This document shows, one piece after another, positions 1 to 64,000 of a stretch of DNA of 64,000 bases; position 1 is the stretch's first letter, and every line of letters begins with the position of its first letter. The notes under the pieces were generated by a model. The model was not told the origin of the DNA and did not search any database. It was given only the letters and a program-made list of their open reading frames with translations. The DNA is taken from positions 1 to 64,000 of the forward strand of contig VGVZ01000006.1 in the NCBI GenBank assembly GCA_016873805.1, read 5' to 3'. This DNA comes from Ignavibacteria bacterium (lineage in GTDB: Bacteria; Bacteroidota; Ignavibacteria; UBA10030). The position numbers and the translations under genes were made by a program.

Positions 1-159
1 GTCGGGGAAGAGCCAGAGGAATGTCTTCGGCGGTGCGTTCTCGATCGGTTTGTTCGGGTAGTGCTCTGTGCAACCCGATGAACCAGCGAGGATCAAGAAG
101 ACCGCCAGGCCAATCCGGATCAAACCGGTCAGTTCCGGTTCCATCCACGATCGCTTCAT
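1..159 (-). CDS. Surface lipoprotein, N-terminal fragment (runs off window)
   Basis: The first 53 codons of a minus-strand gene are visible; the rest lies beyond base 1. ATG is at 159-157. The translation has a hydrophobic stretch ending in a lipobox (LAGSSGC), so an outer-envelope lipoprotein is likely. The residues after the cysteine (NAPPKTFLWLFPD) resemble the start of large Ignavibacteria-type secreted proteins of unknown role. It would naturally have been the next gene after the T9SS protein ending at 1901, but the 1.7-kb insert at 201-1903 lies only about 40 bp upstream of its start codon and probably separates it from its original promoter or operon. The function is unknown; the call rests on the signal sequence alone. 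Confidence 0.6.
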   Translation of the reverse strand, partial: MKRSWMEPELTGLIRIGLAVFLILAGSSGCTEHYPNKPIENAPPKTFLWLFPD

Positions 160-200
160 TGTGTTTCCAATCGCTCTCACCACGCTCCGTTACTTTAGGT

Positions 201-218
201 TAGTATCAAATGATACCA
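201..218 (+). repeat. Left terminal inverted repeat
   Basis: TAGTATCAAATGATACCA is the exact inverse of 1886-1903. Its core GTATCA-AA-TGATAC is itself a dyad, so it could also be an operator or a recombinase site. Similarity continues weakly inwards (GTGGG at 228-232 and a T-rich stretch to 240 match the right end after a 6-nt gap). Confidence 0.85.
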
Positions 219-264
219 AGGCAGATTGTGGGTATTTTGTCATCACCAATGCCGGAGGTATCAT

Positions 265-1038
265 ATGCTCGAGCACCAACTTTCTTCCCGGCTTCAGTCG
301 AAGTCTGTCAAGCAGTCGATCGTTTCGAGTATCGCTAGGGATTTCAACCTCACACCGATTCTCGCTGAAGCCTACTTCACTCAGATCAGTGATTACTTTC
401 TGCGCCATGCCGAGGTGAACCTTAACGCCGGCCAGATGCACTACCTCGCCGTCGATGAGAACGAGCCCGCCGGCAAGCCGCTTGCACTCTGCAAGAAGGT
501 CTCTGTCAAGCTCACGTTGCATACGCCAGCAGAAGACCTGGCGGTCTACAAAAAGTCAGGGCTCCGAGGTCTTCGCCATCACAAGATCATCCGTATCACC
601 AATGAAGCCATCGATCAGGGCGGCATCCTCTCCTCTGAGGACATTGCCTTCATCCTCACTACCAGTGTCGTCACCATCAAGCGTGACATCAGCCAGATGC
701 GACGCAAAGGCATCATCCTGCCTTCCCGCGGCTGGCGTCACGAGATGGGGCGTGGTCAAACCCACAAAACCCAGATCCTGGAGCTCTATCTCTCCGGCTA
801 TCAGTTCTCTGACATCGAGCGCAGGACCCATCACTCCGAGACTGCCATCAAGCGTTACATCCAGGACTTCGCCCGCGTCGTCCTCTTGCACAAGAAAGGC
901 TTCTCGCTGGACCAGATCCGTATCTCCACCGGCTTCTCACACCGTTTGGCGGGAGAATATCTGAAGCTCTTCAAGCAACATCGCTCAAGTTCACAGCTCA
1001 AGCGCATCCTTCAGAACCCCAAAAAAAGGGGGCGCTGA
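265..1038 (+). CDS. DUF1670-like multi-helix-turn-helix protein 1
   Basis: 257 residues. The start ATG at 265 is chosen because GGAGG lies at 254-258, six bases before it; an upstream ATG at 226 has no such site. I recognise the family as DUF1670-like; its function is not established. Three helix-turn-helix-like segments can be seen: about 112-150 (ILSSEDIAFIL...TIKRDI), about 165-200 (GQTHKTQ...TAIKRYIQDF, resembling a recombinase HTH) and about 212-236. The C-tail is basic (PKKRGR). No catalytic acid triad, zinc ribbon or membrane segment is evident. It is paralogous to the next gene, 5 bp downstream. A DNA-binding role, perhaps at the dyad-shaped element ends, is inferred. A partial copy of the repeat (GGTATCAT, 257-264) overlaps its ribosome-binding site, which suggests autoregulation. 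Confidence 0.75.
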   Translation: MLEHQLSSRLQSKSVKQSIVSSIARDFNLTPILAEAYFTQISDYFLRHAEVNLNAGQMHYLAVDENEPAGKPLALCKKVSVKLTLHTPAEDLAVYKKSGLRGLRHHKIIRITNEAIDQGGILSSEDIAFILTTSVVTIKRDISQMRRKGIILPSRGWRHEMGRGQTHKTQILELYLSGYQFSDIERRTHHSETAIKRYIQDFARVVLLHKKGFSLDQIRISTGFSHRLAGEYLKLFKQHRSSSQLKRILQNPKKRGR

Positions 1039-1043
1039 ACACT

Positions 1044-1850
1044 ATGATTGCAAAGAACTTACGCTTCCTGCCCCGAGATACCAGAGACTTCTCTCCGGCT
1101 GCCATCGCCCTTCGAGAGTATTGTCGCATCAAGGGCAAATCCTTGAAACACATCCTCCTGGATCGTTTCCTCAACCACTACGGCTATGACAAGGGCGCGG
1201 TCACCGCTCAAGCCATCATCGATGACATGCTTTCACTCATCGAACACTATTACCGTTACCACGACAACTCCTTCCTGAAGCAAGGCCAGATGGTCTGGCA
1301 CGCTGTCCCCGTCGATGAATATCCGAAGAAGGGCAAGTCCATGGCCCAGACCAAACTGAAGCCCGTCGTCCTGGATATCATTACCGACAGCGATATCGAA
1401 GACATGAAAACACCCATCCACCACCGGGAACTTCGGCTCAAAAAGATCGAGCGCTGGACTACCCAAACCTATGATCAGGGCGCCTTACTCTCCCAACTCG
1501 ATCTCGCCGTCTTGCTCAACACTTCCTCCATGACCGCCGGTGAGTATGTCCGGGAATATCAGAACCTCTACCACCGTTCCTTACCAACCCGCGGCAATAT
1601 CCAACTCATCGGCAGTGGACAAACACACAAAAAACAAATCATTGCTCTCCATCTCAAAGGCTACCTCGTCCCAACCATCTGTCAAAGAACCAATCACTCC
1701 AAAGAAGCTGTCGAACGCTACATCCGTGACTATGAATCTGTCAAACTCTTATCCACCAAGTTCGATGATGTCGATGTCATCTCTCGCATCATTCGCCTCA
1801 CCCCATCAGTCGTCAAGCAGTACCTTGACCTGGTCCCGCTTGACTCCTGA
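1044..1850 (+). CDS. DUF1670-like multi-helix-turn-helix protein 2
   Basis: 268 residues, starting 5 bp after the stop of the first DUF1670-like gene, so the two are surely co-transcribed. It aligns by eye with its neighbour over most of its length. Shared landmarks are a GQM motif in the N-terminal half, DQGALLSQLDLAVLL against DQGGILSSEDIAFIL, and GQTHKKQ...EAVERYIRDYE against GQTHKTQ...TAIKRYIQDFA. The N-terminal third is more divergent, as expected for subunits with different roles in a hetero-complex. There is no enzyme signature and no signal peptide. Its stop codon is 35 bp before the right inverted repeat. The function is unknown; DNA binding is inferred from the HTH-like segments. 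Confidence 0.75.
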   Translation: MIAKNLRFLPRDTRDFSPAAIALREYCRIKGKSLKHILLDRFLNHYGYDKGAVTAQAIIDDMLSLIEHYYRYHDNSFLKQGQMVWHAVPVDEYPKKGKSMAQTKLKPVVLDIITDSDIEDMKTPIHHRELRLKKIERWTTQTYDQGALLSQLDLAVLLNTSSMTAGEYVREYQNLYHRSLPTRGNIQLIGSGQTHKKQIIALHLKGYLVPTICQRTNHSKEAVERYIRDYESVKLLSTKFDDVDVISRIIRLTPSVVKQYLDLVPLDS

Positions 1851-1885
1851 GTGGATGAACACTACTTTACAAACCCGCCCACACC

Positions 1886-1903
1886 TGGTATCATTTGATA
1901 CTA
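1886..1903 (-). repeat. Right terminal inverted repeat
   Basis: TGGTATCATTTGATACTA is the exact inverse of 201-218. Its last three bases (CTA, 1901-1903) form the TAG stop codon of the minus-strand gene that ends here. Confidence 0.85.
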
Positions 1904-4123
1904 TTTAATAAGGACCATTCTCTTTGTGAACGAAACCTCTCCGCTCACGAGCCGGTAGAAGTAGACGCCGCTTGGCAACAGTCTCGCATCAAACCGGACT
2001 GAGTACCGCCCTTGACTCTTTTGCTCATCGAGCAGAAGGCGCACTTCCTGCCCGAGCATGTTATACACCGATAATCTCACGTTTGCAGACTGGGGAACAT
2101 CAAATTGGATAGTTGTCAGCGGATTAAATGGATTTGGGTAGTTCTGTGCGAGATCGAATGACCCGGGCATAGTCTCGGCATGCCTCGTCATGACGCTTGT
2201 GGTCAGCATTCCGAAGTCAGAATCCTTGCGTGGTACCAATTTGTATCGCCCGTAGCTGAAGTAGATGATACCTTGTACATAGGTAAAGCTGTCTCCCTGA
2301 TTCAGAATTGTCTTCCCTCTACTTGTGTCAGTCACGATATTAGAGAAACGATTCTTTCCATCTTGACGAACAATTATTGGGCCTGTTCCATCGTCCAATT
2401 CATATTCAGTTTGATCAGAGAAAGTGGGCCATACATTCGTAACTCGGACGTTATCAAACCGAACTAGCATGCCTTCCCACTTTTCTGCGATTGGTGCACC
2501 ATTCGCTACAGCGGGACCGAAATCACCTGTCTTCAGCGAAACCGGAGATGGAATGGCTAAGCTCCTTGCGTGGATCTTGATCGAAGTAGCGGTGTCAGGG
2601 ATCGATATTCTTGTAACGTCGCTTGCCTCTTGAATTGTACCACTCACGCTAATGCTATCACCTCTTGTGAGGTGTGCCAATCGTGCCTCATTTGCACTGA
2701 AGATCCAGATTCCACTCCAGGGAGAATTCCCATCCTGCATATACCAAGCTGAAGTTCCTCGAACGGTGAAAGGATAAGTGCCTACATCACTACTGTCTGC
2801 CGTTACGATGCCACTTAGAGTGACAAGTGATCCAAGATATGGAGTTCTACCATGCGGGTATTCTGTGTACTGGATATCGCTTATTCTTACATTCCGATCG
2901 AGCACAACGTATGAGAAGAAACCTTGAGAGGTATCAGAGGCCCCAAAAGAACTTGAATTGGCAAGTAGCGTTTCATTACCATCGGTGTCTACTGCTTTGA
3001 AGAAATATTTGACACGAGTATTTGCTGCAAATTTTGGAAACACTACCCTAAAAGTATCCGGGGCGACAGAGCGCAGCGTATCAAGAATCCATACGCCATT
3101 GTTGATGCTGCGAAGAGAGACGACAAATCTCAGTGGAGCTCCTCCGGGTTGACCATACGAACGGACGGACAACGTCACGGAATCAACTGGACTTACGACA
3201 ACGGGCTCTCGTCGGTGAGAACCAATCCATGGTTTGACCTTGCCAACTGTTATGTCTCCTGGAAAAATTGGAGTGATGAGATAACCCCTCGATTCCCATG
3301 CAGAATTCGCCATAATGACGCCCCTGATCGTGTCGATGGTCGAGTTTGGGGCGGGAGCAACATATGTCGAAAGTGGATCTCGATGACCCCGTGTTGTAAA
3401 CCACCTCGAACCATCATGCGTTGTGATCATGTTGTTATCGGCATCTATTAGGTTTAAGGTGTTTGGTACCCCACTGCTACTGTTGGTCGTCGAAACATCG
3501 AGATTTAGCAGTTCTACATATGCACCTTCGTAGAGTTCTCCAGAGGAATACTTGATTACATAACCCGAGCCGTGAACGCCAGAATGGAAGTCTCCGATCC
3601 TCAACCTGATCGGCTTCGGTGCGTTTCGGGTCTCGATTACTGAGATATTGATGCCGGGTATAGGAACGAATTGTGTTCCGCTAGACATATCGTTGCTGGG
3701 AAACTCAGTTACATATCCCCGCAATCGAATAACATCTCCGGCTTCAATGTTCAAGAAACCCTCGTTCTTTAGTGCCGAAGTGTCTCCAGAACTTGCTCTC
3801 GCAAACAATCCGGCGAAATTGACCAGATTAGTAGCGGTATCTTTCAAGACCAGTGTCCACCCCGCGCCTGTCCAAGTAATCACCTTTGGCGGAACAAGGC
3901 ACTGTGCCACTACTTCAACCGTTTCGCGCGGCGTAATTGCGAATCTCGATGCCTGAAGACTCCATCGCGAGTTCTGCGTTCGCTGAAGCTGCTCTGCCAA
4001 CTTCAAGGAATCCGGGTGCGCATATTGAATATCATAGATTGTCACGGTCCGATATTTACCCTGCGCATTGGCTGATATACTCAGAGCAGTGGTGATTATG
4101 ACGGATAGGATAGATCGATTCAT
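1901..4123 (-). CDS. Secreted T9SS cargo protein with C-terminal sorting domain
   Basis: 740 residues. A signal peptide ends near SANAQ (about residue 21). The last ~85 residues form a type A T9SS sorting domain: QNYPNPFNPLTTIQFDV, then YNMLGQEV, LPSGVYFYRL and the terminal KRMVLIK. The body holds at least two similar beta-rich modules of the OB-fold or DUF5689-like kind (near residues 85-170 and 405-500, each reading like 'GdxIrLrGxVtE'). This predicts an outer-surface or exported protein, perhaps nucleic-acid- or carbohydrate-binding; the substrate is unknown. A good ribosome site (CAGGAGGAGCT) precedes ATG 4123. The gene is clearly more AT-rich (about 42-43% GC in two hand-counted lines) than its neighbours. 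Its stop codon overlaps the right end of the DUF1670 insert. Confidence 0.8.
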   Translation of the reverse strand: MNRSILSVIITTALSISANAQGKYRTVTIYDIQYAHPDSLKLAEQLQRTQNSRWSLQASRFAITPRETVEVVAQCLVPPKVITWTGAGWTLVLKDTATNLVNFAGLFARASSGDTSALKNEGFLNIEAGDVIRLRGYVTEFPSNDMSSGTQFVPIPGINISVIETRNAPKPIRLRIGDFHSGVHGSGYVIKYSSGELYEGAYVELLNLDVSTTNSSSGVPNTLNLIDADNNMITTHDGSRWFTTRGHRDPLSTYVAPAPNSTIDTIRGVIMANSAWESRGYLITPIFPGDITVGKVKPWIGSHRREPVVVSPVDSVTLSVRSYGQPGGAPLRFVVSLRSINNGVWILDTLRSVAPDTFRVVFPKFAANTRVKYFFKAVDTDGNETLLANSSSFGASDTSQGFFSYVVLDRNVRISDIQYTEYPHGRTPYLGSLVTLSGIVTADSSDVGTYPFTVRGTSAWYMQDGNSPWSGIWIFSANEARLAHLTRGDSISVSGTIQEASDVTRISIPDTATSIKIHARSLAIPSPVSLKTGDFGPAVANGAPIAEKWEGMLVRFDNVRVTNVWPTFSDQTEYELDDGTGPIIVRQDGKNRFSNIVTDTSRGKTILNQGDSFTYVQGIIYFSYGRYKLVPRKDSDFGMLTTSVMTRHAETMPGSFDLAQNYPNPFNPLTTIQFDVPQSANVRLSVYNMLGQEVRLLLDEQKSQGRYSVRFDARLLPSGVYFYRLVSGEVSFTKRMVLIK

Positions 4124-4156
4124 AGCTCCTCCTGTCTAACATAAAGACATCCAAAA

Positions 4157-6286
4157 TCATTTCACAACCATGAATTTCCCCGTCTTGATCTCTCCCGTCT
4201 CCAGATCCTTCACGCTGAAGAGGTAGAGGCCCGTCGCGATTGCCTGGTCGTACCTCGTAATGAGGTCCCAAGCGTGTTCGCCTCCGGAAAACTGAATCTT
4301 CTGATCGCGTTCGCCGAACTGTCTGAACCACTCGATGTCATCCCCCCGATACGTTTGGGCATCGTGCGAAAACTCCGCCACAACATCACCGGCAACCGTA
4401 TAGATTGTGATTGTCGAGCGTGCGGGAAGATTGGTGAAATAGATTTTCCTCAAGCGTTCCCCCTGGCCGTCCCAGTATGCCCGCGCATAATACGGATTGG
4501 GATAGACGCCAACTTCCTTACTCTTCTCACGTGTCGGCGGGGTTCCGGGAACCACACGGACAAGGACACGCGCGCTCTCGAGGATCGGAAGATTGTTCGC
4601 CGGATCGCCGCGATCGAATGCCGAAATGCCGTACACATACTGCCAGCCGTTCAGATGCGTCAGCTGAGTATTCTCCGGGGGGAACCGATACCAGTACTTG
4701 TTTGTGTCCCCCTCGAATACTCTCGGTGCCGGAAGCTGGATGGCGGTAAACCCCGTATTGTAGCCGACATCATTTCCCTTCTTGTCGAACTCCCCCACAA
4801 GCGAAAGACTCAGCAGGAAACTTTCCGGGTTGAGAAAATCCATTCCCGGCGCTGAGCGGTAAATACGGTACCCCTCAAAATCCTTCTGTTTCGAAATCGG
4901 ATCAACAGATTCTTCTGCCGAGATCCTGTCCCAATACACAGCCACCGATTGATTCTCCACAACCCCCCTCACCCGGGGCTGGCGCGGAGGCGAGGGAAGC
5001 TGATAACGATCGAGCTTTCCGTTCCCGTTAAGGTCTTCGCCCGGATCAAGCTTGTTGTTCCCGTTGAGGTCTTCCCCGTCGTACGTCTGTTGGGCCCAGT
5101 TCATGTTCGCAAGGAGCGTCTTCCTCTGTGCGGGAGAATCGAATCGTTCGGGATCGGTTCCGGATTTCTTCGCGCACACGACGGCAATAACGACCTCCAC
5201 AGATTCGCCGGGAGCAAGCGACTTGAAAGGCCCCACGCTGAGGAGTGTGGTCATGTTATCGGGACGTTCCCGGAGCGGGGTGATCTTGTCAAGCGGCATC
5301 GACTGAGTCATCCGTGTGAATCGACTCAGGTAGCGGTCCGATACGTAATCGTCAGTGGGAGAAAAGTATGCAGCATCACCCTGGCTGCTCCGGAATCTCC
5401 ACGCGTTATAGTACGTCTGTCTATAGAGCGCCGCAAGGGAATCGATACCGATGGGAAATGGAGTAGTTCCCAACAGTTTCACGGCAACGTAGCTATCCGA
5501 CGGCACTCCGCCCGGTGTTGGGTCATATTCAAACGTATACATCGCACGCCCAAGCGAGTCATAGCCGTTGCCGCCTCGGTCAAAGTAGCCGGAAGTACCC
5601 GGACGGACGGCATTCGTATTGCGGACGACCGCGTTGTTCCACAGTCCAACATGAACATCATCAAGCGTGTCTTTACCGGTATTCGTAATCGCGTAGCGGA
5701 TGATGACAAAAAGGTCCGCAAATGGAAAATTCCAAGCATAGCTTTGCTGCTGGACAGTGATACCGAGCGGTTCGTGGAACAGGATGGAATCCCCTGTGGC
5801 GGGCACGCGTGTGTAGCGATCGGTGTACTCCGAAATGAAATCCTGATGGCTAATTGCGTCGGGATGGAAGTACCGCGAATCGGAAATTAATGAGCGTTGC
5901 TCAATACGCTGGCCCAGCTCTGAGGTGAACTCATAACCCGCTCCCGATGAGCCGGAACGATCGTGCACGCCCGTCGACACCAGTCTGAATCCTGTCTTGC
6001 GGGAACGTGCGCCAATCCAGAGTCCCCCCTGATAGATGTGCTCGATACGGGATCCTTTGGGATATTCACAGGAGGGTTGATTCGGCCAGTAACGATTCCG
6101 CGTTCCGATTGTGCCGAAATTGGAGACCGTGAGGGCAATGTTGCCGACGTTCGTGAACTGCCGATCGTCGTCATCCATTGTCTTGCGCAAGGTCTGCGCA
6201 CCGGAAGGATTCGTGAGAACCAGGAAAAGAATAGCGAAGGTGAAAACTCGTAGCCAAGGACGAGTCATCGTCACAGTAGTGATCAT
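4157..6286 (-). CDS. Secreted T9SS cargo protein with EF-hand-like repeats
   Basis: 709 residues with an N-terminal signal peptide (cleavage after PSGAQ) and a C-terminal T9SS-like domain ending GKFMVVK. The first half (QFTNVGNIALTVSNFGTIG, PKGSRIEHIYQGGLWIGA) belongs to a family common in Ignavibacteria exported proteins. Two DLNGNxKLDxGED-type calcium loops lie near residues 405-425, followed by a fibronectin-III-like stretch (VYWDRIS...FEGYRIYRSAPG). It is probably a surface or secreted adhesion or scaffolding protein; its role is not known. The start may be ATG 6286 or the in-frame ATG 6268; neither has a clear ribosome site. It lies 33 bp upstream of the other T9SS cargo gene and is probably co-transcribed with it. 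Confidence 0.75.
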   Translation of the reverse strand: MITTVTMTRPWLRVFTFAILFLVLTNPSGAQTLRKTMDDDDRQFTNVGNIALTVSNFGTIGTRNRYWPNQPSCEYPKGSRIEHIYQGGLWIGARSRKTGFRLVSTGVHDRSGSSGAGYEFTSELGQRIEQRSLISDSRYFHPDAISHQDFISEYTDRYTRVPATGDSILFHEPLGITVQQQSYAWNFPFADLFVIIRYAITNTGKDTLDDVHVGLWNNAVVRNTNAVRPGTSGYFDRGGNGYDSLGRAMYTFEYDPTPGGVPSDSYVAVKLLGTTPFPIGIDSLAALYRQTYYNAWRFRSSQGDAAYFSPTDDYVSDRYLSRFTRMTQSMPLDKITPLRERPDNMTTLLSVGPFKSLAPGESVEVVIAVVCAKKSGTDPERFDSPAQRKTLLANMNWAQQTYDGEDLNGNNKLDPGEDLNGNGKLDRYQLPSPPRQPRVRGVVENQSVAVYWDRISAEESVDPISKQKDFEGYRIYRSAPGMDFLNPESFLLSLSLVGEFDKKGNDVGYNTGFTAIQLPAPRVFEGDTNKYWYRFPPENTQLTHLNGWQYVYGISAFDRGDPANNLPILESARVLVRVVPGTPPTREKSKEVGVYPNPYYARAYWDGQGERLRKIYFTNLPARSTITIYTVAGDVVAEFSHDAQTYRGDDIEWFRQFGERDQKIQFSGGEHAWDLITRYDQAIATGLYLFSVKDLETGEIKTGKFMVVK

Positions 6287-6303
6287 ACCAGGAGGAGACG
6301 TCT

Positions 6304-6349
6304 CGTGAGCAAACGGCTCACGCTCGCGGACCGCACGAGCGTCCGTGCG
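6304..6349 (-). other. Two tandem perfect hairpins between genes
   Basis: CGTGAGC/GCTCACG (7 bp, 5-nt loop, 6304-6322) and CGCACG/CGTGCG (6 bp, 6-nt loop, 6332-6349) fill the short gap after the lytic transglycosylase gene. No T-run follows on the minus strand, so this is not a classic intrinsic terminator. Termination, processing or mRNA stabilisation are all possible. Confidence 0.5.
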
Positions 6350-6359
6350 ATCCTCGATG

Positions 6360-8789
6360 CTATTGTGGCTTAGGAATGGCTATCTGATCCCCCACACGCA
6401 AACCATGAGAAAGATCGTTCAATGCTTCGATCTGATTCATCGGGACTCCAAAATCCCTTGACAATTTCCACAGCGAATCACCCGGTTTCACGCGATAGTA
6501 GAACACATCCGACTTCGGAAGATTCTGAGACGGGATACGCAAGATCTGACCGATCGATAGATTGGGCGAGGAAAGCTCGTTCAACCGCATGATGGCATTC
6601 ACGGTCGTTCCATATCGTCCGGCGATCTGCGTCAGAGTTTCTCCCATTCGGACGCGATGCGTCTGTGCCTGTTCCGCCGCTGATGAACGCTCGACTTGTC
6701 CGGTCACGACAGCCGGGCGTGATGGGTTGATGATCTTCGTTCTGACATCGGGGCGACTGAAGATATCCAGCGTCTGCCCGGGATAGATCGTGCTGCCGCG
6801 AAGACCGTTCCACGCTTTCAAATCCTCGACAGAAACTCCCTCGCTCCTTGCAATCTCGTCGAGCGTGTCTCCGGGACGAACCACATACTGAGAGAATCCG
6901 TTCGAAACGTTCGCCGCAACACGTGTGGCCTGCGGACCGGGATCTCCAGGACCAAGATCTTGTTTCTCTGTAAACGACAGTGCCGACACGCTCTTGAGCT
7001 GGTCCGCTCGTTCGGCCGGGACGTAGACGGCGATTTCCTGGCCCACATAGATATGGCTTCCGTAGGCGATATTGTTCCAGTTTCGGATATCACTCGCCCT
7101 CACCCCATACCATTGTGCGATATGACCGATCGTGTCACCCCGTTTCACAAGATAGACGAGTTTTTGCTTCCCGCGCGGTGCTTTCGCAACCCTGCTGGGA
7201 GCTTTGGGAACCGGTCGAACAGCTTCGCGTTCCGCCGTCGTACGCGCTTTTCCAAAGGTAACCGGTTTGTGAGCCCGATCGTATTCGAACTCAGTCTTCC
7301 TCCCTTTCGTGAGGGCCCCCGCCGGCAGGGGGATCGTGAGATTTGCCCCGATCGAGAGTGCCCGCACGTTTCTGATATTGTTGACTTCCTGCAGGATTGA
7401 TGAGTTGAGCCCGTACTTTGCCGCAATCCCGGAGAGAGTTTCCCCACGCCGTACCGTGTGCACGAGCCAGTCACGAAGTTCCTCACGGGGCACCTGGGCA
7501 AGCTTTGCAGCGAACGTGTCAGATCGTCCCGGCGGAATCCGCAGTCGATAGCCGGTGACGCCGGGAGGTGTACACCACTGCAAGATTTCCGGATTAAGCT
7601 CGCGAAGAGTTGCCACATCCGTTTCCGCGCATTCTGCAAGGATCTGGAGTTCGATGCAATCGTCAATAGTCACCACGTCGTACTGGAGCGAATCGGCCCG
7701 CGTGATTCCCTGAAAACCGTAGCGCGCCGGATCCATCGCCATCCGGGCCACCGCAATGAACTGAGGGACATAGTTTCGCGTCTCACGCGGCAGATGTTGT
7801 CTCATTTGCCAGTAGTCCGTGGAGCCGCTCCGACGAGTTGCTCGGAACACTCTCCCCGCACCCGAGTTGTAGGCTGCGAGCGAAACATGCCAATCCCCAA
7901 ATTCTGCGTAGAGATCCTTCAGGTGACGAGCCGCAGCCCGAGTGGATTTTTCGAAATCCCGGCGCTCATCGTACCACCAGTTGCCCCGCAAGCCGTACAG
8001 ATTCCCCGTCCCCTTGACGAATTGCCAGAGTCCCACGGCCTTTGCCCACGACCGTGCGTCGGGACGGAGTCCGCTTTCAACCATAGAGAGGAACACCAGC
8101 TCCTCCGGGACTCCCTCTTCGGCAAAGATTCGCTTCATCATTGGGAAAAACTTCCCCGAAAGATGCATCCAACGCTCAAAATGGACGCGCCCCTTGCCTA
8201 CGAAGAACGCGATATTGCGACCGACGTGCTCGTTGTACGGCAACGGGACGGTAGTACCCGTGATTTCGTACGTGGGGATCGAGATTTTCGATGGATCGGC
8301 ACTCTCCACGACCTGCGCCAACTTCTCGCGCAGCGCGAAGATCGACGCTTCAGGGGCAAGATCATCAATGACCGCGATGTATTTTTCGTAGTCTTCGATG
8401 ATATTTCGACTGAGGTCGGTAAAATCGGTGTTGGTTTCGATCGAGGGGTAGTAGCTCAGACGATTGAGGATTTCGATGGCTTGCTCGAATTCCCGTTCAG
8501 AGAGAAGTGTGTCGGCAGATTCCTGTGCTTCGAGGGCGGCGAGATAGTGTTGACGTGCAAATTCGAGGAGTGATTGAATCGTGCCGGCGTAGGCTTCGGT
8601 GGAATCAACCTCCAGGGGATAGCTCGCTACTTCCTTTCGACGGAGGGTATCCTGCTGGGCCACCGCCTCGAGATGCTGGAAAATGGCATCGGCGGTCTTG
8701 AGGGATCCTTTCCGTTCATCCCGTGTTGTATCTTTGCTGGTACATCCCACGACCACGACAAGCAATAGTACGACAAACGTGTTCCGCAT
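6360..8789 (-). CDS. mltD: LysM-repeat membrane-bound lytic murein transglycosylase (MltD type)
   Basis: 809 residues. The N-terminus has a lipoprotein-like signal with a cysteine at position 16, so periplasmic outer-membrane anchoring is likely. An SLT catalytic domain spans about 215-335, with the usual active-site glutamate in SMVESGLRP (E238), then AVGLWQF and SLAAYNSGAG. Five LysM repeats follow from about 440 to the end (VRRGETLSGIA, VKRGDTIGHIA, VRPGDTLDEIA, VRMGETLTQIA, VKPGDSLWKLS). The family cleaves peptidoglycan glycan strands to 1,6-anhydro ends. Five LysM modules is more than E. coli MltD has. The start is well fixed: GAGGAGGATA directly precedes ATG 8789, with a sigma-70 promoter 35 bp upstream of it. 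Confidence 0.9.
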   Translation of the reverse strand: MRNTFVVLLLVVVVGCTSKDTTRDERKGSLKTADAIFQHLEAVAQQDTLRRKEVASYPLEVDSTEAYAGTIQSLLEFARQHYLAALEAQESADTLLSEREFEQAIEILNRLSYYPSIETNTDFTDLSRNIIEDYEKYIAVIDDLAPEASIFALREKLAQVVESADPSKISIPTYEITGTTVPLPYNEHVGRNIAFFVGKGRVHFERWMHLSGKFFPMMKRIFAEEGVPEELVFLSMVESGLRPDARSWAKAVGLWQFVKGTGNLYGLRGNWWYDERRDFEKSTRAAARHLKDLYAEFGDWHVSLAAYNSGAGRVFRATRRSGSTDYWQMRQHLPRETRNYVPQFIAVARMAMDPARYGFQGITRADSLQYDVVTIDDCIELQILAECAETDVATLRELNPEILQWCTPPGVTGYRLRIPPGRSDTFAAKLAQVPREELRDWLVHTVRRGETLSGIAAKYGLNSSILQEVNNIRNVRALSIGANLTIPLPAGALTKGRKTEFEYDRAHKPVTFGKARTTAEREAVRPVPKAPSRVAKAPRGKQKLVYLVKRGDTIGHIAQWYGVRASDIRNWNNIAYGSHIYVGQEIAVYVPAERADQLKSVSALSFTEKQDLGPGDPGPQATRVAANVSNGFSQYVVRPGDTLDEIARSEGVSVEDLKAWNGLRGSTIYPGQTLDIFSRPDVRTKIINPSRPAVVTGQVERSSAAEQAQTHRVRMGETLTQIAGRYGTTVNAIMRLNELSSPNLSIGQILRIPSQNLPKSDVFYYRVKPGDSLWKLSRDFGVPMNQIEALNDLSHGLRVGDQIAIPKPQ

Positions 8790-8823
8790 TATCCTCCTCT
8801 ATCCACGATGAAAACTTGAGGCC

Positions 8824-8852
8824 AATATACCACCAGATCCCCTCAAAATCAA
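8824..8852 (-). promoter_or_regulatory. Sigma-70 promoter for mltD
   Basis: Reading the minus strand, -35 TTGATT (8852-8847), 17-bp spacer, -10 TATATT (8829-8824). Predicted transcription start is near 8817, about 28 nt before the mltD ATG. Confidence 0.6.
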
Positions 8853-8875
8853 TGAAATGCGTCACGTTTGCCCGC

Positions 8876-10423
8876 TCACAACGGAATGTTTCCGTGTTTC
8901 TTGCGAGGATTCTGGTCAACCTTGTTTTCGAGAAATTGAAGCGCTCGTATCAACTTGGTTCTCGTCTCTTTCGGCTCGATCACCTCATCAACATATCCTC
9001 GGCTTGCTGCGATGTACGGATTCGCGAACTTCGCGCGGTACTCCTCCACCTTTTCTTCGATCGCTGCCTCCCGAGAAGCTGCCTTCTCAATTTCTTTGCG
9101 GAAGATGATTTCGACCGCCCCTTTGACGCCCATGACGGCGATTTCGGCGCTCGGCCAGGCATAATTTAAGTCGCCCCGGATATGTTTTGAGTTCATCACG
9201 TCATACGCGCCGCCGTACGCCTTTCGCGTAATCACGGTGACTCGCGGGACGGTTGCTTCACAGAACGCATAGAGGAGCTTCGCGCCGTTCTTGATGATCC
9301 CTCTCCATTCCTGATCCGTTCCCGGAAGGAATCCAGGAACATCTTCAAATACCACGAGAGGGATATTGAAGGCATCACAGAACCTTACAAATCTCGCCCC
9401 CTTGATGGATGAATCGATGTCCAATACACCCGCGAGGACGGCAGGCTGGTTCGCAACGATCCCGACCGGTCGTCCACCCAAACGAGCAAATCCCACGAGG
9501 ATGTTCTGAGCATACAGCTCATGCACCTCAAAGAAGTCTCCGTTGTCCACGATACCCCGAATGACTTCCCTCATGTCATACGGTTTGTTCGGACTCTCCG
9601 GAACAATTGCATTGAGGGCTTCATCCTGACGATCGATCGGGTCGGTGATCTCCACCACGGGCGGATCATCGACATTGTTCGACGGGAGAAACGACAGGAG
9701 CTTTTTGATCCGATCGAAGCACTCCACTTCATTCTCGGTCGCGAAATGTGCTACGCCGCTCTTGGTCGCGTGCGTCACCGCACCCCCGAGTTCTTCGTGT
9801 GTGACGTCCTCGTGGGTAACCGTCTTGACGACATTGGGACCGGTCACAAACATGTAGCTGGTCTGCTGAACCATCACGACGAAATCGGTAATCGCGGGAG
9901 AATACACAGCACCGCCGGCACACGGTCCCAGGATGGCCGATATTTGTGGCACAACGCCGGATGCAAGCGTGTTCCTCAAAAAGATATCGGCATATCCCCC
10001 GAGACTGACGACTCCTTCTTGAATGCGCGCGCCGCCGGAATCGTTCAGTCCAATCACCGGCACGCCGATCTTTAACGCATGATCCATGATCCTGCAAATC
10101 TTTTCGGCATGTGCTTCCGAGAGCGAGCCCCCAAAGACCGTGAAATCCTGGCTGAACACGACGACTGGTCGTCCGTTGATGGTTCCGTATCCCGTGATGA
10201 CGCCATCGCCCAAGTATTTCTGCTTATCAAGTCCGAAATCACGTGATCTGTGCTCGACGAAGGCGCCGATTTCCTCGAAGCTCCCCGGATCGAGCAATAG
10301 GTTGATCCGTTCACGCGCCGAGAGTTTTCCTTTCTTGTGCTGCTGATCGATGCGTTCTCTTCCACCCCCTTCGAGCGCCTTTTCGCGCATTTCGTGCAAT
10401 CGCTTGATCTTTTCGTCATTCAT
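8876..10423 (-). CDS. mmdA: Acyl-CoA carboxylase carboxyltransferase subunit (propionyl/methylmalonyl-CoA)
   Basis: 515 residues, full length for the PccB/MmdA family. Two crotonase-like carboxyltransferase halves are visible. N-terminal motifs are [35 protein letters not shown] and [15 protein letters not shown]-terminal motifs are [27 protein letters not shown] and [11 protein letters not shown]. The reaction transfers carboxyl between biotin and propionyl-CoA or methylmalonyl-CoA. The biotin carboxylase and biotin-carrier partners are not in the window, so it could serve a soluble PCC or a sodium-pumping methylmalonyl-CoA decarboxylase; sequence alone does not decide. It is cytoplasmic, with its own promoter upstream. 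The two proteins MmdA and PccB are hard to separate, hence the tentative symbol. Confidence 0.88.
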
Positions 10424-10462
10424 GAGTGAATTCCAGGAAAAATGATGGGGGACAGTCGCCTG

Positions 10463-10491
10463 AATATAGGAAAGCCCCCCTGCGGATGCAA
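10463..10491 (-). promoter_or_regulatory. Sigma-70 promoter for the carboxyltransferase gene
   Basis: Minus strand -35 TTGCAT (10491-10486), 17-bp spacer, -10 TATATT (10468-10463). Predicted start near 10456, about 33 nt upstream of ATG 10423. The element lies inside a strong dyad (10468-10502). Confidence 0.55.
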
Positions 10492-10502
10492 GGAGGCTTC
10501 CT
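10468..10502 (-). terminator. Probable terminator hairpin after the DUF5916 gene
   Basis: AGGAAGCCTCCTTG pairs imperfectly with CAGGGGGGCTTTCCT around a 6-nt loop. The tail CTTTCCTATATT is only moderately T-rich, so termination is likely but not certain. The hairpin overlaps the -35 and spacer of the next promoter. Confidence 0.4.
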
Positions 10503-10528
10503 GACGTTTAAGGCGGAACGTACAGCCG

Positions 10529-13012
10529 CTACGGCATGAGGAGGTAACTGAGTTTGACCATCAACACATTCGCGGGCATGACATCAAACGTCTCGGATAG
10601 CGCCGCGATTTCCCGCGGTCCGATTGTCGTATCGCGAAACGAACGCGCCTGTGACCAGACGACATAGAGAACCGATCCGGGATAATATTCCCATCGCACC
10701 ACCGAGTTGAAATTCAGATTCTTCCGATGGAAATCTTCTTCAATCGGATATCCTCGAAAATCATAGAACGTACTCGGATTCAGGAGCAGTCGGTACTTTT
10801 CATAATCAATGCGCGCAACAAATGCTTGCATATAGAGTTGAAAACTCAGGTTCCGGGTGAGGATAATGTCGGGGCGCAATGTGAAGTCAACTTGCCGGTT
10901 ATCCCGATCCGTGAAGACGCTTATCTTGTACTCCCCATCCTCATCCGGTTGAACATGTCTCTTCACAATTCCGGAGAACCACTCCCGTTCTTCAGAAGAC
11001 GAAAAGCTCAAAAGGTAGGTCTCGCCCTTTCCTTCCAACGTCCACCCCGAGCTTGTCTCATCAACGTACACATTTCGGACCCACGCTTCGGCATTATCGG
11101 TTCGACTGATTCCCAGCGATCCGGAGAACCGGATCCCGGAGCCGATCTTGACGCTTGAGAAGAGTTCCAGCTGGAGGTCCCTTCTGCGCAGGTCGTCGCG
11201 TCCCATTCCGAGCTCGACACCATAGACGAGGAGCTGGCGGCTATCCGAAGAAAACTCGACGCGTGCATTTCCTGCCGGTCGATGCCGATAGAGACCGTTG
11301 TTTCGTGTTTCCCGATCATCATACCCGCCGAGTTGGTTCAGGGAGAAATTCACTTGACCATTCCAGAAGTTCATGAATTCGGCGCTGAATCCGCCGTGCA
11401 GGCTGCCGCCAAGGTATCTCCCCGCGAAATTCATCGTAGACCAGTGTGACAATCTCACTCGTGCCCGACGAAACGGTCCGAATGGTTCATTGTTGTTGAG
11501 ACTGTACCCAAATCCCGCATTGCCGGAGATATAATCGGACCTCCTCAGCCGTCCCACATCGTTCAGGTTGAACTCCGGCGAGAACGCTCTGATTCCGGAA
11601 TGGAATGTCATGATCCCTGCGATCTTATCAAAGCTCAGACGCCCCCCATATCCGGTTTCACGGTGATCGGCAATCAGCCGATTCGAGAAGACCGCTTCGC
11701 CGGCGGCCGCATACGTATTGTTGTCGAGGCGGATATCCCAATCCGCTCCTCCAGTCCAATTCTGGACAACGGCAGAAGGATCACTGAACTCCGTGAAGCT
11801 GGTGAGTATCGATCCGATGTACGAATTTGTGTTTAACTCCTTCTTCGCACGAATGACCGCGAAATTCCTCTCCGGCCCCCAGTCTCGACCGGTGACCGCA
11901 TTGAGCATGCCGATCGAGAACCCTTCCGACGATCTTCCCGAAAGCTTCAGCGCTCCAATGATGGGCCTGAGTGCACCAATTCGTCTGGTGTAAAGGATGG
12001 CATCACCCATGCCGAGATTGAAATCGAAAATCTGGACTCCTTCGATAAAGAACTGGCGGCGTTCCGGAAAGAAGGTTTCGTAGGTACTGAGATTGAGCTC
12101 TGCCGGATCAGCATCGATTTGACCGAAATCAGGATTGATGGTGGCATCGAACGTGAAGTTGTTCGCGATACCAATTTTGAAATCCGCTCCTGCGTCATAT
12201 GTTGCGCTGCGGGGAAAGCGCGGGTTTATTCCCGGCCCCGTTTGATACTTGCCGAGAGAATATGGAAGAATCTGGATGTTCCGACGCGGCCTGATTCGTT
12301 CGATACCGGTCAACACCCCGAAATGAGAGACATATCCGCTCTGCGTCCTCGGCACCATGACCCAATCGGCGATCTCAGCTTTGCGCGAAATGTAGCGGCG
12401 GAAGTTGATTCCCCACCGCTGCTGCTCCGCTTCCGAAAAACGAAGCATGGAATACGGAATCCGCATTTCGAGGGACCAACCCCAGTCGTGCTCGGCGACT
12501 TCGGATAGCCAGACCGCATCCCAGGATCGGTTGATGGAAAACGACCCGCGGCGGCGGCCACCGAACGACTGCCCATCATTGGTGATGATGCCGTCAATCT
12601 GCGACCCGCTCGCGTTCACGCCAAACACATAGGCCGTCTTTCGGTCGAAGTAGCTATCGATCATGACCGTGAACGCATCGACTTCAACTTCGTCGTCGCG
12701 ACGGGCGAGCTTGCGCACAATCTTCGACGGCTCGGTGTCATACATCCATCCTGCGATGTAGATGTAGTCGTCGTCGTACAGCAGCCGAACGGAGGAACGC
12801 TCCGTCGCCGGCATGCCTTCCCGAGGCTCGAACTGATAAAACTCAGTCGCTTCTTCGGCTTGCAGCCATGCCTCTTCGTTCGGAACACCGTCGATGACGG
12901 GAGACGCCGTTCGCGAAGCCTGCAGCGATCGCTTCATGGGAAATTGAGCACTGAGATCGGCATATACAATACCGATAGTAACGAGGAGGGTAAGTAGGGT
13001 CGTTCGCTTCAT
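10529..13012 (-). CDS. DUF5916 outer-membrane protein with CBM9-like domain
   Basis: About 827 residues. The ATG at 13012 is preferred over the adjacent TTG at 13015. A signal peptide ends at DLSAQ. Residues ~30-215 form a carbohydrate-binding family 9-like sandwich (SPVIDGVPNEEAWLQA, VRLLYDDDYIYIAGWMYD, DAFTVMIDSYFDRKTAYVF). The remaining ~600 residues are aromatic-rich, alternating beta strands typical of a C-terminal DUF5916 barrel (NPDFGQIDADPAELNLS, FFPERRQFFIEG). These proteins are common in Bacteroidota and their ligand is unknown. It ends the long minus-strand run that begins with an ECF sigma factor, which suggests a cell-envelope role. Confidence 0.85.
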   Translation of the reverse strand: MKRTTLLTLLVTIGIVYADLSAQFPMKRSLQASRTASPVIDGVPNEEAWLQAEEATEFYQFEPREGMPATERSSVRLLYDDDYIYIAGWMYDTEPSKIVRKLARRDDEVEVDAFTVMIDSYFDRKTAYVFGVNASGSQIDGIITNDGQSFGGRRRGSFSINRSWDAVWLSEVAEHDWGWSLEMRIPYSMLRFSEAEQQRWGINFRRYISRKAEIADWVMVPRTQSGYVSHFGVLTGIERIRPRRNIQILPYSLGKYQTGPGINPRFPRSATYDAGADFKIGIANNFTFDATINPDFGQIDADPAELNLSTYETFFPERRQFFIEGVQIFDFNLGMGDAILYTRRIGALRPIIGALKLSGRSSEGFSIGMLNAVTGRDWGPERNFAVIRAKKELNTNSYIGSILTSFTEFSDPSAVVQNWTGGADWDIRLDNNTYAAAGEAVFSNRLIADHRETGYGGRLSFDKIAGIMTFHSGIRAFSPEFNLNDVGRLRRSDYISGNAGFGYSLNNNEPFGPFRRARVRLSHWSTMNFAGRYLGGSLHGGFSAEFMNFWNGQVNFSLNQLGGYDDRETRNNGLYRHRPAGNARVEFSSDSRQLLVYGVELGMGRDDLRRRDLQLELFSSVKIGSGIRFSGSLGISRTDNAEAWVRNVYVDETSSGWTLEGKGETYLLSFSSSEEREWFSGIVKRHVQPDEDGEYKISVFTDRDNRQVDFTLRPDIILTRNLSFQLYMQAFVARIDYEKYRLLLNPSTFYDFRGYPIEEDFHRKNLNFNSVVRWEYYPGSVLYVVWSQARSFRDTTIGPREIAALSETFDVMPANVLMVKLSYLLMP

Positions 13013-13072
13013 CAAGCGGTCGGTGAAATCACTCAGGGGAAAGAGAATCCAGACTGTTATCGGCGCACAGGG

Positions 13073-14290
13073 CTATTCATAACGAAGCGCTTCGATGATA
13101 TCGGCCTGTGCCGCCTTCCAGGCAGGATAGATGCCGAAGAAGATCCCGACCATCGTCGCAAAGAGAAAGCTGACCACGACCGCGTTGATCGAGATCATGG
13201 GTGTGAGATTTCCATACGTCGTGATAAGATATGAGGCTCCCACCCCCGTGAGAATGCCGAGAAGTCCCCCCGTGACACTCAATGCGACTGATTCAATGAG
13301 GAATTGAGTCATGATGTCTTTTTTGCGAGCGCCGATCGCCTTTCGGATTCCGATTTCACGCGTTCGCTCCGTGACAGAAACAATCATGATGTTCATGATC
13401 CCGATACCGCCAACGACGAGCGAGACGGCCGCGATCCCGGCAAGCAGAAAGGTAAAAGTCTGCTGAGTTTCCTGGAATGTCGTGATAATATCGGCCTGGT
13501 TACGAATGATGAAATCGTTGTCCTGCTCTTCGCGAAGCTTGTGCTCTCTCCGGAGGATTCTTTCAATATCGAGGAACGCAGCGTCCATCTGCTTGTCGTC
13601 AAGGACTTTCGCAGTGATATTGGAAATGAAATCGACGCCAAACAACCGGCGTTGGGCCGTCGAAAGCGGAACGATAATCTGATCGTCGGGATTCTGCCAG
13701 CCGCTCCCCCCCTTTGTCTCAAGTAGCCCGATCACCTGGAAGGATTGTCCTCCAATCCGAATGGTGGCGCCCAGCGGATCGACACCGAGGAAGAGGTTCT
13801 CGACGACTGTCGATCCAAGCACGCACACTTTTGCGGCCGATTTCTCTTCCGCCGCCGTGAAGTATCGTCCCTCAACGACCACAAAGTTGCGGACCCATTC
13901 GTAGTCGGGTGTGGTACCGAGGACGCGTGTATTCCAGTTTCGATTTTCGTATTTGACTTGCGCGTTGCGCGAAAACTCCGGCACAGCCGCCTCGACGGCA
14001 GGCGAACCCTTGGTGATCGCCTCGGCATCGGAGAGTCTGAGACGCTGGCTCGTTCCGAACTGAATGACGACAACTCCGCCACCGCGCTGAGCTCCCGGGC
14101 TAATGAACAACAGATTCGAACCGAGCGATTGAATGCGCTCCATCACGCTTCGCTGCGCCCCCTCCCCGATCGCAATCATGGTAATCACCGCGCCCACACC
14201 AATGATTACGCCCAGCATGGTGAGCAACGCGCGAAGCTTGTTCGCCACCAGCGCACCAATGGACGTCAAGAAACTCTCTTTGAAGTTCAT
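13073..14290 (-). CDS. MacB-type ABC transporter permease (no ATPase domain)
   Basis: 405 residues. The architecture is typical of MacB/FtsX permeases: first membrane segment about 20-42 (LLTMLGVIIGVGAVITMIAIGEGAQ), a periplasmic MacB_PCD domain of about 230 residues, then three C-terminal membrane segments with GGIGIMNIMIVSVTERTREIGIRKA. It lies 6 bp downstream of the MacA-like adaptor, so the two act together, presumably exporting a lipophilic, peptide or siderophore-like substrate. Unlike E. coli MacB there is no fused N-terminal ATP-binding domain, and no separate ATPase gene is adjacent, so the ATPase must be encoded elsewhere. Confidence 0.88.
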   Translation of the reverse strand: MNFKESFLTSIGALVANKLRALLTMLGVIIGVGAVITMIAIGEGAQRSVMERIQSLGSNLLFISPGAQRGGGVVVIQFGTSQRLRLSDAEAITKGSPAVEAAVPEFSRNAQVKYENRNWNTRVLGTTPDYEWVRNFVVVEGRYFTAAEEKSAAKVCVLGSTVVENLFLGVDPLGATIRIGGQSFQVIGLLETKGGSGWQNPDDQIIVPLSTAQRRLFGVDFISNITAKVLDDKQMDAAFLDIERILRREHKLREEQDNDFIIRNQADIITTFQETQQTFTFLLAGIAAVSLVVGGIGIMNIMIVSVTERTREIGIRKAIGARKKDIMTQFLIESVALSVTGGLLGILTGVGASYLITTYGNLTPMISINAVVVSFLFATMVGIFFGIYPAWKAAQADIIEALRYE

Positions 14291-14296
14291 GCGATC

Positions 14297-15865
14297 TTAT
14301 CTCCTGCCTCCGCCACCCATGCTACCGCCACCGATACCACCGACACCCTGCGAACTTCTGATCCGGTCGGTCATCTGCTGGCTGGCCACTTTGGCTCGTG
14401 AGATCGACGTGATCTGAATCTCGTCTCCCTCCTTGAGCCCCTCGATCACCTCCGTAAAGTCGAAGTTGCTGGGTCCCGCCCTAACCATTTTCGGGACGAA
14501 CTCCTCACCAACTTTTACCATCGTGACGCGATTGCGTACTTCGTCTCCACCGCTTACTTGGGCCTGGCGACGCTGTCGCGGTCCAGATGAACCTCCACCG
14601 AACATCATCATTCCTCCGCCGCCCCCCCCCTCTCCGCGAATGACAACCTGACCGCCTCCGAACCCTCCACCGCCCTGCTGGGCAAAGTTCGCGAACATTC
14701 GCTGACGCTCTTCGGGAGACATTTTTTGAAATCGCTCACGCATTTCATTCCTCAGGCGATCGCGCTCAGCATCCGTCGCATTCTGCATCCGCTGACGCAG
14801 CTGATCCATCGACAACGACGCGAGATCGTTTTTTGCGTCTCCGTTCGTCTTTCCGGAATCAGGCTTCTTCTCTCCCTCCGGGGTCTGGAGAGCCTGAAGT
14901 CGAGCCAGCATTTCTCGTCCTTGCTCGCCCCGGGGATCTTTCAGCGCGTCATTCGGCACCAGCAACACGCCTCTCTTGTTCAGGATTTCCAAATCGACCG
15001 ACGCACTCATGCCCGCCTTGAGCTTGGCCCCGATGTTCTGCACTTCCACGATCACGTTGAACGTCGTGACGTTCTGCTGACTCCGACCGAGCGGAGAGAT
15101 TCTGATGACCTCACCTCGGAACGTGTCGTCCGGATGGGCATCGGCTTTGACCGATGCCGATTGTCCGACCTTGATCTTGCCGATGTCGACTTCATCCACA
15201 TTCGTTTCGACGTTCACGAGTTCCATATCGGCGATTGTCGCGAGGAGCGTGCCGCCCCCCACATTCGACACCCCCGAGGAAATGATCTGACCGAGTTCAA
15301 CATTCTTCGTCAGGATGATGCCTGTGACCGGGGCAATGATACGCGTTTCACGGAGCCGCTCCTCAGCCGAGGAGAGGACCGCCTTCGCCTTCACGAGCTG
15401 AGACTTCGCGCGAACGTAGTCCACATTGATCTGGTCTTTCTCCTGTTCAGAGATCAATTGTTTTTCGAACAGCTCGGTTGATCGGCGATGGTTGTTCTCC
15501 GATTGGATCGCATTGGCTTCCTGCACAGCCAGATCCGCCTTGGCCTGCTCATAGTCATTCTTCGCCGTCGTCTGATCGAGGACGATCAGGAGCTCGCCCT
15601 TTTGAACAGATTGTCCTTCAACGAAATTCAGCTGTTCGATCTGACCGCTGGCTTTGGATTTGATTTCAACCTTGTTGATCGGCTGGACAACTCCATCCGC
15701 AGATACCGACAGATTCAAGTCGCCGCGAGTCACTTTGACGATCCTTGTGACCTGGCCCGTCGGGGTCGTCGACGCCTCCTCGCCAGATCCCAAGAAGAGA
15801 TATCCCACAACGGCGACAATGATCACCGCGCCTCCCAGAAACAAAAACTTTCTCACCTTACGCAT
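14297..15865 (-). CDS. MacA/HlyD-family periplasmic adaptor with unusual Gly-rich insert
   Basis: 522 residues. A single N-terminal anchor (8-25) is followed by barrel-sandwich/lipoyl halves (VEIKSKASGQIEQLNFVEG and TRIIAPVTGIILTKNV), an alpha-hairpin between them (about 100-175), and a beta-barrel domain to about 310. It bridges an inner-membrane transporter to an outer-membrane channel. Residues about 310-440 are not typical of the family: a charged coiled-coil stretch (LSMDQLRQRMQ...KMSPEERQRMF) and then glycine-rich runs (QQGGGGFGGGQ, GEGGGGGGMMMFGGG). A second Gly-rich tail ends the protein. The membrane-proximal domain resumes after the insert. It is followed 6 bp later by the cognate permease. 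Confidence 0.85.
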   Translation of the reverse strand: MRKVRKFLFLGGAVIIVAVVGYLFLGSGEEASTTPTGQVTRIVKVTRGDLNLSVSADGVVQPINKVEIKSKASGQIEQLNFVEGQSVQKGELLIVLDQTTAKNDYEQAKADLAVQEANAIQSENNHRRSTELFEKQLISEQEKDQINVDYVRAKSQLVKAKAVLSSAEERLRETRIIAPVTGIILTKNVELGQIISSGVSNVGGGTLLATIADMELVNVETNVDEVDIGKIKVGQSASVKADAHPDDTFRGEVIRISPLGRSQQNVTTFNVIVEVQNIGAKLKAGMSASVDLEILNKRGVLLVPNDALKDPRGEQGREMLARLQALQTPEGEKKPDSGKTNGDAKNDLASLSMDQLRQRMQNATDAERDRLRNEMRERFQKMSPEERQRMFANFAQQGGGGFGGGQVVIRGEGGGGGGMMMFGGGSSGPRQRRQAQVSGGDEVRNRVTMVKVGEEFVPKMVRAGPSNFDFTEVIEGLKEGDEIQITSISRAKVASQQMTDRIRSSQGVGGIGGGSMGGGGRR

Positions 15866-15919
15866 ATAACGTCACTCCACAATAAATATGATCGATATCG
15901 GCTATACTCGTTGGACGCA

Positions 15920-16303
15920 CTATCGTTCCTGCCTTTGCCATCGCGACTCGCGCTCCTCGATGTCCTTGATGAACTCCTCATACAGTCTTTTCTGATCCTC
16001 CGACAGATGCTTGCGGATTTCCGATCGGAGCGTATCGCGCCGGACGCGAAACGTCTCCGCGTACGATCGTCTGATCTCGTTGAATCGGGCACGACTGGTT
16101 TCGAGGATTGAATCAATCAACGCCGTCTGGATCGAGTCGAGCTTCAATCTCGCGGTGAACTCTTTCATCACATCGGATTGCGTGGATGACCGATGACGGG
16201 GCTTCTCTCCCCCCAAGAATCGTGCACCGACAACTCCCCCGGCGACGGCACCAAGCACAAAACTCACAACGATGAACACGAAGGTTCGTGATTTTGGTTT
16301 CAT
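15920..16303 (-). CDS. Spy/CpxP-like periplasmic helical protein
   Basis: 127 residues. An N-terminal membrane anchor (about 8-28, with GAVAGGVVGARFLGG) precedes a wholly helical, charged domain with the look of Spy/CpxP or heavy-metal-resistance proteins: LKLDSIQTALIDSILETSRARFNEIRRS, then LRSEIRKHLSEDQKRLYEEFI. The last motif resembles the LTpEQ-type motif of these chaperones. It may act as a periplasmic stress chaperone or sensor. It sits directly between the anti-sigma factor (14 bp upstream) and the MacA-like gene, which supports an envelope-stress role. Overall similarity is too low for a firm family call. Confidence 0.6.
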   Translation of the reverse strand: MKPKSRTFVFIVVSFVLGAVAGGVVGARFLGGEKPRHRSSTQSDVMKEFTARLKLDSIQTALIDSILETSRARFNEIRRSYAETFRVRRDTLRSEIRKHLSEDQKRLYEEFIKDIEERESRWQRQER

Positions 16304-16317
16304 CGGAAGTCTCTCAA

Positions 16318-16773
16318 TTACTTTTGCGCGACGGCAAGCAGAATGTCATTTTTCGAAATTGACTCACGTTGGAGCAGAGAGACCGGCGTGTTCCCTTCCG
16401 GGACCTCTCCGCTCAGATAACTCTCCATAATCACCGGTTGCTGGGGCTCCGTGGCGAGCAAGAACGCCACGAGCACGATGACCGCCAGTGAGAGTCCGAA
16501 GACGGTCTTTCGCGCCAGTGCTTCCACCGGCATCCAAAAACTTGTTTCCTCTTCATCCTCTCGTACCGTCTCCAGCACCCGGCGGGAAAACCCTGCCGGA
16601 AGCTGAATCTCCTCCAGACTTCTCACGCCCGATCCGATCAGCCTCCATGTCTTGAGAAGGGCGGCACATTCCTCGCAGCGAACCAGATGATCCTTCATGA
16701 CCGATTCTTCATCGGAAGAAAGTTCGCCGTCATGGAGCGCACTCAGTTGTTGGCGATAGTATCGATGATTCAT
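16318..16773 (-). CDS. Zinc-finger anti-sigma factor (membrane-anchored)
   Basis: 151 residues. The N-terminal zf-HC2 domain shows the HxxxCxxC zinc motif (DHLVRCEEC, residues ~28-36), preceded by LSALHDGELSSDEE, as in RsrA/ChrR-type anti-sigma domains. One membrane segment lies near 92-107 (VFGLSLAVIVLVAFLLA), and a ~45-residue periplasmic tail follows. Its start overlaps the stop of the sigma-factor gene by 4 nt (16770-16773), so the two are translationally coupled. It is predicted to sequester the ECF factor at the membrane until an envelope signal arrives. Confidence 0.85.
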   Translation of the reverse strand: MNHRYYRQQLSALHDGELSSDEESVMKDHLVRCEECAALLKTWRLIGSGVRSLEEIQLPAGFSRRVLETVREDEEETSFWMPVEALARKTVFGLSLAVIVLVAFLLATEPQQPVIMESYLSGEVPEGNTPVSLLQRESISKNDILLAVAQK

Positions 16774-17378
16774 GTTCGCTCCTCGAAATAGTTGCTCAGG
16801 AGTTTCCGCAACTCCTCCCTTGCCCGGAAGATTCGAGATTTCACCGCCTGAGGTGAAATATTCAACGTCTCGGCAATTTCACCGTAGGACAATCCCTCAT
16901 ACTCCCTCAGTACGATCGCCACACGATGCGCTGGGCTTAGCTTGTCGATCGCCTCGCGAATGGTCACCCGCTTCTCCTCCAGGAGAACGTGATCGCTGGG
17001 CCCCTCCGATTTCCTTGTCTTTTCCTCTCGGTGAAGAACAGCTTCGCTGAAGTAGTCGATCGATAATGTCTTCTTGATCTTTCGCCGTCGGAGTTCATCG
17101 ATCGAGATATTGACTGCGATCCGATAGATCCATGCAAAAAGGGATGCCTCGTATTCAAATCGAGGCAATGACCGGTGAACCCGGATGAATACTTCCTGTG
17201 TGAGATCTTCCACATCATCCGGTAAACCAAGCGTCAGATAAATGACGTTCGCGACCTGGCGCTGATACTTTCGGACGAGCTCCGCAAAGGCCGTCTCATT
17301 GCCGCCTTTGATTGCCTCGATAAGCCGGAGATCTTCCCTGGCTTGGGTCACGTTTGACTTGCCTGATAAACGTTCCAC
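16770..17378 (-). CDS. ECF-family RNA polymerase sigma factor
   Basis: 202 residues, the usual ECF size. Region 2 is visible at about 28-95 (FAELVRKYQRQVANVIYLTLG, DVEDLTQEVFIRVHRSLPRFEYEASLF, WIYRIAVN) and region 4 at about 130-190 (LSPAHRVAIVLREYEGLSYGEIAETLNI, VKSRIFRAREELRKLL). GTG 17378 is the likely start. It is the first gene of a minus-strand run reaching at least the Spy-like gene and probably the MacA/permease/DUF5916 genes. The adjacent anti-sigma factor indicates signal-dependent release. I could not identify its own target promoter with confidence. Confidence 0.9.
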   Translation of the reverse strand: MERLSGKSNVTQAREDLRLIEAIKGGNETAFAELVRKYQRQVANVIYLTLGLPDDVEDLTQEVFIRVHRSLPRFEYEASLFAWIYRIAVNISIDELRRRKIKKTLSIDYFSEAVLHREEKTRKSEGPSDHVLLEEKRVTIREAIDKLSPAHRVAIVLREYEGLSYGEIAETLNISPQAVKSRIFRAREELRKLLSNYFEERT

Positions 17379-17464
17379 AGACTAGAAAGTTTCCTGGAAA
17401 AACTGTGATCCGACCTTAGACGCCGAACAGGGAGTGCAGGTTCATGTGGTTGTGCGCTTTTCTC

Positions 17465-17496
17465 AAAAAAAAAGAGCCCAACCATCCGATTGGGCG
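17465..17496 (-). terminator. Intrinsic terminator after mnmA
   Basis: On the minus strand a GCCCAA/TTGGGC stem (17495-17490 with 17481-17476, 8-nt loop) is followed by T's opposite the A9 run at 17465-17473. It is placed 43 bp after the mnmA stop. Confidence 0.85.
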
Positions 17497-17538
17497 CTTC
17501 CTCGCAGCATGCAATCCGGGATCACCGCCCCCTTGCTC

Positions 17539-18630
17539 TCATTTCGAAGAATCGATAATCCCGCCCCCGAGCAATAGGTCATTCGCATAGAAAACAACTG
17601 ATTGGCCCGCCGTGATCGCCCTTTTCGGCTGTTCGAAGACCACCCTCACGATGTCCCCTTCCTCCGGGTAGATTCTAGCCGATGTGGCAACGTCATTGTA
17701 CCTGATCTTTGCTGTCACGTCCATTGGAGCCAGGGCCGGATCAATCGACACCCAATTCAGCTGAGAGGCGGTGAGTTCCGAGCGCTCGAGATCGCTCGCC
17801 CCGCCGACATAGACCTCGTTGCGCTCCTTGCCGATTCCCGTCACATACATCTTACGGCCGAACGCCCCGATACCCCTTCGCTGTCCAATCGTATAGAAGG
17901 GAAAACCCCGATGGGTTCCCACCACGGCGCCGTTCCAGATGATGTTTCCCCCATCGACAGCCGACTCGAGCGCTGGATCCTGATACTTCAAGAATCGCTC
18001 ATAGTTGTTGTCCGCGATGAAGCAGATCTCGAAGCTCTCATCTTTCTGTGCCGTCCGCAGGCCAAGACTTTTTGCAAGTGCTCGGACTTCCGGTTTCTCC
18101 AGATCGCCGAGTGGAAACTTCGTTTTCGCCAGGGCTCCTTGCGAGAGTCCCCACAGCGCGTACGACTGATCCTTGAGTTTGTATCGCCCTTTCAAAATCG
18201 TATGACGCTGACGATCCGGATCGAATTCCGATCTCGCGTAGTGCCCCGTGGCGATATAGTCTGCCCCCAACGCGTTGGCTTTCTTCAGCAATTCTCCCCA
18301 TTTGATGTCGCGGTTGCAGACGACGCAGGGATTTGGAGTCCGGCCATCGAGATACTCAGACACGAAGTTGCTGATCACCTTTTGCTCGAACGAATCCCGG
18401 AAATCGACCACATAATGAGGAATTCCCAGCGTGACCGCAACGGCCCGCGCATCATTCATAGCACCCAAACCACAACAACTCGTCTGGTTCACCGGACCAC
18501 CTCCGACATCCTCGAAGTCATAGGTCTTCATCGTGATGCCGATGACTTCAAAACCTTCTTCAAGGAGCAGAGCAGCAGCCACCGACGAATCGACTCCACC
18601 ACTCATTCCCACAACAACTTTCTTCTTCAT
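17539..18630 (-). CDS. mnmA: tRNA-specific 2-thiouridylase MnmA
   Basis: 363 residues from ATG 18630, which is preceded by GGGGAAGG; the longer frame to 18699 adds a non-conserved extension. The PP-loop SGGVDSS is near the N-terminus. The catalytic cysteines lie in TPNPCVVCN and in FEICFIADNN, and TGHYAR and TIGQRRG are also typical. MnmA adenylates U34 and inserts sulfur to make s2U in tRNAs for Lys, Glu and Gln, using persulfide sulfur. It is monocistronic: its own promoter is upstream and a strong terminator is downstream. Confidence 0.96.
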   Translation of the reverse strand: MKKKVVVGMSGGVDSSVAAALLLEEGFEVIGITMKTYDFEDVGGGPVNQTSCCGLGAMNDARAVAVTLGIPHYVVDFRDSFEQKVISNFVSEYLDGRTPNPCVVCNRDIKWGELLKKANALGADYIATGHYARSEFDPDRQRHTILKGRYKLKDQSYALWGLSQGALAKTKFPLGDLEKPEVRALAKSLGLRTAQKDESFEICFIADNNYERFLKYQDPALESAVDGGNIIWNGAVVGTHRGFPFYTIGQRRGIGAFGRKMYVTGIGKERNEVYVGGASDLERSELTASQLNWVSIDPALAPMDVTAKIRYNDVATSARIYPEEGDIVRVVFEQPKRAITAGQSVVFYANDLLLGGGIIDSSK

Positions 18631-18651
18631 CCTTCCCCGTACGTTTGCATC

Positions 18652-18680
18652 AAAATACGAAAAACTTCGTGCACACGCAA
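18652..18680 (-). promoter_or_regulatory. Sigma-70 promoter for mnmA
   Basis: Minus strand -35 TTGCGT (18680-18675), 17-bp spacer, -10 TATTTT (18657-18652). Expected start near 18645, giving a ~15-nt leader with the GGGGAAGG ribosome site. Confidence 0.5.
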
Positions 18681-18699
18681 AGAACGGACATGAGAACAA

Positions 18700-18722
18700 G
18701 ACGGCCGCTTGCCGCGGCCGTC
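18700..18722 (-). terminator. GC-rich hairpin terminator after the S9 peptidase gene
   Basis: A perfect 9-bp stem, GACGGCCGC/GCGGCCGTC with a 5-nt loop, lies 27 bp after the peptidase stop. The following TTGTTCT is only moderately T-rich. Confidence 0.6.
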
Positions 18723-18748
18723 AGATCATTGGCATGCGCGGGCGGTCA

Positions 18749-20991
18749 TCATTTCCGTCCGGATGGAGAGACCCGGTTCTTCACATACTTGTCAGCCCAT
18801 TCGAGCATTTCCGCGATCACGTGCAACACCGATTCGCGCGCAGAATATCCATGACTCTCGTAGGGAAGCATCACGAGCCTGACCGTTCCTCCGTGTCCGC
18901 TCACGGCCTGATAGAGCCGATCGGATTGGATGGGATGAGTCCCCTGATTGTTATCCATCTCTCCGTGGATCAACAGCAACGGTTCATTGATCTTGTTCGC
19001 AAAGGTGAAGGGAGAGACTTTCGTGTAGGTCTCCGTCGCTTCCCAGAATGATCGCCGCTCGCTTTGAAATCCAAACGGTGTGAGGGAGCGATTGTACGCG
19101 CCGCTCCGCGCAATTCCCGCAGCAAACAGATCGGAGTGCGCGAGCAGATTAGCCGTCATGAATGCGCCGTAGCTGTGACCGGACACGAACATGCGCGACC
19201 GATCCGCGACGCCCATCGAATCCAGCTTGTCGATCGCGGCTTTCGCCGATGACACGATCTGATCCACAAACGTGTCGTTCATCGTCTCCGGATCGCCGAC
19301 AACCGGCATCGTGGCGTCCATGAGCACGGCATATCCCTGCGTGAGGAAGAAGAGCGGCGAGGTTCCCCGCAAGAACGTGAACGCGTTCGGCGAGCTTCGC
19401 ACCTGCCCCGCAGTAGCAGGATCGGAATATTCCAGCGGATAGGCCCAGATCAGAGTTGGGAGACGCGTTCCTGTCTTGTACCCTGGGGGAAGGTACAGCG
19501 TCCCCGAAAGCGCGACGCCGTCAGGGCGGTTGTATCGCAACAGTTCCTTCTGGATTCCTGTAAGCTCGGGAGCAGGATCTATGAAGTCGGTCAGAAACGT
19601 GCGTTTCTTCGACTTGCGATCGACGATGTAGAAATTCGGCGGCTGTGTTTTGGATTCGAATCGAGTGAGGATCGTGTTCCTTCCGTCATCGACAAAGGCG
19701 AGGAATTGTTCCAGACTTCTTTCATCAGACTGAAAAAGACGTTCCTTCTTGAGGGTCTTCACATTCAGTCGATCAAGAAACGGTCTGTCTCCCTGCTCGC
19801 TCGCGCCTCGACCTGTCAGGTAGACCCAATCACCATCTTGGAGGATGGTTGTCCCCCCTTTGCGATCGGTCTGCATGACCGGACGCCCGGGGTCGTTGTA
19901 GACGTCGTTGATGCTGAGATCGAAAAGAACTTTCCGGTCCTTCGCAGGGTGCAGCAGGTTGACGAGCGCTGTGGTCCGCCATCTCTTGTCCCTGTTGACT
20001 TCTGAGAGAACGGCATGGTCCCGATGACTCGTCCATTCAATCCCCGCGAACCGATGTTCCAGCTTCAGAAGTTCGGAAGGTTCAGCGGAAAACGGGGCTG
20101 AGAGGGTCATGAGCTTGTCCCGATGGGGAACTTTCCTCGTCGGATTTCCCTCGTCCAGTGCCTCCGCCCAGACGAGTTTCGCGGGGTGGAGTTCTTGCCA
20201 CTGAACATTGCGCGGTCCTTTCGGAACACCCTGGGTCGGCACCTCATCGCTCACCGGTAGATCGGCAATAACTTTGACGAGTTTACCGCTTCGCTCCCAC
20301 ACCTCACTTGTCCTGGCAAAATAGAAGAAGGGGACCCTCGTGGAGAATGGTTGACGCACCTGCGACACCAGAAGGTAGTTTTCATTCGGCGAGAACCTCA
20401 CCGAGGTGTAGATCCCCGGCGTCCCAATCGCCGTTGATGTTCCTGTCACGACATCCACCGTTCGTAATTGCGACTCTCCGTAGTACGCGAAGAGATCCTC
20501 ATCATGGGCTGTGCGGAGGAGGTCTTGGTAGGTGGGAATGCGCGACGTCTTCCCCGCTGTCTCTTCCACATTCGGACCGACCGGCACCGAGGGAGCGGCG
20601 GGAGGAGCACCTCTGGCGGAGACGATCGCCTTCACGAGGAGAGTCCGATTATCCGAGAGCCAGCTCATGGGTGATCCGAAAATATCATTCACACAGATTC
20701 CGGCCACCGCTTGTGACTTGTGAACACGGTCGTCCGCTGACGAGAATTCAATACTGGATTGATCCTCATCCCGGCGAGTCGGAGCATCGGCTGAGCAAGC
20801 ATTTCGATCGAGGGATGTGGCTCGTACTCCACAAACATCATTGCATCGTTTCGCGGACTTACGGATGTCACGGGAGTCGGCGGTGCATCAAGAATATCGA
20901 CGATCTGTGTTGGGGGGAGCTTGTACGGATCCTGCGCACTGACGAAACCGGCTGCCAGAAGCAGGAGGAGAACGACAACGGGAGTTCGCAT
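18749..20991 (-). pseudogene. S9D glutamyl-endopeptidase-like serine peptidase, internally deleted and frameshifted
   Basis: The gene starts at ATG 20991 (AAAGGA upstream) with a signal peptide (MRTPVVVL...FVSAQ) and the family N-terminus (YKLPPTQIVDILDAPPTP, MLRLAGMRINP). The frame closes at TGA 20691-20689. In another frame the protein resumes as CVNDIFGSPMSWLSDNRTLLV and runs 652 codons to 18749 with an intact C-terminal hydrolase domain (GHSYGAFMTANLLAHS, HGEMDNNQ, ESHGYSARES supplying Ser, Asp, His). Against plant and bacterial S9D enzymes as I recall them, roughly 70 residues (about one propeller blade) are missing at the junction, where a tandem CTTGTGA repeat (20710-20723) sits. The downstream piece alone has no signal peptide. 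It is probably inactive, unless this is an assembly collapse. Confidence 0.75.
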
Positions 20992-21095
20992 ATGTCCGTT
21001 CCTTTGTTGTTTGTGCATGTTCATCATCCGGGAACTTGTTTCAGCAACGAGAAAAGGCCCACCGGCGGTGACACATCGTATCCAACAGGATTTCA

Positions 21096-23126
21096 CTATA
21101 TCTGAACTTCGAGTTGAAGCGTGAATCTGTTGTCGATGTCCCCCTGGATCTCTGAAGAACCCGAACTCATCGATTTGGCCCCTTCGCGAATTGTCGCGGC
21201 GTATCGGAACCAGACGTCGAGACTCTTCATAACCTCGTATCTGCCGGTGACGTACCACCGCACGCCCCGCCCGTACAGGGCAGGATTGGAAAATGTCCCC
21301 CCGACGTCGGTCTCAAATTCATATACTCGCGAATCATATGAATCGGTTTCGAACACACACACGCGACTATCAATCAGAAGTCGCCTGATCGGGATAATCC
21401 TGATGTCCTGGTAGATCAGATACCCTTTTTCGTATTTGCCGCTGATGCCATAGCGTACGTTGACCAGCTCGAATCTCGTTCGCCATCGAAACGTGATCGA
21501 CGGTACGAACATGAGAGTCATGCGATAGTTTTGTTGCTCGCGATCCCCGACCTGCCGGACACTCCGTTGGACCTCGTCGAGCCCCGACTCAGTTACCGAT
21601 TTCACCTTCGCCTTGTACTGCGCGTGGAGCGCGAGTTTACGGGTGAATGTCACTTCCGCGAGCGTGAGGAGATCATGGCCCCCCGATGGGAGTCGGATGA
21701 GCGTCGTTCCCCATGGAAAGCGGAAGTGGTCATAGTATGCGGAGAGCATGAGCCAGCTGGTCGCGCGCAACTTCAGACCGGCGTACACCCCGCGTTCATT
21801 TCGAGTGCCGTCGCTCTCTCCAAATCCATTTCCGTGAAAGCTGTTGAAATCGAACGGATAATCTCGGCCGATCACAACAACGTTGAACCCGCGAACCGGG
21901 CGAAAGAGGATTCCTGCTATCCCGGCGACGGTTCCATCGTCATCCCTCGCGACCTCCGCAAACGCGCTCACTCTTTTTTCCGCGTAGATCAAATCGACGC
22001 TCGTCGCCCCCACGTCTCGTCCTGATGGGGCGAATGTTCCGGAAAGGGCAAGGGGATGTTCAAATCGTGCTCGATAGCCCGTGGTTCCGACGGCAATTCC
22101 CTTTGTGATTGCATAGACGAGCCGCGCGCCCATCATCCGTTCGCTGGTCGTGTTTCTACGGAGGAGTTCGCTCTCCGTCCGAAAATATCCGGCGGTATAG
22201 AGGCTGCTGATTTCCCCGTTCGGAGTCACCGTCGCATGAAGCGGTTTCTGTGAATAGGCGATTGACAGCGATGCCGGGCCGAATCCGACCGTGGCCGCAG
22301 CTCCACGGAAATAGAGGTTCTCCTCAGTCGAGAGAAACGGCTTGATACCTCCCCCCCGCTTGCGAAACGGCTGCAACACATCACTCCCCTTTCCAAACGA
22401 GAGCGATCTCCAGAATGTCAGTCCGCTCGCAGCTTCAAAGACATAGTCCCCAACAATCAGGTGCTCAATAGGTCCCAGCCGCCGAACGTCCACGTATCCC
22501 GCAACATGGTCCCCGATTCGACGTTCCCCCGCATCCTTCTCTGCCAGAGCGCCGATCTCGACGATGGTCCCCGGCGTTCCTTCGAAAAGATCGATGGGAA
22601 TCGAGCGCGCCACAAGTCGGTTGTAGATTTTGAACGAGGAACCGGTGAAGCTCCCGTCTTGGAAGCCGCGGCGCTTTTGGAGGTCTTCCTGGACCCTGCT
22701 GCGGAGGCGCAGCGATCCAATTCCGAATGGAGATTGAAACCCCGTAGTCGACCCGACAGTCACGAACTTCCGTACGGTCCCAAAGATATCCGGCGTGATC
22801 CCATCGATTTCGAACAAATCGTCGATCGATCTGAACGGGTCCCGCTCTCGCCGTTCGAGAATGTTCAGAATGGTGATGGGATCCAACCCGGGAATTTGCT
22901 GAAGCTCTTCATTCGTCGCGGTATTAAGATCGAGGGGGTTCTCTTCGAGTCGTGTCAGGAGATCGATCAGCTCAGAATCCTCAGCATCTTGCGTGGCATT
23001 CTCGAGAATACTTTCCAGGTCCGGCTCGACGATCGATACGGTATCGCGGACCACCTCCTGTTCCTGCGCGCTCAAGCAGGATACAATGAATGCAAGAATG
23101 AGGAGGACTATGCAAAGGCGGGCCAT
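21096..23126 (-). CDS. Helix-hairpin-helix (ComEA-type) protein with outer-membrane barrel-like body
   Basis: 676 residues. A signal peptide ends at LSAQ. Residues ~60-130 hold two ComEA-type helix-hairpin-helix motifs (PLDLNTATNEELQQIPGLDP and DPFRSIDDLFEIDGITPDIF). The remaining ~530 residues are amphipathic beta strands rich in aromatic and basic residues (LRATSWLMLSAYYDHFRFPWG, ALHAQYKAKVKSV, RWYVTGRYEVMKSLDVWFRY), as in an outer-membrane barrel. Related proteins are widespread in Bacteroidota with no assigned function; DNA uptake has been suggested only by the HhH motif. It begins 6 bp after the stop of the PorV-like gene, so the two form an operon. Confidence 0.8.
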   Translation of the reverse strand: MARLCIVLLILAFIVSCLSAQEQEVVRDTVSIVEPDLESILENATQDAEDSELIDLLTRLEENPLDLNTATNEELQQIPGLDPITILNILERRERDPFRSIDDLFEIDGITPDIFGTVRKFVTVGSTTGFQSPFGIGSLRLRSRVQEDLQKRRGFQDGSFTGSSFKIYNRLVARSIPIDLFEGTPGTIVEIGALAEKDAGERRIGDHVAGYVDVRRLGPIEHLIVGDYVFEAASGLTFWRSLSFGKGSDVLQPFRKRGGGIKPFLSTEENLYFRGAAATVGFGPASLSIAYSQKPLHATVTPNGEISSLYTAGYFRTESELLRRNTTSERMMGARLVYAITKGIAVGTTGYRARFEHPLALSGTFAPSGRDVGATSVDLIYAEKRVSAFAEVARDDDGTVAGIAGILFRPVRGFNVVVIGRDYPFDFNSFHGNGFGESDGTRNERGVYAGLKLRATSWLMLSAYYDHFRFPWGTTLIRLPSGGHDLLTLAEVTFTRKLALHAQYKAKVKSVTESGLDEVQRSVRQVGDREQQNYRMTLMFVPSITFRWRTRFELVNVRYGISGKYEKGYLIYQDIRIIPIRRLLIDSRVCVFETDSYDSRVYEFETDVGGTFSNPALYGRGVRWYVTGRYEVMKSLDVWFRYAATIREGAKSMSSGSSEIQGDIDNRFTLQLEVQI

Positions 23127-23132
23127 GGTTCG

Positions 23133-23951
23133 CTAACGTCCCACGACAATTCCAACTTCTATCTGGTGAGTCCATCCGAGATCGGGATGGTGAAATCCGG
23201 CATATTCGAAATCGAACATCGAATACGACATTCCTATCCCCCCAGAAAAGATGTCCGGTTGAGAACTCGTTCCCAAACGCAATGACAGGATGTCGAAAAA
23301 TGTTTGTTCGACGCCCGCTTTGAGACTGAGCGGAAATCTCACATCTTTCTCGAGTTCAACCGCGATATTGAAATTCCGGATGGGCGAATAAGCAGTTCCA
23401 AATGTGAAGAGGCGAGGGAGCCGCTCGTTGGTGGATCCGATCGTGGTTCCGGATATGTTCTTTGCGGCAAAGCCGAGTCGAAGGTCCTTCAACGGTGTTG
23501 CCTGCAGTCCGCAGTCGATGAGTATCGTGGTCGTCGCGCCATAGCGATCAAATGAAAAGCGATTGACATGAACCGTTAATCCTCCGGCAATATCCCAATC
23601 GATTTCCCCACCGACCGAAGCGGAGACGTTCGTTTCTTTGTAGAGTTCAAATCCGAACTGAACGGCATTGACTCCGATCGAAACCGGCCCCACCGGCATC
23701 ACGCCCCCGATTCCTACGGTTCGCAATTCTTTCAATCCAAACAGTTCCGGCATCAAGAAAGCAGATACCACGATCGCGCTGATTCCTGCAAGTCGAGCAG
23801 GATTTGAATGGACCGCCCAGACATCCGCGGAACCGGCAACGCTCGCTCCCCCCATCGCCGTGGACCGTGCACCGCGATGTTGCGCACTCAACGTGTCGAC
23901 AGCACATACCCCAAGCACGACAACGAGAGAGACAATGACTGATCCTTTCAT
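23133..23951 (-). CDS. PorV/PorQ/FadL-like outer-membrane beta-barrel protein
   Basis: 272 residues from ATG 23951 (AAGGAA upstream); a longer frame to 24119 would have no proper signal peptide. The signal peptide ends at DTLSAQ. It is followed by RSTAMGGASVAGSADVWAVHSNPARLAG, the hallmark start of PorV/PorQ and FadL-type barrels. Short alternating strands continue to the C-terminus (FEYAGFHHPDLGWTHQIEVGI). In T9SS organisms PorV shuttles cargo to the attachment complex, but this protein may simply be a paralogue. It shares an overlapping divergent promoter region with porD. Confidence 0.7.
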   Translation of the reverse strand: MKGSVIVSLVVVLGVCAVDTLSAQHRGARSTAMGGASVAGSADVWAVHSNPARLAGISAIVVSAFLMPELFGLKELRTVGIGGVMPVGPVSIGVNAVQFGFELYKETNVSASVGGEIDWDIAGGLTVHVNRFSFDRYGATTTILIDCGLQATPLKDLRLGFAAKNISGTTIGSTNERLPRLFTFGTAYSPIRNFNIAVELEKDVRFPLSLKAGVEQTFFDILSLRLGTSSQPDIFSGGIGMSYSMFDFEYAGFHHPDLGWTHQIEVGIVVGR

Positions 23952-23964
23952 GACGCTATTTTCC

Positions 23965-23993
23965 TTGAACAGGTAGATCGAATTCACTATATT
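23965..23993 (+). promoter_or_regulatory. Sigma-70 promoter for the DUF4835/porD gene
   Basis: -35 TTGAAC (23965-23970), 17-bp spacer, -10 TATATT (23988-23993). Only seven bases separate the -10 from ATG 24001, so the transcript should be leaderless or nearly so. Confidence 0.6.
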
Positions 23994-24015
23994 TTTCGCA
24001 ATGCTTCTCGTCCAA
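23986..24015 (-). promoter_or_regulatory. Divergent sigma-70 promoter for the PorV-like gene
   Basis: Minus strand -35 TTGGAC (24015-24010), 18-bp spacer, -10 TATAGT (23991-23986). Its -10 overlaps the -10 of the plus-strand promoter by four bases, so the two promoters should compete. Confidence 0.45.
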
Positions 24016-24939
24016 CGATCCATACGCCGAACTCTACTTCTGATCGCAGGAGTCAGCTGGACCCTCCTCTCCTCCCTGCCGAACGCGTCTGCCCAGGAAC
24101 TTCGATGTGATGTTACCATAAATATCGATAATATTCCATCGGCGCAGCGCGACTATCTCAGGAATTTTGAGGCCGATGTCGAACAATTCCTCAACGGTTA
24201 CCGATGGACCACCGAGGACCTGGGCGGCGAGAAGATCGATTGCGCCATGACAATTTCCTTCACCGGTGCGACGTCGGATTATCGGTACACCGCCAAGGTG
24301 TTCGTGGGGAGCCGCCGACCTGTCTACATCGGCAACGAGAGATCTCCGCGAGAAACGTTGGTTTTGCGAATACTGGACGAACAGTGGGAATTTGAATACG
24401 TTCCGAACAGGCCGCTCTATCATGACGAGTATCGGTTTGATCCGTTGGCGTCGTTTTTGGCCTACTATGCATATCTCATCGTCGGATTCGATCTTGAGAC
24501 GTACGTCGAGCTCTCCGGAACGAAATATTTCCAGAAGGCGCTTTCAATCTGCAACCAGGGGTCCTCTTCTGCGTTCGGAAAGGATTGGAAGCAGCAATCG
24601 GGGGGATCATACAGCAAGTTCAGCTTCGCTGAGGAATTGGTGGATTTGCGGAACCAACAATTCCGCCTCGCGTTTCACTCCTACCATTTCAACGGAGTCG
24701 ATCTGCTGGCAACGGAACTCAGCACCGGAATGGAAAACATGCTTCAAGCCGCTGAATCGATGGCTGAAATGCGACAGAGGTTGAATCCTCGCAGCTTGCT
24801 CGTGAAGACCTTTTTTGACACAAAGTATCTCGAGATCGCCGAGACCTTCCTCCAATATCCCAATCGATCGGTCTACGATCGCATCTCCAAAGCCGATCCT
24901 TCTCATCAAGGAACGTACACCGACTACAGTCGGCGATAA
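24001..24939 (+). CDS. porD: DUF4835 family protein (T9SS protein PorD)
   Basis: 312 residues. A signal peptide (RRTLLLIAGVSW...NASAQ) is followed by the DUF4835 pattern: ELRCDVTINIDNI, LRNFEADVEQFLNGYRWT, then YDEYRFDPLASFLAYYAYLIVGFDLETY-like text and the late QYPNRSVYDRISKADPSHQGTY. DUF4835 proteins are annotated as the type IX secretion protein PorD, a periplasmic or inner-leaflet component whose exact function is unclear. Its presence beside a PorV-like barrel and near T9SS cargo genes fits. The only reasonable start is ATG 24001, directly downstream of a promoter -10 box. Confidence 0.8.
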   Translation: MLLVQRSIRRTLLLIAGVSWTLLSSLPNASAQELRCDVTINIDNIPSAQRDYLRNFEADVEQFLNGYRWTTEDLGGEKIDCAMTISFTGATSDYRYTAKVFVGSRRPVYIGNERSPRETLVLRILDEQWEFEYVPNRPLYHDEYRFDPLASFLAYYAYLIVGFDLETYVELSGTKYFQKALSICNQGSSSAFGKDWKQQSGGSYSKFSFAEELVDLRNQQFRLAFHSYHFNGVDLLATELSTGMENMLQAAESMAEMRQRLNPRSLLVKTFFDTKYLEIAETFLQYPNRSVYDRISKADPSHQGTYTDYSRR

Positions 24940-24951
24940 TGTCACACCCCT

Positions 24952-27054
24952 CTATCTGCTGATTTCCATCTTGACGATGCGATCGCCGACTTGGATACGA
25001 TCCACGACCTCCATCCCGCTCACCACTTCACCGAAGATCGTGTATCGGCCATCCAGATGCGGCTGATCGGAGTGTGTGATGAAGAACTGGCACCCCTCAG
25101 TGTCTTTGCCGGCGCTTGCGACGCCCACCATTCCGCGAGCATAGTTGATCAAACCAAATTCCGATCTGATTGAATAGCCGGGCCCGCCCCATCCGTCCCC
25201 TCGCGGATCTCCCCCCTGGATGACGAAGTTCGGCACGACTCGGTGAAACGAGAGACCGTCGAAGAACCGTCGTTCCATGAGTCGAATGAAACTGAGCACT
25301 GTGAAGGGTGCAGACTCTCTCAGGAGATCGACGAGGACGACTCCTTTGGTTGTTACAAGCCGTATGCGCTGACGTTTCGCGATGCTCTGCAGTTTGGGCC
25401 AGTCATAATCGGTGTACGCCGGTGGTTGAACGGGAGGAATCGCGATCGCGGCAGATTCACCCTTGAACGCCTTCAGACCATTATAGGCAACGAGGGCGAC
25501 CGAGCGGTCGGAATCATGCAGCGCCTGTTCCAGCAATTCGATGCAACGATCATCTTTCGATGCAATGAGAGTTGTCAGCAACGATTGCATTGCTTCGACA
25601 TCGTCGGGCGACCGCTGTCGCTCGTACACGTCCATCAGGAGGGCCGCAAGCTCTCTCATTCGTCCGCTGCGAATCATGACATCCACAACCAATGAATCGC
25701 GAAACGCATCGGAGACCGCGGTGGTGAGAGCCATGTCTCCGCGCGAAAATGCCGTCCGCGCCGATTGGAGAAGATCGTGAGCCAAGAGATCCCTCTCCCC
25801 CGCACTCGCCGGCTTCCCGGCATTTCTCCTCGAAAGTGATTCCCTCACAGATTCCCACGCGGCCCTCGCGAGCCTCTGATTGCTGTTCTCTAACAGATTC
25901 CGGATCGTACGCCAATTCTTCTCCGTTTTGAGTTTCGCGACTGCGGCAATCACGCGGCTCTTGAGAAACTCGCTCGTCGCGGCGTCGCTGATGAACGATT
26001 CATAGATGAATTCTTCAGGCACAAAGATGGCCGTCGCAATGACGGCCTCTCCACGCAGTGCATCAGGGACGTGAGATCCCGTCACCAGTCGTTTGAGTAC
26101 AGCAACGCTCCCCATCGAGACGAGATATGGGCGGGCGTTCTCTGCACTCAACGTGTTGAGACTCGCGAGCGACGCGTTGACAACATGCTCGTTCCTTGCC
26201 TCCAGGAGATCCAGGAGTGCCGGCATTGAGTCCGGATGTGTTCGGCTCACGGAGGCGAGAGCACGCGCAATCTGAACTTGTACCCTCCATTCGGGATTCT
26301 CCTTCTCTCTCCGATGGAGTTCAAGAAGTAGATTCCGTCCTGCTTGAGAGACCACCCTGCCCAGCAGCGTCGCCAGATGCATCCTGACCTCGGGTGATCG
26401 ATCCTCCATCACTTGCCGGATTTCATTTGCGCGCAATTCAACCAACGAATCGATGGATGGATGCGGACCTGACCTCCAGAGTGCGTACAGCGACTTCCAG
26501 CGAATCTGCGGATCGTTCTTGTGAAGCTGGTCGAAGCAGAATGCGATGGATTCCGCCGATATCACAGAGCGCAACGCGAAGCGCGCAATCCCCAGTGCGC
26601 GGTCCCCCTCTAGGGTGGAATCAATCACTTGGCTTGGCAGGCGAATCAAGCGATCGAGATCTCCCGCGGTGCCGCACCTGCCGATGGCTTCAAGAATGCG
26701 CGCCCTTACCCCTGGAGCCGGTTCCGTCGTCAGGCGTTCCAGCATCACGACGGCGGTCGAACGTGCTCCGATTTGACCCAGAGCGAATGCTGCCGCTTCC
26801 CGCACTTCTGGAGCAGGGTCGTTAAGGAGAGGAATCGCGAGAGGAACTGCGGCAGAATCCTGCAAGTTGGCCAGCGCCAAGGCCCCCTGTATCCGAACAT
26901 CACTCGAAGGATGAGCAAGGTGTTGCGCGAACTCGCTCCGATCAAGTTGTCGTTGATCCTGCAAAAAGAGGATCCGGGGGATGGGTTCGATGGATTGCCG
27001 AGCTTCTGCATAGGACCATCCAAAGAGGAATGAAACATAGAGGATCAGTTTCAT
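24952..27054 (-). CDS. Secreted HEAT-repeat protein with C-terminal cyclophilin peptidyl-prolyl isomerase
   Basis: 700 residues. A short signal peptide ends near SYAEA. Residues ~40-540 are HEAT-like alpha repeats (VRIQGALALANLQDSAAVPLAIPLLND, VREAAAFALGQIGARSTAVVML, VRARILEAIGRCG). A cyclophilin-type PPIase occupies about 555-700: LSFHRVVPNFVIQGGDPRGDG with the catalytic Arg, GMVGVASAGKDTEGCQFFIT and PHLDGRYTIFGEV. The enzyme catalyses proline cis/trans isomerisation; the HEAT solenoid probably binds client proteins in the periplasm. It converges with porD (12-bp gap) and lies 47 bp after the serine dehydratase alpha gene. Confidence 0.9.
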   Translation of the reverse strand: MKLILYVSFLFGWSYAEARQSIEPIPRILFLQDQRQLDRSEFAQHLAHPSSDVRIQGALALANLQDSAAVPLAIPLLNDPAPEVREAAAFALGQIGARSTAVVMLERLTTEPAPGVRARILEAIGRCGTAGDLDRLIRLPSQVIDSTLEGDRALGIARFALRSVISAESIAFCFDQLHKNDPQIRWKSLYALWRSGPHPSIDSLVELRANEIRQVMEDRSPEVRMHLATLLGRVVSQAGRNLLLELHRREKENPEWRVQVQIARALASVSRTHPDSMPALLDLLEARNEHVVNASLASLNTLSAENARPYLVSMGSVAVLKRLVTGSHVPDALRGEAVIATAIFVPEEFIYESFISDAATSEFLKSRVIAAVAKLKTEKNWRTIRNLLENSNQRLARAAWESVRESLSRRNAGKPASAGERDLLAHDLLQSARTAFSRGDMALTTAVSDAFRDSLVVDVMIRSGRMRELAALLMDVYERQRSPDDVEAMQSLLTTLIASKDDRCIELLEQALHDSDRSVALVAYNGLKAFKGESAAIAIPPVQPPAYTDYDWPKLQSIAKRQRIRLVTTKGVVLVDLLRESAPFTVLSFIRLMERRFFDGLSFHRVVPNFVIQGGDPRGDGWGGPGYSIRSEFGLINYARGMVGVASAGKDTEGCQFFITHSDQPHLDGRYTIFGEVVSGMEVVDRIQVGDRIVKMEISR

Positions 27055-27101
27055 ACAGGATCACGCGGAAGGATGTTTGTGGATGTCAGGGAATGATTCT
27101 A

Positions 27102-27974
27102 TCAATCGGACTGCTTGAACACACGCTTCTGGATTTCTCTGCCGGTCTTGGTGTTCGCCAGTCCCCCCTGAGCGGATTCCTTCAGACGGGGCGACATTAA
27201 ATCGCCCACCTCTTTCGTTGCGAAGATGACCTCGTCTGCGGGAATGAGGCTCTTGATGCCGGAGAGCGCCATCTGTGCCGAGACGAATGCGTTCGCAACA
27301 CCGACGGCATTCCGCGTCGTGCAAGGTTCTTCGACCAGACCGGCCACGGGATCACAGACGAGTCCCATCGATCCTTTGAGCGCGAATCCGACCGCTTCGA
27401 GTATTTGTTCTTCATTCCCCCCGAGGAGGTACGTGATACTTGCTGCCCCCATCGCCGCGGCACTTCCGGTTTCCCCCATACATCCCGCTTCCGATCCCGC
27501 AAACGACGAGTTCCGGGCAAAGATCAAACCGACAGCTGATGAAACAAGAAGCGCGTCGAGGATCCGTTCGCGCGACAGTCGGTGCTCTTCCATCATGGTG
27601 ACAAGTACCGCAGGCATGATCCCGGCCGAGCCCGCGGTCGGCGCCGCAGCAATTCTCCCCATACAGGCATTCACCTCACCAACGGCAATCGCGCGTGCGA
27701 TCGCTTTTTGGAGCTGAGGCCCGAGCGCACCGAGCGGATGTTCATAGATCTGCTTGGCCCAGTTGTTCAGCATCCCGCTCGGCGAAACGACCTGCTGCGT
27801 CAACCCCTGTTCGACCGACTCTTCCATGACGAGGAGAATCTGTTTCAACGATGCGTAAACCTGCTCGCGAGTGAGATTCTTGTTGCGCATCTCATAGTCG
27901 AGCATGGCCTGAGCAAAATCTTTCCCCTCAGTGTGACAGTATTCGGCAATATCCGATAAGAGGCGGAACTCCAT
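27102..27974 (-). CDS. sdaAA: L-serine ammonia-lyase, iron-sulfur-dependent, alpha subunit
   Basis: 290 residues, the normal size for the split (Bacillus-type) enzyme. Fe-S cluster cysteines sit in SEAGCMGETGSAAAMGAA and in CDPVAGLVEEPCTTRNAVG. AAPTAGSAGIMPAVL is also diagnostic. With the beta subunit it converts L-serine to pyruvate and ammonia using an oxygen-sensitive [4Fe-4S] cluster. It starts 8 bp after the beta-subunit stop, so the two are co-expressed. Confidence 0.95.
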   Translation of the reverse strand: MEFRLLSDIAEYCHTEGKDFAQAMLDYEMRNKNLTREQVYASLKQILLVMEESVEQGLTQQVVSPSGMLNNWAKQIYEHPLGALGPQLQKAIARAIAVGEVNACMGRIAAAPTAGSAGIMPAVLVTMMEEHRLSRERILDALLVSSAVGLIFARNSSFAGSEAGCMGETGSAAAMGAASITYLLGGNEEQILEAVGFALKGSMGLVCDPVAGLVEEPCTTRNAVGVANAFVSAQMALSGIKSLIPADEVIFATKEVGDLMSPRLKESAQGGLANTKTGREIQKRVFKQSD

Positions 27975-27982
27975 GGCTGATC

Positions 27983-28678
27983 CTATTTGTCGTATCGCGA
28001 GCTTCCCTCGACCATCGGTGCGATCAATCTCGCAAAACGCACCCAGGGAAACGTCCGGATTGCGTTGATCGTTCTCGGCTCAACCGGATGGTCGACTTCG
28101 ATCACCATATTGGCGAGTCGTTCGCTTCGTGAGACGTACATATTTGCGATGTTGTTGTTGGTATCCGCGATTGCGGCGCTGATGTTCTTGATACTGCCGG
28201 GGATGTCTTCAGCGATGATGACGATCGTATGTGACTGCCCGCCAAAGTTCACGCCAAATCCTTCGATTTCATCGATTCGAATTCTCCCCCCTCCTAACGA
28301 GACGCCGACGATCTCAACATTGCCACCGCCCACGCCAGAGAGCTTGATGCGCGCCGTATTCGAATGATATCGGTTCGGACCGGATGAGAACTTGAATTCC
28401 CACACCAGACTCTCTTGTTTCGCAAGCTCGAGGGAATTACGAATGCGTAGATCATCAGGACCGAATCCGAGGATTCCCCCGATCAGCGCCTTGTCTGTCC
28501 CATGGCCTTTGTGCGTCTTCGCAAAGGAATTGTAGAGCGTGATGACCGCCCGTGTTGGCGTATCGCCCAAAAGCTGGCGCGCGACGTAGCCGATGCGACT
28601 TGCGCCAGCCGTGTGAGAACTTGAAGGTCCGATCATCACCGGACCGAGAATATCGAATATGCTTGGAGGTTCCGACAT
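27983..28678 (-). CDS. sdaAB: L-serine ammonia-lyase, iron-sulfur-dependent, beta subunit
   Basis: 231 residues from ATG 28678; the frame extends upstream to 28777 but would overlap the TatD gene in non-conserved sequence. The signature SSSHTAGASRIGYVARQLLG is at the N-terminus. A C-terminal ACT domain (about 150-225: HTIVIIAEDIPGSIKNISAAIAD, NNIANMYVSRS) probably senses serine. It is the partner of the alpha subunit directly downstream and starts 7 bp after the TatD/radical-SAM gene. Confidence 0.93.
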   Translation of the reverse strand: MSEPPSIFDILGPVMIGPSSSHTAGASRIGYVARQLLGDTPTRAVITLYNSFAKTHKGHGTDKALIGGILGFGPDDLRIRNSLELAKQESLVWEFKFSSGPNRYHSNTARIKLSGVGGGNVEIVGVSLGGGRIRIDEIEGFGVNFGGQSHTIVIIAEDIPGSIKNISAAIADTNNNIANMYVSRSERLANMVIEVDHPVEPRTINAIRTFPWVRFARLIAPMVEGSSRYDK

Positions 28679-28685
28679 GGGAATT

Positions 28686-30098
28686 CTAGAAGTACGGGCG
28701 GAGCTTGAATTCACACCCGAGGGTTTCTTCGATATCCTTGCGTGCCTTCTCGATGTCGACCTCCGGCAATTCCACAATCGTCATCACGACTCTCGGGAGG
28801 AGGCGCTTACATTCTCGCGTGAACTCGATCATGGCCTGGTGAAACCGCTTTCCGTCGATTCTCATCAGCCGGCCGTATTGTTCTGGATCGCTCGTATTGT
28901 AGCTTATCGAAACGACATCGACCAGTCCGACCAATTCGGGCACGATGTTGCGCTTGTTGATGATATTGCCGTGGCCGTCGGTGTTCAAACGTACGCGGCC
29001 CCCTCTTGACTTCACCCATCGGGCCACATCCTTCATCACGTCCAGTCGTATGGTCGGTTCGCCGTATCCGCAGAATACGACTTCTTCATAGTCCAGCGGA
29101 TTTCCGATCGAGGCGATGATCTGGTCGAGGCTGGGCTCCTCAGCGATTCTGAGGCTGTATCCCTTGACAATCGCGGCCCCTTTGCGATCACAGAAGACAC
29201 AATCGGCGTTACAGCGAATGGTGATGTTGAGGTAGAGTGAATTTCGCAGTTGATATGCAATGCACGGCTCATCAGGTTCTCCGATGCCAAAGAGCCGCTT
29301 CGAATTGAAACGCGTCGCCCGGGCGACGTCCTCCTTCGATGCATCGACGATCTCGGCAATTCGTTCAGCAATGATCCCGATATGAGCCGGTTCGTTCCGC
29401 TTTCCGCGATACGGCACAGGACTCATGTAGGGTGAATCAGTCTCCAGCAGAAGATGGTCGTAGCCGATCCGTTCAAGCGTCGTGAGGACCGGGGATTTCT
29501 TGAACGTGACGATTCCGGGGTACGACACGTAGAATCCCATGTTGATGACGCGCCAGGCATCAGATTCATTTCCCGAGAAGCAGTGAAAGACTCCTCTTGG
29601 ATATCGGACCGCCTGACCGTCCTCAAAGGCGCCCATTCTCCACGTGGCGTCCTGTCCGATGATCTCCTCCACAATGCCCATCGTTTCGGCAATCGAATCG
29701 CGCGTGTGGATCACAATCGGATAGTCCGTTTCAATCGCGAGCTTCACCTGGTCCTTGAACAGACCGACTTGAACATCTTGCGGTGCAAAATCGTAGTAGT
29801 AGTCGAGACCGATTTCACCGATACCCACGACTTTCGGGTGACTCAAAAGATCGGCAACGGTATCGAGATCGTTGCTCGCCGCCTTCGCCGCCTCATGGGG
29901 ATGGATCCCCACACAGACGTAGACACCGGAGTGACGTTCGGCCAGTTCAATCGCCTCTCGCGACGTTGAGATGTTCGTCGCAGGAACGACAATTGATTCC
30001 ACCCCGGCATCTGCTGCTCGTTGAATGACGTCGTGCAGTTCGTTGCCGTAGTCCGCTTTGAAGAGATGTGCGTGAGAGTCTATGTACATGGGATTCAC
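28686..30098 (-). CDS. TatD-family metal hydrolase fused to a TatD-associated radical SAM domain
   Basis: 470 residues in two complete domains. Residues 1-~270 are TatD DNase: DSHAHL, CVGIHPHEA, GIGEIGLDYYYD, HTRDS, FHCFSG and TDSPYMSPVPYRGKRNEP carry the metal ligands. Residues ~280-470 are a compact radical SAM domain with the CxxxCxxC cluster motif CNADCVFC (C296, C300, C303), then CGYGEPTIRLD and LNTDGHGN. A radical SAM family next to TatD is known from many genomes; here the two are one protein. The role may be nucleic-acid repair or modification, but the substrate is unknown. The start could also be ATG 30089 (MYIDSHAHL). It heads the operon containing serine dehydratase. Confidence 0.9.
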   Translation of the reverse strand: MNPMYIDSHAHLFKADYGNELHDVIQRAADAGVESIVVPATNISTSREAIELAERHSGVYVCVGIHPHEAAKAASNDLDTVADLLSHPKVVGIGEIGLDYYYDFAPQDVQVGLFKDQVKLAIETDYPIVIHTRDSIAETMGIVEEIIGQDATWRMGAFEDGQAVRYPRGVFHCFSGNESDAWRVINMGFYVSYPGIVTFKKSPVLTTLERIGYDHLLLETDSPYMSPVPYRGKRNEPAHIGIIAERIAEIVDASKEDVARATRFNSKRLFGIGEPDEPCIAYQLRNSLYLNITIRCNADCVFCDRKGAAIVKGYSLRIAEEPSLDQIIASIGNPLDYEEVVFCGYGEPTIRLDVMKDVARWVKSRGGRVRLNTDGHGNIINKRNIVPELVGLVDVVSISYNTSDPEQYGRLMRIDGKRFHQAMIEFTRECKRLLPRVVMTIVELPEVDIEKARKDIEETLGCEFKLRPYF

Positions 30099-30201
30099 AT
30101 TTCATCCGCCGTGTCCGGACGATTTCCTGTGGGTCCCGGAGACGGCAATGTGGGACGGCACAAGCCACTTCTGTAACATTTCCAGGACAGTGAAGTGTTC
30201 C

Positions 30202-30230
30202 AACATACTCGAAACTCGACAGGAATTCAA
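30202..30230 (-). promoter_or_regulatory. Sigma-70 promoter for the TatD/radical-SAM operon
   Basis: Minus strand -35 TTGAAT (30230-30225), 17-bp spacer, -10 TATGTT (30207-30202). This gives a leader of nearly 100 nt. No other signal is seen in the 191-bp gap 30099-30289. Confidence 0.45.
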
Positions 30231-30289
30231 TAAAGGAGAAGAGTAGTGGAGACGTGCAAAGGGGAAGTGGTCCGGCTCCTGCAGGATTG

Positions 30290-32524
30290 TCAGAACGTTC
30301 CCTCGATCGTCAGGAAAAAGGTTCGGACGGGGGCGAGATTCCCGATCAGCTCGACGTAATGATAGTTGAGAAGGTTGTTGACATTGAAACCGATCCTCAT
30401 CGGCAGTCCATACGCCGTGAGAAGATACGAGCTGTGGAGATCGAATACCCTGATTGGAACCCGTTCGGCGCCGTCGATCACAGGGGCAAAGCGAACCAAC
30501 GCATCGTCAATCCGCTCAAGCCGACTCACGAATCGAAAATCGATTGAGGCATTGAAGCCGAGGTAATACAGTGCGGCGGAACCATGCAGGATGTGTCGAG
30601 GCCGGAATTTCAGAGGTGCGTCCTCCGTCACATCGCGAGGCCAGATGTAGGTGTAGCCCACATCGGTGGTGAGGAGACGCTTCAACCAGTCGATTTTCAC
30701 GTTGAATTCCGACCCCTGGATTCTTGCCCGCGTCACGTTTTCAAACTCTGCAACAGCGCGTTCCACTTCTGCCGTGTCCGAAGGCGACACCCGAATCTTC
30801 TTGATCTTCACACCGGCTTCAATGAGATCCCGGAAATCATTGTGAAAGAACGCCACATCGACGTGAATCCGATCGGTCAATGAATGACTTCCCCCAAATT
30901 CCATCGAAACGCTTTTCTCCGCACGAAGTCTTTCGTTCGGAATAATCACGAGCTTTGAAACATTCGTCGAGCTCTGCACAAACAGTTCACCGATCGATGG
31001 ATACCGGAAGCCGGTCCCGACGGAGACGCGGATATTGGTTTCCTCCCGGGGCGAGTAGACGGCAGAGAGCTTCGGACTGAACAACGACGATCCGGCGAGC
31101 AGCGACACACGTTGAAAATCATACCGAACTCCGGCAGTAAGACGGAGCGGTTCGATCGGAAGAAACTCATGTTGGGCATACGCCGCAGCACCGAATCCCA
31201 CGTGATCGCCAAAGAGGCTCGAATAGACCCTGTCGAAGTTCGCCGCGAATCCTGCGGTGAAAATGTTTTTTCGCGATACCTCGTAGGTTCCCTGAACCTC
31301 TCCTCGCACCACGTGAGAGCTGGAGACGTTGCCGACACGCCCCGCACTATCATCCTTCCAAAAATTGCCGAAGTAGATACCTTTCACGGAATAGAAGAAC
31401 CGGTCCGACAAAAACTCCTTGTACGCGAGGCTCAAATTTCCGCGGCGCGAGCGAACCTTTCCGTTCAATTGCATATCGGCCGGGAGGGTCGCCTCTTTGA
31501 GACTCTTCCACCAGAAATAGTTCCCGTGCGTGCGATCGAGGAAGTTGCCACCGATTGCGAGATTGCTGGAACTCGAGAGTTCGTATTTTGCAAGGGCGGA
31601 AACATTCCAGCGATGGTAGACGTCATTCACGCGATAGCTCTCGTCGACCGAACGTCTGACACTGAAGACGAATCCAAACGGCCCGGTCTTACGCGCATAG
31701 CTGACGAGTGCACCGCTGTTGAAGCGAGGCCTCTTCCACCATTTCCACTCTTCGTAGCGAGGACTGTCATACAATCCGGCATAGAGCTTGAACCTTCCTT
31801 CGGCGCCTTCCGTGACATCGCGCGTGATCACATTGATCACTCCGCCAAGAGCACTCGAACCATAGAGCGCCGAGCCCGCCCCTTTGACCACTTCGATGTG
31901 CTCGATCTGATGGACCGGAATTGCTTCCCAGTTGATCTCGCCTGTATCTCCCGTAAGCATCGGCAGTCCATCCAGCAACAGCAAAACCCGGCTCCCCACG
32001 CCGCGCGAATAACCGCTTGATCCCCGTATGTTGATCTGATCCTGGACCATATTGATGCCCGGGATATAACGCAACGCCTCATCCAATGTGACGCTGTTCC
32101 GCATCTGGAGATCAGCCGCCGTGATGGTCGCAATACTGACCGGCGCCTCTTGAATCCGTTGTTCGCGACGGCTCGCGGTCACGATCACCGGTTCCGAGGG
32201 AATCGCCGACGCCTTGAGCCGCACATCCAGAACCTGTTCCCCATCCGCCCGCACGACGACTGGACCAATCTGCACCCTCTCATAGCCGAGCATCGAAAAA
32301 TAGAGCGTATGCTCCCCGACTGGAACTCGCCTCAGAGCAAACGATCCGTCGTGGTCGGAAGCCGTACCCAACACAGTTCCCTTCACAGTAATATTCACCC
32401 TTACAAGGGGCTGCTTGGTGACTTCATCCGTCACGCGTCCGCGGATCGTGCCACGCTCAGGCTGTCCGAACGCCAGCGATACGGCCATCACGCTTATCGC
32501 GGTATTTGTGATGATCCTATTCAA
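30290..32524 (-). CDS. TonB-dependent receptor with carboxypeptidase-like N-domain
   Basis: 744 residues, complete. A signal peptide is followed by a carboxypeptidase-regulatory-like beta-sandwich (RGRVTDEVTKQPLVRVNITVKG...FSMLGYERV, ~25-110). The plug (APVSIATITAADLQ...IRGSSGYSRGVGSRVLLLLDGLPML, ~130-235) ends in SALYGSSALGGVINVITR. A ~500-residue barrel finishes in an aromatic C-terminus. It imports a large ligand across the outer membrane using ExbBD-TonB energy. The presence of a small lipoprotein immediately upstream (4-nt overlap) suggests a two-protein uptake system. Substrate not identified. Confidence 0.92.
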   Translation of the reverse strand: MNRIITNTAISVMAVSLAFGQPERGTIRGRVTDEVTKQPLVRVNITVKGTVLGTASDHDGSFALRRVPVGEHTLYFSMLGYERVQIGPVVVRADGEQVLDVRLKASAIPSEPVIVTASRREQRIQEAPVSIATITAADLQMRNSVTLDEALRYIPGINMVQDQINIRGSSGYSRGVGSRVLLLLDGLPMLTGDTGEINWEAIPVHQIEHIEVVKGAGSALYGSSALGGVINVITRDVTEGAEGRFKLYAGLYDSPRYEEWKWWKRPRFNSGALVSYARKTGPFGFVFSVRRSVDESYRVNDVYHRWNVSALAKYELSSSSNLAIGGNFLDRTHGNYFWWKSLKEATLPADMQLNGKVRSRRGNLSLAYKEFLSDRFFYSVKGIYFGNFWKDDSAGRVGNVSSSHVVRGEVQGTYEVSRKNIFTAGFAANFDRVYSSLFGDHVGFGAAAYAQHEFLPIEPLRLTAGVRYDFQRVSLLAGSSLFSPKLSAVYSPREETNIRVSVGTGFRYPSIGELFVQSSTNVSKLVIIPNERLRAEKSVSMEFGGSHSLTDRIHVDVAFFHNDFRDLIEAGVKIKKIRVSPSDTAEVERAVAEFENVTRARIQGSEFNVKIDWLKRLLTTDVGYTYIWPRDVTEDAPLKFRPRHILHGSAALYYLGFNASIDFRFVSRLERIDDALVRFAPVIDGAERVPIRVFDLHSSYLLTAYGLPMRIGFNVNNLLNYHYVELIGNLAPVRTFFLTIEGTF

Positions 32525-33012
32525 AAGGGGAGCGGAGGAAGATTTCTGAAATCGACATTGATTGATATGCCCCTCAACATCTCATTCCCATCGATGCGAA
32601 TCGCGACGGGAGTGAATCCGGCCTTTCCCGCGGTATAGACTCCGACCGGCCGCCAAGCTACAAGACTGGAAGCATATTGCTGAAATACTGCAACGTACTT
32701 GTATTCGCCCCGGGGTAATCGAAACTCGTAGTCGATAGCGCTCACATCGTACGGCAATCCCGATTCTCCCAACGCAGGATATACCTGAATGATCCCCTGC
32801 AAGACGAGGAACATGAGGTTCGTTTTCGTTGTATCGATGGGAAAGATTGGTGAGGCGATGACGCGCAGATCGTGAAGACTGTCGGCCGGCGGCCACGGAC
32901 CCTGAAACACGATGGTCCCTGCGATGCCTGGTTGTGTTTCCTCCGGGAGCGTGAGTCCGGGATCGCAGGCGACGAGGAAAACGAGCGGAAGAATTGAAAA
33001 GATCTTCTTCAT
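32521..33012 (-). CDS. Small lipoprotein partnered with the TonB receptor
   Basis: 163 residues from ATG 33012; GTG 33018 is an alternative. The lipoprotein signal is MKKIFSILPLVFLVAC. The mature part looks like one beta-sandwich (GIAGTIVFQGPWPPADSLHDLRVIA, FRLPRGEYKYVAVFQQY, GVYTAGKAGFTPVAIRI), similar to transthyretin-like or Ig-like folds. No named family is recognised. Its stop overlaps the receptor start by 4 nt, so translation is coupled. It may bind or deliver the receptor's ligand. Confidence 0.7.
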   Translation of the reverse strand: MKKIFSILPLVFLVACDPGLTLPEETQPGIAGTIVFQGPWPPADSLHDLRVIASPIFPIDTTKTNLMFLVLQGIIQVYPALGESGLPYDVSAIDYEFRLPRGEYKYVAVFQQYASSLVAWRPVGVYTAGKAGFTPVAIRIDGNEMLRGISINVDFRNLPPLPF

Positions 33013-33023
33013 AGGCACGGCCT

Positions 33024-33052
33024 AAAGTAACAAACCCGCGACAGAGATGCAA
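33024..33052 (-). promoter_or_regulatory. Probable sigma-70 promoter for the lipoprotein/TonB receptor operon
   Basis: Minus strand -35 TTGCAT (33052-33047), 17-bp spacer, -10 TACTTT (33029-33024). It lies only 11 bp before ATG 33012, so the leader would be very short. The weak -10 makes this tentative. Confidence 0.35.
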
Positions 33053-33096
33053 TTCAGCGCCGAACGTTCGCAGTACCGGACGCGTGTGTCAAATCG

Positions 33097-33125
33097 TTGG
33101 AATTCAGGCTCTTGTTCAGTATATT
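33097..33125 (+). promoter_or_regulatory. Sigma-70 promoter for the menG operon
   Basis: -35 TTGGAA (33097-33102), 17-bp spacer, -10 TATATT (33120-33125). The start would be near 33132, about 75 nt before the menG start codon. Confidence 0.55.
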
Positions 33126-33206
33126 GAGGCTCGTACAAACGTCAGCGGACATTCTTCATTCGCCTCGCCGCGGCGATGCAGGACAAACTAGCAAGACGCA
33201 CCTCAG

Positions 33207-33959
33207 TTGAATCGGGATCACGAACGACACTCTGCCAATCGAACCACGTACTCCTCTTCGTACGTGGCCGGGCTTTTCGATTCAATTGCACATCGGTATG
33301 ATCTGCTGAACCACCTCCTCAGTTTTGGATTCGATTTCGGCTGGCGCAGGGCCGCCATCCGCCATCTGCGCAGGTACAGGCCGAAGACAATACTTGACGT
33401 CGCCACCGGAACCGCAGATTTCGCGCTCGCGGCCGCCATTCTGAAGCCACAGAGCATCGTGGGCATCGACATCGCCGAGCGGATGCTTGCGATTGGAAAG
33501 ACAAAGATCGACAGGGCCGCTCTCTCTTCGCTCATCCGTCTCGAGCGATCTCCTGCGGAATCGATGCCCTTCAGCGACGAAACATTTGACGCGGCAATCG
33601 TGGCGTTCGGCGTGCGGAATTTCTCAAACCTCGCACAAGGTCTGCGGGAGATGCATCGTGTCCTTAGACGGGGCGGCGTCGCACTCATTCTGGAATTCTC
33701 GACTCCTCGGGGCCGGCTGGCCGGTGGCGCCTACCGCCTCTACTCTCGGCATCTTCTTCCCCGCATCGGCGGGCTGATCTCTCGCAACCGGAGCGCGTAC
33801 GAATATCTTCCGGCAACGGTGAACGATTTTCCGGATGGCGAGAATTTTGTCAGTATTCTTCAGAGCATTGGATTCGAACAAACTGCATGCTATCCGTTGA
33901 CGTTCGGCATAGCCACCATCTACGTCAGCCAGAAACAGTTTCAGAAGAATCAGGAATAG
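33207..33959 (+). CDS. menG: Demethylmenaquinone methyltransferase (MenG/UbiE)
   Basis: 250 residues with a TTG start at 33207; an in-frame TAG at 33189 leaves no other good start. SAM-binding motif I is ILDVATGTADFALAA. Other family signatures are VAGLFDSIAHRYDLLNHLLSFGFD, FGVRNFSNLAQGLREMHRVLRRGG and LEFSTPRGR. It methylates demethylmenaquinone to menaquinone, the last step of the pathway. It starts a short plus-strand operon with the MqnD-like gene (10 bp downstream) and converges on the large menaquinone operon, so the whole locus serves quinone synthesis. Confidence 0.93.
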   Translation: MNRDHERHSANRTTYSSSYVAGLFDSIAHRYDLLNHLLSFGFDFGWRRAAIRHLRRYRPKTILDVATGTADFALAAAILKPQSIVGIDIAERMLAIGKTKIDRAALSSLIRLERSPAESMPFSDETFDAAIVAFGVRNFSNLAQGLREMHRVLRRGGVALILEFSTPRGRLAGGAYRLYSRHLLPRIGGLISRNRSAYEYLPATVNDFPDGENFVSILQSIGFEQTACYPLTFGIATIYVSQKQFQKNQE

Positions 33960-33969
33960 CCAGACACCC

Positions 33970-34803
33970 ATGACCGAAAAAGTGATTCGCGTTGGTCATA
34001 GTCCCGATCCCGACGATGCGTTCATGTTCTACGGACTCGCCAGCGGCAAGGTCAAACTCGAAGGGATCATAATCGAGCATCTCCTTGAGGACATCCAGTC
34101 GCTCAATCGGCGGGCATTGGAGGGCGAGCTGGAAGTCACGGCAATCTCCGCGCACGCCTTTCCCTATGTGGCCGACAAATACTGGATCATGGCAACAGGG
34201 GCGAGTATGGGAGAGGGCTACGGACCCGTTATCGTCTCCAAGCGATATCGTTCACTCTCAGAACTCGAGGGAAAAACGGTCGCCACACCGGGTCCGTTGA
34301 CGACAGCAACGTTGCTCTTCCACCTTTTCACGGACGGAATCAAGAACGTCGACATTCCGTTTGATCAAATCATGGAGCGGGTAGAAAGAGAGGAATTTGC
34401 GGCCGGTTTGATCATCCATGAGGGGCAGATTACCTATTCCACGCAGGGATTCCATAAGATCCTCGATTTCGGAGAACTGTGGCAGAGGGAATTTGCATTG
34501 CCACTCCCCCTCGGGTTGGATGTCGTGCGTCAGGATTTGGGTGAGGATCTTGCCCGACGTCTGTCGCGCGGCCTCAAAGAGAGCATACACTTCGGCTATA
34601 CGCATCAGCGGGAGGCGATTCCCTACGCGCTTCAGTACGGCCGGGGAATCACCGAGGAACTTGGCGAGCGTTTTGTGAAGATGTACGTCAGTGAGCTTAC
34701 GGTCGATATGGGCGACGCTGGAAAGAAGGGACTGGAGCTTCTGTATCGGCTTGCTGCGGAACGTCGGCTCATTCCCCAAGTGCCGGAGATCATTTTGTTC
34801 TAA
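33970..34803 (+). CDS. mqnD: MqnD-like 1,4-dihydroxy-6-naphthoate synthase (MqnA/MqnD/SBP family)
   Basis: 277 residues. It has a periplasmic-binding-protein-like fold of the MqnA/MqnD superfamily without a signal peptide. The N-terminal GHSPDPDDAFMFYGLASGKV matches the family's S-P-x-D/N-D-x-F motif, and later ASMGEGYGPVIVSKR and TVATPGPLTTATLL are conserved. MqnD converts cyclic dehypoxanthine futalosine to 1,4-dihydroxy-6-naphthoate. The MqnA activity is already supplied by the fusion gene at 37.7-39.6 kb, so MqnD is the missing step. The sequence is of a divergent subgroup, so exact activity is inferred from context. Confidence 0.8.
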   Translation: MTEKVIRVGHSPDPDDAFMFYGLASGKVKLEGIIIEHLLEDIQSLNRRALEGELEVTAISAHAFPYVADKYWIMATGASMGEGYGPVIVSKRYRSLSELEGKTVATPGPLTTATLLFHLFTDGIKNVDIPFDQIMERVEREEFAAGLIIHEGQITYSTQGFHKILDFGELWQREFALPLPLGLDVVRQDLGEDLARRLSRGLKESIHFGYTHQREAIPYALQYGRGITEELGERFVKMYVSELTVDMGDAGKKGLELLYRLAAERRLIPQVPEIILF

Positions 34804-34833
34804 GAGGTTATCTCGTAGTTTTCACATCCGGTT

Positions 34834-35754
34834 ATGGTTGGACTCTTCAAAATATTTGATTCTCACGTTCATTTCTATTCGAACTCCTTCTTCCGATTTC
34901 TCATTAAGCAGAAGCCGAACAGAGCGGATTTCAGTTCGGAGTTGCGAAGTATTGCCGCGAAGGGACACATCGAAATTCCAGGCGACGATCCCATCCAACT
35001 CGCCAAACGATGGATTGAGATTATCGACAAATGGAAGATCGAGCGGCTGTTGCTCGTCGCAAGTATTCCCGGTGACGAAGATGCCGTGTTGAAAGCCGTT
35101 GAAGCGTATCCGACGCGGTTCTCGGCGCTGTTTACGATCGACCCGAACTCGAATCTTCTCATGGAAAACGCCGAGACTCGATTGAAGAAAGAGAACTTTC
35201 GAGGATTTTACCTCTATCCGTCGTTGTACCAAATCGGCGTCAGCGACGAATGGCTGCAGAGTCTCTATGCCCTCGCGGATTCCGTGAACGCCGTCGTTGT
35301 GGTCCACTTCGGAAGACTGAAAATCCGACCCAGGGAATACGCGGGGATATCGACGGCGACCGAAGAGGCCTTTGCGAATCCGGAAGATCTGATTCCCGTC
35401 GCAACCAAGTTTCCGAACATTCGATTCGTGATACCGAATTTTGGCGCCGGCAAGTTTCGCGAAACGCTGGCGGTGGGTGCGGCGTGTCAGAACGTATACG
35501 TCGATACGGCGGGTTCGAACTCATGGACCCAGGAACACTCGGAAAAGATCGATCTGCGGGGGGTCTTTCAGCAGGCACTCAAGGCATTCGGTCCGGGGCG
35601 GATTCTCTTCGGATCAGATTCGGGGATGCTGCCTCGAGGTTATCGCTACGATATTCTCGATAATCAGATGAAACTCCTTCAGGAAATGCGCGTCCCGGTC
35701 TCCGACATGAAAAAGATCTTCTACGAGAATCTCGACTCACTCATCGGCAGCTAG
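34834..35754 (+). CDS. Amidohydrolase-2-type metal-dependent hydrolase
   Basis: 306 residues, cytoplasmic, a TIM-barrel amidohydrolase of the PF04909 kind. Visible metal-site motifs are FDSHVHFY near the N-terminus, VVVVHFGR in the middle and ILFGSDSGMLPRG near the C-terminus. It lies 30 bp after mqnD and is probably co-transcribed with it. Such enzymes hydrolyse or decarboxylate small cyclic or aromatic substrates. It is not similar to the aminofutalosine deaminase type I know, so a role in the quinone pathway is only suggested by position. Confidence 0.75.
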   Translation: MVGLFKIFDSHVHFYSNSFFRFLIKQKPNRADFSSELRSIAAKGHIEIPGDDPIQLAKRWIEIIDKWKIERLLLVASIPGDEDAVLKAVEAYPTRFSALFTIDPNSNLLMENAETRLKKENFRGFYLYPSLYQIGVSDEWLQSLYALADSVNAVVVVHFGRLKIRPREYAGISTATEEAFANPEDLIPVATKFPNIRFVIPNFGAGKFRETLAVGAACQNVYVDTAGSNSWTQEHSEKIDLRGVFQQALKAFGPGRILFGSDSGMLPRGYRYDILDNQMKLLQEMRVPVSDMKKIFYENLDSLIGS

Positions 35755-35772
35755 TCCCCCCGCTCCGTTTCC

Positions 35773-36867
35773 TCACGCGACATCAGCCCGCGATTCCACG
35801 TGGAGAACTTCATAGAGCGTTGAGCGCTCCGCCGGAATGAATCCCGCTTCGAAGATCAACTGCTTGCATTCCTCGACATTCGTCTTGTTCACAAAGTTCG
35901 CCGCTGCATGAACGTTTTCTTCGAGAAGCGTTCCCCCGAAATCATCTGCCCCGAAATGGAGGGCAATCTGACCCGTCTTCTTTCCCTCTGAAAACCACGA
36001 TGCTTGAATATGCGGAATGTTGTCCAGGAAGATTCGCGAGAACGCGACGATCTGCAAGTAGCGAGTCGACGTCGCGTACGACGGAATGATCTTTTCCAAC
36101 GGTGTGTTGCCCGGCTTGAACGACCAGGGGATAAATGCCGTGAATCCACCGGTCTCATCCTGGAGCGCGCGAATCGCGTCGAGATGAATGACGATATCCT
36201 CATCCGTCTCAAGATGACCGTACATCATCGTCGCCGTCGATTTGAAACCGATCGTGTGAGCAATCCTCATCACCTCCAGCCAATCTGCCGACGATCCTTT
36301 CTTGTTGCTGATCTTCTTCTTGACCCGATCCGACAGAATTTCAGCACCGCCGCCAGGGATCGATCGGAGACCTGCCTTCCACAGGTTCTCGAGCACTTCG
36401 CGAATGGAACGCCCCGAGACTTCGCTCATCCCGATGATTTCGGAGGTCGAAAAGAAGTGAGGGTATACCTCGGGCACTTCGTTGATGGTGCGGCGCACCA
36501 GCTCGAGATAGTATTCAAATGGAAGCTCAGGATTCACTCCTCCCTGGAGGAGAATTGTCTTCACGCCGCTGGCAGCCGCAGTCTTGAACTGCTCGATCAT
36601 CTCATCGACCGAATAGGTGTACGCGCCCGCCTCGCCCGGTTTCCGGTAGAAGGCGCAAAAAATGCAATCTACCGTACAGACGTTGGTGTAATTCGGATTG
36701 GTATCGATGACATATGTGACCCACGGATTGGGATTCTTCGTGAACCGAATGTCGTTTGCCAGGTCACCGAGGTCGAGGAGCTCGGCATTGGACAGCAGAA
36801 AGATCCCCTCATCTTGTGTGATCCGTTCACCTGTACGAACCTTCTGTATTGTTTTGTCCAACGTCAT
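35773..36867 (-). CDS. mqnC: Cyclic dehypoxanthinyl futalosine synthase MqnC (radical SAM)
   Basis: 364 residues. The radical SAM cluster motif CTVDCIFC lies in NYTNVCTVDCIFCAFYRKPG. Typical MqnC text follows: TILLQGGVNPELPFEYY, HFFSTSEI, IPGGGAEILSDRV, GHLETDEDIVIHLD, and FGADDFGGTLLEENVH. MqnC uses SAM chemistry to cyclise dehypoxanthine futalosine. It is the last gene of the minus-strand operon, 9 bp after the TIR-like gene, and converges on the amidohydrolase gene with an 18-bp gap. Confidence 0.95.
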   Translation of the reverse strand: MTLDKTIQKVRTGERITQDEGIFLLSNAELLDLGDLANDIRFTKNPNPWVTYVIDTNPNYTNVCTVDCIFCAFYRKPGEAGAYTYSVDEMIEQFKTAAASGVKTILLQGGVNPELPFEYYLELVRRTINEVPEVYPHFFSTSEIIGMSEVSGRSIREVLENLWKAGLRSIPGGGAEILSDRVKKKISNKKGSSADWLEVMRIAHTIGFKSTATMMYGHLETDEDIVIHLDAIRALQDETGGFTAFIPWSFKPGNTPLEKIIPSYATSTRYLQIVAFSRIFLDNIPHIQASWFSEGKKTGQIALHFGADDFGGTLLEENVHAAANFVNKTNVEECKQLIFEAGFIPAERSTLYEVLHVESRADVA

Positions 36868-36876
36868 CGGTCTCTC

Positions 36877-37692
36877 CTACAACGAAATCTTGTATCCGCA
36901 GTTTTTCAATTCCCGAATCAACGAAAGCGCGGCTTCCTCCAGCTTCACGACAATCGGTTTCACAATCACCCCCGGGACTCCCTTGGGGAATTCGACATCA
37001 CTCATGTGTAGAACGAACACCTTGCCGTTCCCGAGCTTTCCAACGAAGTGTCCAACTTCGAACATCGCAAACGTTAGATCTTTCGCATCGAACACAAAGA
37101 AGGCACAGCGTACCATGGGATCGTGCTCGACAGATTCCAATCCGAGCATTTTGCCGTGCTCACGTTCGAGCGGAACCTCCTCGATGCCGAGCTCCGCAAG
37201 AAGTTGTGACAGTTGGGCGCGTAAAGGGTCCCCCGCATCACCGATGACATAGACTTTGTTGATGTCGCCGGATGCGGCCGATTCCTGGGGGGAAACGGCC
37301 TTCGGTTCACGCTTGGTTGGAGGTTTCAGGACTCGCGTGGCTCCGCTAGCCCCCCTCTTTGCCGAATCAGCTGCCGCCGCCTCCTTCACGCTCTCGGCGA
37401 GTATTTCCGGTGAGGTCTTGCTCTTTTCAAGCAACTCCTTCATCACCTTGAGAATGAGCAACGCCGATGCCTGAAAGAACTGACCTCCATTCGGATCGGC
37501 CGTAATCTTATTCTTGTACGCAAATCCAACCGGACCGACCGCATCAAGGAATTCGATGCACGATTTCCGCCACGCGGCGTATTTGTCCTGAAGACGCGCA
37601 TTGAATCCGGAATGTTCAAATCCGCCGAGCGGCGCGAGCTTCTCACCGCTCTCGACCAATTCAGCCAGCGTATTGATTCGATCAGATGCCAT
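36877..37692 (-). CDS. TIR-like (PF10137-type) nucleotide-binding domain protein within the menaquinone operon
   Basis: 271 residues from ATG 37692; an upstream in-frame extension to 37953 is shadow sequence. Residues 1-95 form a helical domain (INTLAELVESGEKL, YAAWRKSCIEFLDAVG, SALLILKVMKELLEK) of the kind found before TIR-like domains. A low-complexity linker covers about 100-142. Residues 145-271 look like the CAP12/TIR-like fold: KVYVIGDAGDPLRAQLSQLL, then FEVGHFVGKLG (211-221, with the conserved Glu), VFVLHMSDVEFPKGVPGV and LIRELKNCGYKI. The usual GHD turn after strand 1 is altered to GDAGD. Family members bind or cleave nucleotides such as NAD. It sits 46 bp after mqnE-mqnA and 9 bp before mqnC. 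Confidence 0.65.
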   Translation of the reverse strand: MASDRINTLAELVESGEKLAPLGGFEHSGFNARLQDKYAAWRKSCIEFLDAVGPVGFAYKNKITADPNGGQFFQASALLILKVMKELLEKSKTSPEILAESVKEAAAADSAKRGASGATRVLKPPTKREPKAVSPQESAASGDINKVYVIGDAGDPLRAQLSQLLAELGIEEVPLEREHGKMLGLESVEHDPMVRCAFFVFDAKDLTFAMFEVGHFVGKLGNGKVFVLHMSDVEFPKGVPGVIVKPIVVKLEEAALSLIRELKNCGYKISL

Positions 37693-37738
37693 GATCCATC
37701 GATAAATTGTCGTGGTGGGCTTTCCCCTTCTCCATTCC

Positions 37739-39649
37739 CTATCCGGCCGTTTCTGGTGAATCCCTATGGGATTCGATCTCAATCTCACGCAGGAGCGACT
37801 CGAACTTCTCGACAGCCTTCTGCTCTCTCTCTCCCATCCGATAGTTGAAACCCTCCAGGTAGCGAACGGCTTCATCCGCCGTGATGTGAAGGCGCCGCGC
37901 GTGTTCCCGGCTAATCGATTCGAGATTCGATTCTCCCCTCGCCAATGCATCACTGATCAGTTCCTGCAATTCACGCTTTCGGTCATCCGTCATGTCTTTC
38001 CGTACTCCCCAGATCGCGAAGACAAACGGCATCCGCTGCCAGTCGTACCACTCGGTGGCGAGATCGTACACAAGTTCAAATTTGCCAATGCCGAACTTGT
38101 TCGCCCGAAGCGCTTCGTCGCCAATAAGGAGGAGGGCATCGTACATCTCGTACGCGTTCACACCGGCGTGCATTCGCTGAAATGTCGCGCGCACATCGTA
38201 TTTTTTTTCAAGAAGGATCTTGAGCAGCTTCACCGACGTTGCCGTGTCATCCGTAATGCCAATCACCTTGCCGGAGAGCTGACGCCAACCATAGTTGGAA
38301 AAGAGCATGACGCTCCGTACCTGATCTCGCGTCGCGATACAATACGGCAGCGGTTCAAGCTCATCTCGGAGCTCCAGAAAATCCACGAGCGAAAACAACC
38401 CCGCATCGATCTCCCCCTGCCTGGCAAGTCTTCCCATGCGACGCGGCGTCACCGGCAGGATGCGAAATTGACGTTTTTCCAACGGAACGTAGAATGGAAC
38501 GGAGTTCAAGTACGGAATCTTCCCGAGAACACGTTCCGTATGCACACGCAATGGATTGTAGAACGCGTCTCGCTCAACCGGAATCTTGCCGGCGTCTCTG
38601 ACGATTCTGACAATCTGCTCCTTGGCCAGCGTCATGGGGCTTACCGCACCGGCATCGTGGGCGATCTTTTCTCCTCGCACCGTTCCGTCCATATCATCGG
38701 CCCCGAAATTCAAGGCGACGGATGCCACCTCTTCGGTCAACATCACCCAATATGCCTTGATATGGGGTATGTTGTCCAACATCAGCCGCGAGATCGCGAT
38801 CATCTTCAGATCGTCGATCGCGGAGGTGAAACGACCCGCCGGTTTGATCCCGGTCTGCCCCGGCTGAAACGCTAGCGGAATGAAGGAGAGAAAACCGCCG
38901 GTTTCGTCCTGTAAGGACCGGAGGGAGAGCAAATGATCAACGCGTTCACCGACGGTCTCAATGTGGCCATAGAGGATCGTGCTGTTGCTCGGAATCCCTA
39001 TGGCATGCGCAGTCCGGTGAATCTCCAGCCAAGTCTTCGCACCGATCTTCTGATTGAATAACAGTCGTCGCACCCGTTCCGAAAACACCTCCGCACCGCC
39101 GCCCGGCATGGTATTCAACCCGGCCTCTTTGAGCTGACGGAGCACGTCAACGATGGGAATGCGAAACTTCTTATGAAAGAAATCGATCTCGACCGCCGTG
39201 AAGGCCTTGATATCCACGTGAGGAAACTTCCCCCGGATCTGCCGAAGGATGTCGAGATAATATTCCCATTCCCACGTCGGATGCAGTCCCCCGGTAATAT
39301 GCACCTCGTGCACGTCCGGAGTGATCTTCTCGAGAATCTCGCCGATGGTCATTTCATACGCATCGGGCCTGCCGGTCTTTGTCGCGAAGTCACAAAACTT
39401 GCACGAGAGGACGCAGACGTTCGTCGGTTCGATTTTCTGGTTCACCACGAAATAGACCGCATCGCCGCTTTTCTGCTGCTGAACAACGTGCGCCATTTTT
39501 CCGAGCGTAATCACATCGGGAGAAGCAAACATCGTGAGGCCGTCGTCACGCGTAAGTCGAACGCCTTCCCGCACCTTTTCCCAGATGGGACGCAATTGCT
39601 GATCCCGAGGATGTATCGATGCCGTTGTCACTCCAGTTCCTCCGCTCAT
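37739..39649 (-). CDS. mqnE: MqnE-MqnA fusion: aminofutalosine synthase plus chorismate dehydratase
   Basis: 636 residues from ATG 39649, which overlaps the UbiD-like stop in a classic ATGA. Residues ~1-365 are MqnE, a radical SAM enzyme with CVLSCKFC (C79, C83, C86), ITGGLHPTWEWEYY, MPGGGAEVFSERVR and FGADDMDGTV. After a linker of about ten residues, ~374-610 is MqnA (VLGKIPYLNSVPFYVPLE, LARQGEIDAGLFSLVDFLEL, DTATSVKLLKILLEK). MqnA dehydrates chorismate to 3-enolpyruvylbenzoate, and MqnE joins that product to SAM-derived adenosine, so the two are consecutive steps and the fusion could channel the intermediate. Both halves look intact. Confidence 0.9.
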   Translation of the reverse strand: MSGGTGVTTASIHPRDQQLRPIWEKVREGVRLTRDDGLTMFASPDVITLGKMAHVVQQQKSGDAVYFVVNQKIEPTNVCVLSCKFCDFATKTGRPDAYEMTIGEILEKITPDVHEVHITGGLHPTWEWEYYLDILRQIRGKFPHVDIKAFTAVEIDFFHKKFRIPIVDVLRQLKEAGLNTMPGGGAEVFSERVRRLLFNQKIGAKTWLEIHRTAHAIGIPSNSTILYGHIETVGERVDHLLSLRSLQDETGGFLSFIPLAFQPGQTGIKPAGRFTSAIDDLKMIAISRLMLDNIPHIKAYWVMLTEEVASVALNFGADDMDGTVRGEKIAHDAGAVSPMTLAKEQIVRIVRDAGKIPVERDAFYNPLRVHTERVLGKIPYLNSVPFYVPLEKRQFRILPVTPRRMGRLARQGEIDAGLFSLVDFLELRDELEPLPYCIATRDQVRSVMLFSNYGWRQLSGKVIGITDDTATSVKLLKILLEKKYDVRATFQRMHAGVNAYEMYDALLLIGDEALRANKFGIGKFELVYDLATEWYDWQRMPFVFAIWGVRKDMTDDRKRELQELISDALARGESNLESISREHARRLHITADEAVRYLEGFNYRMGEREQKAVEKFESLLREIEIESHRDSPETAG

Positions 39650-41418
39650 CGCCAATACTCTTCCCATCTCGCATCTACACGTTTTACAATTTCATCATCC
39701 ATCTGAAGCGGCTCCGGGTATCCGTTCTTCCATGTCGCATCGATTCCCATCGGTCCTGAGAATCTCGTTGCGATTCCTCTCACCTGCCGCCGGGCAAACG
39801 TCACATCAAGTGCACAGTCGAACCGCGAAAAGATCCCCCAGATGACCTGAACCTGATCATGGACGTCGATGTCATCGCTGACCACGCCAATCAACGGAAA
39901 ATGCTGGACCTCCTTCCGCTTGAGCAGACTTTCGAGCACGGTGCGACCGTTTCGCTTCCCCTGGACCACGAGCAAAGAACCTTCCCAATCCCGCCCATCC
40001 GAAATGCGATGATCGATTTGGCGGATGTCCTTGGCGGTCATCGTCTTTTCAGGGGGTTTCCGGACCGGATTTGTCTTGTGCGTTGCGTCGAGAACCATCC
40101 TGCTTCCAAGTTCAAACGCTCCACTCGTGAAATCAAGGGTATCAATTGCCACTCCGGGAATCAACACAAGATCGGTGGCAGAATCGAAGTTTTCCCGGAC
40201 CGCCCTCAAGACCGAACGCCAGTCACGCACATCGACATCCTCAGAAACCAGAATGAGGCATTTCGTCAACGAGAGCTGACCGGTTCCAAGAAGCCCGAGG
40301 GCTGCTTTCAATGCCTCCTTGTGATAGCGTTCCTGCACCGAGACAACCAGAAGATTATGGAATCCGGCCTCGTAGTATGCCCAGACATCTTTCACTTCGT
40401 GATGGAGCAGCCGGGCAAGCGGACCCAACATGTGCTGCGTCGCATCCCCAAGAAATTTGTCCTCCATTGGAGGTATTCCCACTACCGTTGCGGGGTAGAT
40501 CGCGTTCCGTCGATGCGTAATCGACTTCATCTCAAAAACAGGAAACGGAGCGGCCGTGGAATAGTGTCCAAAATGATCCCCAAATGGACCCTCGATCCGT
40601 CGTTCGCCCCCCCTCACGATTCCTTCCAACACGAACTCCGCATTCGCAGGGACGTCGATCGCTGTGCTCTTGCCCCGGGCGAACTTCGTCGGCGTCCCCC
40701 GAAGGAAGGCCGCGAAGAGTGCTTCATCGATTCCCTCCGGAAGAGCCGCGATGGTCGCAAGCAGGTACGCAGGGTCGGTCCCGAGTGCGACGGCAACTTC
40801 CAGATCTCGTCCCATCTGTTCGGCCTGGTGATAATGGAATCCCCCGCCTTTCTGAATCTGCCAGTGCATCCCGCTCGTCCGTTCATCATAGATCTGCATT
40901 CGATAGATTCCGGTATTCCGCTTTCCAGTCTTCGGATCATAGCTGACAACCTGCCCGAGCGTGATGAATCTTCCTCCATCTCCCGGCCAGCACGTCTGGA
41001 TCGGAAGGTCATTGAATGAGACCTTCCCGACAACCTGTTGTGACAGCGCACCGTACACCCTGCGCGTTCTTGACAGGAACAATCGCTGGAGCATCCTCCG
41101 ATTGTTCCACAATGTCTTGAGCGACGGAGGCACAACCTCTTCCAGAAACGATACGAGCCGGGCACCAATCTCCTGCGAGGGTCGCCCGAGAGCCAATTCG
41201 ATACGCCGATCTGAAGCGTAGAGATTCATCGCGAGAGGAAATCGCGATCCCTTCACACGCTCAAACAAGAGAGCCGGTTTTCCTTCCCGAAGGGCACGCG
41301 TCGCAATTTCCGTCAGCTCCAGGTTCGGATCCACTTCAATCCGCACGCGATGGAGTTCACCAACGGCCTCGAGGTACTGCGCAAATTCACCAAGCGACGG
41401 AAATTTCATTCTCCTCAT
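39646..41418 (-). CDS. UbiD-family prenylated-FMN decarboxylase (MqnL-type step)
   Basis: About 590 residues. Three starts are possible: ATG 41454 (25-nt overlap with ubiX), ATG 41418 and ATG 41409; I use 41418, which avoids the overlap. Family landmarks are SLGEFAQYLEAVGELHRV, ATRALREGKPALLFERV, YRMQIYDERTSGMHWQIQKGG, GPFGDHFGHYS and IDATWKNGYPEP. UbiD enzymes use the prenylated FMN made by UbiX. In the futalosine route this homologue (MqnL) decarboxylates the prenylated dihydroxynaphthoate. Position between the UbiX homologue and mqnE-mqnA supports that role rather than ubiquinone synthesis. Confidence 0.9.
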   Translation of the reverse strand: MRRMKFPSLGEFAQYLEAVGELHRVRIEVDPNLELTEIATRALREGKPALLFERVKGSRFPLAMNLYASDRRIELALGRPSQEIGARLVSFLEEVVPPSLKTLWNNRRMLQRLFLSRTRRVYGALSQQVVGKVSFNDLPIQTCWPGDGGRFITLGQVVSYDPKTGKRNTGIYRMQIYDERTSGMHWQIQKGGGFHYHQAEQMGRDLEVAVALGTDPAYLLATIAALPEGIDEALFAAFLRGTPTKFARGKSTAIDVPANAEFVLEGIVRGGERRIEGPFGDHFGHYSTAAPFPVFEMKSITHRRNAIYPATVVGIPPMEDKFLGDATQHMLGPLARLLHHEVKDVWAYYEAGFHNLLVVSVQERYHKEALKAALGLLGTGQLSLTKCLILVSEDVDVRDWRSVLRAVRENFDSATDLVLIPGVAIDTLDFTSGAFELGSRMVLDATHKTNPVRKPPEKTMTAKDIRQIDHRISDGRDWEGSLLVVQGKRNGRTVLESLLKRKEVQHFPLIGVVSDDIDVHDQVQVIWGIFSRFDCALDVTFARRQVRGIATRFSGPMGIDATWKNGYPEPLQMDDEIVKRVDARWEEYWR

Positions 41419-41429
41419 CCCGTTATGAG

Positions 41430-41981
41430 CTATTCCAGATCCTGACTTCGCCATCCTCGAGAAACATCAAATCCCAACGTGTGGATCACCTTATCCACAA
41501 AGCCACCGACGTATTCTTCAACTGTCTGCGGCACAAAATAGAGGGGCGGCGAGATCGGCATGATGATCACTCCATCGCGTGAGAGTCTCGCACACTGCTC
41601 CAACGCAATGGTGGAAAGGGGAGTTTCCCGAAGACAGATGATCAGCTTGAACCGTTCCTTCAGGGCGACCTGTGCGGCTCGGGTGATCAACGTGTCTCCG
41701 ATACCCGAGGCAATCCGGCCCAGCGTCGAGGTTGAGCATGGGAGAATCACCATCGCATCAATCCGATTCGAACCAGACGCAATCGGCGCAGTGAGGTCAT
41801 CGTCAGAGAACAGCCGCGTGATGAACGGCTCGAGATCCTTTTCCTTCATCCCCAACTCATCCTTCAGGATGGCCCTCCCCCACTTGCTTACGACGAGGTA
41901 CTTGTCTCCGGGACAGCGCTTGAGAAATTCCCGAGCGTATATCGCACCCGATGATCCCGTGATCCCGACGACAATTCTCAT
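41430..41981 (-). CDS. ubiX: UbiX-family flavin prenyltransferase
   Basis: 183 residues, the normal UbiX size. The N-terminal flavin-binding motif is VVGITGSSGAIYA. Further conserved text is ILPCSTSTLGRIASGIGDTLITRAA and KLIICLRETPLSTIALEQ. The enzyme attaches dimethylallyl to FMN, giving the cofactor for the UbiD-type decarboxylase encoded immediately downstream. It overlaps the stop of the UbiA-like gene by 4 nt. In futalosine-pathway nomenclature it would correspond to the UbiX-like partner of MqnL. Confidence 0.95.
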   Translation of the reverse strand: MRIVVGITGSSGAIYAREFLKRCPGDKYLVVSKWGRAILKDELGMKEKDLEPFITRLFSDDDLTAPIASGSNRIDAMVILPCSTSTLGRIASGIGDTLITRAAQVALKERFKLIICLRETPLSTIALEQCARLSRDGVIIMPISPPLYFVPQTVEEYVGGFVDKVIHTLGFDVSRGWRSQDLE

Positions 41982-42820
41982 CCGAAGTAAACTCCTGTGG
42001 CGACCATTCCGAGGATGTTGAACCCCAGGATCGAGTTGATCTTGAAGAATGCCAGCTCAACGTTGTCAGCTTTCTTTTGTTCCAGATACAGAAGAATACC
42101 GGAGAGGATGAGGAACGGAAGCGCGGCAAACGCCTGGATCGAGAGGACGAACAGGGCAACCAGCGAGAGAAAAGCTGCAACATGAAGCAACGCTGAGTAT
42201 CTCAGCGCACGGGCTTTCCCGAACACTGAACTGAACGAATAGAGATTCTCCTGCCGGTCGTAGACTTCATCGAGCGTCGAGTAGATAATATCGAACCCTG
42301 CTACCCAGAAGAGCGTGAAGAGACTGAGGAGAAGCCCTGGAAGAATTCCCTCGAAAGAACTCTGGACGGCAAACCAGCCACCTAACGGCCCCATTGCGAG
42401 TCCCAGTCCAACACCGAAGTGTGCATACGGGGTAAACCGCTTCATGTACGGGTAAAGTGTGAAGACCAATAGTGGAATAGGCGCGAGAAGGAGGCAGAAG
42501 GTTGAAATGAGTGCGGCGGCTCCGAAGTACACCAGAACGCCAAGAATCAATACGCCAATCGCTTCCGGCAGTGTCATGCGTCCGCTCGGCAGCTCACGCA
42601 CAACAGTCCGCGGATTCCTCCGATCGATCTCCCGATCAATAATCCGGTTCAGAGCGAGAGCGGCCGTCCGCGCACCCGTCGCGCCGATCAGGACGAGCAC
42701 GAGCAAGGAGAATGAGAGGGAATCCTTGTCTGCCAGGAGGACACCGCTGTAGATGAGGGGGAGGGAAAATAGGGTATGTTCGATCTTAATGAATCTTGCG
42801 AACTTCTCGAACTGTTTCAA
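41978..42820 (-). CDS. mqnP: UbiA-family prenyltransferase (MqnP-type)
   Basis: 280 residues with about eight hydrophobic helices. Both aspartate-rich motifs are present: NRIIDREIDRRNPRT and YSTLDEVYDRQ. The start is TTG 42820 with AAAGG seven bases upstream; an in-frame stop excludes longer options. It transfers the polyprenyl tail to the aromatic ring at the inner membrane. The cluster context points to 1,4-dihydroxy-6-naphthoate as acceptor (MqnP) rather than 4-hydroxybenzoate. It is the first gene of the operon mqnP-ubiX-ubiD-mqnE/A-TIR-like-mqnC and has its own promoter. Confidence 0.9.
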   Translation of the reverse strand: MKQFEKFARFIKIEHTLFSLPLIYSGVLLADKDSLSFSLLVLVLIGATGARTAALALNRIIDREIDRRNPRTVVRELPSGRMTLPEAIGVLILGVLVYFGAAALISTFCLLLAPIPLLVFTLYPYMKRFTPYAHFGVGLGLAMGPLGGWFAVQSSFEGILPGLLLSLFTLFWVAGFDIIYSTLDEVYDRQENLYSFSSVFGKARALRYSALLHVAAFLSLVALFVLSIQAFAALPFLILSGILLYLEQKKADNVELAFFKINSILGFNILGMVATGVYFG

Positions 42821-42864
42821 ACAAAACCTTTGATTCAGGAGCCGATTATGATGATTTTGCCTGA

Positions 42865-42893
42865 AATATATCAGTATTTCGGGTTGATTTCAA
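42865..42893 (-). promoter_or_regulatory. Sigma-70 promoter for the menaquinone operon
   Basis: Minus strand -35 TTGAAA (42893-42888), 17-bp spacer, -10 TATATT (42870-42865). The transcript would start near 42858 with a leader of about 38 nt before TTG 42820. Confidence 0.65.
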
Positions 42894-42930
42894 CCACCTG
42901 TCGACGAGTGCACGCTGGTCAGGATGGCAC

Positions 42931-45018
42931 TCACCGAACGGCACTGCCGCTCTCCACTTCACTCGAAAGGGTCACAATCGCCAGCTTGCCGTCGCCATGT
43001 GCGGCCAGAAGCATTCCCTGAGATTCGACACCCATGAGTTTCGCCGGTTCAAGATTTGCGACCACGACGATGAGCTTATTCACCAGATCGGCAGGCTGAT
43101 AGTGCTCTCCGATGCCGGCAACGATTTGTCGGCGTTCGGATCCGATTTCTATCTGGATCTTGATCAGCTTCTCGGATTTCGGGACTCGTTCGGCACTCAA
43201 CACCTTTGCGACACGAAGGTCGATCTTCTTGAAATCGTCCAACTTGATGACATTCGTCGGCGTCGGCCCCGACGAATTCTTCACTTCCGTTGAAGCCATA
43301 TTGTTCTCCAATGATTTCACAACCTTCTGAATTTCCTCGTGTTCGATCTTCTTCACGAGGATTTCAGCTTTGTTGAGCGGACGATTGACACCTAGATGCT
43401 GCCTGCCAGCACTGTCCCAACCGGCTCGAGTAATGTGTTCCTCGATGTTGAGAATACGCCAGAGTTTTTCCGAGATCCCCGGAGTGACCGGATGGAAGAG
43501 AATTGCAAGAGATCTCGCAATCTGCAGGCAGATGTTGATCGTTGTTGCACATGCCTGAGGAGCATCCTTTGCGGTTTTCCATGGCTCGCTGTCGTTGAAA
43601 TACTTGTTCGCCGCGCGGGCCAGATCCATCGTCTCAAACAGACCATCCCGGAATTCGTACCTCTCATAATGATGGCCGACTTTCTCGGGAGCGATTCGCA
43701 GAGTCTCGAGCATCGCCCTGTCTCGATCGGTGAGATGTCCCGGTTGAGGAACGCGGTTGGCAAATTGCCGTTCGGCGAACGCGAGAGTGCGATTGACGAA
43801 GTTGCCAAAAATGTCAGCGAGTTCGTTGTTCGTTCGCGCCTGGAAATCCTTCAGGTAGAAATCGGAGTCGCGGTATTCCGGAAGATTGACGGCAAGGGTA
43901 TACCGAAGCGGGTCGGCCGGAAAGCACGCCAGGAAATCCTTGAGGTCGATCCCCCATCCCCGGCTTTTCGAGAATTTCTGACCCTCAAAATTCAAGAATT
44001 CGTTGGCCGGAACGTTTTCCGGCAGAACATAGCGCGAGATCGAGGCATCATTCCACGCCATCAACATCGCAGGAAAGACAATACAGTGGAACACAACGTT
44101 GTCCTTACCGATGAACGCCACATATTTCGTGTCGTCCGATAACCAATAGTCTTTCCACCGGTCACGAGTCCCCTGCGCCGCAGCCCACTCCTTGCCTGAG
44201 GTGATATATCCGAGGACGGCATCGAACCACACATAGAGTACCTTCGATTCATAGCCCTCCACAGGGACCTTAACCCCCCATGTCAGATCTCTTGTCACCG
44301 CACGATCCTGCAGTCCTTCCTTGAACCAGCTTTCGCAGTATCGGAGGACATTCTCTTTCCATCCATCTCTCTTATCGCGTTCGCCGACGTACGCCTCCAG
44401 GCGTGATTGAAAATCGCCCAAAGGAAAGTACCAATGAGACGTCTCTCGAATCACTGGTGCTGTGCCGCAGATCTTGCACTTTGGCTCGATGAGGGAAGTC
44501 TGACTCAGCCACGTGCCGCAGTTTTCGCACTGATCGCCTCGCGCTTGGTCGGACTTGCAGTTGGGACAAATCCCCTCAACGTATCGATCCGCGAGGAACA
44601 TCTTCTCCTTCTCACAGTAGAGCTGTTGCTCCTTCTTCTCTCTCAACAATCCTTGACGGTGGAAGAGTCTAAAGAACTCCTGTGATGTTTCGTGGTGCAG
44701 CGGGAGGGAAGTTCGCGAGTAGTTGTCGAAACTCATTCCAAACGCTTCGAATGCCGTTTTGTTTCGGAGATGATACCGATCGACGACTGCCTGGGGAGAT
44801 GTCTTCTCTTTGTCGGCGGTCACCATAATCGGAACACCATGTTCATCAGACCCGCAGAGGAACAGGACATCTCTCCCCTTCAATCGCTGATATCGGACGT
44901 AGATGTCTGCCGGCAGATACGCGCCGGCCAGGTGACCGAGATGGAGGTCCCCGTTGGCATAGGGAAGTGCAGCAGTCACGAGGATTCGTTTGAAATCAGT
45001 GCGCACGGCCTTTTTCAC
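42931..45018 (-). CDS. metG: Methionyl-tRNA synthetase with C-terminal tRNA-binding domain
   Basis: 695 residues. The class I signatures are ALPYANGDLHLGHLAG (HIGH) and KFSKSRG (KMSKS). A zinc knuckle with two CxxC pairs lies at about 145-185 (CPNCKS, CENCG, CKICG). The C-terminal ~110 residues are an EMAPII/Trbp111-like OB fold (IDLRVAKVLSAERVPKSEKL, MGVESQGMLLAA) that binds tRNA and dimerises. It charges tRNA-Met. It overlaps the upstream holB stop by 4 nt, so translation is coupled. Confidence 0.97.
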   Translation of the reverse strand: MKKAVRTDFKRILVTAALPYANGDLHLGHLAGAYLPADIYVRYQRLKGRDVLFLCGSDEHGVPIMVTADKEKTSPQAVVDRYHLRNKTAFEAFGMSFDNYSRTSLPLHHETSQEFFRLFHRQGLLREKKEQQLYCEKEKMFLADRYVEGICPNCKSDQARGDQCENCGTWLSQTSLIEPKCKICGTAPVIRETSHWYFPLGDFQSRLEAYVGERDKRDGWKENVLRYCESWFKEGLQDRAVTRDLTWGVKVPVEGYESKVLYVWFDAVLGYITSGKEWAAAQGTRDRWKDYWLSDDTKYVAFIGKDNVVFHCIVFPAMLMAWNDASISRYVLPENVPANEFLNFEGQKFSKSRGWGIDLKDFLACFPADPLRYTLAVNLPEYRDSDFYLKDFQARTNNELADIFGNFVNRTLAFAERQFANRVPQPGHLTDRDRAMLETLRIAPEKVGHHYERYEFRDGLFETMDLARAANKYFNDSEPWKTAKDAPQACATTINICLQIARSLAILFHPVTPGISEKLWRILNIEEHITRAGWDSAGRQHLGVNRPLNKAEILVKKIEHEEIQKVVKSLENNMASTEVKNSSGPTPTNVIKLDDFKKIDLRVAKVLSAERVPKSEKLIKIQIEIGSERRQIVAGIGEHYQPADLVNKLIVVVANLEPAKLMGVESQGMLLAAHGDGKLAIVTLSSEVESGSAVR

Positions 45019-46145
45019 TCGTTCGGTGTGTTTCGAATCGCGTTTCTGAGATTATTGGCAAGGTTCAGAAAGACGAGTGGAAGGTAGATGTTTTTGCGTA
45101 CAAGGGCAATCGACCGCTCAACTTCCTCCTGAGCGAGAACGAGGTTTGCCGCGGGAAAACGGTTGAGAAAACTCTGGAGATCCTCCCGTTTGTGAAACGC
45201 TCCGATGCTCTCCGGGCCGACTTCACGAAGCACATATGCCGCGCGGATCCAGAGTTGTAGAGTCCGCAGCCAGCGGTCGAGGTCCAATCTGTCGGATTCC
45301 GTCGTGAGAACCTCAATCTCTTGCGCCGCCTTCGCGTGACTACTCCCGAGCGTGCTTCGCATGAACGCGACGACCTCATCGCGGTATCGATGCATATCCG
45401 CGGAGAGAATCTCACGCGCAACACCATAGCTTCCGTTTGAGAGTTCCGCCGCCATGACTGCCATTGACATCTCGACGCCGTCCCTCGCATTCAGCGTTTC
45501 GCTGATTTCGGTTTCAGAAAGCAAATCGCAATCGACGATCTGACAGCGAGAGATGATTGTCGGGAGAAGTTGGTCCGGGTGTGCAGAAGTCAACATGATG
45601 ACCGTGTTCGGCGGGGGCTCTTCAAGGGTCTTTAGCAGAGAATTGCTCGCTTCGAGGTTAAGCCGTTCTGCTCCCAGCACGAGGAAGATGTTTCGCCCGC
45701 TTCCCGATTGCGCCAGTGCCACGTCGCGCCGGATTTGTCTGATGCTGTTGACTTTGATGAAGTTCGCACGCGGGATTTCGATCCTCCGATACGGATCTTG
45801 GGCTTTCGCTTTCACCTCCGACCGAACGGCCTCGATGGCATCCTCGGACAACGCGGCGATCGGATCGTCACCGGTCTTTTCGTTGCGTCCGGTTTTCAGC
45901 GCGAAAATCAATCGGACGTCAGGATGCTGAAGCGACTCCATCCAACGGCAGCTTTGACAGCGTCCACACGCCTCCGGCTTTCCCTGCTCACAGTTCAGGA
46001 CTTTCGCGAAGGCAATGGCAAGAGCGTCTTTGCCCACTCCCTCGGCTCCAATGAAAAGATAGGCATGGGCAGTCGTTCCGCTGGAGACGGCATTCCGGAG
46101 TAGATTCTTGACTCGTGTCTGTCCGATGACCGAATTCCAACTCAC
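45015..46145 (-). CDS. holB: DNA polymerase III delta-prime (clamp loader) subunit
   Basis: 376 residues with a GTG start at 46145. An AAA+ domain shows Walker-A-like GAEGVGKD, a zinc module (CEQGKPEACGRCQSC), the sensor/arginine-finger SRC in TIISRCQIVD, and EEPPPNTVIMLTS. Delta-prime helps open and load the beta clamp. It precedes metG with a 4-nt overlap. It lies 72 bp downstream of the BamA-like gene, with no clear promoter between them. Confidence 0.85.
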   Translation of the reverse strand: MSWNSVIGQTRVKNLLRNAVSSGTTAHAYLFIGAEGVGKDALAIAFAKVLNCEQGKPEACGRCQSCRWMESLQHPDVRLIFALKTGRNEKTGDDPIAALSEDAIEAVRSEVKAKAQDPYRRIEIPRANFIKVNSIRQIRRDVALAQSGSGRNIFLVLGAERLNLEASNSLLKTLEEPPPNTVIMLTSAHPDQLLPTIISRCQIVDCDLLSETEISETLNARDGVEMSMAVMAAELSNGSYGVAREILSADMHRYRDEVVAFMRSTLGSSHAKAAQEIEVLTTESDRLDLDRWLRTLQLWIRAAYVLREVGPESIGAFHKREDLQSFLNRFPAANLVLAQEEVERSIALVRKNIYLPLVFLNLANNLRNAIRNTPNE

Positions 46146-46217
46146 TCGCCGAGCTCCATTGTTTTTTTGTCACGCGGAACCAACGCGGCCACCGAGACTC
46201 CTGATTGAGGAGGCTTC

Positions 46218-48263
46218 TCAGAATGCATGTCCAATACCGAACTGGATCAGACTGTACGTTTCGTGGAAGAGCCGTCGTTGAGTTATCCAACGTCGCCCCT
46301 CCTGTTCCCGAGGATCATAGGTCCGGAATGCTATGTCGATGCGAATGGGTCCGGCGATCGTATCCCAGCGGAAGCCGACGCCTGCCGCCATGGCCAGTTC
46401 GGACATCCGCACTCGTTTGATCTCGGACCATACGTTTCCCACGTCATAGAATCCCACCAGAGAAATGTTTTTTAGATCGATGAACCAGAATTTCCCGGCA
46501 TCTTTGAAGAGATGCCATCGGGCCTCAACGTTTGCCTCGAGAAGAGCGCTCCCTCCCTCATTCGGAAAACGAACAGCGCCCAGTTCACGGGATTTCCATC
46601 CGCGGACGCTTCCACCGCCTCCCCCGTAAAAGCGACGGGTGAGTGGTACCGGCGCGGGAGATCCGCCGTACAACTGTGCCATCCCTCCGTTCAATCTGGC
46701 CGCCCATACAAGTTCCCGATCATGATCCGCATCCCAATACCACTGACCAACGGCAGAAAGCTTGACATATCGAGAATACGGAAGTCTCGATGAAAAGAGA
46801 CTTCCGAACGCCGCCGGGATCAATCCTGCTTCTTCGACCGTTGCGGAATGGAAGAACCCTTCGGACGGCGCAAACGGATCGTCACGCTTGTCCCTTTGGA
46901 GCGTAAACGTGATGATTGAATTGAATTGCGGATCGAGATCCTTCCGCCTCGTGATGATGTCTTCTCCGCGAGGATTCAGCACTTCAGGCTGGATCCGTTC
47001 CAGATACCAGTCGATGGTTCCCCGCGTGTAGCGGGCAAGTTGGGCCGCCACACCGAGTCGGCCGCGCAGGATATCCGCAAGGTACGGCTTCTGCTTCTCG
47101 AGAATATACCCGATCGAGGCGTTCACGCTGATCTTGTTTGTGAAGAAGAAGGGCTGAATGATCTGCGTGGAGATTTCGATTCTCGAAACCAGCGTGCTGT
47201 CCTTGAATCCTGTTTCGCGGAGCACTCTCCGCAACTCCAAATCCTGGATGGATTGGAGATTCATTCGGGCCCGCGTCGAGAGATTACGCGCCCCGCCGAA
47301 GAAATTTCGATTACTGTAGCCGATGCCGAAAAGCAGGTTGAACGTCTTGTCCTCGTCATTCGCGCCGATTTCGGGCGTCAGTTCATGGAAGGGTCGGGAG
47401 CGAATAGAAATGGTTACCGGAATCTCAATCGCTCCATTTTCCCGCTCGTCCATCCCTGCTTCAATTCGCGTGGCCTCGAACACGCCCAAACGGTTCAGAT
47501 TCCTTTCACTCTCCATCCGCTTGGCTTCGCTGTAGAAATCCCCCGTCTTGAAATCGATGTGATCGAGAATGATGCCCGGATTGATCTGATCACGCGCGGT
47601 GTCCTGAGAAACAAGAATCGATCCAAATCGATACCGAATTCCCGGATCGAGGGAAAACACGACGGTGACGTTGTTCGTCGATGCATAGTGTTGGACCCTG
47701 ATCGGATCGACTTTGACACCACCATAGCCGTTGTTGGCGAATGCACTCACATATCGACGCAGCTCCGCTTCGATGCGAGCAACGACGACCGGATCGCCGG
47801 TCCGGATCAACGGAGCTTTGTTGACCTCATCGACCACGACTGAGGGCATCCCTTCCAGGCCGCGATATTCCAGAGTATCCACAAACGAGCGCTTCCCCTC
47901 CGTGATACGAAACGTAATATCGACTCGTCTTATCCGATCGTCGACAACAAGACCGGTGTCGATCCTCGCATGGAAGAATCCTTGATCAGAGTAAAGTTTT
48001 ACCAGGCGAAGATAGTCGGCCTCGAGAGCCGTGCGATCATAGTACTCGGCTCTTTCCCCCAGCTTCTCGCTGATTCTGTACAGGAATTTCCAAAACGCTG
48101 CCGGGCTCTCGCGTGTTTGGATGGCCTGACGCAGCAAATCGTCATTCAGCGTGGCGTTTCCTTCAAACCGGAGATTGCCGACTTCGATTGCGGATTGGGT
48201 CTCCTGAGCGCGCAGCGTCATCAAGGTCGCAAGCAACAGTATGATGGTCGTGAGTGATCGCAT
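46218..48263 (-). CDS. BamA/TamA-family outer-membrane protein (POTRA plus Omp85 barrel)
   Basis: 681 residues. A signal peptide ends at LRAQ. Several POTRA domains cover ~25-340 (IEVGNLRFEGNATLNDDLLR, VDITFRITEGKRSFVDTLEYRGL, YRFGSILVSQ...INPGIIL). An Omp85 barrel covers ~345-681 with the family's VRGWKSRELG loop motif and a C-terminal aromatic residue. Such proteins fold or insert other barrels or translocate lipids and proteins. Whether it is the main BamA or a TamA-like paralogue cannot be told here. Its start codon lies just 24 bp beyond a strong terminator. Confidence 0.85.
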   Translation of the reverse strand: MRSLTTIILLLATLMTLRAQETQSAIEVGNLRFEGNATLNDDLLRQAIQTRESPAAFWKFLYRISEKLGERAEYYDRTALEADYLRLVKLYSDQGFFHARIDTGLVVDDRIRRVDITFRITEGKRSFVDTLEYRGLEGMPSVVVDEVNKAPLIRTGDPVVVARIEAELRRYVSAFANNGYGGVKVDPIRVQHYASTNNVTVVFSLDPGIRYRFGSILVSQDTARDQINPGIILDHIDFKTGDFYSEAKRMESERNLNRLGVFEATRIEAGMDERENGAIEIPVTISIRSRPFHELTPEIGANDEDKTFNLLFGIGYSNRNFFGGARNLSTRARMNLQSIQDLELRRVLRETGFKDSTLVSRIEISTQIIQPFFFTNKISVNASIGYILEKQKPYLADILRGRLGVAAQLARYTRGTIDWYLERIQPEVLNPRGEDIITRRKDLDPQFNSIITFTLQRDKRDDPFAPSEGFFHSATVEEAGLIPAAFGSLFSSRLPYSRYVKLSAVGQWYWDADHDRELVWAARLNGGMAQLYGGSPAPVPLTRRFYGGGGGSVRGWKSRELGAVRFPNEGGSALLEANVEARWHLFKDAGKFWFIDLKNISLVGFYDVGNVWSEIKRVRMSELAMAAGVGFRWDTIAGPIRIDIAFRTYDPREQEGRRWITQRRLFHETYSLIQFGIGHAF

Positions 48264-48286
48264 GAGGTTCTCACATGGTCCTCATG

Positions 48287-48314
48287 AAAAAACCCAGCGA
48301 AGGGGTGCTGGGTT
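48287..48314 (-). terminator. Intrinsic terminator after the DUF2795 gene
   Basis: A perfect 8-bp stem, AACCCAGC/GCTGGGTT, with an 8-nt loop is followed on the minus strand by six T's (opposite 48287-48292). Confidence 0.85.
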
Positions 48315-48377
48315 TCTTACGGTGAGGCCATCCAACCGATCGGTTCCATGTGCGTGACGGTTCAAATGCCCTTACGG

Positions 48378-48602
48378 TCAGTAATCCTTTTCGTCTTCGT
48401 AGAAGAAATCATCATCCGTTGGATAGTCGGGCCAAATTTCCTCAATACTTTCGTACGGTTCCTCACTATCCTCCAACTCCTCGAGATTTTGGATGACCTC
48501 GATTGGAGCACCGGTTCGCAGGGCAAAATCGATAAGCTCGTCTTTCGTCGCGGGCCACGGGGCATCATCCAAGAATGAGGCCAGTTCGATTGTCCAGATC
48601 AT
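48378..48602 (-). CDS. Small acidic DUF2795 protein
   Basis: 74 residues, very acidic at the C-terminus (TDDDFFYEDEKDY). The N-terminal part LASFLDDAPWPATKDELIDFALRTGAP is the DUF2795 pattern (APWPATKDELIDxA). Function unknown; the family is thought to be small cytosolic helical proteins, common in Chlorobi and Ignavibacteria. It is followed by a strong intrinsic terminator and precedes the BamA-like gene. Confidence 0.8.
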   Translation of the reverse strand: MIWTIELASFLDDAPWPATKDELIDFALRTGAPIEVIQNLEELEDSEEPYESIEEIWPDYPTDDDFFYEDEKDY

Positions 48603-48664
48603 CTCGGCATCTCCACAGAGAAGAGATCTACCTGGGCGATAGACAACTTGTGATCAGGAAAAGT

Positions 48665-49609
48665 TTAGTTGGCTGATCCGACTTGACCTCGATACTCGAG
48701 AATGCTGACATCATCGAAGAAGAAGTCAAGCGGGTTTTGGCGGATTCCGTTCAAGCGTACTTCATAGTGGAGATGCGGACCCGAGACAAGCCCGGTTCTG
48801 CCGCTCCGCGCGATGAGTTGTCCTCTCTTGACCTGCTGTCCCTCCCTCACGAGCGCCTTGCTCAAATGAGCATACGCGGATGTGTAGCCAAACCCATGGT
48901 CGACTTCAACCATGATGCCGTACCCGCCTCCCGTTCGACCAGCGTAACGAACAATGCCGTTTCCACTCGCGTAGACAGGCGTATCGACATCATTCGCGAT
49001 ATCCAGTCCCGGATGATGCTTCATGATTCCCAGCACCGGATGAAGCCGCATCCCGAACCCGTACGGAATGTAGTATCCTTCCATCGGCTTGATTGCCGGG
49101 ATGTGGGAAAACTTGACCTTGTTGAGCTCGTAGTTTGAGAGCACCTCGTTGTAGCTCTTGGTCTGCAGCTGAAGCTCCCTCTCGGTTCGATCCAGCATGC
49201 CATGGATCTCGCTCATCATCTTTCCAGCATCCGGAGAAAATCCGAGTCCCGCCCGATCAATGGCTCCTCCAACACCGACTTTTCGCACATCGTCATCGAT
49301 CTTCGGGAGATCGACCAGAAGTCGAAGTTCGTTTCCGCTCTCACCAAGCTTCGCAAGCCGTTGCTCGAGCGTACCGATCCGGCTGGTGATGCGCCGAAGC
49401 TGGTCCTTCAAGGCGCTGTTTTCCTCGGCCAGGACTTTCGCCCTGCCGAGCCCCAATCCCAATGTATCATCGAGGTAGTGATTCACTTCGAAACCCGCGA
49501 ACAAGGTGACCAGAGTCGCAGCCGCGACCACAACGATCATCCTGGTCTTGGCCCAACGTGCCTCGACGAAACGCAGTCTATCTTTGGAGAAGTAGTAGAA
49601 TTTGCCCAT
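48665..49609 (-). CDS. M23-family metallopeptidase, membrane-anchored
   Basis: 314 residues. One membrane segment (about 23-45) is followed by a coiled coil (about 60-95, EENSALKDQLRRITSRIGTLEQRLAKL) and a C-terminal LytM/M23 domain (about 180-300). The zinc ligands are visible in HHPGLDIAND (HxxxD) and GPHLHYEV (HxH). It probably cuts peptide cross-links of peptidoglycan or activates amidases at the cell surface. It carries its own promoter in the preceding 144-bp gap. Confidence 0.92.
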   Translation of the reverse strand: MGKFYYFSKDRLRFVEARWAKTRMIVVVAAATLVTLFAGFEVNHYLDDTLGLGLGRAKVLAEENSALKDQLRRITSRIGTLEQRLAKLGESGNELRLLVDLPKIDDDVRKVGVGGAIDRAGLGFSPDAGKMMSEIHGMLDRTERELQLQTKSYNEVLSNYELNKVKFSHIPAIKPMEGYYIPYGFGMRLHPVLGIMKHHPGLDIANDVDTPVYASGNGIVRYAGRTGGGYGIMVEVDHGFGYTSAYAHLSKALVREGQQVKRGQLIARSGRTGLVSGPHLHYEVRLNGIRQNPLDFFFDDVSILEYRGQVGSAN

Positions 49610-49712
49610 ATGATATGGCTGCGGTGCTCTGGTTCAAACCGCACGCGCATTTGCCCGCCACCTCGATCTTGGAATTGAGCGGACAAACGGGTATGTCGAA
49701 TCAGCCGTGCTG

Positions 49713-49741
49713 AGTATAGGGAATATTTCAAGGTTTGTCAA
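49713..49741 (-). promoter_or_regulatory. Strong sigma-70 promoter for the M23 peptidase gene
   Basis: Minus strand -35 TTGACA (49741-49736), 17-bp spacer, -10 TATACT (49718-49713). The leader would be about 95 nt. Confidence 0.7.
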
Positions 49742-49753
49742 GAACAAGCCGGC

Positions 49754-50761
49754 CTACTCAAAATCGTGCTCAAAATAGTCAATGACCCTCTTTCCTCTCG
49801 ATTTTGACGCAATTGTCGCATCCAAACGCGAGGCGAATTCCTTGGCGGCGTCGTACCCATAGTGCCTCAAGAGATAGTCGAGCGCAATGACTTCCGCGAT
49901 CACGGTAATGTTTTTTCCCGGGAAAATCGGCAGCTTGATGTGCGGTATCTCAACACCAAGGACGGAGATGTGACCGTGGTCAAGCCCTGTTCTAGTGAAT
50001 TCGCCATCCGGTTGCCAGTCGAGGAGCTCCACCACCACTTCGACCCGCTTCTGAAACCGAATGGCCCGAATGCCAAAAATCGAACGGATATCGATGAAAC
50101 CGAGACCACGGATCTCCATGAAATGCTTGACTACGTCGGTCCCCGCGCCGATCAGAATCCCCTCCCCTTTTCTGGTCACCATCACCACGTCGTCGGCAAC
50201 AAGCCGGTGTCCGCGTTCCACCAGATCAAGTGCGATCTCGCTCTTTCCGATTCCCGAGCGGCCAACGAGAAGGATCCCGACGCCGTAGACATCGATGAAC
50301 GAGCCATGAACGACCGATTGAGGAGCAAACTGATCATCCAAAAAGTCTCCCAGAAAATACGTCAGCTTGGTTGTCTCAAAGGGCGATTGGAGGAGACTGA
50401 TTCCGTGATTTGTCGCGATACCGATCAACTCTTTATCGAGCGGATTGTTGTTGGTCACCACAAGACAGGGGACGTTGAACCGAAAGATTGTCTCAAATGC
50501 CTTGATTCGGTCTTCGAAGGAGAGATGCTGGAGATACTGAATCTCCGTATTGCCGAAAATCTGAACGCGATCGAACGAAAACAACTCCACATACCCGGCC
50601 AGAGCAAGCCCTGGCCGGTGGATGTTTCGATTGGTGATCTCTTTGCTGAAGCCGATATCTCCGTTCAGGCTTGTCCATTTGAGACGCTCTTTGTTCGATT
50701 CGAACAGGAAGCCAACGGTGATGCTCTTTTTGACAATTTCTTTAAGATCTTCCAAAGCCAT
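49754..50761 (-). CDS. hprK: HPr kinase/phosphorylase
   Basis: 335 residues. The Walker A motif GRSGIGKSE lies in VGILLVGRSGIGKSEIALDL. The HPrK signature EIRGLGFIDIRSIFGIRA and the HGSFIDVYG preceding the P-loop are present, and the N-terminal domain is complete. The enzyme phosphorylates and dephosphorylates a serine on HPr-like proteins. No ptsH-like gene is in the window. In bacteria without sugar PTS it is thought to act in nitrogen, phosphate or envelope control. It follows hpf by 18 bp. Confidence 0.95.
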   Translation of the reverse strand: MALEDLKEIVKKSITVGFLFESNKERLKWTSLNGDIGFSKEITNRNIHRPGLALAGYVELFSFDRVQIFGNTEIQYLQHLSFEDRIKAFETIFRFNVPCLVVTNNNPLDKELIGIATNHGISLLQSPFETTKLTYFLGDFLDDQFAPQSVVHGSFIDVYGVGILLVGRSGIGKSEIALDLVERGHRLVADDVVMVTRKGEGILIGAGTDVVKHFMEIRGLGFIDIRSIFGIRAIRFQKRVEVVVELLDWQPDGEFTRTGLDHGHISVLGVEIPHIKLPIFPGKNITVIAEVIALDYLLRHYGYDAAKEFASRLDATIASKSRGKRVIDYFEHDFE

Positions 50762-50779
50762 GGAAAGCTCCTCCAGTGT

Positions 50780-51112
50780 CTACGCTTTCGCCCGCACTCT
50801 TCGGACAGCCACACGATCCTTTGAGCGCAATTTGTCTTTGTACTTTTTGAGACGGACTTCGAGTTTGCCTACTGCTTTGTCGATCGACTTCTGGAAATCA
50901 TCGGATGAATGTTTCGCGGTGAGTGTGGCGCCGTACACAGCTATCTTGATTTCGGCAATCTTCGTGCTGTTGCGCACCTTTTCGAATATCAGAATCACTT
51001 CGCCTTTGATAATTCCATCATAGAAATGTGAAAGTCTGTCGACCGCCTCCGTCGCATAGTCGACAAGAGAATTGTGCGCCTTAAAGTGACGAGATGTGAC
51101 TGTGATGGACAT
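50780..51112 (-). CDS. hpf: Ribosome hibernation promoting factor, short form
   Basis: 110 residues from ATG 51112, which has an excellent site (AAGGAGGGATCT). The protein covers only the YfiA/HPF N-domain (ITVTSRHFKAHNSLVDYATEAVDRLSHF, VEVRLKKYKDKLRSKD); the C-terminal dimerisation domain of long HPFs is absent. It binds the 30S subunit and inactivates ribosomes in stationary phase. It lies between xerC and hprK on the same strand. Confidence 0.92.
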   Translation of the reverse strand: MSITVTSRHFKAHNSLVDYATEAVDRLSHFYDGIIKGEVILIFEKVRNSTKIAEIKIAVYGATLTAKHSSDDFQKSIDKAVGKLEVRLKKYKDKLRSKDRVAVRRVRAKA

Positions 51113-51143
51113 AGATCCCTCCTTCCTCTCCGTGAATGCCTGA

Positions 51144-52040
51144 TCATGCTTTTGGATGGGATTGCCTGTAGACTTTCTTGATGCGATCTGTTGAAACGTG
51201 AGTATAGACCTGTGTCGTCGAAAGGCTTTCATGGCCGAGCAGTTCCTTCACGGCCCGGAGATCGGCCCCTCGATTCAGCAGGTGGGTGGCAAATGAATGT
51301 CGAATTGTATGAGGACTCTTCCGCTCGGTATCGGCAATCCGTTCGATATATTTTCTCACGATCCGGTTTACCATATCCGGCGAGATGCGGGTTCCCTTGT
51401 CAGATACGAAGACGGCACCTGCACCGTGATCCGCACGTTTAGACGTTTCCGAACGGCTCCGAGTCTCAAGATATTCTGCCGTTGCCTTGAGGGCCTTCTT
51501 CCCCACCGGGACAATGCGCTCCTTCTTTCCCTTTCCCTTCACGCGGATCGTCTCCTGATGCCGATCGATGTCTTCGATATTCAGGTTCACAAGCTCCGAT
51601 CTTCTGAGACCACAACTGTACAGAATTTCCAGGATAGCGGCATCCCGCATACCGGTCAGCGTTGTGCGATCCGGCTGCGCGAGGATTTCCTCCATGTGAC
51701 GCTCATCGAAGTACGTCGGTAACCGCTTCTCGAATTTCGGCGGTGCCAATGTGAGGGCGATATTCGACGAAATGACGCCGGCTTTCTTCAGGAACTTGAA
51801 GAAAGAGCGGAGAGCGGCGATCTTCCGTGCAATCGTCCGCTTGCTGATCCCACCATCCAGAAGCAAAGCGAGATATGCCCGGAGGGTTTGCTTGCGTACG
51901 TCACGAAACGAAGAAATGTCAGAATCGGCAAGAAACTGATAGAACTGAAGCAGATCACTTTCGTAGGCAAGTACAGTGTGCTCAGAATAGTTGCGCTCTT
52001 CGTCGAGGTACTCCAAGTACTTCCGGATCGTCTTTTCCAT
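51144..52040 (-). CDS. xerC: Site-specific tyrosine recombinase XerC/XerD
   Basis: 298 residues from ATG 52040; the frame extends to 52226 but XerC/D proteins begin at the MEKTIRKYLEYL-type segment. A SAM-like N-domain is followed by the catalytic domain with Arg in YSCGLRRSELVNL, Lys in VKGKGKKERIVP, HTIRHSFATHLL, LLGHESLSTTQVYTH, and the nucleophile Tyr in RIKKVYRQ. It resolves chromosome dimers at dif with a partner recombinase. XerC versus XerD cannot be separated by eye. Located 42 bp after topA. Confidence 0.9.
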   Translation of the reverse strand: MEKTIRKYLEYLDEERNYSEHTVLAYESDLLQFYQFLADSDISSFRDVRKQTLRAYLALLLDGGISKRTIARKIAALRSFFKFLKKAGVISSNIALTLAPPKFEKRLPTYFDERHMEEILAQPDRTTLTGMRDAAILEILYSCGLRRSELVNLNIEDIDRHQETIRVKGKGKKERIVPVGKKALKATAEYLETRSRSETSKRADHGAGAVFVSDKGTRISPDMVNRIVRKYIERIADTERKSPHTIRHSFATHLLNRGADLRAVKELLGHESLSTTQVYTHVSTDRIKKVYRQSHPKA

Positions 52041-52081
52041 CAATGGCCTCGCTATCGCCAAAAAAGATTCACCTCGCCGAT

Positions 52082-54334
52082 CTATGCACTGGCCGCGAGT
52101 TCTTCCCGGACAAACTCCTCCTTGCATTCGGGACACTTCAAGAAGTTCCCTTTTGCCTGCGTGTACTTGGCCACGAGATAGGGATTTCCACATTGTCCGC
52201 ACTCTTCCCCAACAGGGCGATCCCACGACGCGAAATCACAATCGGGGTAGCGGGTGCAGCCGAAGAAGGAGCGGTTCCGTTTCCTCGTCTTCCGTTCGAC
52301 GATTTCCCCTTCGTTGCACTTTGGACACTTGATCCCCAGAGTGATGGGTTTCGTGTTTGTGCATGTCGGGTAGTTCGAACAGCCGAGGAAGGATCCGAAC
52401 CTTCCGGCCTTCACAACCATATTTTCTCCGCACTTGTCGCACACAATCCCTTCAGCATGGTTCTGGTCGAGGGCATCTTCGGGCAGCGGCTTGGTGTTCT
52501 TGCATGCCGGATATCCAGAACACGCCACGAATCGGCCATTCCGCCCCCATTTGATAACCATGGGTTTCCCACATTGTTCGCACGATTCGTCTGTCTTTTC
52601 AATCAGGGATTTCTTGATGGAGGTCGCCTTTTTGTCGACCGCCTCAACGGCGGCAATGAACGGGTTGTAGAAATCCTTCATCACCTTCACGTACTTCTGC
52701 TTGCCCGATGCAATCGTGTCAAGTTCTTCCTCCATTTTCGCGGTGAACTTGACATTGAAGATATTCGGGAAGTGTTCCACGAGCAGCATGTTCACCTGAA
52801 TCCCGAGGTCCGTCGCAAAGAGTTTCCGGTCGGTTTGTTCGACATACTTCCGATCGATGACTGTGCTCACGATCAGCGCATAGGTGCTCGGACGGCCGAT
52901 CCCCAGCGATTCAAGTTCCTTCACAAGACTGCTCTCTGTGAAGCGTGCCGGCGGCTTTGTGAAATGCTGGCGCGGGAGAATATCTCTGACAACTGCCTCT
53001 TGACCGGTGGCCACGTTCTCGGGCACCTTGGACGTGGGATCTTCGTCCTCCTTCCCGTTCTCCTCGGCCATGTCGTCGTAGACCTGCAAGAATCCTCGGA
53101 ACTTTGGGATCTGGTCTGATGCGCGGAAGAGGTAATCTCCGCCGGTCACTTCGACGCTGATCTGTTCGAACTGAGCCGGCGTCATCTGGCAAGAAAGGAA
53201 CCGATTCCAGATCAATTCATACAAGAGATAGGCATCTTTTTCCAGGAACTTCATGACGACCTTCGGCGTGTACTTCATCGAGGTGGGACGTATCGCTTCG
53301 TGCGCGTCCTGAGACGCCTTTCCCTTCTTGAACAGACGCGGCTCTTTCGGAACGTACTCCTTGCCGTAGTTTTCGTAAATGTATTCTCTCACTTGGCTGA
53401 CGGCTTCGTCGCTGAGGCGCGTCGAATCCGTTCGCATGTAGGTAATGAGACCAGTGCTCCCTTCATCTCCCAGCTCCACACCTTCATAAAGTTTCTGTGC
53501 CAGGGACATCGTGCGCTTCGCCGAAAAACGAAGTCGTTTCGCAGCCTCTTGCTGGAGCGTACTGGTGATGAACGGCGGTGGAGGACTGCGCTTGACCATC
53601 CGGCGGTCCACGGCGCCGATGGCAAACTTCTGTCGCCGGATGTCGTTCACGTAACCGATCGCGGTGGTTTCATTCGGAATATGTGGATCGTCTCCCGAAA
53701 CCCTCATCAGTTTGGCAAAAAACGGTTCTGAAGATCCCGTTTGAAATTCACCCGTGATTGACCAGTACTCTTCCGGTACGAATCCTCGAATCGCCACTTC
53801 GCGTTCGCAAATGAGTCGCAGTGCCACCGATTGGACGCGTCCCGCCGAGAGCCCGTAATAGAGCGTCTTCCAGATGAACGGACTGATCTTGTACCCCACG
53901 ATGCGATCCATTGCCCGACGCGCCTGCTGAGACATGACGAGATTCGTATTCAGCTTCTTGGGATGCGCCATCGCCGCCTTGATCCCTGAAGCCGTAATCT
54001 CGTGAAAAAGCACTCTCTTGATATTGCCGTTACTCGAACCGATTTCCTCGGCGATGTGCGCGGCGATGGCCTCGCCCTCACGGTCCGGATCTGTGGCAAT
54101 AAACACAGACTTGCACTTCGCGGACTTCTGTTTCAGTTTCTCGACAACCTCTTCCTTCCCGCTGATCGTTTCATACACGACTTCAAAGTTCTTGTCGACA
54201 TCCACACTGAGTTTGCTTTTCGGCAGGTTCTTGATATGGCCAACCGAAGCTTCAACAACGTATTCGTTTCCAAGATACTTGTTGATCGTCTTTGCCTTGG
54301 CGGGTGATTCAACGATGATTAACGCCTTCTCCAT
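52082..54334 (-). CDS. topA: DNA topoisomerase I
   Basis: 750 residues. The N-terminal Toprim domain starts KALIIVESPAKAKTINKYLG and includes FIATDPDREGEAIAAHI. The catalytic tyrosine lies in TGLITYMRTDSTRLS. The C-terminus carries three zinc-ribbon modules (CEQCG...CSGYPAC, CDKCG...CSNYPTC, CPKCN...CTRYPDC) and a fourth pair set (CGQCG...CPEC). It relaxes negative supercoils by single-strand passage. The arrangement smg-topA and topA-xer is classical. Confidence 0.97.
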   Translation of the reverse strand: MEKALIIVESPAKAKTINKYLGNEYVVEASVGHIKNLPKSKLSVDVDKNFEVVYETISGKEEVVEKLKQKSAKCKSVFIATDPDREGEAIAAHIAEEIGSSNGNIKRVLFHEITASGIKAAMAHPKKLNTNLVMSQQARRAMDRIVGYKISPFIWKTLYYGLSAGRVQSVALRLICEREVAIRGFVPEEYWSITGEFQTGSSEPFFAKLMRVSGDDPHIPNETTAIGYVNDIRRQKFAIGAVDRRMVKRSPPPPFITSTLQQEAAKRLRFSAKRTMSLAQKLYEGVELGDEGSTGLITYMRTDSTRLSDEAVSQVREYIYENYGKEYVPKEPRLFKKGKASQDAHEAIRPTSMKYTPKVVMKFLEKDAYLLYELIWNRFLSCQMTPAQFEQISVEVTGGDYLFRASDQIPKFRGFLQVYDDMAEENGKEDEDPTSKVPENVATGQEAVVRDILPRQHFTKPPARFTESSLVKELESLGIGRPSTYALIVSTVIDRKYVEQTDRKLFATDLGIQVNMLLVEHFPNIFNVKFTAKMEEELDTIASGKQKYVKVMKDFYNPFIAAVEAVDKKATSIKKSLIEKTDESCEQCGKPMVIKWGRNGRFVACSGYPACKNTKPLPEDALDQNHAEGIVCDKCGENMVVKAGRFGSFLGCSNYPTCTNTKPITLGIKCPKCNEGEIVERKTRKRNRSFFGCTRYPDCDFASWDRPVGEECGQCGNPYLVAKYTQAKGNFLKCPECKEEFVREELAASA

Positions 54335-54345
54335 TACCTTCCCAT

Positions 54346-54801
54346 CTAGTGTATTGTGTCGTTTCCGTCGAACGAAATTCGCGAGGCCCCCCCCTCCGAA
54401 TCATCGCTCCCAAACAGCACTGCGGCAACAAACGTCTTGATCTCCTCGACTCCGACGGACGAAAATCCCGCAGACATAATCTTCTCAATGATGTTCTCCA
54501 TTTCAACAACGCCCAGGAGTCCGAGCTGATGGCATTGCAGCAGATATCCCTGAGCTTCCCTCTGGATCACTTGCTTCTCCGCCTCGTGCAACACGCGGTG
54601 CGATTTCTTCTCCGGCTTTTCGTTCAACAGCACCACCTGTCCGACAGACATCCGATCGAACAGCCAGGCAAACGCTGTGGAGATCTCGCTTTGGGTATAC
54701 CCTTTCCGCGTCAAGAGCGATACGTCCACCTCGTTCAGTTGTTTGTTGGTCCTCAGCTCATTCACCAAGAACAGAATGATTTCGACCACGCGCTCGTACA
54801 T
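54346..54801 (-). CDS. smg: Smg/DUF494 family protein
   Basis: 151 residues. The pattern MYERVVEIILFLVNELRTN...LTRKGYTQSEISTAFAWLFDR is typical of Smg (DUF494), which is nearly always adjacent to dprA or topA. The function is unknown. It starts 12 bp after ybeY and ends 11 bp before topA. Confidence 0.85.
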   Translation of the reverse strand: MYERVVEIILFLVNELRTNKQLNEVDVSLLTRKGYTQSEISTAFAWLFDRMSVGQVVLLNEKPEKKSHRVLHEAEKQVIQREAQGYLLQCHQLGLLGVVEMENIIEKIMSAGFSSVGVEEIKTFVAAVLFGSDDSEGGASRISFDGNDTIH

Positions 54802-54813
54802 GCCGTATCCTTG

Positions 54814-55221
54814 CTATTGGCACATCCGGAGATACTTGTCTTCGAGTTTCCTCATTCGTGATCTTCCCGCACGACTCGCATCGCTGTAGCCGAGCAGATG
54901 CAAGGTGCCGTGGATCAACAGCCGGCGCACTTCCTCGGTAAACGCGACACGATATTCTCTTGCCTGGCGTTGGGCGCTGTCAAGATTCACGTAGAGCTCG
55001 CCATCGGGCCAGGTATCGTCCCGAAACGGAAACGCGATCACATCCGTACTGGAGTCATGATTGAGAAACTTGCGATTGACGCTCCGCATATGCGCATGCC
55101 CCACGAATACGACAGCGATCCCCCGTTTCGTTTCTTGATCTTTCAAAACCGTCTCGATTGTTCGTATCGCAGTCTTCGACGGGAACCGCCGCTTCGGGTG
55201 CTGATTATGGACAATAATCAT
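54814..55221 (-). CDS. ybeY: Endoribonuclease YbeY (16S rRNA maturation)
   Basis: 135 residues. Landmarks are HMRSVNRKFLNHDSSTDVIAFPF and the metal site HGTLHLLGYSD. The third ligand of the usual HxxxHxxxxxH motif is Asp instead of His; the same substitution is, as I recall, common in Bacteroidota YbeY, so the enzyme is probably active. It trims the 16S rRNA 3' end and takes part in ribosome quality control. It starts 3 bp after the preceding hypothetical gene. Confidence 0.92.
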   Translation of the reverse strand: MIIVHNQHPKRRFPSKTAIRTIETVLKDQETKRGIAVVFVGHAHMRSVNRKFLNHDSSTDVIAFPFRDDTWPDGELYVNLDSAQRQAREYRVAFTEEVRRLLIHGTLHLLGYSDASRAGRSRMRKLEDKYLRMCQ

Positions 55222-55224
55222 CGG

Positions 55225-55788
55225 TTATCGACCCGATCGTCTCTTTCTCTGGCTGCTTGTCGAGTCCTTTTTTGCGGAAACCTTGGTTCGCCTCACTTTT
55301 TTCCCCGCACTGCGCATAGGTCTCCGGGCTGATCCTTCCGCCGACGAGTGTTCTCGAGCCGGGAGAATTTCCTCGGTCAGCGAGAGCGCGATGCCGGAGA
55401 GCATCACCTCCGGACCGAGCGTCGTGAAGTCCCCGGAGAGGATCCCGCTGTCGACGTTCGCATAGAGTGAACAGCCCGCCTCCCGCTCGACGATGAGTCC
55501 GGAGAGTTTCCCCTGCACCTCTCCAACAAACGTGACTTCCCCGAGAGTTTCACTGGCCACGTATCCGGTGCAGAAATGGAGCTGCAAGTGGGCCGTGGGG
55601 GTATAGACGGAAACGAGATTACCTCGTTTCCGGCCGATCCTGATGTTCGGGTAGATTTCCAGACTCAGTTTGCGTCCAAGCTCGGGACGGCTGAGATCGT
55701 AGCGGGCCCCGTTTGATGTCTTCGCGGCAGCCACGCCCAGGACCCCGGCGATCTTTTCGAGATCACGTTGGCTGAATTCGAAGCTCAT
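55225..55788 (-). CDS. Conserved-looking hypothetical protein with basic tail
   Basis: 187 residues. I recognise no family. Residues 1-145 look globular and beta-rich (RKLSLEIYPNIRIGRKRGNLVSVYT, AHLQLHFCTGYVASETLGEVTFVGEVQGKLSGLIVEREAGCSLYANV). The last ~40 residues are Lys/Arg/Ser-rich (KKVRRTKVSAKKDSTSSQRK), as in nucleic-acid-associated proteins. There is no signal peptide. It heads the run ybeY-smg-topA-xerC-hpf-hprK with only 3 bp to ybeY, which suggests a link to RNA or ribosome metabolism. A ribosome site (GAGGA) lies about 10 nt upstream of ATG 55788. Confidence 0.7.
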   Translation of the reverse strand: MSFEFSQRDLEKIAGVLGVAAAKTSNGARYDLSRPELGRKLSLEIYPNIRIGRKRGNLVSVYTPTAHLQLHFCTGYVASETLGEVTFVGEVQGKLSGLIVEREAGCSLYANVDSGILSGDFTTLGPEVMLSGIALSLTEEILPAREHSSAEGSARRPMRSAGKKVRRTKVSAKKDSTSSQRKRRSGR

Positions 55789-55811
55789 AGGTGGTAGTTC
55801 CTCATATCAAT

Positions 55812-55860
55812 AAAAAACCCGCCCTGCACCGGAATCAGTACGTCGACGTGCAAGTCGGGG
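55812..55860 (-). terminator. Terminator or attenuator upstream of the 55.2-kb operon
   Basis: On the minus strand CCCG/CGGG and TGCAC/GTGCA pair around a 3x3 internal loop and an 18-nt apical loop, followed directly by six T's (opposite 55812-55817). It ends about 24 bp before the next start codon, so it could attenuate that operon. Confidence 0.5.
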
Positions 55861-56012
55861 GAAAGACTCTCTGATCGATGATTTGTTGTCGAAAATCTTC
55901 GAATGATCGCGTGTTCCCCGCTGTTCGTGTTCGTTGAATCCTCGAACCGCCGCCGGCTGTCCAATCGTCTCGGTTCTCGCCAGCATACGGCAGTGCCCAT
56001 CCAGACTCAGCC
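55812..56012 (-). ncRNA. Candidate ~200-nt small RNA or leader RNA
   Basis: A near-consensus promoter (56047-56019) and an intrinsic-terminator-like hairpin (55860-55812) bracket about 200 nt with several local hairpins (GCC-GGC, GAACCG/CGGTTC, TCGAA/TTCGA). I found no match to 6S, tmRNA, SRP RNA or a known riboswitch. The competing reading is a short protein gene with a one-base frameshift in the C5 run near 55860. Confidence 0.3.
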
Positions 56013-56018
56013 AATTGC

Positions 56019-56047
56019 AATATACTCACGGAGTTCCCGATTGTCAA
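56019..56047 (-). promoter_or_regulatory. Near-consensus sigma-70 promoter before the ybeY-topA operon
   Basis: Minus strand -35 TTGACA (56047-56042), 17-bp spacer, -10 TATATT (56024-56019). It begins just after the MBL hydrolase stop codon, and the leader to ATG 55788 is about 225 nt. Confidence 0.65.
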
Positions 56048-56050
56048 GAA

Positions 56051-56950
56051 TCAGAGCTCAAGCTCGAGGTTTTCCTCGGCGGCAAAACACTCAAACGAGT
56101 ATCCCATCCTCTTGATCTCGTTGCGACACGCCTTCACGATCTTGTCGACGTCGTTATCCGAATGGTTTGGATCGTGATGGAAGAGACACAGTTTGCGAAC
56201 ACCTGCCTCGGCGGCGACGCGCAGCGCGAACAAGTAGTGCGAGTGCCCCCAACCGACACGATCGACGTACTCTTCGGGTGTATAGGTCGCATCGTGGATG
56301 AGCAAGTCTGCGTCCCGACAGAATTCGAACACCCGCTGGTTTGGATCGCCGTTTGTCTCTTCAAATTTGTCCTTCACCAGATCCTCGAAATTCTCCAGCG
56401 AAGCCGCCGCCCCCCGATCATACGGTTCATTGTCCGAGATATACACCAGGGTCTTTCCATTGAACTCGATCCGATACGCGACCGTGAAGCCGGGGTGGTT
56501 CACGTACATCGTACGAACCTTCGCCCCATAGACATCGAGATTCTGCTCGTCCTTCACCGGGCGAAACGTCAGCGTCGCTTTCAGCTCATTCAGCTGGACC
56601 GGGAAATAGATGCGGTTCATCTGATCCGAGACAATTTCGCTCAGTTTCTTCTCCGGTCGCTCCGTCCCGACGATGACAAGCGTGTTGCCGCTGACGAACG
56701 CCGGTTTGAAGAACGGAAAGCCCTGGATGTGATCCCAGTGCGGGTGTGTAATCAGCACCGTGGCATGGACCGATTGCCCGCGAGCCATCAGTTGATCACC
56801 GAGTTTCCGGATTCCGGTCCCTGCATCGAGAATGATCAATTCGTCGTTTCCGAGCCGGATTTCCGTGCACGGGGTATTCCCGCCATACCGGACTGTCGAT
56901 TCGCCGGGCGTTGGGATAGATCCTCTGACTCCCCAAAATCGCAGTCTCAT
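56051..56950 (-). CDS. MBL-fold metallo-hydrolase
   Basis: 299 residues from ATG 56950 (MRLRFWGVRGSIPTPG); longer frames add unrelated sequence. The metal-binding HxHxDH appears as THPHWDHIQGFPFF. The start MRLRFWGVRGSIPTPGESTVRYGGNTPCTEI is typical of phosphodiesterase-like MBL proteins of the RNase Z/PhnP branch. Later ligands are in LLIHDATYTPEEY and GWGHSHY. It is cytoplasmic with unknown substrate, possibly a cyclic phosphate or nucleotide. It is the last gene of a tightly packed operon. Confidence 0.9.
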   Translation of the reverse strand: MRLRFWGVRGSIPTPGESTVRYGGNTPCTEIRLGNDELIILDAGTGIRKLGDQLMARGQSVHATVLITHPHWDHIQGFPFFKPAFVSGNTLVIVGTERPEKKLSEIVSDQMNRIYFPVQLNELKATLTFRPVKDEQNLDVYGAKVRTMYVNHPGFTVAYRIEFNGKTLVYISDNEPYDRGAAASLENFEDLVKDKFEETNGDPNQRVFEFCRDADLLIHDATYTPEEYVDRVGWGHSHYLFALRVAAEAGVRKLCLFHHDPNHSDNDVDKIVKACRNEIKRMGYSFECFAAEENLELEL

Positions 56951-56969
56951 GTTCGAAGTCCCTGGTTGC

Positions 56970-57473
56970 TCATCTGTATGTCTTGACATAGTCCATGTAG
57001 TTGCGGGCGGATTGCACAATCTTCATCCGCTCGGCTTCGGTCAGATCGCGCTTCACCCGCGCCGGAATTCCCGCCACCAGCGTTCCTGCCGGCACATGGA
57101 ATCCCTCAAGCACGAGCGATCCGGCCGCGACAAACGCGAAATCGCCAATGTCCGCACCGTCCAAAACCTTCGCTCCGAGTCCAATCAAACAGCTATTCCC
57201 AATCTTGGCGCCGTGGAGGATCGAACCGTGTCCAATCGTGACATCCGATCCGATCACGAGAGGATGCGTTCGGTGGGAGACATGCAGCACGCAACTGTCC
57301 TGGATATTCGTCCGCTCTCCGATCCTGATGAAATGAACATCGCCGCGAATAACGGTGTTGAACCACACACTGCTCTCTTTCCCGATCTCGACATCGCCGA
57401 TAATCTTCGCTCCTTCGGCGACAAACACCGAGGCGTCAACTCTGGGCGTGATTCCTTGATAGGGTATGATCAC
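56970..57473 (-). CDS. Gamma-carbonic anhydrase family hexapeptide protein
   Basis: 167 residues of left-handed beta-helix hexapeptide repeats (IIGDVEIGKESSVWFNTVIRGDV, IRIGERTNIQDSCVLH, VTIGHGSILHGAKIGNSCLIGLGAKV). The zinc-ligand histidines of the family appear in VLHVSHR and IGHGSILHG. Many members are active only weakly or under oxidation control. Its stop lies 19 bp before the MBL gene, and its start overlaps the DUF3108 stop by 4 nt. Confidence 0.9.
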   Translation of the reverse strand: MIIPYQGITPRVDASVFVAEGAKIIGDVEIGKESSVWFNTVIRGDVHFIRIGERTNIQDSCVLHVSHRTHPLVIGSDVTIGHGSILHGAKIGNSCLIGLGAKVLDGADIGDFAFVAAGSLVLEGFHVPAGTLVAGIPARVKRDLTEAERMKIVQSARNYMDYVKTYR

Positions 57474-58357
57474 GGCTTCTTCCCCTCGGTGAATCGTGGC
57501 GGAATCCAGTTCGTGCGCTTCCAGCGCAGAAGTTCGATGTGGACGCTTCCCAGAATCACATTCATCCGCGCCTCAATGGGGATCCGCGCGGAATCGTTGC
57601 TGAACCACCCGCGAAATCCCCCCGTCATTCCATAGATCCCGACGTAGTCCGCTTTGCCGTCAAATTCCAGGACATCGACAGGATAGTTGATCGCGTCGAT
57701 CTCCGAGCGGGTTCGTTTCCCCATGAAGTTGATGAAGGTCTTGACCTCGACGTCATCGATGATCGTCGGGACGTTGACTTTCTTCGTTTCCAACACGTTT
57801 TCGCGGGCATAGAAAAAGAGAGACAATCCGTCCTGAATAGGCGCCGAGATCGCGATCGTGTCCGAACGAATGCGCTGGATCGGCTTGCTCCTTTCCTGCT
57901 TGATCAGATCGATGGTTGCGCGTTTCGCGTCGTAGTCGAACTGAATTTGCCGACTCACAATCTCTTTTTCCGTGCTATCGACGGAGAGAAAGACATGTGA
58001 GTAGATGCCCCGGTCAACGATGCTCTCAAAAAGGACATGAAGGTCAACAAGCCAACCAAGCGATGGATTGGAATCGATGTACGCTTTGGCGTGATACACA
58101 AGTTTTCCCCTGTGTTCACGCTGGTCCAGAACCTGAATCTTAATCGTCCCGAGATTCAGGAAGGCATAACTCACCTTGTAGACGAGTTCCTCACCCACCT
58201 GGAGCATGGGACCCGCAGGGGGCAAACCCGGGGCAATCTCCGCTATCCTCTCAGCTGCCGGGACATCTTGCACCCCCGAAAGGGAAACCCCGGCAGCGAT
58301 GACGAGAGCGAGAGGCAGCTTCCAGCTCCACGGTCGCTCAGAACGCCACGTCGGCAT
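57470..58357 (-). CDS. DUF3108 domain protein, exported
   Basis: 295 residues. A signal peptide is seen (WKLPLALVIAAGVSLSGVQDVPAA). The body is a beta-barrel-like DUF3108 domain (LQVGEELVYKVSYAFLNLGTIKIQV, YHAKAYIDSNPSLGWLVDLHVLFESIVD, DDVEVKTFINFMGKRTRSEIDAINYPVDVLEF). Members are periplasmic proteins of unknown role, often near envelope genes. It overlaps the downstream gamma-carbonic anhydrase start by 4 nt and follows the S41 peptidase by 2 bp. Confidence 0.85.
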   Translation of the reverse strand: MPTWRSERPWSWKLPLALVIAAGVSLSGVQDVPAAERIAEIAPGLPPAGPMLQVGEELVYKVSYAFLNLGTIKIQVLDQREHRGKLVYHAKAYIDSNPSLGWLVDLHVLFESIVDRGIYSHVFLSVDSTEKEIVSRQIQFDYDAKRATIDLIKQERSKPIQRIRSDTIAISAPIQDGLSLFFYARENVLETKKVNVPTIIDDVEVKTFINFMGKRTRSEIDAINYPVDVLEFDGKADYVGIYGMTGGFRGWFSNDSARIPIEARMNVILGSVHIELLRWKRTNWIPPRFTEGKKP

Positions 58358-58359
58358 GT

Positions 58360-59997
58360 CTATCGCAGCCTCGCAATCTTTTCCGCCTCGGGAAACAGAC
58401 TTATGGCCAGCTTGAACTGTCTGTCGATTTCAAGGAAGAACGGAAACATCGATTCGTTGCCCCATATGCTCTGAGCCACATATGCTTTCAGGCTGGCTTC
58501 GATGTATGCCCGATCATGCCCGAACTGATTCTCGATGATGGTAATTCCCTTTTTCTCGATGAACGACCGGAACTGAATCATCATCGCGTCAGAAATCTTG
58601 TAGGATTTCTTGAATTCATCGAAGTTCTTTTCGTATCTGGCGCGAATGCTTCGTCCTTCACGATCGAGGTAGCCGGAAATGAACGACACGAAGAGATCGC
58701 GACGTCGAATCGAAGCGCCGAGGCTGGTGACGCTGTCTCCCTTGACGATGTAATCCGGGGTAATCCCTCCGCCGCCGTACACAAGCCGCCCCGCGTTCGT
58801 TGCGAATGTTGGACGCGCAGAATCCGGAATCGTCTTCTGCTCCATCTCATGCTGAATGTTTGCTCCTTCTTCCTCTTCCCGTTCGAACGCTTCACGCTGA
58901 TAGAGCGATTTCTCTTTCCCTTCGTACGGGCGCTGGATGAGTCTGCCGCTGGGAGTGTAGTAGCGCGAGATGGTCATGCGAATGGCTGATCCGTCTCCCA
59001 GTTTCCACTGCCGCTGAACCAATCCTTTGCCAAAACTTGTCTCTCCCACGATGAGACCGCGATCCCAATCCTGGATCGCTCCTGCGACGATTTCGCTTGC
59101 GCTCGCCGATGCATTGCTCAGCAGGATAATCACCGGCAGTCTTTCATATTCCTCACCCGTTTTGGCGTAGTAGACCTCATCGAATTCGCTTCGTCGTCCT
59201 TTGGTGAAGACGATCTTCTTGGGTGCGGCAGGCGTCCCGCCGTCAATGAAAAGATCCGCCATGCGCACCGCTTCTTCCAGAAATCCACCGGGATTCAATC
59301 GCAGATCGAGGATGAGTCTCTTCATCCCCTCGGCTTTGAGCTTCTTGAGCGCACGCTGCATCTCTTCATTTGTCTGCTCGTTGAAACGTGTCGAGCGAAT
59401 ATATCCGATTTCCGGCGCGACCATGATCGATGCATCCACGCTGTACAGAGGAATCTCATCCCGCGTGATCTCGAAGTCCAAGGGTTCGCGTTCACCGACC
59501 CGAATGATCGTCACCTTCACCCGGGTCCCTTTTGGTCCTCGAAGATTCTTTCGAACCTGTTCATCGGTGAATCCGATCGCCGACTTTCCTTCAATCTTCA
59601 CGATCTTGTCGTTCGACAGAATTCCCAGTTTCGCCGATGGTCCGCCTCCAATCGGCTCGAGAACGGTAATCGTATCATTCAATACCCGGAATTGGATTCC
59701 GATTCCTTCAAACTTCCCGCGGAAATCCTCGGTCACCGCCTCAAACGCTTTGGGCGAGATGTACACGGAATGCGGATCGAGGTTCTCGAGCATCCCATGG
59801 ATCGCCGCTTCCGTGAGTTTCTGGGCATCAACTTCCTCGACGTAGTACTTCTCCGCGAAGCTGAGGACATCCTTGAATTTTGTAATTTGCACATAGATGT
59901 TGTCGCTGGAGATCAGTTGATTGATTTCCATTCCGACAAACATGCTGACGAGGACCAGCACGAAAACACTGATGGTCGAAAATCTCTTTTTCATCAC
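58360..59997 (-). CDS. C-terminal processing protease (S41 family, PDZ-containing)
   Basis: 545 residues. An N-terminal membrane anchor or signal (about 8-30) precedes a PDZ domain (about 90-175, FEGIGIQFRVLNDTITVLEPIGGGPSAKLGI). The S41 catalytic domain has the nucleophile Ser in LSNASASASEIVAGAIQDWDRG and the Lys in GETSFGKGLVQ. Such proteases trim exported proteins from their C-termini. The C-terminal ~150 residues form the helical tail common in Bacteroidota homologues. The start overlaps the GH57 stop by 4 nt. Confidence 0.92.
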   Translation of the reverse strand: MMKKRFSTISVFVLVLVSMFVGMEINQLISSDNIYVQITKFKDVLSFAEKYYVEEVDAQKLTEAAIHGMLENLDPHSVYISPKAFEAVTEDFRGKFEGIGIQFRVLNDTITVLEPIGGGPSAKLGILSNDKIVKIEGKSAIGFTDEQVRKNLRGPKGTRVKVTIIRVGEREPLDFEITRDEIPLYSVDASIMVAPEIGYIRSTRFNEQTNEEMQRALKKLKAEGMKRLILDLRLNPGGFLEEAVRMADLFIDGGTPAAPKKIVFTKGRRSEFDEVYYAKTGEEYERLPVIILLSNASASASEIVAGAIQDWDRGLIVGETSFGKGLVQRQWKLGDGSAIRMTISRYYTPSGRLIQRPYEGKEKSLYQREAFEREEEEGANIQHEMEQKTIPDSARPTFATNAGRLVYGGGGITPDYIVKGDSVTSLGASIRRRDLFVSFISGYLDREGRSIRARYEKNFDEFKKSYKISDAMMIQFRSFIEKKGITIIENQFGHDRAYIEASLKAYVAQSIWGNESMFPFFLEIDRQFKLAISLFPEAEKIARLR

Positions 59998-62189
59998 TTC
60001 TTTCCCTTCTTGCCAATAATCCGAATTGTCTGGACGACCTGTACGCGCCAGTCTGTTGTGAGCCTTATCTGCCAGTGCGGAAGAATGACCGAGCTTTGAA
60101 AGATTCGTTCAAATCCCGCCTCCGACAGCGAAATGGTTTCAACCGGGTATCGCCAGAACGTCGCGGGTTTGTCAACACGGTATCGAACATCCACCCCAAG
60201 CCATTCGTCCCGCAGACCGATCATCGACAAATTTGAGAGTTCCCCCATACTTCGCAGTCTGGCATCTTCGAGATGGCGGTCGGGTGCATAGTAGAAACGG
60301 TCTGGAGCGTCGCCTGCCTGGAGACCCACGTTGCATTCCATACCAAACAAAAGATCAACCGGCGATTGTTCCAAATTCCGCAGGCGGTAATTGATGATGA
60401 GATCTCCCCGGTCCTCGGTCATCGTGATCGCCTTTTCAAGACGAATCCTCTGATCGCGTTCTCTCGACCTCACGACTCCGTCGCGCACAAACTTGATCGT
60501 AACAGACTTCCGATCTCTTCGTACGTGGTGTCGAAAAGGAGTCCCCACAAAATCGCCCAACTCACGATACCGTGATTCCGCAACCGAATCTAGGGTTACG
60601 TCGCTCTCGAAGAAGTGCTCGATGAGAGATCCGCGCCGGTATGAATCATAGTGCAGCGCTTTGTCCAGATCAGGTTCTTTTGAGAGCACGGCATCGTGAA
60701 TACTCACTGCCCCCTCCACCAGATGTTCCACGGGGACGCTTTTCCGGAGTTTCTCGTGGTAGCCCTCCTCCTTTCGACTCACTATATCAAGTAAATTAAG
60801 CGAACGGGGCTTAAAATCAAGTTCATAGAGAGCCCCACCCGCATCGGGCTTGAAATAGGCGCTCAGGACGTTCGACTCCACGATCACTTCCCGGTGTCCA
60901 TCACAGTCAAAATCAACTGTCTGAACTCGAATCCCCTCGTTCTTCTCGATCCGGTCGAACTGAGATTCCGCCTTGATCAGGTGACGGTAGATTGGATACC
61001 GGAGGTTCGGGAGGTACAGTCCGCCGAAGATTCCGTGCCAGTACGGATCGTTGCATTGAGCGGCCAGAACATCGTTCATCGCCTTTCTTGCCGCACGCCG
61101 GGTGGACGCGTGGTTCGAGCGTTGGACGAGCGCTCTTCCCCTCGCCGAGACGCGCATCATCTTCTTGTGCATATGATTCGCCTCGGGATACTTCGCGAGG
61201 AAATTCCGCCAGAATCCCCCCTTGAAGAACGATCCATAGGTTTCGAGGATTCCCTGATCCTTGAGATGCCGTTCGAACTCATCATACAGTCCGTAGTGAT
61301 GCACCGGAAGCGCCCAGTGCATCATTTCAGCATACGACGCGTTCGGTAAATAGGTTCGACCGAGCGGTGGGATCGTATCGAGCACATCTTTGAAGTGGAC
61401 GATCTTGATCCAATCGCTGTTCTCGGAAAGCGCCTTGAGAAAACCATCGAGCCACCCATCTTCATAGACGTGCTTGAACGTCTCAGGCCATATGCCGAAC
61501 TTTTCGCCGTCATCGGCATAGACGACGATCCGATTTCCCTCCTCGGTGGCGAGATCTCTCAGGTACTGGATGAGGTCCTTCACTTCCCCAAAGGGGATTT
61601 CATATCTCAACTTCTTGCTGATGGGAAAGATGTCAACCTTGAAACCCTGCTCTTCGGTCACATAGTAACCCAGCAGTTCTTCGTCAGCAAAGCCTGCGTA
61701 CTTGAAGTGCGTGTCATCGACGACGATGTACCGAAGGCCCGCCTCCGCGATTGGTTTGGCGAGATGTTGTTCCCAGACGCGCTCGGCCAGCCAGATACCA
61801 TGCGGTGTCGTCTTGAAGTGCCGTTTCGTCGCCCTGTTCATCAGCGCGAGTTGTTTCGCTTTGTCCTCGTCGGGTATGATCGAGAGGATTGCCTCATAGT
61901 ACGCTCCGCCCATCATCTCAACCTGTCCCGATTGGACCATCCCACGGAGCTCACGGATAAATTGCGGCTTTTGTTCTGTCAGCCAATCGAGGAGTGTCCC
62001 GGTGAAATGCTGCGCGATCTTGACGGCGGGATACTTCTTAAGCGTTCTGAGAAAGGGCAGGTATGCCTTCTGATATGCTTCTTCAACCACCCAGTCAAAA
62101 TTGCCGAGCGGCTGATGGTTATGGATACCGAGTACAAGATTGATTGTCTTCAGCGGAAAGTCACCTCTTGTGTATGTGTTAGATTTCAA
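59994..62189 (-). CDS. GH57 4-alpha-glucanotransferase/alpha-amylase-like enzyme
   Basis: About 720-731 residues. The N-terminal GH57 barrel shows LVLGIHNHQPLGNFDWV, the nucleophile Glu in GIWLAERVWEQHLAKP, and the acid Asp in YADDGEKFGIWP. The C-terminal half carries the DUF1925/DUF1926-type beta domains found in Thermococcus-type glucanotransferases (LYELDFKPRSLNLLDIVSRKEEGYHEKL). It remodels alpha-1,4-glucans, probably glycogen. The annotated start TTG 62189 overlaps the receptor stop by 11 nt. However, GAGGTGA lies seven bases before a CTG at 62153, exactly where the family normally begins (KTINLVLGIHNH). Confidence 0.88.
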   Translation of the reverse strand: MKSNTYTRGDFPLKTINLVLGIHNHQPLGNFDWVVEEAYQKAYLPFLRTLKKYPAVKIAQHFTGTLLDWLTEQKPQFIRELRGMVQSGQVEMMGGAYYEAILSIIPDEDKAKQLALMNRATKRHFKTTPHGIWLAERVWEQHLAKPIAEAGLRYIVVDDTHFKYAGFADEELLGYYVTEEQGFKVDIFPISKKLRYEIPFGEVKDLIQYLRDLATEEGNRIVVYADDGEKFGIWPETFKHVYEDGWLDGFLKALSENSDWIKIVHFKDVLDTIPPLGRTYLPNASYAEMMHWALPVHHYGLYDEFERHLKDQGILETYGSFFKGGFWRNFLAKYPEANHMHKKMMRVSARGRALVQRSNHASTRRAARKAMNDVLAAQCNDPYWHGIFGGLYLPNLRYPIYRHLIKAESQFDRIEKNEGIRVQTVDFDCDGHREVIVESNVLSAYFKPDAGGALYELDFKPRSLNLLDIVSRKEEGYHEKLRKSVPVEHLVEGAVSIHDAVLSKEPDLDKALHYDSYRRGSLIEHFFESDVTLDSVAESRYRELGDFVGTPFRHHVRRDRKSVTIKFVRDGVVRSRERDQRIRLEKAITMTEDRGDLIINYRLRNLEQSPVDLLFGMECNVGLQAGDAPDRFYYAPDRHLEDARLRSMGELSNLSMIGLRDEWLGVDVRYRVDKPATFWRYPVETISLSEAGFERIFQSSVILPHWQIRLTTDWRVQVVQTIRIIGKKGKK

Positions 62190-64000
62190 ACCTCAAACCG
62201 ACTCTCACGCGACGCGGATCGTGATACGCCCCGGGATCACCGAGTTCGCCTCCGATCCGTCCACTGGAGTCCATCCACTTAACATTTTTCATGTTCAAAA
62301 GATTTCTGATGTCGGCGTACACGACGATGGCAGACTTACTCGCCGGATCGAGCCCAAACCGCCGGGTCAGTTTCAGATTGATGGTGACGAACTCGTCCAT
62401 TCTCCGGTTGTTCGGCACCAGTACCTTCGTCGTATCAGCCGGCGAGAATCCGTCGCGAGTCGGGAAATAGGTATAGGGTCGCGCCGAATTGTACAGTACG
62501 ATGAGGTTGACGTCGATGTCCCCTTCCAGCCGGAAGTCTGCATCCAGTTTCACCGTATGGCGCTGATCCCAGCTCAATGGAAACGATTGTGTCGCAAGGG
62601 GGAAACCCCACTGTTCATAATTCATGCGCTGTCCAACGTATTCGCTCACACCTTCTGTCATCATGTACGTGTACGACAGGCTCCCGGTTAGTCGCTCGTG
62701 TTGTTCCCGGTGAAGGACAAACTCCACGCCGGAAGCATTCGCCTCCGCGTTGTTGACATACGAACCAAATCCATAATCTCCCGAATACTTGCTATCGAAC
62801 GGCACAAGAGTTTTTGAATCGATTTGATTACGGATAGCTTTCCGGAAGTATGTCGCAGAAGCCACAACACGTTCGCTTACGCCGTGCTTGAATCCTACCT
62901 CCCACATGACGGTGCGTTCCGGCTCCAGATCAGGATTCCCGGCGGAGACGTTTTTGGCGCCGCTTCGAAGTGTTGCCGGATTGATCCCCGAGTAAAGATA
63001 GTCAAACAGAGGAAACTGGAAGTAGTGGCCGAAGTTGGCGAAGAAGAAGCTCGCCGGTCCCACGGGAGCCGCCAACGAAATCCGAGGACTGATCTGATGC
63101 TTGAGTCGCGCACGCACGTTTCCGCTCACCACCTGCGTATATTCGTTCGGTCGAACCGGAATGAACTCCACAGTCGGTCGCTCGGCACGAGGATCAAAGA
63201 AATCCCACCTGATCCCAAGACTGACGTTGGAACCTTCCTCGACGATCTGAATTTTGTCCTGGAGAAAGAGACTTCCTGTTCGTGGACGATAGGAATATGC
63301 ATTGCTGTAGTTGAGGAGAGGCGCATCGACCAACGGTTTTCCGAAATACGTCAACTGCGGCTCGTACTTCACGAGGTCAGAGTAGATTTCATACTGGTTC
63401 AACTCGAAACCGATTTTGACCAGATGAATTGCGGAGACGTGCCGGGTGAAATCTCCTTTGACGGTATAGATTGTTTGCTTCGTATCCGACCACCAATTGC
63501 GGTCGCCGCCCGTCACATAGCGAAGAAAGAAATCATATTCGTGCGGGAGCAGCGATAACTCTTCTTTCGATCCGGCGTTGATCCGTGAGCGCATGTGAAA
63601 GGCGTTCGCGCTGAACGTGTAGTACGAGTGAAGAGACAGCGTGTGAGATATATTCGTCGACAATCGCAATGCGTCGCGGGATCTCACGGGAAGACCGTTG
63701 AGATTGAAACGCCAGCTGAATTCATAGTCACGCCATTCCCGCATCGAATAGAGCACTTGCGTGCTCACGCGGAACGTCGGATTCAGGTGGTATTCGACTT
63801 TTCCGAAGCCGCTGATCTCCTGACTGACCGGCGACTGAAAGAAGCGGCTGAAATCCTGCCACCAGCGCGTGTCGGTGACCGTCACATTCGTTGCTGTGAA
63901 ATAGAAGAGTCTTCGTTTCACCATCGGGCCGCCGGCCGACAATTCCAGCTCACTGAATCGATCCTGTTGACGGTGCCATCGTTCCGGCAACCATCCATCC
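62179..64000 (-). CDS. TonB-dependent receptor, C-terminal part (runs off window)
   Basis: About 607 codons of barrel are visible; the frame stays open to the window edge, so the N-terminal plug lies outside. Typical barrel text is FGHYFQFPLFDYLYSG, AGNPDLEPERTVMWEVGFKHG, NNAEANASGVEFVLHREQ and a C-terminal strand VRVGLRFEI. It is a receptor or carboxypeptidase-plug type outer-membrane protein of unknown ligand. It overlaps the GH57 gene by 11 nt, which may indicate an operon, possibly for glucan handling. Confidence 0.88.
   Translation of the reverse strand, partial: DGWLPERWHRQQDRFSELELSAGGPMVKRRLFYFTATNVTVTDTRWWQDFSRFFQSPVSQEISGFGKVEYHLNPTFRVSTQVLYSMREWRDYEFSWRFNLNGLPVRSRDALRLSTNISHTLSLHSYYTFSANAFHMRSRINAGSKEELSLLPHEYDFFLRYVTGGDRNWWSDTKQTIYTVKGDFTRHVSAIHLVKIGFELNQYEIYSDLVKYEPQLTYFGKPLVDAPLLNYSNAYSYRPRTGSLFLQDKIQIVEEGSNVSLGIRWDFFDPRAERPTVEFIPVRPNEYTQVVSGNVRARLKHQISPRISLAAPVGPASFFFANFGHYFQFPLFDYLYSGINPATLRSGAKNVSAGNPDLEPERTVMWEVGFKHGVSERVVASATYFRKAIRNQIDSKTLVPFDSKYSGDYGFGSYVNNAEANASGVEFVLHREQHERLTGSLSYTYMMTEGVSEYVGQRMNYEQWGFPLATQSFPLSWDQRHTVKLDADFRLEGDIDVNLIVLYNSARPYTYFPTRDGFSPADTTKVLVPNNRRMDEFVTINLKLTRRFGLDPASKSAIVVYADIRNLLNMKNVKWMDSSGRIGGELGDPGAYHDPRRVRVGLRFEI

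Follow-up and report, generated by a model that had tools for sequence, protein, structure and literature searches.

A DUF1670 gene pair between inverted repeats

The window, by which we mean the whole stretch analysed (64,000 nucleotides, positions 1 to 64,000 of contig VGVZ01000006.1 of an Ignavibacteria bacterium), carries near its start two tandem DUF1670 genes that lie between inverted repeats and adjoin a T9SS sorting-domain gene. Is this pair a mobile element, and could its own products move it? A sequence-only reading had proposed a mobile unit at 201–1903, with two paralogous multi-HTH genes as its sole content, exact 18-bp inverted ends and a TA target duplication. We consider it likely that the locus is one copy of an undescribed site-specific IS-like family, for which the DUF1670 tandem pair most likely provides the transposition machinery.

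The 18-bp inverted repeats proved to be exact at 201–218 and 1886–1903 of the window, and the proposed dyad GTATCA-AA-TGATAC is present at both ends. As an exact 14-mer, this dyad is confined in the own genome to the two ends of the element. The tandem DUF1670 pair is accompanied by no other gene, and no transposase domain was found in either protein with Pfam and NCBIfam, as had been claimed. The proposed limits and duplication were wrong. Because an empty site in contig C51 of the same genome and the distal ends of other copies show it so, the element is placed at 196–1904 (1709 bp), between copies of a TT duplication at 194–195 and 1905–1906. The TA dinucleotides are element sequence, and TA as the target duplication is thereby ruled out. 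The parts of the locus are as follows.

1..183, minus strand: downstream host gene, lipoprotein-like, split from the T9SS gene by the element (C51 comparison)
190..195, minus strand: original T9SS gene end, now displaced (codon AAG, stop TAA), identical to the uninterrupted gene end in C51
194–195: one copy of the 2-bp target duplication, TT (AA on the gene strand), within the displaced AAG
196..1904, plus strand: mobile element, 1709 bp, bounded by the 2-bp duplication TT/TT and by the empty site in C51
196..202, unstranded: gene-distal end linker TAGGTTA (TAACCTA on the T9SS gene strand), a family-specific linker of 6–8 bp in all copies
203..216, unstranded: distal terminal dyad GTATCA-AA-TGATAC, centre 14 bp from the insertion point
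265..1038, plus strand: DUF1670 protein 1, 257 aa, predicted multi-HTH (PF07900 match, alignment, AlphaFold2 model)
1044..1850, plus strand: DUF1670 protein 2, 268 aa, paralogue of protein 1 (PF07900 match, alignment, hhalign, model)
1888..1901, unstranded: gene-proximal terminal dyad GTATCA-TT-TGATAC, centre 10 bp from the insertion point
1901..1904, minus strand: element-supplied third codon base A (1904) and new T9SS-gene stop TAG (1903–1901), read from the sequence
1905..1906, unstranded: second copy of the 2-bp target duplication, TT (AA on the gene strand)
1901..4123, minus strand: target gene, a T9SS type A sorting-domain protein ending KRMVLIK (TIGR04183 match; C51 paralogue without the element)

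Empty sites and the rebuilt gene end

The C51 paralogue of the target gene ends GTCCTCATT-AAG-TAA-CGGAGCGTGG and continues with the sequence that lies beyond the element in the window. Positions 1–195 of the window match C51 2551–2357, directly after the T9SS paralogue (195 bp, 99.5% identity), and the T9SS-side flank matches C51 over 346 bp at 87.6% identity. The occupied site in the window reads AA/A TAG (slash, insertion point), compared with AAG TAA at the empty site. An insertion in genome G319 (L090) gives the same picture: the orthologous genes in G318 and G321 are without the element and end in AAG-TGA, the very codon and stop that are found displaced in G319. The empty sites counted are C51, L140 and L141. 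The start of the window's contig is itself a near-identical repeat of G000:C51 (L188) around the T9SS paralogue, and this repeat probably broke the assembly at the window start.

All 34 of 34 distal junctions have a displaced last-codon position and then an in-frame stop just outside the element, for which the chance is 3/64 at each junction, with one linker length per group picked by eye. The linker between the dyad and the displaced codon is 6–8 bp long and family-specific. AAA, AAG, CGA, CGT and CGG are among the displaced codons; the displaced end of one copy (L040) is TAG TAG, apparently an AAG altered by mutation. In the proximal copy, the third base is always A and the stop is TAG or TAA. 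The same first two codon bases stand on both sides in 20 of the 22 two-sided insertions, and genes ending in Arg carry CG on both sides (3/3 two-sided insertions). Since the first two codon bases are shared and the third is A proximally, comparison of the junctions establishes that 2 bp are duplicated, namely the leading bases of the last codon (AA for Lys, CG for Arg), and that the element gives the third base and the stop. A 5-bp AAATA duplication is ruled out, because the third base of the displaced codons varies (AAG, CGT, CGG) and only 2 bp can therefore be duplicated.

The junctions also bear on homing, in which DUF1670 would cut empty T9SS gene ends and repair via the shared sorting-domain sequence would copy the element in. 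T9SS genes are homologous upstream of the site, and there are many empty sites per genome. However, the flanks downstream are not homologous to one another, the duplication is a precise 2 bp and no junction has lost the original stop, so that we regard homing as very unlikely.

The last codon of T9SS sorting-domain genes is the target

Among the 31 proximal junctions, 28 fall in the last codon of a gene that has a T9SS sorting domain and a K/R-M-x-L-type end, and 27 of these 28 T9SS-type targets exceed the curated TIGR04183 cut-off. The target gene in the window scores 47.9 bits (cut-off 23; 1e-12) and ends KRMVLIK; ends elsewhere read KKMILLK, KKMVLLK, RKLVLLK and similar. The gene at L051 ends KKMLFLK yet scores under the cut-off. 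In total, about 60 T9SS sorting-domain genes are present in the own genome. Three insertions (L037, L049 and L050) lie outside T9SS genes. At the site of L037 the DNA is nevertheless similar to the target (AGAAAAATGTTTATTGTAAA), and this suggests that the DNA itself, and not the function of the gene, is recognised.

Conserved synteny of the pair between T9SS genes in related genomes had been named beforehand as an observation that would speak against mobility. DUF1670 pairs do adjoin T9SS genes across relatives, but this reflects the targeting of unrelated T9SS gene ends and not one conserved locus. A non-mobile regulatory pair with flanking operators, held by synteny near T9SS genes, is next to impossible in our judgement. 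Palindromes and HTH proteins do resemble autoregulation and T9SS genes are frequent neighbours, but the empty sites refute this explanation and rule out conserved synteny of a non-mobile pair. Different T9SS genes are used in each genome, and identical multi-copy ends, fragments and relics likewise contradict a fixed pair.

Copies, nested insertions and relics

The claim of a mobile element is upheld by the dyad ends at pairs elsewhere and by the empty sites. Spread to multiple copies is evident from genome G320, where at least six distal and four proximal ends are identical over 123–139 nt and each stands at a different T9SS gene end. At L096 the insertions are nested: a B-variant element lies within a gene end already rebuilt by an A-type element, and the codon and stop that the B-variant displaced are the A-type end AAATAGTATCA. 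Two shortened copies retain both ends (L043, 480 bp; L041, 824 bp).

Further remnants were observed at several loci. An A-type remnant follows the B-variant insertion at 3540–3600 of L096 (G539:C4). At about 1929 of L187 (G000:C19:47928), the stop of another T9SS gene is immediately followed by an A-type end relic, and no DUF1670 gene remains there. L105 (G573:C1 822000–838000) has three DUF1670 remnants spaced by about 3.9 kb, each directly after a T9SS gene ending K-MMLLK. A solo distal end, GGACAAATGTCCTAATTGT, with no adjoining DUF1670 gene was found at about 3040 of L221 (G518:C111) and is possibly a relic.

Distribution of relatives and evolution of the ends

DUF1670 is patchily distributed, with occurrences in 9 of 296 genomes of the phylum, 34 of 391 genomes of the class and 4 of 129 genomes of another order. 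Many copies end at contig ends, like repeated elements in draft assemblies; intact elements are about 1.7–2.1 kb long. In Bacteroidota-type genomes, most of the other intact DUF1670 pairs are flanked on each side by matching dyads, whereas shuffled flanks gave matches in 7 of 720 trials; an exact-match detector caught part of the dyad pairs, and the remainder were read by eye from the flanks. Of the properties for which the sequence-only reading proposed to test pairs elsewhere, matching ends (in most intact pairs) and empty sites were found, and a TA duplication was not, the duplicated bases being AA or CG. DUF1670 is the sole gene content in all T9SS-targeting groups.

The ends differ between groups. 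Those of group A, to which the window element belongs, are GTATCA-NN-TGATAC; group C has GGTCA/GTATCA hybrids; group B has GGACA-NN-TGTCC with the variants GTGCC, CGACA and GGAAGA; and group D has GCCATATGGC. When the end types are placed on trees of either protein, 7 changes are needed, against a minimum of 6 and about 16 if shuffled, and the ends and the proteins therefore evolve together. The distance from the proximal dyad centre to the insertion point is 10 bp in groups A, B and C, and the distal distance is 14 bp (A and C) or 13 bp (B). In A and C the proximal end follows gene 2, whereas in B it precedes gene 1, so the gene pair of B is reversed relative to its ends.

Group D comprises L038, L039 and L117 (order of G171) and L094 (G357), which have dyad ends at sites other than T9SS genes. 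The flanks of L039, once joined, make a perfect hairpin, ATTCTGCCCCT-GC-AGGGGCAGAAT, which suggests insertion of the D group into terminator-like palindromes. DUF1670 is also present in the archaeon Methanosarcina acetivorans, used as a control genome. No relatives were found in viral contigs, phages or plasmids, and carriage by phages or plasmids was rejected on this ground.

The DUF1670 proteins as candidate transposition enzymes

Both proteins of the window belong by a wide margin to PF07900 (DUF1670), a family without assigned function (204.7 and 196.8 bits against a cut-off of 25; 1.5e-60 and 4e-58). They are paralogues (hhalign E 4e-39), as had been read from the sequence. AlphaFold2 models (protein 1, pLDDT 81 and pTM 0.45; protein 2, pLDDT 80.5 and pTM 0.54) predict helical proteins with one beta hairpin and several HTH units, in line with the earlier description of the genes as multi-HTH.

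A search for known catalytic domains gave negative results. No DDE family was matched in Pfam or NCBIfam to E 1, apart from chance-level matches to IS1/IS21 HTH domains (E 0.05–0.12, far under the cut-off), and no serine recombinase or HUH catalytic domain was matched in Pfam, NCBIfam or PDB sequences. The earlier suggestion to look for a nuclease fold in predicted structures yielded none: no nuclease or recombinase fold was recognised with Pfam, NCBIfam, PHROGs, PADLOC, PDB sequences or Foldseek on these models of low pTM. What these resources returned was HTH-like, unnamed or nothing; fold and sequence matches in the PDB were weak and of HTH type, and those to viral models were weak, HTH-like and unnamed. 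This negative result counts against the favoured explanation, as do the three insertions outside T9SS genes and the different target of the D group.

These results are compatible with a passenger unit, in which DUF1670 would only bind the ends for regulation or targeting and an enzyme of the host or of another mobile element would act in trans; both the lack of a recognised catalytic fold and the helical models with HTH units and one beta hairpin fit this explanation. We judge it quite unlikely. Movement in trans is the less likely course because the own genome is without another element with these ends, a dyad search there giving this element, one relic, one unrelated site and no autonomous partner, and because the pair is constant in all groups. 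These groups are divergent and come from many genera, and their ends change with the protein clade.

Could DUF1670 instead be a very divergent tyrosine-recombinase-like enzyme, acting through R110, H167, H190 and Y198 or Y232 with a circular intermediate and a 2-bp core? The only residues invariant across both paralogues in 18 divergent sequences are G56, R110, Q118, H167, I171, H190, Y198 and Y232, that is, R, Q, H, H, Y and Y besides one Gly and one Ile. We take the order of these residues to resemble the R-H-H-Y of tyrosine recombinases, but it could be a feature of the HTH units. No Pfam integrase match was obtained, hhalign gave a probability of at most 0.2% against seven E. coli tyrosine recombinases, and Foldseek found no match. 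The duplication of CG at 3/3 two-sided Arg sites is also a better fit to a staggered cut than to exchange at a fixed core. We therefore hold such an enzyme to be unlikely.

On balance, we lean slightly towards the DUF1670 pair being a transposase or recombinase of a previously unknown catalytic class, specialised for T9SS-tail DNA and rebuilding the final codon and stop. The searches run found no relation of the pair to DDE, DEDD, HUH, serine or tyrosine enzymes.

Comparison with known systems

The element has the general features of an insertion sequence, namely matching inverted ends (the 18-bp repeats here, dyads elsewhere), a target-site duplication (2 bp, 20/22) and empty sites. The TnsD (attTn7) pathway of Tn7 recognises conserved coding DNA at a gene 3' end and inserts downstream of glmS. 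The DUF1670 element would likewise read coding DNA at the end of a gene, and both insert where the gene keeps working, but Tn7 has multi-gene machinery, a longer duplication and an insertion site downstream of glmS; the DUF1670 element, with two genes only, enters within the last codon, rebuilds codon and stop and duplicates 2 bp. Integrases that enter the 3' ends of tRNA genes are tyrosine recombinases with longer identical cores. Their elements likewise bring a replacement for the displaced gene part, but the DUF1670 element duplicates only 2 bp and no integrase domain was found in its proteins.

IS630/Tc1-mariner elements duplicate TA and encode a DDE transposase. They share small size, inverted ends and a 2-bp duplication with the DUF1670 element, which in contrast duplicates AA or CG and gave no match to a DDE family. 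IS110/IS1111 elements are also small and have specific target sites, and their targeting uses a guide RNA (PMC11187229). They feature a DEDD transposase and a sizeable noncoding region that holds this RNA, whereas the window element gave no match to the family or to Rfam and has noncoding ends of about 50–60 bp. Target–element complementarity in DUF1670 elements is not above background; guide-RNA targeting is ruled out on this ground and by the lack of an Rfam match.

We call the family new because the searches run returned no known family for its proteins or for its last-codon targeting; an ISfinder entry under another name is possible. Our literature search found no mention of DUF1670 and no report of such elements in work on T9SS, insertion sequences or palindromic ends, in agreement with the earlier remark that no report of DUF1670 pairs as transposons was known.

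Proposed mechanism and implications

Sequence comparison establishes the mobility of the element, its target, the duplication and the repair of the gene end; the pathway of insertion is most likely the following. The two paralogues would bind the dyad at each end, with centres 10 bp (proximal) and 13–14 bp (distal) from the cut. The complex would pair the ends and recognise the conserved DNA for the extreme C-terminus of the T9SS sorting domain (K-K-M-x-L-x-K). We infer that DUF1670 itself would then make a cut, staggered by 2 bp, behind the second base of the last codon of the target (following AA in Lys codons and CG in Arg codons), and that joining and repair would yield the 2-bp duplication. 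The end of the element would give A+TAG or A+TAA, restoring the last residue and the stop, and the original wobble base and stop would be shifted to the far side of the element.

With two genes in about 1.7 kb and a defined target some 20 bp long, the system could serve as an insertion tool. The family also points to a strategy for avoiding harm to its host: a repeated secretion signal is targeted (about 60 sites in the own genome) and the gene end is rebuilt, so that many insertions per genome would be tolerable. The finding suggests a role for a domain of unknown function, as a class of DNA-moving enzyme that is invisible to current annotation.
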